Shown here: one piece after another, positions 1-26,060 of the stretch
Numbering within the stretch: position 1 is the first letter of the stretch
Layout of the letters: each line of letters starts with the position of its first letter
Virus record (IMG/VR): IMGVR_UViG_3300032240_002097
Location: 1 to 26,060 of that record
Direction: 5' to 3' (one strand)
DNA length: 26,060 nt
Source of the DNA: a virus
Translations under genes and position numbers: made by a program
The notes under the pieces: model-generated
Databases searched by the model: none
What the model was told of the DNA's origin: nothing
The model's input: only the letters and a program-made list of their open reading frames with translations

Positions 1-422
1 AATCCAGTTAACCAGGAAGGATCATTGTATGTAGAAGTAGTGAGCACAGCGTTGACAGCTGAAACTGTGGCCCAACTTACAGTGGTTCCGTCAGTGGTTA
101 AAAATTTACCACCATTAGTTGATTGCGATGGAAGTACTTTAGCTGGACTTAGCGAAGCTATCCATGATGGATCGTTATAGCTGTTGTTAGAATATACACC
201 GTTTGTTACAGTAGCAGCATTACCAGTGATGTTGCCAACAGTTGACCAACTGGTAATATTACCGTCGGTAGTTAAAAATTTTCCTGCGTTACTGGCTAAC
301 GAAGGCAGTGTTTTTGAGTATAGTTCAGTAAAGTTGGCATTGATTTTCGAAGCACCTGTTCTAAGGTTATCGCCAGTGCCGTCGTTGGGTACTGTACCAG
401 TACTGATTATTTGTTGTGACAT
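1..422 (-). CDS. Tail-fibre-like structural protein, N-terminal part (runs off window start)
   Basis: The minus-strand frame begins with ATG at 422-420 and stays open to base 1, so only about 140 residues are visible. It starts MSQQIISTGTVPNDGTGDNL and continues with KINANFTELY. This is the same N-terminal motif carried by the fibre-like genes at 4517, 5261 and 7035. After it come repeated modules of the type TNGVYS..SYNDPSWI and VLTTSTYNDPSWL. These match modules in the 590-aa protein at 5261-7033 and are common in tail fibres of T4-like marine phages. The ATG shares one base with the upstream TAA stop (TAATG), which suggests translational coupling to the 882-aa gene. It is inferred to be a virion or tail-fibre component; the receptor-binding end lies outside the window. 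Confidence 0.75.
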   Translation of the reverse strand, partial: MSQQIISTGTVPNDGTGDNLRTGASKINANFTELYSKTLPSLASNAGKFLTTDGNITSWSTVGNITGNAATVTNGVYSNNSYNDPSWIASLSPAKVLPSQSTNGGKFLTTDGTTVSWATVSAVNAVLTTSTYNDPSWLTG

Positions 423-3070
423 TATAGAGGTCCTCGATCAAAGTTTAATAAGTTAGTGTCAAAGTAGTAGCGAACGCTGTCTAGATTGAATGTGTTGGCT
501 TCTGGAACAGGATCTTTATCCTGAGCTATACCAGTAGGAAATGCTAGATATTGATCTTCTAATACTCCATCTACTGAATCTATGATATATCGGTCAACTT
601 CAAAGTTGATAGTTTTAAAATCAAAATTGCTGAGATCTTGTATTCTTAAAATAATATTATCAGCGTATCCTGGCTTTGTATAGCAAATTGGCATAGCACT
701 AACAAACCCTGGTTCTACGAAATTGTTTTCTTGTATGCTTCGCATCCATAACGGAAGATATGTTCGATCTCGAAGACCAGTTGCTTTGATTCTCTTACGC
801 ATATTCTTAATGCTGTTTGGCCAAATAGTTTGTAGATCTCTATCACTGGCTAAGAAATTATTTGAGTCAGCACTAACATGATCCTGATCAACTAACACAG
901 GTTTGTTTAATCTATTGTCTAATTCAATCCTAGCAGATATGCTCTTGTTATTTTTAATCAAGCTATCAACGATCTCTACATAAACTACTTCGTAGACGAC
1001 TTCTTGTGTTGTTTCATCTTTGGCGATCGCTTTCTTTAGATTACCAAACTTTAAACGTTTATGATAATGACTTCTGCTAAGGGCTTCGACAAAAACATTT
1101 ATATTTGAACTCTGTATACCTGCGAACATCAACATAGTTAAACTGTCCTGCATTCCAAACGCTGGATCGCCGTATCTATAAATCTTCTCTGGCGGAAATA
1201 TATCAATGTTTGAAATGAAGTCGTACCATTTGTTTCTTTTTTCTTTTTTCTGTAACACTCTAAAAGAAAGGTTACTGAATATGATGTCAGCAACACCGCT
1301 GACTGTTATTTTAAATGTTTTTGTAGATTCTGTATAATTGTAGATGTCTTTTGCCGCTACTACAAAAGTTTGATCTCTGTCGTAGCCAGTTAATCCGCTG
1401 TCGTATGTTAGTCCGTAGAATCTGCTGCCAGCTATTATATCGTAGAATCTAGTCACGCCAGGAGTAGCAGCATCGCCGATCTGATTTACTTTACCGATGA
1501 TTTCACCAGTAGATAATAATGTCAGTCCTGAAGGCAATCTGCCTTTGACTATTTCAAAAATGACCTGACCGCCTCTTAATAAAGATTTTGCTTTGATAGA
1601 CAAGCGGCTGTTTTTGTTAGGTGATATGGTTCCAAGGTTAGCATCCGAGATCCACTCGATGCCGCTTTCAATTTCACCAATCGTGCTGATTTTAAATGTT
1701 CTTGGAGTCGATGCCTGCTGCCCTGCTGGATACGTAGTGGTAGCAATGATAGTGAATTCGTAATTTTCAGTAATCCTTGGTTGATACGGAACGACTCCAG
1801 TTAGCTCACCTGTGATAGTATCTAGACTTAGGCCTGGAGGTATTTTGCTAGTGGTGCCAAACAGTATCTCTGAATTACCTTTGATCCTTCCATTGATAGA
1901 AGGAAATACATCTAACTTATAAGTGTTAGTACCAACTTTATCTATATTGGTAATAGTGTAGGTACCTAGTGTGCTGTCTGTAAACGTAGACACATCATAT
2001 ACAGACATTAGTAGTGTTTTGTTTGGTACTGGAACTATACCTTTATCGTTAGGCAGCATTTTAACAGTGATGGATGTTTCAGTATCTCTGGTTAACCCAA
2101 CAGATCTAGCTCTGCTAACAGGATTGATTTCGTTCAGTCTGAATGTTATGATACCTGGCCAACTGTCTGGTTGGAATACATCTAGGTAAAGAGTAACATA
2201 GTTGTTGGCTCTGCGTGTGCCGAGATTGGGTTCTGTAGTCCATATAGGAGCTCTAACGAATGTGTTATCCGCACGGAAGATACCTGTGCCGACTTGCATG
2301 ATCGTGTTATCTGATCTTAGAAAGTCTTCACTGACAACGTAAATTTTAAATGTTCGGCGATCTTCGTGTAAGCCGTCTGATGCTACTACACTGAACTGAT
2401 AGAACCTAGTTAGTTTTCTAGGAAAATTTGCTACGTCGGAATAATCGAAACCTACTTGATCAAATTTAAAACTGTCAAAACCGTTGATAGGTTGTACACC
2501 TAGGTCATATGGTTCAGAGTCGTATAGATTTTTGTCATAGTTGCCTGTGTATATTTTATTATCTAAGGCAAATATGGGTTTGGTAAATCCTGATATTCTA
2601 CCGTTCTTTGAAAGGCTCAGACCTGGTGGTAGTTCTCCACCGTTGTAGGGAATATAATATTCTATCTTATCGCCAGCGGGAATATCCGCATCTAATGCTA
2701 CTAATTGGAAATCTACCTTATCGTTGTCTAACACAAAGTATGTGAAATTAGGACCAACTGGTAAAAGCCCTTCAGGAGTTCCCCAAAATGGATTATTGGC
2801 ACCTTCAACTGTTAACGCAAACGTTCTGTCTTTCTTATCGTGGCCATCGCTGGCTCTAATAACAAATCTAGTAGTAGTTGACTGAGAAACTTCTAATGGT
2901 GTACCTAAGATATGGCCATCTTGTATTCTCAGCCCTTTTGGCAACATACCGGACTGTAATTCAAAACTCACTGACCCGGCTGAAGATGTAGCTGATAATT
3001 GTATATCCTGCTTAATCCTCTCGCTTACGGTCCCTAGTGACCCAGCTGGCGTGTTCCATGTGATGGCCAT
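422..3070 (-). CDS. Large virion protein with repeated Ig/cadherin-like (He_PIG-type) domains
   Basis: This 882-aa protein is inferred to be an extracellular virion structural protein. At least four segments carry the signature of putative Ig (He_PIG) domains, a Pro-x-Gly-Leu turn followed by a Gly-x-Ile/Leu-x-Gly turn: PKGLRIQDGHILGTP near residue 50, PPGLSLSKNGRISGF near 150, PPGLSLDTITGELTG near 420 and PSGLTLLSTGEIIG near 515. Between them are beta-strand phrases such as FVIRASDG, FSVVASDG and FTIIAT that are typical of this fold. The C-terminal third (after about residue 600) lacks the repeats and is more mixed in composition; it may anchor the protein to the particle. The start is supported by an AAGGAT ribosome site that overlaps the upstream TAA. 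No transmembrane segment is evident. Which tail part it occupies cannot be told from sequence. Confidence 0.8.
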   Translation of the reverse strand: MAITWNTPAGSLGTVSERIKQDIQLSATSSAGSVSFELQSGMLPKGLRIQDGHILGTPLEVSQSTTTRFVIRASDGHDKKDRTFALTVEGANNPFWGTPEGLLPVGPNFTYFVLDNDKVDFQLVALDADIPAGDKIEYYIPYNGGELPPGLSLSKNGRISGFTKPIFALDNKIYTGNYDKNLYDSEPYDLGVQPINGFDSFKFDQVGFDYSDVANFPRKLTRFYQFSVVASDGLHEDRRTFKIYVVSEDFLRSDNTIMQVGTGIFRADNTFVRAPIWTTEPNLGTRRANNYVTLYLDVFQPDSWPGIITFRLNEINPVSRARSVGLTRDTETSITVKMLPNDKGIVPVPNKTLLMSVYDVSTFTDSTLGTYTITNIDKVGTNTYKLDVFPSINGRIKGNSEILFGTTSKIPPGLSLDTITGELTGVVPYQPRITENYEFTIIATTTYPAGQQASTPRTFKISTIGEIESGIEWISDANLGTISPNKNSRLSIKAKSLLRGGQVIFEIVKGRLPSGLTLLSTGEIIGKVNQIGDAATPGVTRFYDIIAGSRFYGLTYDSGLTGYDRDQTFVVAAKDIYNYTESTKTFKITVSGVADIIFSNLSFRVLQKKEKRNKWYDFISNIDIFPPEKIYRYGDPAFGMQDSLTMLMFAGIQSSNINVFVEALSRSHYHKRLKFGNLKKAIAKDETTQEVVYEVVYVEIVDSLIKNNKSISARIELDNRLNKPVLVDQDHVSADSNNFLASDRDLQTIWPNSIKNMRKRIKATGLRDRTYLPLWMRSIQENNFVEPGFVSAMPICYTKPGYADNIILRIQDLSNFDFKTINFEVDRYIIDSVDGVLEDQYLAFPTGIAQDKDPVPEANTFNLDSVRYYFDTNLLNFDRGPL

Positions 3071-3079
3071 TCATAATCC

Positions 3080-4504
3080 TTAGAATGTAGCAGCTTGGAT
3101 AGCAATTCTAACCCAGATATCAGTAGTTCCATCCCAACTGCCTTTACAGAAATACGCATATGTATTGCTGATAGCAACCATACCTGCTATGTCTCCTCTC
3201 TGCCCTTTACTTGTGCTAGGAACAGAAGGAACAGCAGTAAGTGTTGGCTGTCCTGGATTGTAGAACGTTACAGAATCTCCATTGAGTCCGTGTCCTGTGC
3301 TGATAGCGAAAGTTTCGCTTACAGTGATAACACCTGTACCTGTATTGATATTTGATACGGTTCTTTCACTGACACCTGGTAGAGATACTCTAGCACCGTT
3401 TACTAATCCTGTTGTGTTGGTAACAGTAAATGTAGTTCTAGATCCTGCTGGGATAGCACCGTTCAATGTTGTTGTTATAGGCAATGCGTTATAAACACCA
3501 TTCTTAACCACGATGTGATTTAGTGTTTCGTCCATACGGATATCTAGACCATATTGTCTAATAGTTCCGATATCTTTTTCAATACCTAGGTTGACCTTGT
3601 CTGTTAGATACAATCTATTAAATTTGTTTGTAGCGATCTGACCTAAATTGTAAAGACCGTCTACAAAAGGTATAACATCGTTCTTGATAGTGAAGTTAAG
3701 GTTAACAGACGCATCGTTACCATCTACAAGCGCATTACCGCCTAGTCCTGAATTGTTAGGAAACACAGAACCGTATAGATCCGATGCAATGTGATCAGCT
3801 TGAATGTTAACTGAACCTTGTGTATTATTTAAGATAGTTACGCCTGTAGTTGACTTAACTAAACCAGACAAGTTACCTGATACGTTACCAGTCACGTTAC
3901 CAGTCACGTTACCTGTCACATTACCTGTTAAGTTACCAGTTACGTTACCAGTAACGTTACCAACTAACGACCCGTTCAGTGTTCCGTAGATCTTTCCTGA
4001 TGTTCCATCAATAATTCTAGTGCTGTCGTCGGCATATACAGAACCATTCAAATCACCTTTCATGTTACCAACTAGGTTAGCATTAACAGTCGTTGCGTTG
4101 ATTACGTTGGCCCAAACGTTTTGCCAACGCTGACCTGTGCTACCTAAGCTATATGCGTTATTGGTGTTAGGAATAATATTTGAATTGACATCTGCGTTAA
4201 ACACCACATTGTCAGTGTTAGCATCACCTAACGTGATGTTGCCACCACTACCAGCATCAAATGTGATGTTACCAGTAGCATGGATGTTACCGGTGATATT
4301 GATATTACCAGTACCAGTGATGTCATGACCGTTTAGGTCCAGGTTAGCAATTATGCTGTTACCTGCTGCTAGGAATTTACCACCAGTGGTAGTACCATCA
4401 CCGACATACAATGCCTTAGTGTCTGTTGTATAAATTAATTCACCTTCGCTAGGTACAACGCTACCTAACTCTGATGCTAATCCTCTTCTAATCTTTAGGG
4501 CCAT
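3080..4504 (-). CDS. Tail fibre protein with Mtd-like N-terminal domain and GNVT repeats
   Basis: This 474-aa protein is a probable tail fibre. Residues 1-45 (MALKIRRGLASELGSVVPSE, then GELIYTTDTKALYVGDG) match the pattern of the N-terminal domain named after the Bordetella phage major tropism determinant (Mtd_N), which is widespread at fibre N-termini. The middle is rich in Asn/Gly/Thr beta-structure, with NITGN-type phrases and a run of eight 4-residue repeats near residues 179-211. The C-terminal 150 residues (TTLNGAIPAG onward, ending DIWVRIAIQAATF) resemble terminal fibre domains with an aromatic, Trp-containing end. A GGAG ribosome site lies 8 bases before the ATG. It sits directly between two other structural genes on the same strand. 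Mtd homology suggested a diversity-generating retroelement, but no reverse transcriptase or template repeat is visible in the window. Confidence 0.8.
   Translation of the reverse strand: MALKIRRGLASELGSVVPSEGELIYTTDTKALYVGDGTTTGGKFLAAGNSIIANLDLNGHDITGTGNINITGNIHATGNITFDAGSGGNITLGDANTDNVVFNADVNSNIIPNTNNAYSLGSTGQRWQNVWANVINATTVNANLVGNMKGDLNGSVYADDSTRIIDGTSGKIYGTLNGSLVGNVTGNVTGNLTGNVTGNVTGNVTGNVSGNLSGLVKSTTGVTILNNTQGSVNIQADHIASDLYGSVFPNNSGLGGNALVDGNDASVNLNFTIKNDVIPFVDGLYNLGQIATNKFNRLYLTDKVNLGIEKDIGTIRQYGLDIRMDETLNHIVVKNGVYNALPITTTLNGAIPAGSRTTFTVTNTTGLVNGARVSLPGVSERTVSNINTGTGVITVSETFAISTGHGLNGDSVTFYNPGQPTLTAVPSVPSTSKGQRGDIAGMVAISNTYAYFCKGSWDGTTDIWVRIAIQAATF
3869..3966 (-). repeat. 12-bp tandem repeats encoding a GNVT ladder
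   Basis: About eight tandem 12-base units (variants of GTTACCAGTCAC on the + strand) encode a minus-strand GNVT/GNLT/GNVS ladder in the 474-aa fibre. The period is exact at the codon level while third positions vary. This looks like selection on a repetitive beta or glycine-turn structure, with copy number that could change by slippage without shifting frame. Confidence 0.85.
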
Positions 4505-4516
4505 CTAATTTCTCCG

Positions 4517-5230
4517 TTATATTATTGATCCAAGGTCAAGTTCGGTATCGGCAGGACTTGTAACGCTGCCAAACTCCCATTCGAGCTGTGAAAATAAAAA
4601 TTCTGTTATTGTTTTGAAACCATTTGCTATTCTAACAGGACCAAAGTTGTAATCAAACACTCCTGACACAAGATCATCTGCTACTACACCGTTCAATGTA
4701 CCAAACAATGCTGTTGGTGCTGACATGACGCCAGTTCCTAATATTGTAGGCAGGTAGTTGTTTAGATTGATGTTACCTTGACCATTTATGGTATATCCGT
4801 TAAGATCTAAGTCACTTTCTAATTGTGTTGAAATTAACGCAGCATCGAACCTTACAGTGTTGCCATTTTTAGTAATGGCCATGTTATTTCCTGATTGGAA
4901 GGTAATAGCTGTGCTGGGATTTATAACATCAATGTTTCCGTTGTCTGTTACAATCCTAGTGATATTGTTCTGTAATGGTGAGCTGATAACGATATCGTCA
5001 GCGTTTTCAGTTACTGTTACGTTAGAGCTACCACTTATGGTTCTTAGCTCTAACTTATAATTGGTTTTTTGTTTAAAGATATGAGCACCGGTACCGATGT
5101 TTTGTCCTACTACGGCGATCTCGTTTGATAAAGATCTAAAGTTGTCATTGACTTTTTGGAAGGCCGTGCGTAGATCATCGCCGAGCCCGTCGTTGACAAA
5201 ATTACCTATATTGATGCTTGTTACGCTCAT
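4517..5230 (-). CDS. Small fibre-like structural protein with NDG-GD N-terminal motif
   Basis: This 237-aa protein starts MSVTSINIGNFVNDGLGDDL and continues RTAFQKVNDNF. This is the N-terminal module shared with the genes at 1-422 and 7035-14903. The module occurs at the start of virion proteins of T4-like marine phages and may be a particle-attachment segment (inference). Residues 40-130 are predicted to be beta-rich. The phrase DLDLNGYTINGQGNINL near residue 140 is a fibre-type repeat. The C-terminus ends in the acidic stretch TELDLGSII. A late-type promoter (5250-5257) and an AGGA ribosome site precede the ATG, so this gene can be transcribed independently of the 590-aa gene upstream. The precise role is unknown. 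Confidence 0.75.
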   Translation of the reverse strand: MSVTSINIGNFVNDGLGDDLRTAFQKVNDNFRSLSNEIAVVGQNIGTGAHIFKQKTNYKLELRTISGSSNVTVTENADDIVISSPLQNNITRIVTDNGNIDVINPSTAITFQSGNNMAITKNGNTVRFDAALISTQLESDLDLNGYTINGQGNINLNNYLPTILGTGVMSAPTALFGTLNGVVADDLVSGVFDYNFGPVRIANGFKTITEFLFSQLEWEFGSVTSPADTELDLGSII

Positions 5231-5249
5231 ATCTTGATCCTATACTCAA

Positions 5250-5257
5250 TATTTACC
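5250..5257 (-). promoter_or_regulatory. Late-type promoter GGTAAATA
   Basis: GGTAAATA reads on the minus strand 20 bases before the ATG of the 237-aa gene, overlapping the intergenic gap. Aligned to the T4 late promoter TATAAATA, whose last A lies at -6, transcription would start near 5244. That leaves a 13-14 base leader containing AGGATC as ribosome site. It belongs to a set of eight such sites in the window. Confidence 0.55.
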
Positions 5258-5260
5258 ATA

Positions 5261-7033
5261 TTAGACTCTGTACCATGTTGTAGTGCTGTTTCTGTAAACG
5301 TAGGTATATGCTGTACCTACTACAGAAGATCCTGTATACGGACCTGAAATAGTACCAGTTCCTGCTGCTAGAGTAACGGTATTTCCGTGTACAGCAAAGC
5401 GGCAATATTGTCCATCTGCTGGGCTAGTTGGCATGTTTAAGGTCACAGTAAATCCAGTATTAGATGCTATGATTATGTTAAACGATGTAGTAGTGCTTAG
5501 GGTCTGTGTGCTGGTTGTGCTTACAGCAATATAGTTAGGTGCTACTGTCTGTAGACCTGTAAATTTCAATCCACCAGTTGTCAAGCTGGTTAGTGTACCT
5601 ACAGATGTCAAGCTAGACGCAGTCACACCTGAGTTTAGAGTGGCTCCTGATAGACCACCTGCGTCTACAGTCACCCAGCCCGGAGCAGCACCGTTCGTGC
5701 CGTTACCTGTCTGTGCTAGGAATTTTTGTGTTGTTGTAGTGTTTGGACCTAGTAAGGTAGTTGTATCTGTTGCGCTTTGATAAGGAATTGAGCCGAGCAA
5801 TGTGGTAGCATTACCACCGATCAAGTTCGTAGACTTACCAGCACTTCCGTCAATGCTGACACCTGCTAGTGATAACGAACCAGTGGATCTGTTTAATGCG
5901 ATACCTGTTGTGCCTATATAGACTGTGGAGTTACCTAACACGCTGGAAGGAATAGTTCCAGATGATAAGTTGCTAGCACTCACACTGCCTGCTGATCCGT
6001 CGATGCTGACACCAGTCAGTGATTGGTTACCGCTGGATCTATTGAAAGCTATGCTAGTAGTTCCTAAATAGTAAGAACTAGATGTGTAAAGTCCGTTGGT
6101 AACTGTGCCGGCGTTGCCGCTGACACTGCCTGTGATCGTAGCTGTAACAGTCAATGCCGACAGCGTACCCACGCTGGTAATGTTTGGTTGTGCGCCAGTT
6201 TGTAAGGTACCAGTGAATGTGGCATCAGTACCGTTAGTACCATTGCTCAGTATTTTGGTAGTGCCATCGCCGGCATAGATGTCACCAAAGAAAGCAGGGT
6301 CGGCATAGTTAGAACCATTGTCTAAGACTCTCTGTCCGTTGGTGGTATAGATGTCACCGACTAAGTCACCTGTGATGTTTGTAGCAGCCAGTGAAGTCAG
6401 CCCAGATATACCGGTAGTGCTATTACCTAATGATATTGTAGTGCTACCAATCGTTATGCTTGAGTTTGTTAACTTACTGTTAGCGATACCACCAGCTAAC
6501 ATGGTGTTGGTCACTGTGCCAGTATCTGTGGTGTAAACACCGTTGAGAACAGCAGCAGCACTGGAAACAGTACCGAATATCTTGCTAGCAGATAAAGTTG
6601 TTATCCAACTTGGGTTGGCATATGTGCCTGTGGTTAACACAGCGTTGGTTACTTTAGAACCATCTAGGGTCTGTATGAAATCCGGATTACTCCAACGGTC
6701 TGTGGTGACCACTCCGTTGGTAGCTGTTACCGTTCCAGTTAACTTGGAGCCTGCTATACTGGTGATCCAACTTGGATTGGAATATGATCCAGTAGTAACC
6801 ACGCCGTTGGTAACAGTTCCAGCGTTACCATCTATGCTAACACCAGCTAAACTTAGTGCTCCGCTAGCCCTGTTAAATGGTACGCTGGTCGTACCGATGT
6901 TAATGGCACTAGCTAATGATCCACCTAGCGCAGCATATACTTCTGAAAAGTTACTGTTGATATCTTGTACTGCTTGATCAAACGTGCTGAACTTGATCTG
7001 CGGCTTGCCACTGCTAATAGTTTTCTTTGCCAT
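5261..7033 (-). CDS. Tail-fibre-like protein with SYSNPSWI modules
   Basis: I place the start at the ATG 7033-7031 (MAKKTISSGKPQIKFSTFDQ), giving 590 aa. An in-frame ATG at 7060 would add nine residues that overlap the upstream gene. The chosen start lies one base after that gene's TAA (TAATATG), with GGGAAGA as ribosome site. The N-terminus (VQDINSNFSEVYAALGG) is a diverged form of the shared KVNENFTELY motif. Residues 60-170 contain three copies of a roughly 30-residue module (TTGSYSNPSWITSIAGSKL, TTDRWSNPDF, TTGTYANPSWITTL), also present in the gene at 1-422. Three copies of a GVSIDGNAGTVTNG-type phrase follow. The C-terminus (MPTSPADGQYCRFAVHGNTV, then YTYVYRNSTTTWYRV) is a familiar terminal fibre domain. 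It is probably a trimeric fibre or fibre-tip protein. Confidence 0.8.
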   Translation of the reverse strand: MAKKTISSGKPQIKFSTFDQAVQDINSNFSEVYAALGGSLASAINIGTTSVPFNRASGALSLAGVSIDGNAGTVTNGVVTTGSYSNPSWITSIAGSKLTGTVTATNGVVTTDRWSNPDFIQTLDGSKVTNAVLTTGTYANPSWITTLSASKIFGTVSSAAAVLNGVYTTDTGTVTNTMLAGGIANSKLTNSSITIGSTTISLGNSTTGISGLTSLAATNITGDLVGDIYTTNGQRVLDNGSNYADPAFFGDIYAGDGTTKILSNGTNGTDATFTGTLQTGAQPNITSVGTLSALTVTATITGSVSGNAGTVTNGLYTSSSYYLGTTSIAFNRSSGNQSLTGVSIDGSAGSVSASNLSSGTIPSSVLGNSTVYIGTTGIALNRSTGSLSLAGVSIDGSAGKSTNLIGGNATTLLGSIPYQSATDTTTLLGPNTTTTQKFLAQTGNGTNGAAPGWVTVDAGGLSGATLNSGVTASSLTSVGTLTSLTTGGLKFTGLQTVAPNYIAVSTTSTQTLSTTTSFNIIIASNTGFTVTLNMPTSPADGQYCRFAVHGNTVTLAAGTGTISGPYTGSSVVGTAYTYVYRNSTTTWYRV

Positions 7034-7034
7034 A

Positions 7035-10000
7035 TTATAATCTTCCCACTGCGATTTCAATAGTTCCGATTCTGTCTGAATCGTATGTTTCTAAAGCCTT
7101 ACCAATAATCGTTCCTGGGCTTGCTACTTCGCCTGCTGATATAGCAACACCTGGAATCTGACTGGAAATCATTAGATCACCTTTTTGTATCTTACCTACT
7201 ACCTTACAAGGCACACGACCTTGTAGGGCTACACAAACTCTAGTACCTGGGCACTCTGCGTTCATTGTGTACGCAGGTTCAGTTGATACAACACCTGCTA
7301 CTCTAGTAGTGGCCTGTTTGCTTGACTGTCTTACTTCAGCATCGCCTCCAAACTCAACCACAGTACCTGGAGCATATTCCTTGTCGCTGGTGTAGTATTC
7401 TGCCAAGTCGGCCCATGTTGCCTGTAATCTTGAACCTGAACCAATTTGCCAGTTACCTACGATCTGGGCTGTGTTAGTTGAAGCACCTGCTGATAGATAA
7501 CCACCATTTCCTACGTTAACAGTACCTGCTCCGCCGCTGGCATCATAGAAGTTATGTGTTGTAGCATAGTAAGCATTGTATTGGTAACCTGTTGTGGTAC
7601 CTGTGTTAATTCTAATAGAAGGATTACCTTGACCGTCTCTGATCAATGTGTAGTAAGCACTAGCACCTGCGTTATCAAGTATTCTAGACAGCACGGTAGC
7701 AGTAGTGCTATTTGCGGTCATCTTGATACCGATCGAACCGGATGCTGTGATAGCACCGCCGCCTGTTAGTGTTATTTCGCCAGTTGTGGCATTAGTACCA
7801 GTTGCTGCGGTTACTGTTAATGATGTTAAGTTAACAGCGCCTGCGGAGAATGCTCCAGTACCGTCACGCTGTACGATATTTGATACAGTGTTAGCCGAAG
7901 CATAAGCTACTGTGGTAAACTTGCCACTTCCAGTACCTACAGCCGTTCTTACCACAGCACCTACAAGAGGTACTTCAGCACGACTTAACCCATCGCCATC
8001 TTCAACTATGGTTCTAACGTCGATCGGTACAACTGCGCCTGCTCCTGATGAACCAGTTGCGGGTGTGCCTCTTCTGGCTAGCACTTTTGTCGAAGTTCCA
8101 GCTAAGGAAGCGTTGTCAGTGGCGTCATATACTGCTGGGTCTATGTATGCTATCTTACTAAATTGTAGACCTGTTGAAGTTGATGAACTGTTAACAAGGC
8201 TCAATTGACCTGTACCACTGACAGTGAATATGCTTGAGTCTGCGCTTGATAGCAGACCAAATGCTCTAACCTTACCACTGTTCAATGTACCAGATGGTAC
8301 AGCCAGCGCAATGTCAAATGTATTAGTAGTTACGTTGTATGCTTTCCATTGACCATTCAACGAAGTAATGCCAGTCTCTCCTGAGATAACGATAGCTTCA
8401 CCTTCGCTTAGACCGTGACCATTAGCAGTTAATGTTACACGTGGCGCACTAGTTAACTGGTTAGCATAGTTTGTGATTGAAACACCATCTGTGCTTTTTG
8501 CCTTTAGAGTGTTTAATGACAGTTTGTATTGGCCAATGCCTGCGCTGTAATTGACGTTAGAGTCAACGATCAAGTTACTGGTTAGTGTAGCAGTCAGCGA
8601 AGTTCCACTGCGAGCTAATGTGATAGCACCACCTAAGGTGGTATTTGTGAAGTTAGCATTGGTACCAGTAAACGCCAATATGTCTGCGTCTTTAACACCA
8701 AACTGTGCTCCACCGATAGTGGCAGTCATTGATCCAGTAGCTGCTGTAGGTGTGTACACAGGTGTACCGCTTGAGCTTGTGCTGATAGTGATTGTGTTAG
8801 CACCAATAGAAGCAACATAATAAATTGTGCCAGATGATACACCACCGAATGTTGTACCAGAGAACACTACAGGCATATACAATGCGATGCCGGTAGTATT
8901 GTTAACAGTGAAGTTATTACCGCTGGTAACTGTTACAGTTTTCACATATGTTGTAGAACTTGGTGCCCAGATAGATGGACCATCTTCAAGATGTGACATT
9001 GTGATATAGTTACGTGGCACAGCGTCATTAGCACCACTAGAACCGATAGTCGGTACTAGAAGATTTTTAATCTGGTGGCTGTTTACATCCAGCGAACCAG
9101 TCATACTTAATGAACCATCTCTAGCCACATAACCAGGACCAACTAGTCCTGAAGTAACTATAGTACCTGCGTTTGAAAGGCCTAGTCTGCTGTCGATATA
9201 TGAGCGGACAGCATTCTGTGTAGGCACTGATTGTGTATTAGCAGCACCGCTTCCGCCCATTGTGGTATCGTTTGAGAATTCATAGATTTCAACACCTGAT
9301 CTCAAACGTAGTGTATCAATACCACTCAAGTTGATCTTGGCTTGGATCTTTAAGTTACCTGTGCCTTGGTCAACGCCAAAGTAGTCACCGACTTTAAAGT
9401 TACCGCTTTGGTCAGTGGAAACGTAGAATACACGACCTTTGTTAAACTCTCTAACTTCTTTAGCACTATCTGGAGAGTTGACTGGAGGTCCATAAATGTC
9501 GCTTGGATAGTTTGTATCCGCATATGAACCTGTACCAATATTCAAGAAGTCGTGTCCGTTAGCTCTCATTGTAGAGATGTTAACAGTAACGTTACCCGCA
9601 GCATTTCCTCTGATACCACCGTACACGCTCATGTTTGTGTTGGTAGCATTTAGATTGTAACTTAACCCACCGATGGTGCTTAATGTACCACCTGATGTGA
9701 AAGTTGTATAGCTTGAGCTATTAACTGGAGTGGTTAACGCAGCATCTGAATACAATTCAAATTTAGTTAACGCAGTATATGTTGATACTGATGAAACTGT
9801 AGCATTAGCTTGTTGGAATACAGAACCGCCATATACGTCACCAGTAGCAGTTGTTAAGTTTACAGCAGTAGTTCCACCTGATGTAGCTGTTACAGTGATA
9901 TGAGTTGAGTCAACAATAGCTAGCACATAGTATGTGGTTCCAGAGACTAAGTTACCGAATGTTGTTCCGTAGAACACGATAGCTTGGTTAAGACTCAATC

Positions 10001-13000
10001 CAGTTGTGGCATCTAATGTGATTTGATTAGGTCTTGTTGGATCTGATGATACAGTTGTAGCTGTAGCATGTAGACGTATAGAACTGATCTGGTATGTGCT
10101 ACCTGTAATAACCTGTAACACATAGTATGTTGTACCTGTCTTGATATTACCAACAGTTGTAGCATAGGTAATAGCACGGCCAACTTGATACTGTGAAGTA
10201 TCGCTGGTATTAACAATATTGCCAGTCGTTGAAGTTGATGACACTGTGTTTGACACAGTAACAGCTTTTACATAGTAATAGTTTGATGTGCTGAAGTTCA
10301 GCTGAGTCATTCCGCCTATACCAGTAAACTTGACCTGTCTACCGTTGTACAGATTAGGAGCAGCTGACAATGTTACTACGCAAGGACTTGCTTTGGTAAT
10401 CGCACTAACAGTACCTCTAGCTGTAGCTACTGTTGGGTTTGTCAAGTTCTTGATCTTTAAGCTGGCGTATTCGTTAGCTAGCCCACTGTTATATGTTGTG
10501 TAAGAACTTACTTCGTAGATACTATCTTGGTAACCAAAAATCATACCACCAGTTCCGCTAGTGCTAGGATAGATTGTAGTACCATTAATCTGATAAACAA
10601 CTCGAGCAGCATCTATTGCTTGTAGAGGTTGTATAGCTATGCGATCGTCACCAGCTGTGCTGTGTCCGATAGGTAATGCGAAGTTAGCATCAGTTTTCTT
10701 AACAGCCAGTGACACATACGAGAAGCCGTCTCTGGTTGTTACGACCACGTCTTGAGCAACAGCCCCGACATCGCTATATGGGTTAAACGCTGTAACTCTG
10801 ATAACACTAGTAGTTGATTCATCGAACACAAGAGCTGTACTAGGTCTTGTGGCAACAATATTTTGCTTGCCGCCAATTACTAATTCTCCGTTCTGTCTGA
10901 TTACAACAGGCTTTCCGTTTGTAACGGTATTAGCAAGTCCTGTAGAATTTGCTGATGCTACTGACAGGCTCAGAGCAGCAACGCCATCAGGAAGACCACT
11001 GGTATTAACACTGGTGATAGTGTATGATTTAGATCCAATCTTGATTGTGCCGCCAGCATCGCCGGTGTGATCAATATCAACAACGCAACCTTGTCTCGGA
11101 GTATATGAATATCCTGTAACATACAGTGTCAAAGATCCAGTTGGGTTAGTTAATGCTAGCCCATCATTTTGATAGACAGTGGCTGTTTGTACTAATGGGA
11201 ACTTGTTGGTAACTGAGTCTGGAACTTCATTAGGGTCAGCACCCTCAGCTCGTAGAGCATAGACACCGTTACAGCATGAACCGTTTAGCGCACGGATCTG
11301 TCCACCGTTGTTGGCAAAGAACGCAGTGTAGCAGTAATATGTGAACAAGCTAACAGATTCAATTAATCCGTTGTTGGTTGCTACAATGCCGTATCCTAGA
11401 TCGTTAACCTGTGTAAAGTCATTGTTCAACATAGACTTGTTACCAGGTGTACTTAGGATCAGCTTGCCACCGACCATGCCAGTGTATGGAGTATCCAACA
11501 CGCACTTATATTGCGGATAGATATCTGGAACTGTGCTGCTGTCACCGCCGCTGATAATTGAATTGAAATAACTGAAAGCGTTATCAATAGTACCAATTAC
11601 TGTGTTAGCATCGTCTGTTAACACCTGCGCTGCTTGTAGTTGTGCTTTGGTTAGAGTGTTATTAACAGTTTGATAGAACGCTAGAGTATGTGTGCTGCCG
11701 GTACCTGGACCAGTTAAGTTTACAGCTATGCCTGTAGCGATTCCTTTTTCTTTTGCGATAACAAGATCAAATGACTCAAACAGTTGAATATTATTGCTGT
11801 CTAAAACATAGACATAATATGGCAATGAAGTCGACAATGTACCGCCGTCGGTAGTAATTGATGTTCCACCTCCGTTGCTATAGATAACTTTAGATCCATT
11901 GGTAAATGGATGATTGTTTATAGTCAAGCTGTCTGCTGCTATGCTAAGAGCAGCCGACGGATCAAATGTCTGTGTTGATCTTAAAGGTGATACAGGAGCA
12001 ATACCTTGTAATATGTTTTTAATCCATGTACCTAATTGTACATAGGTATCTAATGTAGCTGTTAATTCTCCAGCTGGTTGTACTGACAACCCTTGTTTAA
12101 AATAGAAGTATGCTGCTCGTAATGTTTCGTTATAGTCACCGAACATATCGATTGATATGGCATCGATCACTAATCCTACATCACGCTTACAATAATCTGA
12201 TTTATATGTAGCTGCTACATCTGGGTAGAAAGTGCTGATATATCTTAGAGCTTCTACCTGTAGCATTTCTTTATTAGCTGCTATCAGTGCCTTGCCCTTG
12301 TAGATGTTAGCACCATCTTCTACAATATTGGCTATGATATCAAAACATTTTCCTACAGCCGCTGCTGCTGCCCCACCATCTGTGATGGAAGGAATAGTAG
12401 TTTGAGCTGCTGTGCCATATGTAGGCGAATACAACGGAGTTTGATTTACTACAGCGATCGCCATTAATTTAGCTTGACGGATAGCTGCGGCTGTTTGCGT
12501 TACTTGACCTGAAACTAATGTTGACCCGCCGGAGAAGTATCTACGTCCAGCCTGTGAACTGTTTCTATATCCACCATACAAGATATCTTCGATAACAGCA
12601 TCAACAATCAGGCCCATGTCTCTATAACATGTATCAGAGTTGAACACAAATGAGTTACCGTATGTGTGTTGGATCCATGCTACAGTTTCTGTCTGGATAA
12701 AAGTTCTATTGGCTGCTAGAAGTGTTTTAGCACTAAAGCTGCCTACTTCAGTTTTTGTGGCTAGCGTAACTCTATACAAGTTACTGCCATAGTTAAATGA
12801 TACAGGCAATTGAGGTTGTCTGTATAGGCCACCGATTGTAATCTGTGTGCCGTCATCTGTCTTGTCTAACAGTACACCAGTCATGTTAGAAACAAAGCCG
12901 TCGACGAATTGACCACCTGCGAAACGTTTAGAGTTATTGCTTCCTGAGAAGCTTGAGCCAACCTGCATGTATGGCGATTTAGCAGACACTTGACCTTCTG

Positions 13001-14903
13001 GATCAAGCACCATCATGAATCCACCATGCCCTTGTACGCTACAGTTTCTTACAACTACAGCATCGTTTGCCAAGAACACATCCATTTCTCTGTTGTCTTT
13101 TGGTGTGCTGGCGTAATCTAAAGGATCAGTTAGATAATGATATCCATATTCTGTAGTTGTTAAACGCAGACTGTCAAACAAAGGATCTCTGCGGAAAAAT
13201 ATTCTAGACCATGGACTTTGGCTGACACCTGGTTTTGGTCTAATCTGTACACGTCTAAATTCTGTACCTTTGATAGATACGTTGGCAGCTAGCTTGATTG
13301 GAAAGTGTTCGTAGTAGATACCTGACTCTACTTCAATAGTAACCTGTGCGTTTTTGGTTTCTTGTCCATACTCTACTCTTTCACCTATAGCGAAGTTTCC
13401 AGTAAGTGTTTCAATATCAAATAATTCTCTACCGTTAGAATCTCTGGATGTAGTAAAGCTAATGATTCTAGCCACTGCTCCAGAAGTCAATCCACGTAGT
13501 AGTTGTCCATCGGCTAAGTCGTTGTCAGCATCCGTACCGAAGTTTTCTGTTACCAATCTCAGTCTTGGTAGATAGATGTTGATGGTAGGAATAGCAGTGT
13601 AGCCTGCTCCGCCTGTAACTATGTCTAGCTCTTTAACTTGACCAGCTACTACGACTACTTTAGCTTCAGCTCCACTACCACCGCCACCGCCGCTGAATAT
13701 AACAGATGCTGATCCATAGTTAGTACCAGCGGCTGTTACTATTAGCTGTGTTACTTTAAAAGTTGCTGAGACTCTAGCAGCACCGTTACCAGTACCACCT
13801 ACTAAGGTAATATTATTGATACTATCAGGTAATGATATGTATACACCTGGCTCTAGGATTTCAAGCCCAGTAATGCCGCCAGTGGCATCTTTGCTGACTA
13901 CTCGTAACTGTGTTGGTACAGTAGGGTTACCGCCTGAGAAGCTTAACACATCGTTAATTTCGTATCCAACGCCTGCGACAGTGATAGAGATCGAATATGC
14001 TCCTAATCTAGCAGAACCAGTAGCACCGGCACCAGACAATGGAGATTGTATAAATGAGTCTACGGTACAAAACTTGGTACCATAGTCGTATGTTAATGTT
14101 TTTCTATAAGGACCTAATTCTAACGGAGCATTCTTAATAATCTGTTCAGCTACTTGTGCTGCGTAAGAAATACTACCATAGGCTGCTGACCAAGAACGAC
14201 CACGTTGGTTAAGTGGAAGATCTGTTCGGTTATCTGAGCCGTTTGATGTAACGTATAAATTCGCTGCGCTGGTAAATGTTTTGTTATCAACGTATACTTT
14301 AGTAGCAGCAATTAAACCGTTGTAGTTCACGTCATCTGATTGTATAGGGCTACGTGAAAGCACTAATGGGCCTGTCATAGTGCCCCAGTCAGCTCTAGTT
14401 AAATTGGTTACAGGATCACGGGCGTCAACGCCAGCTATAGACATCTTTGTGTCTACATACTGTTTTGTGGCAGCATCCGTTCCTAACTGTGCTTCAGATA
14501 GATTAGTTAATCGTTTAAAGTTGGCATTTAAGTTAGCGGCAAGTGTAGGGGTAGAGTCGTTAATAAGAGCAGATGCCAAAGAACTGAATCTAATAACACC
14601 AGCATCTGTTTGGTTAATAACCAGTGTAGAATCGCCTACTAGTTGTTTAAAGACTACCTGTTCGTTAGTGCCGTCTACGACTAGAATTTTGTTATTATCA
14701 GAAGTTAGATACTCAGCTGGACGTCCGCCTGCTTTTGCTGTCTTAAGTACATCGGATAATCCGATAAAAGACAGTTTACCTTCTAGTCCTAGTACAGCAT
14801 ATAGCTCTGTAAAATTTTCATTGACTTTCTGGAAACTGTCGCGAATACTATCGCCTGTACCGTCATTACCTTCTATGCCGATATTGATATCTTTTCTTGC
14901 CAT
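7035..14903 (-). CDS. Giant (2622-aa) virion structural / tail-fibre protein
   Basis: This is the largest gene of the window. Residues 1-40 carry the shared motif (MARKDINIGIEGNDGTGDSI, then FQKVNENFTELYAVLG). Around residues 520-700 the phrases VTIEVESGIYYEHFPIKLAA, VVRNCSVQGHGGFMMVL and FAGGQFVDGF suggest a right-handed beta-helix similar to pectate-lyase-type fibre domains. Near 757 and 904 there is a duplicated Cys-containing helical module (SDTCYRDMGLIVDA and SDYCKRDVGLVIDA). Near 1160 stands MLNNDFTQVNDLGYGIVATN, strongly conserved in cyanophage structural proteins as I recall them. Residues 1450-2100 hold several V.FYGTTFG..SGTTYYV modules. The end (LAEYYTSDKEYAPGTVVEFG near 2500, then RVAGVVSTEPAYTMN) resembles the C-terminal domain of many marine phage fibres; it may be related to autoproteolytic fibre chaperone domains, but I cannot confirm that. 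A GGAG ribosome site and a late-type promoter precede it. Confidence 0.85.
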   Translation of the reverse strand: MARKDINIGIEGNDGTGDSIRDSFQKVNENFTELYAVLGLEGKLSFIGLSDVLKTAKAGGRPAEYLTSDNNKILVVDGTNEQVVFKQLVGDSTLVINQTDAGVIRFSSLASALINDSTPTLAANLNANFKRLTNLSEAQLGTDAATKQYVDTKMSIAGVDARDPVTNLTRADWGTMTGPLVLSRSPIQSDDVNYNGLIAATKVYVDNKTFTSAANLYVTSNGSDNRTDLPLNQRGRSWSAAYGSISYAAQVAEQIIKNAPLELGPYRKTLTYDYGTKFCTVDSFIQSPLSGAGATGSARLGAYSISITVAGVGYEINDVLSFSGGNPTVPTQLRVVSKDATGGITGLEILEPGVYISLPDSINNITLVGGTGNGAARVSATFKVTQLIVTAAGTNYGSASVIFSGGGGGSGAEAKVVVVAGQVKELDIVTGGAGYTAIPTINIYLPRLRLVTENFGTDADNDLADGQLLRGLTSGAVARIISFTTSRDSNGRELFDIETLTGNFAIGERVEYGQETKNAQVTIEVESGIYYEHFPIKLAANVSIKGTEFRRVQIRPKPGVSQSPWSRIFFRRDPLFDSLRLTTTEYGYHYLTDPLDYASTPKDNREMDVFLANDAVVVRNCSVQGHGGFMMVLDPEGQVSAKSPYMQVGSSFSGSNNSKRFAGGQFVDGFVSNMTGVLLDKTDDGTQITIGGLYRQPQLPVSFNYGSNLYRVTLATKTEVGSFSAKTLLAANRTFIQTETVAWIQHTYGNSFVFNSDTCYRDMGLIVDAVIEDILYGGYRNSSQAGRRYFSGGSTLVSGQVTQTAAAIRQAKLMAIAVVNQTPLYSPTYGTAAQTTIPSITDGGAAAAAVGKCFDIIANIVEDGANIYKGKALIAANKEMLQVEALRYISTFYPDVAATYKSDYCKRDVGLVIDAISIDMFGDYNETLRAAYFYFKQGLSVQPAGELTATLDTYVQLGTWIKNILQGIAPVSPLRSTQTFDPSAALSIAADSLTINNHPFTNGSKVIYSNGGGTSITTDGGTLSTSLPYYVYVLDSNNIQLFESFDLVIAKEKGIATGIAVNLTGPGTGSTHTLAFYQTVNNTLTKAQLQAAQVLTDDANTVIGTIDNAFSYFNSIISGGDSSTVPDIYPQYKCVLDTPYTGMVGGKLILSTPGNKSMLNNDFTQVNDLGYGIVATNNGLIESVSLFTYYCYTAFFANNGGQIRALNGSCCNGVYALRAEGADPNEVPDSVTNKFPLVQTATVYQNDGLALTNPTGSLTLYVTGYSYTPRQGCVVDIDHTGDAGGTIKIGSKSYTITSVNTSGLPDGVAALSLSVASANSTGLANTVTNGKPVVIRQNGELVIGGKQNIVATRPSTALVFDESTTSVIRVTAFNPYSDVGAVAQDVVVTTRDGFSYVSLAVKKTDANFALPIGHSTAGDDRIAIQPLQAIDAARVVYQINGTTIYPSTSGTGGMIFGYQDSIYEVSSYTTYNSGLANEYASLKIKNLTNPTVATARGTVSAITKASPCVVTLSAAPNLYNGRQVKFTGIGGMTQLNFSTSNYYYVKAVTVSNTVSSTSTTGNIVNTSDTSQYQVGRAITYATTVGNIKTGTTYYVLQVITGSTYQISSIRLHATATTVSSDPTRPNQITLDATTGLSLNQAIVFYGTTFGNLVSGTTYYVLAIVDSTHITVTATSGGTTAVNLTTATGDVYGGSVFQQANATVSSVSTYTALTKFELYSDAALTTPVNSSSYTTFTSGGTLSTIGGLSYNLNATNTNMSVYGGIRGNAAGNVTVNISTMRANGHDFLNIGTGSYADTNYPSDIYGPPVNSPDSAKEVREFNKGRVFYVSTDQSGNFKVGDYFGVDQGTGNLKIQAKINLSGIDTLRLRSGVEIYEFSNDTTMGGSGAANTQSVPTQNAVRSYIDSRLGLSNAGTIVTSGLVGPGYVARDGSLSMTGSLDVNSHQIKNLLVPTIGSSGANDAVPRNYITMSHLEDGPSIWAPSSTTYVKTVTVTSGNNFTVNNTTGIALYMPVVFSGTTFGGVSSGTIYYVASIGANTITISTSSSGTPVYTPTAATGSMTATIGGAQFGVKDADILAFTGTNANFTNTTLGGAITLARSGTSLTATLTSNLIVDSNVNYSAGIGQYKLSLNTLKAKSTDGVSITNYANQLTSAPRVTLTANGHGLSEGEAIVISGETGITSLNGQWKAYNVTTNTFDIALAVPSGTLNSGKVRAFGLLSSADSSIFTVSGTGQLSLVNSSSTSTGLQFSKIAYIDPAVYDATDNASLAGTSTKVLARRGTPATGSSGAGAVVPIDVRTIVEDGDGLSRAEVPLVGAVVRTAVGTGSGKFTTVAYASANTVSNIVQRDGTGAFSAGAVNLTSLTVTAATGTNATTGEITLTGGGAITASGSIGIKMTANSTTATVLSRILDNAGASAYYTLIRDGQGNPSIRINTGTTTGYQYNAYYATTHNFYDASGGAGTVNVGNGGYLSAGASTNTAQIVGNWQIGSGSRLQATWADLAEYYTSDKEYAPGTVVEFGGDAEVRQSSKQATTRVAGVVSTEPAYTMNAECPGTRVCVALQGRVPCKVVGKIQKGDLMISSQIPGVAISAGEVASPGTIIGKALETYDSDRIGTIEIAVGRL

Positions 14904-14936
14904 TATTAACTCCGATGAATTCTGAACCGCTCCAAA

Positions 14937-14944
14937 TATTTAGC
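14937..14944 (-). promoter_or_regulatory. Late-type promoter GCTAAATA for the giant fibre gene
   Basis: GCTAAATA on the minus strand lies 34 bases before the ATG of the 2622-aa gene. Start of transcription is predicted near 14931, giving a 28-base leader with a GGAG ribosome site. It is divergent from the late-type site at 14965-14972. Confidence 0.55.
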
Positions 14945-14964
14945 CCAAAATTCTACAAGCCGAA

Positions 14965-14972
14965 TGTAAATA
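14965..14972 (+). promoter_or_regulatory. Late-type promoter TGTAAATA abutting a start codon
   Basis: TGTAAATA ends only four bases before the ATG at 14977. With T4-late spacing, transcription would begin at about 14977-14978, giving an mRNA with no leader. No Shine-Dalgarno sequence is visible upstream of the ATG. Confidence 0.45.
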
Positions 14973-14976
14973 CTTT

Positions 14977-15264
14977 ATGTTTTTACGTAAAGAAACAAGG
15001 ATAGAAGAACATGTGCGTACTAGTAAACTAGGACACGAACATGTCTATAAGCGAGCCAAAACAGTGGCACTGTTCCGCTGCGACAACTGCGATGATAACT
15101 TTGAAAGAGAATTAAAGAAAGTCGATCACAGGAGATTGAGCAACAATTATTTTCATGTCTGCTCTAAGTGTGATGCTAAGAGATTCGCCCAACGCAAGGG
15201 CATAGAAAGAAAAACTATCTGGGATATGCCTGCTAGCAGTATGTTACCTGTTAGCAAATATTAA
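14977..15264 (+). CDS. Small zinc-ribbon protein, function unknown
   Basis: This 95-aa basic protein has two CxxC knuckles, C35-x2-C38 and C62-x2-C65, separated by 23 residues (FRCDNCD ... FHVCSKCDAKRFA). This is the geometry of a treble-clef or zinc-ribbon site binding one Zn. The N-terminal 30 residues are rich in His, Arg and Lys (EEHVRTSKLGHEHVYKRAK), consistent with nucleic-acid binding. There is no membrane segment or signal peptide. It stands alone on the plus strand between the divergent fibre block and the convergent iscA. Directly after its stop begins the structured element at 15274-15361. It could be a small DNA/RNA-binding regulator or a fragment of an HNH-type endonuclease, but the His-Asn-His residues are not evident. 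I recall similar small proteins in T4-like marine phages without an assigned function. Confidence 0.75.
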   Translation: MFLRKETRIEEHVRTSKLGHEHVYKRAKTVALFRCDNCDDNFERELKKVDHRRLSNNYFHVCSKCDAKRFAQRKGIERKTIWDMPASSMLPVSKY

Positions 15265-15273
15265 AGCTCACTT

Positions 15274-15361
15274 AGAGCGCCATTCCGGGGCACGACTCCC
15301 ATAACGCTCTGCCCAGCAGCCGGGCACACCCAAAGTAACGATAACGTCCTAAGGTAGGTGT
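15274..15361 (+). ncRNA. Candidate structured RNA with 23S helix-69-like segment
   Basis: The gap between the zinc-ribbon stop and the iscA stop is visibly richer in G+C than its surroundings and folds on paper into helices that abut without linkers. Helix 1 pairs AGAGCG (15274-15279) with CGCTCT (15305-15310). Inside it GGGG (15287-15290) pairs with TCCC (15297-15300). Helix 2 pairs GCCC (15311-15314) with GGGC (15322-15325). Helix 3 pairs ACACC (15326-15330) with GGTGT (15357-15361). The loop of helix 3 holds GTAACGATAACG followed by TCCTAAGGTAG. This matches the conserved bacterial 23S rRNA helix 69 region (GTAACTATAACG, then GTCCTAAGGTAG) except for one substitution and one missing G. Direction of transcription is unknown; the plus strand would make a mimic and the minus strand an antisense. 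It may also act simply as a bidirectional terminator, although it has no T-run. Confidence 0.4.
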
Positions 15362-15362
15362 T

Positions 15363-15689
15363 CTATATTTTAAAACTCTCACCGCACCCACAACGAGCAA
15401 CTTCGTTTGGATTGGTGAATTTGAATCCTTCATTAAGCCCTTCTCTAGCCCAGTCTATTTCTAATCCTGCTAGATACAGCTCGTCTTTAAAGCCGACTAA
15501 TAATACAAAATCAGGGTGACCATAGTTAGTGACTCCTGGTTCTGCTTCATATCTGTCTACGTATTCCATGACATAAGAATATCCCGAACATCCGGTGTTC
15601 TTAACACCAAGTCGTATTCCTACGCCAGTTCCACGCTTTTCAAGCTGCTGCTTTATTTTCTTACTGGCTTTGTCTGTTACGGTAATCAT
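15363..15689 (-). CDS. iscA: IscA/HesB-type Fe-S cluster assembly protein
   Basis: This 108-aa A-type Fe-S carrier or scaffold protein has the family's three cysteines in place: C34 in the NTGCSGYSY motif, and C100 and C102 in the terminal CGCGESF. These ligate iron or a transferred [2Fe-2S]/[4Fe-4S] cluster in a dimer. Length and start (MITVTDKASKKIKQQLEKRG) are normal for the family. A-type carriers receive clusters from IscU-type scaffolds and pass them to target enzymes. The gene overlaps the 3' end of iscU by 29 bases, so the two are almost certainly co-translated; the ribosome site (AAAGGC) is weak and lies inside iscU. It is the last gene of the SOD/Isc operon and converges on the structured element at 15274-15361. 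Single IscA/HesB genes are known in T4-like cyanophages. A phage iscU beside it is less usual. Confidence 0.92.
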   Translation of the reverse strand: MITVTDKASKKIKQQLEKRGTGVGIRLGVKNTGCSGYSYVMEYVDRYEAEPGVTNYGHPDFVLLVGFKDELYLAGLEIDWAREGLNEGFKFTNPNEVARCGCGESFKI

Positions 15690-16044
15690 GTATTGCTGCC
15701 TTTATTGCATCTTCCGCAAGTATTGAACAGTGGATTTTAACGGGGGGCAGCGCAAGCTCTTGGGCGATATCAGAATTTCTGATCTCAGTGGCTTGTTCGA
15801 TTGTTCGCCCTTTGAGCCACTCTGTGACGAGGCTGCTTGATGCGATTGCGGATCCGCATCCGTACGTTTTGAATTTGGCATCTTCAATGACTCCTAGATC
15901 ATTTACCTTTATTTGTAACTTCATAACATCGCCACAGGCAGGTGCTCCCACCATACCTGTGCCGACATTAGGTTCATCTTTGGCAAAGCTACCTACGTTA
16001 CGAGGATTTTCGTAATGGTCTAGAACTTTGTCACTGTAAGCCAT
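15661..16044 (-). CDS. iscU: IscU/NifU-like Fe-S cluster scaffold protein
   Basis: This 127-aa protein starts MAYSDKVLDHYENPRNVGSF, the classic IscU N-terminus. All active-site residues are present: C37 and D39 in GAPACGDVM, C63 in YGCGSAIASSS, and H105/C106 in the LPPVKIHCS motif, which is also the chaperone (HscA) recognition segment. IscU is the scaffold on which [2Fe-2S] clusters are built from iron and persulfide sulfur supplied by the cysteine desulfurase IscS. The full set of residues argues for a functional scaffold rather than a remnant. No iscS, hscA or fdx gene is in the window, so host partners would be needed. Its ATG shares one base with the stop of the 39-aa gene (TAATG), and its end overlaps iscA by 29 bases. 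Confidence 0.93.
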   Translation of the reverse strand: MAYSDKVLDHYENPRNVGSFAKDEPNVGTGMVGAPACGDVMKLQIKVNDLGVIEDAKFKTYGCGSAIASSSLVTEWLKGRTIEQATEIRNSDIAQELALPPVKIHCSILAEDAIKAAIHDYRNRQSQ

Positions 16045-16163
16045 TATTCACCCTTTTTAAAGAGTCCTTTGACTTTGTCTTCTAGTGCTACTGCCCAAGA
16101 AGGTTGTGGAAAATGCCAACCGATAAAAGCGCCGATTAGAATTAAGATAATTGATTCGATCAT
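16044..16163 (-). CDS. 39-aa single-pass membrane peptide
   Basis: A short gene (ATG 16163-16161, stop 16046-16044) is supported by a strong AAGGAG ribosome site eight bases upstream and by one-base overlap (TAATG) with iscU. The peptide starts MIESIILILIGAFIGWHFPQ. Residues 4-16 form a hydrophobic helix, followed by PQPSWAVALEDKVKGLFKKG, an amphipathic basic tail. The predicted topology is a short N-terminus outside with the basic tail in the cytoplasm. I recall similar peptides with a GW.FPQP.WA motif in other T4-like marine phages, without function. Its place between a secreted protein and IscU in a tight operon makes it a real gene. The role is unknown; a membrane anchor or modulator of the neighbouring proteins is speculation. 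Confidence 0.8.
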   Translation of the reverse strand: MIESIILILIGAFIGWHFPQPSWAVALEDKVKGLFKKGE

Positions 16164-16174
16164 TTTATTTCTCC

Positions 16175-16456
16175 TTAATTTTGTACTAAAACATTTCTGT
16201 AACAGTTACAGCCCGCATCTAGGATTGTTTCATAATGATATCCTACTGGCGGGTATTGATATACCACCGGTGGTTGCGGTTGTACATAAACTGTTCTTGG
16301 TTGTGTCAGAGCGTATCCTACCGCTCCTCCGATAATCAAAGGTGCTACCCAGTTATAATTACCTCCACGATAATACCCACCGTGTTGGTGATGCCAACCA
16401 TCAGCGAAAGCTGGGGTTGCCATTAGCATACTTAGTACGAGTGCTAATTTTTTCAT
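16175..16456 (-). CDS. Secreted/periplasmic His- and Tyr-rich small protein
   Basis: The start is taken at ATG 16456-16454 because AAGGAG lies six bases before it and because it yields a textbook signal peptide (MKKLALVLSMLMATPAFA, cleaved before DGW). An upstream in-frame ATG at 16480 would add eight residues inside the SOD gene. The precursor is 93 aa and the mature form about 75. The mature part has a His/Gly/Tyr-rich segment (DGWHHQHGGYYRGGNYNW), a glycine-zipper-like hydrophobic stretch (VAPLIIGGAVGYAL), a Pro/Gln/Tyr/Val segment and a CNC motif near the end. The ATG follows the SOD stop by one base (TAACATG). It probably acts in the periplasm or outer membrane. The His cluster and CNC could bind metal, but this is inference. 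It is unlike the phage spanins I know and has no lipobox. Confidence 0.8.
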   Translation of the reverse strand: MKKLALVLSMLMATPAFADGWHHQHGGYYRGGNYNWVAPLIIGGAVGYALTQPRTVYVQPQPPVVYQYPPVGYHYETILDAGCNCYRNVLVQN

Positions 16457-16457
16457 G

Positions 16458-17021
16458 TTATACTCCTTGTAAACGGTCATTTACTATAGACCAGTCAACG
16501 ATACGCCAAAAGTTATTAAGGTACTTGTCTTTGGCTGCTTGGTAGTCTAGAGCCCAGGCATGCTCCCACCAGTCGACCAACAGAGCGATACGAGTTGGGT
16601 CTCCGGTAATATTGTGGTTCTTGATAGTCTTGATCTCGCCTTGGCGGTCCATGAATATCCAACCACTACCCTGTATAGTCATAGCTATCTTCAAGAACTC
16701 TTCCTTGAAGCTGTCGTATGACTTATATTTTCTTTCGATTAGTTCTTCCGCAGCACCAAACGGACGGTTAGCACCGCCAACTGGCTTTAATTGTGCGAAA
16801 TAGATGTTGTGTAAGACTGCTCCGCCCTTGTTGAATTCTGCGTCGCCTTCGCCCGAATTGTAACGATCGACGTAGGCTTTGGCTAATTTGCCATAGTGAT
16901 AGTCTAGTGTTTGTTCACTTAGTACTGGATCAAGTTCAGTCTTTTTGTAGGGCAAAGGTTCTTGCCTTAATTTATGATCTGCTGCTTCTACCAGATTGAT
17001 GTATGTTTTGAAATCCTTCAT
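16458..17021 (-). CDS. sod: Fe/Mn-type superoxide dismutase
   Basis: This 187-aa protein converts superoxide to O2 and H2O2. The four metal ligands are present: H42 (LDYHYGK), H71 (GAVLHNIYF), D150 and H154 (DWWEHAW). Gateway Tyr50 (AYV) and the C-terminal family signature (YLNNFWRIVDW) are also present. The second-sphere His usually four residues after the first ligand is Leu46. Position 67, four before H71, is Gly rather than the Gln of bacterial FeSOD, and the NHN at 135-137 places His136 about where MnSOD has Gln. This arrangement recalls archaeal or cambialistic SODs, so metal choice is uncertain. The protein is about 15 residues longer at the N-terminus than usual. The extension (MKDFKTYINLVEA) resembles a T4 capsid-targeting sequence. 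It is the first gene of a five-gene operon with a late-type promoter touching its ATG. Confidence 0.93.
   Translation of the reverse strand: MKDFKTYINLVEAADHKLRQEPLPYKKTELDPVLSEQTLDYHYGKLAKAYVDRYNSGEGDAEFNKGGAVLHNIYFAQLKPVGGANRPFGAAEELIERKYKSYDSFKEEFLKIAMTIQGSGWIFMDRQGEIKTIKNHNITGDPTRIALLVDWWEHAWALDYQAAKDKYLNNFWRIVDWSIVNDRLQGV
16986..17021 (-). other. Putative capsid-targeting and prohead-protease cleavage sequence of SOD
   Basis: Codons 1-12 of sod encode MKDFKTYINLVE, followed by AADHKL. T4 internal proteins start MKTYQEFIAEA, and T4 prohead protease gp21 cuts after (L/I)-x-E. The phage SOD has the same Met-Lys start, alternating aromatic/hydrophobic spacing and an LVE|A site. Cleavage would leave the normal SOD fold beginning just before LPYKK. 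This is an inference from motif likeness. Confidence 0.5.
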
Positions 17022-17026
17022 GTAAA

Positions 17027-17034
17027 TATTTACC
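17027..17034 (-). promoter_or_regulatory. Late-type promoter GGTAAATA for the SOD/Isc operon
   Basis: GGTAAATA on the minus strand ends six bases before the A of the SOD ATG. With T4-late spacing (last A at -6) the first transcribed base would be that A, a leaderless mRNA. No Shine-Dalgarno motif precedes the ATG. The site abuts the opposing site at 17035-17042 without a gap. Confidence 0.5.
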
Positions 17035-17042
17035 GCTAAATA
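17035..17042 (+). promoter_or_regulatory. Late-type promoter GCTAAATA for the basic-protein gene
   Basis: GCTAAATA on the plus strand is directly back-to-back with the minus-strand site at 17027-17034. The predicted start near 17048 leaves a 14-base leader with AAGGAG (17050-17055) ahead of the ATG at 17062. Confidence 0.55.
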
Positions 17043-17061
17043 TCATCCTAAGGAGATTATT

Positions 17062-17295
17062 ATGTTAAAAGCGATCAAAAAGTTTTTTGGATTTGGACCT
17101 GTAGAGCAACCAGCGCCTGTAGAGCAACCAGCACCATACAAGGTAGAACCACCTGTTAGTGTTGCGCCTGTAGCGTCAGAAGCTGTAATCAAGTCTATTC
17201 CTCCAAAAAAACCAGCAGCTAAAAAGCCACAACAAGCTAAGAAGCCAGCTGGTCCTAGAAAGCCACGCAAGCCAAAGTCAAAGACCCAGGCTTAA
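17062..17295 (+). CDS. Small Lys/Pro/Ala-rich basic protein
   Basis: This 77-aa protein has an N-terminal basic amphipathic start (MLKAIKKFFGFG), a repeated PVEQPAPVEQPAP segment from an 18-base tandem repeat near 17100-17136, and a C-terminal half of KKPAAKKPQQAKKPAGPRKP type. That tail resembles histone H1-like or other disordered nucleic-acid-binding tails. A late-type promoter and a strong AAGGAG site make it a real gene despite low complexity. It is divergent from sod with only 40 bases between the start codons. Its 3' end overlaps the end of uvsE by 18 bases on the opposite strand. Possible roles are DNA condensation, an internal capsid protein or binding to host nucleic acid. No (L/I)xE cleavage site is seen, so packaging is less supported than for SOD. 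Confidence 0.75.
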   Translation: MLKAIKKFFGFGPVEQPAPVEQPAPYKVEPPVSVAPVASEAVIKSIPPKKPAAKKPQQAKKPAGPRKPRKPKSKTQA

Positions 17296-18309
17296 CGCTT
17301 GTTGATATAGTGCGAACGAAGCTAAGTTTTTAGCTTTGCTCTCGCACATAATATCAAAATCCTCTCGGAAACTCAGTGCCCATTCGTTTACTGGTTGGTT
17401 CCAGTAGAAGTTAGAATGAGCTCTGAGTTTTTGTTTTTTGTAGCCCGACTCTAAGAGGGCCGGAAGATCGGGACGGATGTGTCCGGGATGGCTTCCAAGT
17501 ACATCTTCCCTAGAAACAGAGTAGTGAATGACAGGGCGATTACCACGCCAACTATCAATAATCCTCTTAACACGGTCGTCAGTTGCTTCAATATATTCTC
17601 CAGAATTTACCCAATGATGATGAATGTCTAATACCAAGGCACAGTCGTTAACTAGTTCAAGACTATCCTCGATACCCCAAGTCATTTCGTCGTTTTCGAT
17701 TGTTAGTGTGTTACGTGCTTCGGGTGTCATGCGAGCCAACGCAGCACGGATTCCATCGGGGCCTCGTCTACCCGCGATATGAACGTTGATCTTAAAGTCT
17801 TGAAACGTTTTACCAAATCCCATCCAGCGAGCCATGTCAACATGATATTCAAACTCCTCTATGCTGCGGGCAACAATATCATCATTATCGCTAGCCAACA
17901 CGCAGAACTGACCAGGATGAAAACTGAGACGTACATTACGATCCCTAGCAATTCTACCCACTTCCAAAAAGTGTTGTTCGCAATACCTAACCACATCGCT
18001 ACGACGCCAAAAGTAACTCCAAGTCCGCTCAGTATACACAGGCAAGACGTCACTGCTAATACGTACCATCCGAAGGCTATCATCAAGTTCTCCTACTCGT
18101 TCTACAAGTTTTCGAGTCGCTTCGATGTTACCTACCATCAAGTCCCACAATCTTTGCTCAGCTACATCGCGACTCTGTCGATTTAGCCAAGCCACAGTGG
18201 TACTACCTGTGTTGTATTGTTTACAGTTATCTTTCTGATTGATGCCGTTAATTTGGCTAGGGCCATCAATCCACTTACATGCAAAACCGATTTTTTTGAT
18301 CATACTCAT
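17278..18309 (-). CDS. uvsE: UV damage endonuclease (UvsE/UVDE family)
   Basis: This 343-aa TIM-barrel repair enzyme nicks DNA 5' to UV photoproducts and starts alternative excision repair. Family motifs appear in order: IGFACKW (7-13, the GYAC-type strand), RISSDVLP (83-90), LSFHPGQF (128-135, with H131), INVHIAG (174-180, with H177), LTIENDE (202-208, with E205), LVLDIHHHW (225-233), VIHYSVS (260-266) and FDIMCESKAK near the end. These supply the His/Glu/Asp cluster for divalent metals. Length is close to bacterial UvsE. A near-consensus sigma-70 promoter lies directly upstream; its predicted start falls on the second ATG at 18303, so translation may begin there without a leader (MIKKIGF). 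It is convergent with the basic-protein gene and divergent from the gene at 18350. This is a different family from the T4 DenV glycosylase. Confidence 0.92.
   Translation of the reverse strand: MSMIKKIGFACKWIDGPSQINGINQKDNCKQYNTGSTTVAWLNRQSRDVAEQRLWDLMVGNIEATRKLVERVGELDDSLRMVRISSDVLPVYTERTWSYFWRRSDVVRYCEQHFLEVGRIARDRNVRLSFHPGQFCVLASDNDDIVARSIEEFEYHVDMARWMGFGKTFQDFKINVHIAGRRGPDGIRAALARMTPEARNTLTIENDEMTWGIEDSLELVNDCALVLDIHHHWVNSGEYIEATDDRVKRIIDSWRGNRPVIHYSVSREDVLGSHPGHIRPDLPALLESGYKKQKLRAHSNFYWNQPVNEWALSFREDFDIMCESKAKNLASFALYQQALSLGL
17310..17347. terminator. Long hairpin in the 3' end of uvsE, possible bidirectional terminator
   Basis: An outer stem GTGCGA (17310-17315) pairs with TCGCAC (17342-17347). 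An inner stem AAGCTAA (17319-17325) pairs with TTAGCTT (17330-17336) around a GTTT loop. It lies 15 bases after the stop of the plus-strand basic-protein gene and inside the last codons of uvsE. There is no T-run after it on either strand, so intrinsic termination is not certain; an RNA end-protecting stem is an alternative. Confidence 0.35.
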
Positions 18310-18338
18310 ATTATATACTCACTAGATCTAAAAGTCAA
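18310..18338 (-). promoter_or_regulatory. Sigma-70 promoter for uvsE (TTGACT-17-TATAAT)
   Basis: On the minus strand TTGACT (18338-18333) and TATAAT (18315-18310) are separated by exactly 17 bases. The -10 box directly touches the ATG at 18309. The first transcribed base would fall near 18303, the in-frame second ATG. This argues for early transcription by host RNA polymerase and a leaderless message. Confidence 0.7.
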
Positions 18339-18349
18339 TATATACTTGT

Positions 18350-19189
18350 ATGATTTTCGATCTCTATACCAATTTTGGGGCCCAGAACAGTCCTCCAATC
18401 TTTGAATCGTTTGCCAAAGGTTTGAAAAAATTCCGTCAAGAAATAACTTACAATACCGGCACAGGTGATGTCGCAGTTATATGGAGTGTCCTTTGGCACG
18501 GTCGTATGCGCTTCAACAAAGAAGTATTCTTTAATTACCAAGCGCAGAACAAGCCAGTTATAGTACTTGAAGTAGGTGGACTTGAACGATATAAGACTTG
18601 GAAGATTGGAGTGAACGGAATTAATCAAGGAAGCCAGTTTGTTCAAGGTCCTAAAGATTCTGCTAGGAGAAAGAAGTTAGGTATAGAACTAACACCTTGG
18701 AGAAACAACAACGGACATATATTGATATGTTCGCAACACGAAATGAGTCATCAATGGGCTGGACAACCTAAGATGGCAGAGTGGGCGCAGAATATCGTGA
18801 CACAGGTCCGCCAGCATACCGACAGGCCTATCACACTAAGACATCATCCTAGATACTATTTTCCTACAACTATCGAAGGTATTACCGTAGATAACACCAA
18901 GAGCTTTGAAGAAGAATTAAATTCAGCTCATGCTGTTATTACAGTAAATTCTAATCCAGGAATAGAAGCTGCGATAAAAGGTGTTCCTATATTTGTTGAT
19001 CCTAGCAGTTGGGCTAGTCCTGTAGCAAACTTTGATTTCGCCAATATAGAAAATCCTATCAAGCCTGATAGAGAACAATGGCTAAATGATATCTGTTGGT
19101 ATGAATGGACTGAGGAAGAAATGTGCGAAGGAATTCCGCAGAGCCTGTTGCTAGCTCATCTCCAGTTTTCTAAAATAACAGGATCCTGA
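18350..19189 (+). CDS. Glycosyltransferase-like protein (KpsS/Kdo-transferase-like GT-B)
   Basis: This 279-aa protein has no signal peptide or membrane helix. Two Rossmann-like halves can be traced: residues 1-110 (VAVIWSVLWHG at 41-51, KPVIVLEVGGLER at 68-80) and 120-240 (HILICSQHE, ITLRHHPRYYFP at 161-172, AVITVNSNPGIEAAIKGVPI at 195-214, then FVDPSSWASPV). The SNPGIEA..GVPI loop is the sugar-nucleotide binding pattern seen in capsule-export/Kdo and KpsC/S-type transferases. It is probably an enzyme that modifies a glycan, either host surface or phage. It is divergent from uvsE, with start codons 40 bases apart. Its last 34 bases overlap the 3' end of the minus-strand glycosyltransferase. 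No clear Shine-Dalgarno site is seen. The substrate is unknown. Confidence 0.65.
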   Translation: MIFDLYTNFGAQNSPPIFESFAKGLKKFRQEITYNTGTGDVAVIWSVLWHGRMRFNKEVFFNYQAQNKPVIVLEVGGLERYKTWKIGVNGINQGSQFVQGPKDSARRKKLGIELTPWRNNNGHILICSQHEMSHQWAGQPKMAEWAQNIVTQVRQHTDRPITLRHHPRYYFPTTIEGITVDNTKSFEEELNSAHAVITVNSNPGIEAAIKGVPIFVDPSSWASPVANFDFANIENPIKPDREQWLNDICWYEWTEEEMCEGIPQSLLLAHLQFSKITGS

Positions 19190-19851
19190 ACATCGTGTAC
19201 TGGTGGATTTCCGTGGAAGGCTAACACTGCGGTATCATGAGGAATCTCTGGATTTCTAACTTCTAAGAAATAACTGTTACGTCCGTACCCGGCTAGTTCG
19301 CTCCTGTTACGTATTTCCCATTTGTAACTGCGTATCCACTCGTCCGGGTAGAACTTGATGCTGTTCTGATGTAACTGCCATATCCAATCTTGATCACCAT
19401 GTAACCTTCCCACAGCGGCGGGATCTCTATCAAAGTCAGACCAAATATTTCCAAACTCTCCAGCGGGCCATCGCATTACAGCACTGCCTAGCTTTTGATA
19501 ATCTTGTCTAAACACTCTACCAGGATCTCTAAGTCCTAGGAATTCTCCTGGTCGATATGTGATAAGATGATTGATATTCTTGACAATGACCATGTCTAGG
19601 TCCATAAAGAAGTTTGTATCACCTCTCATGAAATGATCATCTTTAAACACATAAGGCTTCCACCACCAGCCCTGGAAACGAGCATCTGGAAGAAGCCTTA
19701 TTTCTACTCTCGGATCTATACCTACGTGGTCATCTGTAAAACACACAAAGCGATATGGGATCGTCAAATGGCGCTCCATCATATTGTACAGCTTGTTTAC
19801 ATAATCTGAGCTGTACTTTATGCCGTGTTTTAAACAGATGACGTTGAGCAT
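19156..19851 (-). CDS. Glycosyltransferase, GT-A fold (GT8-like)
   Basis: This 231-aa protein starts MLNVICLKHGIKYSSDYVNK. Typical GT-A features are an N-terminal nucleotide-binding strand, YRFVCFTDD (33-41) and the metal-binding DxD as FFMDLDMVIV (D84, D86). A later HGDQDWIW is the acceptor-side motif seen in GT8-like enzymes. KYSSDYVNKLYNMMERHL is typical of small phage and bacterial enzymes of this kind. It would transfer a sugar from a nucleotide sugar, with Mn or Mg. Its ATG shares one base with the queD stop (TAATG), so both are read from one transcript started by the sigma-70 promoter at 20407-20434. Donor and acceptor are unknown; candidates are host cell-surface glycan, phage DNA bases or virion proteins. 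Confidence 0.75.
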   Translation of the reverse strand: MLNVICLKHGIKYSSDYVNKLYNMMERHLTIPYRFVCFTDDHVGIDPRVEIRLLPDARFQGWWWKPYVFKDDHFMRGDTNFFMDLDMVIVKNINHLITYRPGEFLGLRDPGRVFRQDYQKLGSAVMRWPAGEFGNIWSDFDRDPAAVGRLHGDQDWIWQLHQNSIKFYPDEWIRSYKWEIRNRSELAGYGRNSYFLEVRNPEIPHDTAVLAFHGNPPVHDVQDPVILENWR

Positions 19852-20336
19852 TAGCCTTCGTATGTAGCAGAATTACCAGCGTGTTCGAACACTTCTACTG
19901 ATTTAACTCTTACTGTTGGATTAATTGGATATCGCATATCTCCCGAATCCAATAGTTCAGCCATTTTGTCGTAGCACATTTTGGCAAACATTTCACAGCC
20001 TACACCTGGAACAATGCGTAGATCGCATAAGCCACTATCGTTAAATCCGCCGCCTACTTCGTTTAGCATTTTGAATATTTCTAAGTGAGGGTCATCTTCA
20101 GCAATAACCAAAGTGTGATCAAACATATGATCAGCCCACGCTTTGAATTCTTTGAGTCCGCCAAAGTCCATACACCAGTTTTTGTCATCTAGTGTATCGC
20201 ATTCAAAAATTAATTTGATGCCAATTGAGTAACCATGTAGTGTTGAGCAATGACTGTGTGTGGCACGCCACTGTCTAAAACAGCAGGATAATCCGCGGTC
20301 ATTGCCGTATGTTTTTGTTGAGTAAAATTTTGCCAT
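19851..20336 (-). CDS. queD: QueD-like 6-carboxytetrahydropterin synthase / PTPS family protein
   Basis: This 161-aa protein belongs to the 6-pyruvoyl-tetrahydropterin synthase fold, in which QueD makes 6-carboxytetrahydropterin from dihydroneopterin triphosphate on the way to preQ0 and queuosine. Landmarks are CFRQWRATHSHCSTLHGYS (19-37) with catalytic-type C30, MDFGGLK (56-62), FDHTLV (72-77, D73/H74) and FEHAGNSATY (150-159, E151). The usual LHGH zinc motif is LHGY (H34, Y36), and the AAH-type His is replaced by a Trp-containing segment, with His27 and His29 nearby. I recall this CFRQW...SHC..LHGY form as a recognised subgroup in bacteria and phages, so it may still be active. Phage QueD is known to feed 7-deazaguanine modification of DNA or tRNA. 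It has its own sigma-70 promoter and an AAAGGA site and is coupled to a glycosyltransferase. Confidence 0.82.
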   Translation of the reverse strand: MAKFYSTKTYGNDRGLSCCFRQWRATHSHCSTLHGYSIGIKLIFECDTLDDKNWCMDFGGLKEFKAWADHMFDHTLVIAEDDPHLEIFKMLNEVGGGFNDSGLCDLRIVPGVGCEMFAKMCYDKMAELLDSGDMRYPINPTVRVKSVEVFEHAGNSATYEG

Positions 20337-20406
20337 CTTGTTTTTCCTTTAAGATGACACGCAGAGTTTATAATGCGGGATGAGCGTCTAAGACCGCAAT
20401 ATAGTT

Positions 20407-20434
20407 ATTATACAGTCTTACTTATCTTTGTCAA
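20407..20434 (-). promoter_or_regulatory. Consensus sigma-70 promoter for queD and glycosyltransferase
   Basis: On the minus strand a perfect TTGACA (20434-20429) and a perfect TATAAT (20412-20407) are spaced by 16 bases. The -35 box lies in the last codons of the 111-aa membrane-protein gene. The predicted start near 20400 leaves a leader of about 64 bases with GCGG/CCGC pairing potential. This is the strongest host-type promoter in the window. Confidence 0.8.
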
Positions 20435-20753
20435 CCGTGTCGACGATTTTTAGTTGAGGCTTGCCGCCATTTTGAATACGGAGTTGTTCTAGTTGTTTAA
20501 CGACCTGTTCAAAATGATCATCAGTGTCTTTCATGATACCTAACATGGTCATCATTGTCGAAAGGCTCCAATGCCACCAAGAAATACAAGTTACGCTGAG
20601 AATAATCACACCAACATAGAATATGTCCAACCAGGGTGTGCCAAAATGAATGTACATAAGTGCTGACATCGCAGAGAAAACTGCTGGTGCGATAACTGAA
20701 TAGATTCGCCAGCCTTTGATCTGTTTGTAAAGTTCTTCGGTAATTGGTCCCAT
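20418..20753 (-). CDS. Small two-helix membrane protein, function unknown
   Basis: This 111-aa protein has two predicted membrane helices at about residues 18-37 (IYSVIAPAVFSAMSALMYI) and 45-70 (IFYVGVIILSVTCISWWHW). A charged, probably coiled tail follows (DDHFEQVVKQLEQLRIQNG). The N-terminus (MGPITEELYKQIKGW) is amphipathic. The ribosome site is AGGGG, six bases before the ATG, and a late-type promoter at 20772-20779 gives a leader of about 13 bases. Late timing, size and two helices would fit a holin or another late envelope protein, but no lysis gene is adjacent and I do not recognise the family. The 3' end contains the -35 box of the queD promoter. Confidence 0.75.
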   Translation of the reverse strand: MGPITEELYKQIKGWRIYSVIAPAVFSAMSALMYIHFGTPWLDIFYVGVIILSVTCISWWHWSLSTMMTMLGIMKDTDDHFEQVVKQLEQLRIQNGGKPQLKIVDTVDKDK

Positions 20754-20771
20754 GATTAGCCCCTGAGCTAA

Positions 20772-20779
20772 TATTTATT
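20772..20779 (-). promoter_or_regulatory. Late-type promoter AATAAATA
   Basis: AATAAATA on the minus strand lies 18 bases before the ATG of the 111-aa membrane gene, between it and the upstream gene's TGA. The predicted start near 20766 leaves a short leader with AGGGG as ribosome site. Confidence 0.5.
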
Positions 20780-20785
20780 TTGGGG

Positions 20786-21367
20786 TCAGATAGAATTAAG
20801 CGTAACGTTATCAAACTGCCATTGCGGAGGCAACTGCCAGCTATCTACATTAAAAATAGTAAATTTAATATTGGGATAGTGTTCGAACACTTTGGCTGTT
20901 TGATGTATCCAGTAACTGGGATCGATAGCATGATGAGATTCTTTGACATAGTTCTCTGTGCCTTTGTAGACGTTGTTGACTAGGTTACCGTCGCCATATA
21001 GATCAAAGCCAAACATCCATACTTCATCTGTTGATAGTTGTGCTGCCAACAATATAGCGTATGGTCCACTGCCCCACTGGAAAGGTTCGTCTGCTCTGAT
21101 ATCTCCCTTGTATGGCAATTCGGGTACAGTTTTTACCCATGAAGAATGTTTGAATTCTCCCACCCATTCTGGTCTCGTGTAAATTGAGTCTACAGGAATG
21201 CCTACAGTCAATGCTTCCTTAACCATGCGTCGGTCGCAGCAGATGAGATGATCAACAGCATAGTCTCTAGAGATAGCATTACAGCCTACGCTGATGTTTG
21301 TTTTTAAAAATTGATTGAGATCTAATCTAGATCGGCTTTCGCCGTTTCCTATTGCTAGGACAGGCAT
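20786..21367 (-). CDS. Rossmann-like protein, possible DUF115/sialyltransferase-type enzyme
   Basis: This 193-aa soluble protein starts MPVLAIGNGESRSRLDLNQF, a GNG-x-S nucleotide-binding turn. It continues VGCNAISRDYAVDHLICCDR (28-47), a pattern of DUF115/MAF-type and GT42-like proteins in which CNAI.RDY..D forms the second strand and loop. FQWGSGPYAILLAAQL and EVWMFGFDLYG (near 95-124) are the other conserved blocks. The most likely role is a nucleotide-sugar-dependent transferase or a binding protein of that fold. The ATG follows the stop of the 474-aa fibre gene by one base (TAACATG), so it is probably made with the fibre from the late promoter at 22802-22809. Coupling to a fibre suggests a role in modifying virion protein, or at least late expression. 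The catalytic function is not established. Confidence 0.6.
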   Translation of the reverse strand: MPVLAIGNGESRSRLDLNQFLKTNISVGCNAISRDYAVDHLICCDRRMVKEALTVGIPVDSIYTRPEWVGEFKHSSWVKTVPELPYKGDIRADEPFQWGSGPYAILLAAQLSTDEVWMFGFDLYGDGNLVNNVYKGTENYVKESHHAIDPSYWIHQTAKVFEHYPNIKFTIFNVDSWQLPPQWQFDNVTLNSI

Positions 21368-21368
21368 G

Positions 21369-22793
21369 TTACCCTATAAGACCAAACTTGGCCCACACTC
21401 CGGGTGTACCTTCTGCTAGGCAAACCCAACCTATCGGTGAATTCATAGCAGGTTCTGAATTCCAAACGATATCGCCTCGTTTGAAGTTGCCATACTGAGG
21501 AGGTTGGTCTCCGGAAGTCTGTAGTTGATTGTTGATGCGAACAGCACCGTTAACATGTAGTGCTACGCTAGGATCAGGATTGGTGATACCTATCGCTAGT
21601 TTACCAAACAGTGAAACTTGTACGGGCATTGAGTTCTTGTTGCCAACGACTAGGTCACCGTTGCCTTTGACTATGAATCTATCTGTATTATCTGTAACGA
21701 TAGCTAAATCTTGTGATCCATGTGTACCAATGAATGCCTGTGTTGCTGTAGTTCCAACTTGGACTTCTATGTTGTTTTCTACGATAGAAAACTTAGCATG
21801 TCCTTCTTCTACACCGATGCTGACTTTGTTAGAATCGGTATTGTAAAACAAAACATTGTCTACATTTACGTTACCTAACACTGTTAGTTTTTTAAGATTG
21901 CCTAGTTCTTTAATTTGACTCTTGCTGACTGTGGGGCCTAGCTCTTGTAAGCTAAGGACAGGCACGCCATCTAGCATATAAGAACGACCTTGATTTAGGT
22001 CAATGTTTTCTGTGCTAAAGATCGTGTCTTCGTTCTTGAGTATGAACTGTTTTGGATATCCTAGACCTGACCAAATTAGGCCTTTTCCGATCACAGGGCT
22101 TTCTTTAGTGGCTTTAAATTCTAACGGTGTTGAACGCTCTAAACGTATATCTGCTTTGAGTTCTGTTACTGTGATAGTTTCTGCGGTAAGCACACCAGTC
22201 ACTCTGATGTCTTTAGCGGTCAGTTGATTTTCTACTTCTACGCTACCTAATACTTTTGAAACTTTTAGGTTGTCAACAGTTACAGCATCATCTTCAACAA
22301 GCAGTCTAGTAGCTGTTGTGGTAGAATCTTTGATACCTGTACTGGCAAAGTTACGTATTACGCCGCCGTTGATCACGTCTCCAGATAAAGATCTCTGAGG
22401 AATCTGTTTGATTAATTTTAAGTAATCGACTTCTACGTTTGCTCGTAGAGTTCCTGAAACTGTTAGGTCGCCGATGATAGTGGCATCTTTAGCGATCAGA
22501 GTATTTTCTATGGTAACATTTCCAGCTAGTTCTGGAATCGTAGCTCTAGGAGATTCTATACCTTGATTTGAAATCTTTAGTACAGTGCTTGTAGCGTAAT
22601 CTTCTATTCCTACACTGCTAAAATTCTTGATTTTTCCACCAAGTATTTGATCTCCAGAAAGCGAACCATACGGAATAGTCCTTATGATTTCTGCGATATC
22701 TAGAGGTTTTTGTTGAGATTGCTGATTTTCAGACAGTGCTTTTAGCACAGTTCCTAGATCGTTAGCCACTTGTTCGATGTTGATATGTTCCAT
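21369..22793 (-). CDS. Tail-fibre-like structural protein with internal duplication
   Basis: This 474-aa virion protein is inferred from fibre-type composition and end domains. The N-terminus (MEHINIEQVANDLGTVLKAL) is helical. A unit of about 91 residues is duplicated: IPYGSLSGDQILGGKIKNF near 40-58 and IPQRSLSGDVINGGVIRNF near 131-149. Each is followed by a strand-rich stretch ending ATIIGDLTVSGTL or DIRVTGVLTAETI. The middle (NKVSIGVEEGHAKFSIVE, SVALHVNGAVRINNQL) contains peptidase-free triple-beta motifs common in long fibres. The C-terminus (FKRGDIVWNSEPAMNSPIGW, then VCLAEGTPGVWAKFG) is a familiar fibre-end domain. A late-type promoter lies so close that only about three leader bases precede the ATG. 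No Shine-Dalgarno site is seen. It is divergent from the fibre gene at 22851. Confidence 0.8.
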   Translation of the reverse strand: MEHINIEQVANDLGTVLKALSENQQSQQKPLDIAEIIRTIPYGSLSGDQILGGKIKNFSSVGIEDYATSTVLKISNQGIESPRATIPELAGNVTIENTLIAKDATIIGDLTVSGTLRANVEVDYLKLIKQIPQRSLSGDVINGGVIRNFASTGIKDSTTTATRLLVEDDAVTVDNLKVSKVLGSVEVENQLTAKDIRVTGVLTAETITVTELKADIRLERSTPLEFKATKESPVIGKGLIWSGLGYPKQFILKNEDTIFSTENIDLNQGRSYMLDGVPVLSLQELGPTVSKSQIKELGNLKKLTVLGNVNVDNVLFYNTDSNKVSIGVEEGHAKFSIVENNIEVQVGTTATQAFIGTHGSQDLAIVTDNTDRFIVKGNGDLVVGNKNSMPVQVSLFGKLAIGITNPDPSVALHVNGAVRINNQLQTSGDQPPQYGNFKRGDIVWNSEPAMNSPIGWVCLAEGTPGVWAKFGLIG

Positions 22794-22801
22794 AGTACCA
22801 A

Positions 22802-22809
22802 TATTTATC
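22802..22809 (-). promoter_or_regulatory. Late-type promoter GATAAATA
   Basis: GATAAATA on the minus strand lies eight bases before the ATG at 22793. The predicted start near 22796 leaves a leader of about three bases. It forms a divergent pair with the site at 22823-22830. Confidence 0.5.
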
Positions 22810-22822
22810 CTTTGATGAAAGC

Positions 22823-22830
22823 AATAAATA
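22823..22830 (+). promoter_or_regulatory. Late-type promoter AATAAATA for the long plus-strand fibre
   Basis: AATAAATA on the plus strand predicts a start near 22836. This excludes the in-frame ATG at 22833 and leaves a 15-base leader with AAGGA (22839-22843) seven bases before the ATG at 22851. The site therefore decides the start codon. Confidence 0.55.
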
Positions 22831-22850
22831 CTATGTCAAAGGATGAGATA

Positions 22851-25800
22851 ATGGCGGTTTCTAATACATTTAACCCTACGCTAGCGGTCAATACGACTAC
22901 CGATGTAATTACAATTACCGGGCACGGGTTCTTACAAAATCAAGGTGTGCTGTACTCAAATGGAGGCGGTGGTGCCACCAGCATTGGCGGTCTAGTCAAT
23001 GGGTACAAATACTATGTCATCTTTCTTTCTTCAAACACATTTAAATTAGCTACTACAGAAGATAACGCTAGAACAACAACAGCTATAGATCTATTAAGCG
23101 TTGGTACAGGTTCTACCCATTCTCTAGCAGTAACCTTCCAGTTTCCAAACGAACCCGCATACCTAGATGTATTCCGTAAGTTTAGATTCTTTGGTACAGG
23201 ATTGCCTGTAACAGGATCGACGCTAGAAGCCAAGAGTGTTCGAGACACGATTAACATAGTGTCTGGAGGCAATTTGGTTATCAATAACATCAATCAAGAC
23301 ACCGGATCAGTTACTATCGATGCTCCAGCTTACGCATTGTCTGTGCCGACAGGCACTGTTGATTTGAATCTAAACAGTAATACAGGATTCAGCCAGAGTG
23401 TTACATTGACTCCTGTTCGTGGTATCGCAATCACAAGAGGTGGCCCGCAAGAAGTCAAGTTTGAAAGTTTTGGAGTTACTGAAACAGATAACTTACAATC
23501 AGTAACACAGCGCGGCAACATAACTTCTAACGGAATATACGTAAACAATCTCACAGTAGCCAGCATCAAGAGCAGCGACGGTGGCCTGACCAGCATCTCG
23601 ATCACTTCAGGTGACAACGTAACAGGTACAGGTACTGTTGGCAATCCGCTACAGCTAGCACCCGACGAAACGGTCAGCACAGCAGCTTCTAAAACCATAA
23701 CGATCAGTTTCAGTGCTACTTCTCAAGGCATGTTAGATTATACCGCTGTGTATAAAACCAACCTAGGTCTATCAGCAGGTAGTGTTATCATACAAAGACA
23801 AGATCCTAGCACATTAGTATGGGGAACTTTTGATTCTGCTAGCGGTACTTCTGCTACTAACAGCTATCAGATTTCTAATGTTTACTCAGAAGCATATAAC
23901 GGTACTGTAAATTATCGCATAACGATTTCATTCTCAGGTAACTCTGGAAGTGTAAACTATCGTATCAGAGTGACTTTTGATCCAACACCAGTAACTGGTG
24001 TGACGATGATCAAGTCTGATACCACTAACCAAATATTAAATCTAGGCAGCAGTGGCGGTCGCACTAACGTCTATGGCCCGTCATATTTCTATGACACTGT
24101 ATATACTACTGGTATGTCCATATACCAAAATGAAATAGTAGGATTGAATTCCAACGACGATATTATTATCGATCCTAATGGTACAGGCAACGTTAGAATC
24201 AAATCACAAGGTATTACTACAGATCAAACCACTTTTAATTTGATCAATAGCACTGCTGCTACAGTTAACTTTGCTGGTGCGGCCACAGCGTTGTCTGTGG
24301 GTGCTGGTACAGGTACACTGACTCTAAACAACATTACAATCACTGCGCCTAACGCTACCACACTAAACATAAATGGCGCTAGCCCAACTGTTGCTACTAC
24401 CAGTACAGGTACAGCTTCTGTATTCAACACAAATGTGTTAACTGGTAACTTGTTCGGCGCAGCGACTACGGTAACGATAGGTGCGCCATCAGCTTCTACT
24501 ATGAACTTGAGAAGCGAAACAGTAAACTTACCTAACGCAACATCATTAAACATCAATGGTGCTAGCCCTAGCATAACAACCACAAGTGGCACTGTTAACG
24601 TGTTCAATGCCAATGCGACCACTGCCAACCTCTTCGGCGCCGCGACTTCGATTAGTATAGGAGCATCGACTGGTTCGTTGACTATCGGTAATCCAACGAT
24701 TACACTTACCAATACCACAACATTTAATATGAATGGTGCTAGTCCAACTATTGCTACTAGCAGCACAGGTACAGCTTCGGTATTCAACACCAACGCATTG
24801 ACAGGTAACTTATTTGGCGCTGCGACCTCAGTAACTATTGGCGCAACATCTGGTACACTAAACTTACGTAACGCTACTATTACCGCTGCCAATGCTACTA
24901 CACTAAACATGAATGGTGCTAGTCCTAGCATCGTTACCAGTGACACTGGCACAGCGGCAGTATTCAATACCAATGCGCTAACTGGTAACCTGTTCGGCGC
25001 TGCTACTTCAGTTACTATTGGCGCTACTTCAGGTACGCTAAATCTACGACCAGTAACTATCACTGCCGCTAATGCTACAGCATTTAATATGAACGGTGCT
25101 AGTCCTACGGTTGCTACAACTAGCACAGGCACAGCTTCAGTATTCAATGCCAATGCTTTAACTGGTAACTTGTTTGGTGCTGCTACAACAGTCAGCATAG
25201 GTGCTGGCACAGGTACAACAACAGTTAACAATGCGCTAACTGCTACAGGTACGCTGACAGCCAGTGCGGCTGTAACTGCTACAGGCAACAATGTCAACGT
25301 AACACTGAGCCCAACAGGTACAGGATCTGTGACTATCGCTCCTGATAACGGTGTGACTATCGCTGGAGCTACTACATTAACATTAGGCACAGTTGGTCAG
25401 ACTACTACGATGCGTGGTAACATTTCTGCCACTGCTAACGACCAAACAATATCATTGAGTCCTGCTTTAACAGGAACAGTAACGATCAATCCAAATACTG
25501 CTGGCACGATCAACAACATGAGCATTGGTGCTACAACACGTAAAACAGGTGCGTTCACTACAGGACTAGTAGGCTCTGCGGCAGCATTTACTAATTGGCC
25601 TAATACTACACTCGTTGCTACGCAGGCATTAACTGGTCATACTCATACCTATAACTTCGGTATAGTCGGTGAAGCAGTAGCTGACGCATCTGATTCTACT
25701 AAGTGGGGTATTGGAGTTTATGGTCGTGGAAACACCAATGGTGCTCAACGCAGTGGCGGTATATTAGGTGACGGTGGCGTGACCAATACTGCTGATACCG

Positions 25801-26060
25801 GGTCGGCGATTGGTGTTCGTGGTTATGCTGATGACACACATGCTGGCGGCCTAAACATTGGATTATATGGATCAGCTAGCAATTCGGGCGTAAACAATTA
25901 TGCTCTTTACATGAACGCTGGTGGAATATTCTCAAATGCCGCACAGACTTGGACCGTACTTGATAACAGCACTTCAGCATTGAGCATTGATTCCGCTACT
26001 AAGGCAGGTATACTGTTAGTCAAGACATCCACAGGTAGCCAAGGTGTCACAATGAGTGGT
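22851..26060 (+). CDS. Long repeat-rich tail-fibre protein (runs off window end)
   Basis: The frame is open from ATG 22851 to the last base (1070 codons, no stop), so the gene is truncated by the window. The start MAVSNTFNPTLAVNT is chosen over ATG 22833 because of the promoter and AAGGA site. Residues 10-100 (ITITGHGFLQNQGVLYSNGG ... YKYYVIFLSSNTFKLA) match modules inside the 2622-aa protein. Residues 160-460 are beta-rich, including a region of SGNSGSVNYRIRVTFD type. From about residue 460 to 800 come repeats of about 60 residues (LNINGASPTVATTSTGTASV, then NLFGAATTVTIGA). The visible end (GIGVYGRGNTNGAQRSGGIL, IGVRGYADDTHAGG) resembles fibre domains that precede the tip. It is almost certainly a virion fibre, on the strand opposite to the other fibres. 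Confidence 0.85.
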   Translation, partial: MAVSNTFNPTLAVNTTTDVITITGHGFLQNQGVLYSNGGGGATSIGGLVNGYKYYVIFLSSNTFKLATTEDNARTTTAIDLLSVGTGSTHSLAVTFQFPNEPAYLDVFRKFRFFGTGLPVTGSTLEAKSVRDTINIVSGGNLVINNINQDTGSVTIDAPAYALSVPTGTVDLNLNSNTGFSQSVTLTPVRGIAITRGGPQEVKFESFGVTETDNLQSVTQRGNITSNGIYVNNLTVASIKSSDGGLTSISITSGDNVTGTGTVGNPLQLAPDETVSTAASKTITISFSATSQGMLDYTAVYKTNLGLSAGSVIIQRQDPSTLVWGTFDSASGTSATNSYQISNVYSEAYNGTVNYRITISFSGNSGSVNYRIRVTFDPTPVTGVTMIKSDTTNQILNLGSSGGRTNVYGPSYFYDTVYTTGMSIYQNEIVGLNSNDDIIIDPNGTGNVRIKSQGITTDQTTFNLINSTAATVNFAGAATALSVGAGTGTLTLNNITITAPNATTLNINGASPTVATTSTGTASVFNTNVLTGNLFGAATTVTIGAPSASTMNLRSETVNLPNATSLNINGASPSITTTSGTVNVFNANATTANLFGAATSISIGASTGSLTIGNPTITLTNTTTFNMNGASPTIATSSTGTASVFNTNALTGNLFGAATSVTIGATSGTLNLRNATITAANATTLNMNGASPSIVTSDTGTAAVFNTNALTGNLFGAATSVTIGATSGTLNLRPVTITAANATAFNMNGASPTVATTSTGTASVFNANALTGNLFGAATTVSIGAGTGTTTVNNALTATGTLTASAAVTATGNNVNVTLSPTGTGSVTIAPDNGVTIAGATTLTLGTVGQTTTMRGNISATANDQTISLSPALTGTVTINPNTAGTINNMSIGATTRKTGAFTTGLVGSAAAFTNWPNTTLVATQALTGHTHTYNFGIVGEAVADASDSTKWGIGVYGRGNTNGAQRSGGILGDGGVTNTADTGSAIGVRGYADDTHAGGLNIGLYGSASNSGVNNYALYMNAGGIFSNAAQTWTVLDNSTSALSIDSATKAGILLVKTSTGSQGVTMSG
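24351..25236 (+). repeat. Five-copy ~180-bp tandem repeat in the plus-strand fibre gene
   Basis: Five in-frame units are anchored at the NGASP motif (codons at 24372, 24555, 24732, 24912 and 25092), with spacings of 183, 177, 180 and 180 bases. Each unit reads roughly NATTLNMNGASPT, then TGTASVFNTNALTGNLFGAA, then TSVTIGATSGTLNLRN. A shorter, diverged half-unit precedes the array near 24230-24310. Length changes are whole codons, as expected for a repeated fibre shaft. Confidence 0.85.

Follow-up and report, generated by a model that had tools for sequence, protein, structure and literature searches.

Gene content of the locus and identity of the encoded superoxide dismutase

We analyzed a viral DNA stretch of 26,060 nucleotides (IMG/VR virus record IMGVR_UViG_3300032240_002097, positions 1 to 26,060; hereafter the window), focusing on a reverse-strand row of genes that encodes a superoxide dismutase (SOD), a signal-peptide-like small protein, and IscU and IscA homologues (15363-17021(-)). 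The following features were assigned:

16458..17021 (-): phage Fe/Mn-type superoxide dismutase precursor, 187 aa plus stop
16986..17021 (-): N-terminal leader MKDFKTYINLVE (residues 1-12), predicted capsid-targeting propeptide
16983..16988 (-): predicted prohead-protease cut between Glu12 and Ala13
16461..16985 (-): predicted mature SOD, residues 13-187, inferred from the predicted cut
17027..17032 (-): T4-type late-promoter core TAAATA, 5 nt before the ATG
16175..16480 (-): next gene downstream of SOD, a short protein with a signal-peptide-like start (MKKLALVLSMLMATPAFA), overlapping the SOD 3' end
15661..16044 (-): IscU/NifU-N-like Fe-S scaffold, no extra leader
15363..15689 (-): IscA/SufA-like Fe-S protein, no extra leader

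The product of 16458-17021(-) is an Fe/Mn-type SOD: Profile searches gave matches to both Pfam domains above the cut-off (PF00081, Sod_Fe_N, 9e-11; PF02777, Sod_Fe_C, 1e-22), and the four metal ligands (H42, H71, D150, H154) as well as the gateway Tyr50 are invariant in 33 phage relatives. Additionally, an AlphaFold model of the protein (mean pLDDT 90.9) matches solved SODs best, with the 50 best PDB matches all being SODs. In comparison with E. coli SodB, Bacteroides SodFM2, and Sulfolobus FeSOD, the fold, the four metal ligands, and the gateway Tyr are shared. However, the phage SODs form a separate clade that is about 31-37% identical to the cellular SODs found, has a shorter core, and carries an invariant His (His136) in an NH motif where many MnSODs have Gln. 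Moreover, all 33 phage SODs compared have Leu (Leu46) at the place of the usual second-sphere His30, which is common but not a metal ligand. As fold and ligands are the defining features, membership in the SOD family stands, but metal choice and rate may be unusual and activity is not assured.

In the window protein 22 residues precede the LPY that opens the SOD core. Cellular SODs found in bacterial genomes, plasmids, and the PDB align mostly from about residue 22-23, with a few starting earlier, so that about 15-16 residues are extra, in agreement with the original prediction of about 15 additional N-terminal residues. In the model, the first ten residues are of low confidence (mean pLDDT 48, residues 1-5 below 50), so the leader is probably flexible and exposed. 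The co-located IscU and IscA homologues provide an internal control: Both match their families from residue 2 (NifU_N, 2e-52, residues 2-126 to profile positions 1-125; Fe-S_biosyn, 5e-14, residues 2-103) and have no such extension, i.e., the leader is specific to SOD. SOD, IscU, and IscA homologues lie together with a UvdE endonuclease in many relatives.

A conserved cleavage motif in an otherwise variable leader

The original prediction had proposed that the leader is a capsid-targeting sequence as found in T4 internal proteins and that it is removed by the prohead protease. In T4, gp21 cuts after L/I-X-E, and the first 10 residues of IPIII suffice for packaging, with residues 4 and 7 being most important for targeting and residues 8 and 10 for processing (PMC9026906). 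The T4 sequences start with MKTYQEFIAE↓A in IPII and IPIII, as the original prediction had quoted, and with MKTFKEF...ITE↓A in IPI, where the arrows mark cut points placed by the published rule. The window leader MKDFKTYINLVE↓A fits this scheme: LVE↓A lies at residues 10-12↓13, MKDFKTY matches IPI MKTFKEF at positions 1, 2, 4, and 5, and aromatic residues occupy positions 4 (F4) and 7 (Y7) as in IPI (F4 and F7) and IPIII (Y4 and F7), although this does not hold for all shorter relatives.

To examine whether this resemblance extends beyond one sequence, we scanned a collection of viral contigs, which yielded 472 relatives, and read the best 80 of each of two searches plus one more locus. Of 100 distinct phage SODs with a readable start, 98 have [LIVMF]xE in the leader. 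Of the two others, one (locus L213) has it too if an upstream ATG is the start, while the other (locus L190) lacks it; a further exception, locus L045, is not among the 100 because its leader is very short. In the 98 sequences, P3 is L in 65, I in 25, V in 7, and F in 1, and P1' is A in 59, G in 27, and S in 4. The leader comprises 12 residues in the window and 8-16 in nearly all relatives. On a tree of 99 cores, P1 needs a single change (L190), P3 needs 16 and P1' 11, and the remaining leader positions need 20-47. Sequences selected for the motif necessarily show E at P1, so the unselected figures, with P1' left free, are the ones that count: Besides the 98 of 100, in 33 representatives below 80% core identity, including the PA5oct group, [LIVMF]xE is found in the leader of 33 (shuffled leaders: mean 7.9, maximum 17 in 2000 trials) and [LIV]xE[AGS] in 30 (mean 0.9, maximum 5). 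Other SOD hits from the phage collection (freshwater and faecal contigs) gave no usable control, as one sits among bacterial-type metabolic genes and two records are unannotated.

Protease, late promoter, and possible virion association in related phages

We searched relatives for a gp21-type (S77) protease. Peptidase_S77 was found in all seven large relative contigs with a gp23-type capsid gene (contigs G004, G009, G011, G014, G016, G024, and G030), of which G004 carries a SOD 89% identical to that of the window. Two further large contigs (G025 and G026) have neither gene, so the head module is probably absent from these fragments; likewise, no protease was found in the window, which is itself only a 26-kb fragment. 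S77 proteases are also present in the Callisto and Vibrio 2.275 genomes, and the aligned proteases share the DHP and SSRGSG segments that probably hold the catalytic His and Ser. Vibrio phage 2.275 shows, however, that a phage with an S77 protease can have a SOD without an N-terminal leader (locus L087:5968-6537). This SOD instead has a C-terminal tail, MLDE↓SVNIRHLINFISK, that resembles a mirrored tag, but C-terminal motifs are not enriched in that genome (20 vs 16.9).

The core of the late-type promoter of the original prediction is likewise present: TAAATA, the core of the T4 late promoter, lies 5 nt before the SOD start in the window and 4-5 nt before the start codon in 63 of 98 SOD genes. 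The same spacing forms a sharp genome-wide peak in G004, G009, and G014 (loci L098-L146; 14/240, 19/426, and 20/432 ORFs) but not in PA5oct, and the genes concerned include those for terminase large subunit, head-tail adaptor (neck), and tail tube. As T4 late promoters place the TATA box about one helical turn before the start of transcription (PMC2988020), we infer that these mRNAs would begin at or next to the AUG, suggesting a class of leaderless late mRNAs.

Evidence for an association with virions comes from a distant relative, the cultured phage PA5oct (genus Wroclawvirus), in which the late-promoter placement is not shared. Its homologous SOD (EST35_0261; PQE65_gp223), annotated only as a hypothetical protein, is 37.6% identical and starts with MNDSIKKYISIAE↓AASS. 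In the GenBank records this gene carries the note ESI-MS/MS, as do exactly 93 CDSs, including capsid, portal, and tail proteins. Structural proteomics of PA5oct has been stated to have been done (PMC6950013), whereas work on phage MIJ3 identified only four structural proteins. The mark alone does not prove packaging: Soluble enzymes without an evident leader (ribonucleotide reductase, thymidylate synthase, GTP cyclohydrolase, DNA ligase, and ClpP) as well as QueD and FtsH carry the same note (loci L090 and L092-L097), which reflects either carry-over or wider enzyme packaging, so that co-purification remains a live alternative.

A possible virion-internal superoxide dismutase

In relatives, the conservation of the motif and the presence of a protease came out in favor of the original prediction, whereas the ESI-MS/MS mark leaves the presence in virions open. 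Taken as a whole, we consider it likely that the gene encodes the precursor of a virion-internal SOD, which is made late from a T4-type late promoter and whose first 12 residues are predicted to take the enzyme into the prohead core. The S77 protease of the phage would then cut after LVE, freeing a SOD that starts at Ala13 and stays in the head with the DNA. Packaging and cutting are inferred but probable, ejection with the genome is plausible, and a protective role, in which the enzyme removes superoxide around the incoming DNA and the first phage proteins, is hypothetical.

The closest known systems are the T4 internal proteins IPI, IPII, and IPIII, with which the SOD shares a leader of 10-20 residues with an MKxF/Y start, aromatics at positions 4 and 7, a site of the (L/I)xE type, and an S77 protease in the same phages, as far as relatives show. 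The T4 cargoes are small phage-specific proteins (IPI is an anti-restriction inhibitor), whereas here the cargo would be a metalloenzyme, and leaders across the SOD family vary more in length (about 8-23 residues) and sequence. T4 Alt, an ADP-ribosyltransferase, is likewise an enzyme in the head that is cut by gp21 after ITE at residue 6 and ejected at infection (PMC5694885, PMC9026906), but it is unrelated, is also cut at its C-terminus, and acts on host proteins. SODs are also among the proteins reported in virions of giant eukaryotic viruses (PMC9405923); these belong to the Cu,Zn-SOD family where a structure is cited (Megavirus), and no prohead-protease leader is known to us.

Among the alternatives, one is a sub-case that differs only in the last step: The leader targets SOD to the prohead core, but the enzyme acts only during assembly or storage, protecting DNA and head proteins in the particle, and is not injected. 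The packaging evidence is the same, but this appears unlikely, as the T4 IPs and Alt are ejected with DNA (PMC9026906, PMC3012670). Slightly less likely still, the SOD may be an ordinary late-expressed auxiliary enzyme that acts in the infected cell together with IscU and IscA to protect Fe-S clusters and phage replication, with the leader having some other role (partner binding, localisation) and SOD in virion preparations being carry-over. The recurrent proximity to Fe-S assembly and UV-repair genes and the ESI-MS/MS marks on untagged metabolic enzymes of PA5oct speak for this view. It does not explain, however, why [LIV]xE↓[AGS], exactly the gp21 rule, is the fixed part of a fast-changing leader, or why the leader is absent from the cellular SODs found; IscU and IscA, in the same place, lack leaders. 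Finally, an accidental LxE in a chance extension, although shuffled leaders match the loose form of this short motif about a quarter of the time, is refuted by the comparison with shuffled leaders described above.

Phage SODs have been read as auxiliary metabolic genes acting in the infected cell (PMC12542629), and no paper was found with the phrases searched for phage SOD. If they are virion cargo, the enzyme is present before any phage gene is expressed, which suggests that superoxide at entry, or during extracellular storage, limits phage fitness. It would also make a packaging signal readable from sequence, namely a fixed [LIV]xE↓[AGS] at the end of a variable N-terminal leader that cellular homologues lack, and this comparison can be run on other enzymes to find virion cargo in uncultured phages.

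We also wondered whether a large, mostly uncultured group of jumbo T4-like phages might deliver an active SOD, and perhaps other tagged enzymes, as first-minute metabolic or anti-ROS effectors, in which case the capsid-targeting sequence would be a general enzyme-delivery system of jumbo phages rather than mainly an anti-restriction system. This reading remains tentative, and the general claim that many jumbo-phage proteins bear such tags is only weakly supported by counts: N-terminal [LIV]xE[AGS] was in about twofold excess in three jumbo relatives (17 vs 8.7, 27 vs 15.4, 28 vs 13.1), but [LIV]xD[AGS] was in similar excess (19 vs 8.0, 24 vs 15.5, 23 vs 15.7). In PA5oct, [LIVM]xE[AGS] starts are commoner among ESI-MS/MS proteins (10/93 vs 7/268, p=0.003; control residues D, K, S, Q, and N not significant), yet a stricter [LI] version gave p=0.085 and the motif without the P1' residue gave no enrichment. 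A 140-aa protein without a match to a Pfam or PHROGs family (L126:1270-1692(-)) starts with MYRKYINIVE↓AANKG, nearly the same leader as that of the window SOD. Individual candidates are nevertheless striking: Unrelated proteins of jumbo relatives (L118:17994-18878(-), L125:12576-13694(-), L142:18846-19397(+), L109:16012-16392(+)) share starts resembling the T4 capsid-targeting sequence (MRLRHLFE↓A cytidylyltransferase, MRAFEFLTE↓S DUF6267, MRASDFITE↓A DUF6321, MRAHEFITE↓A unknown).
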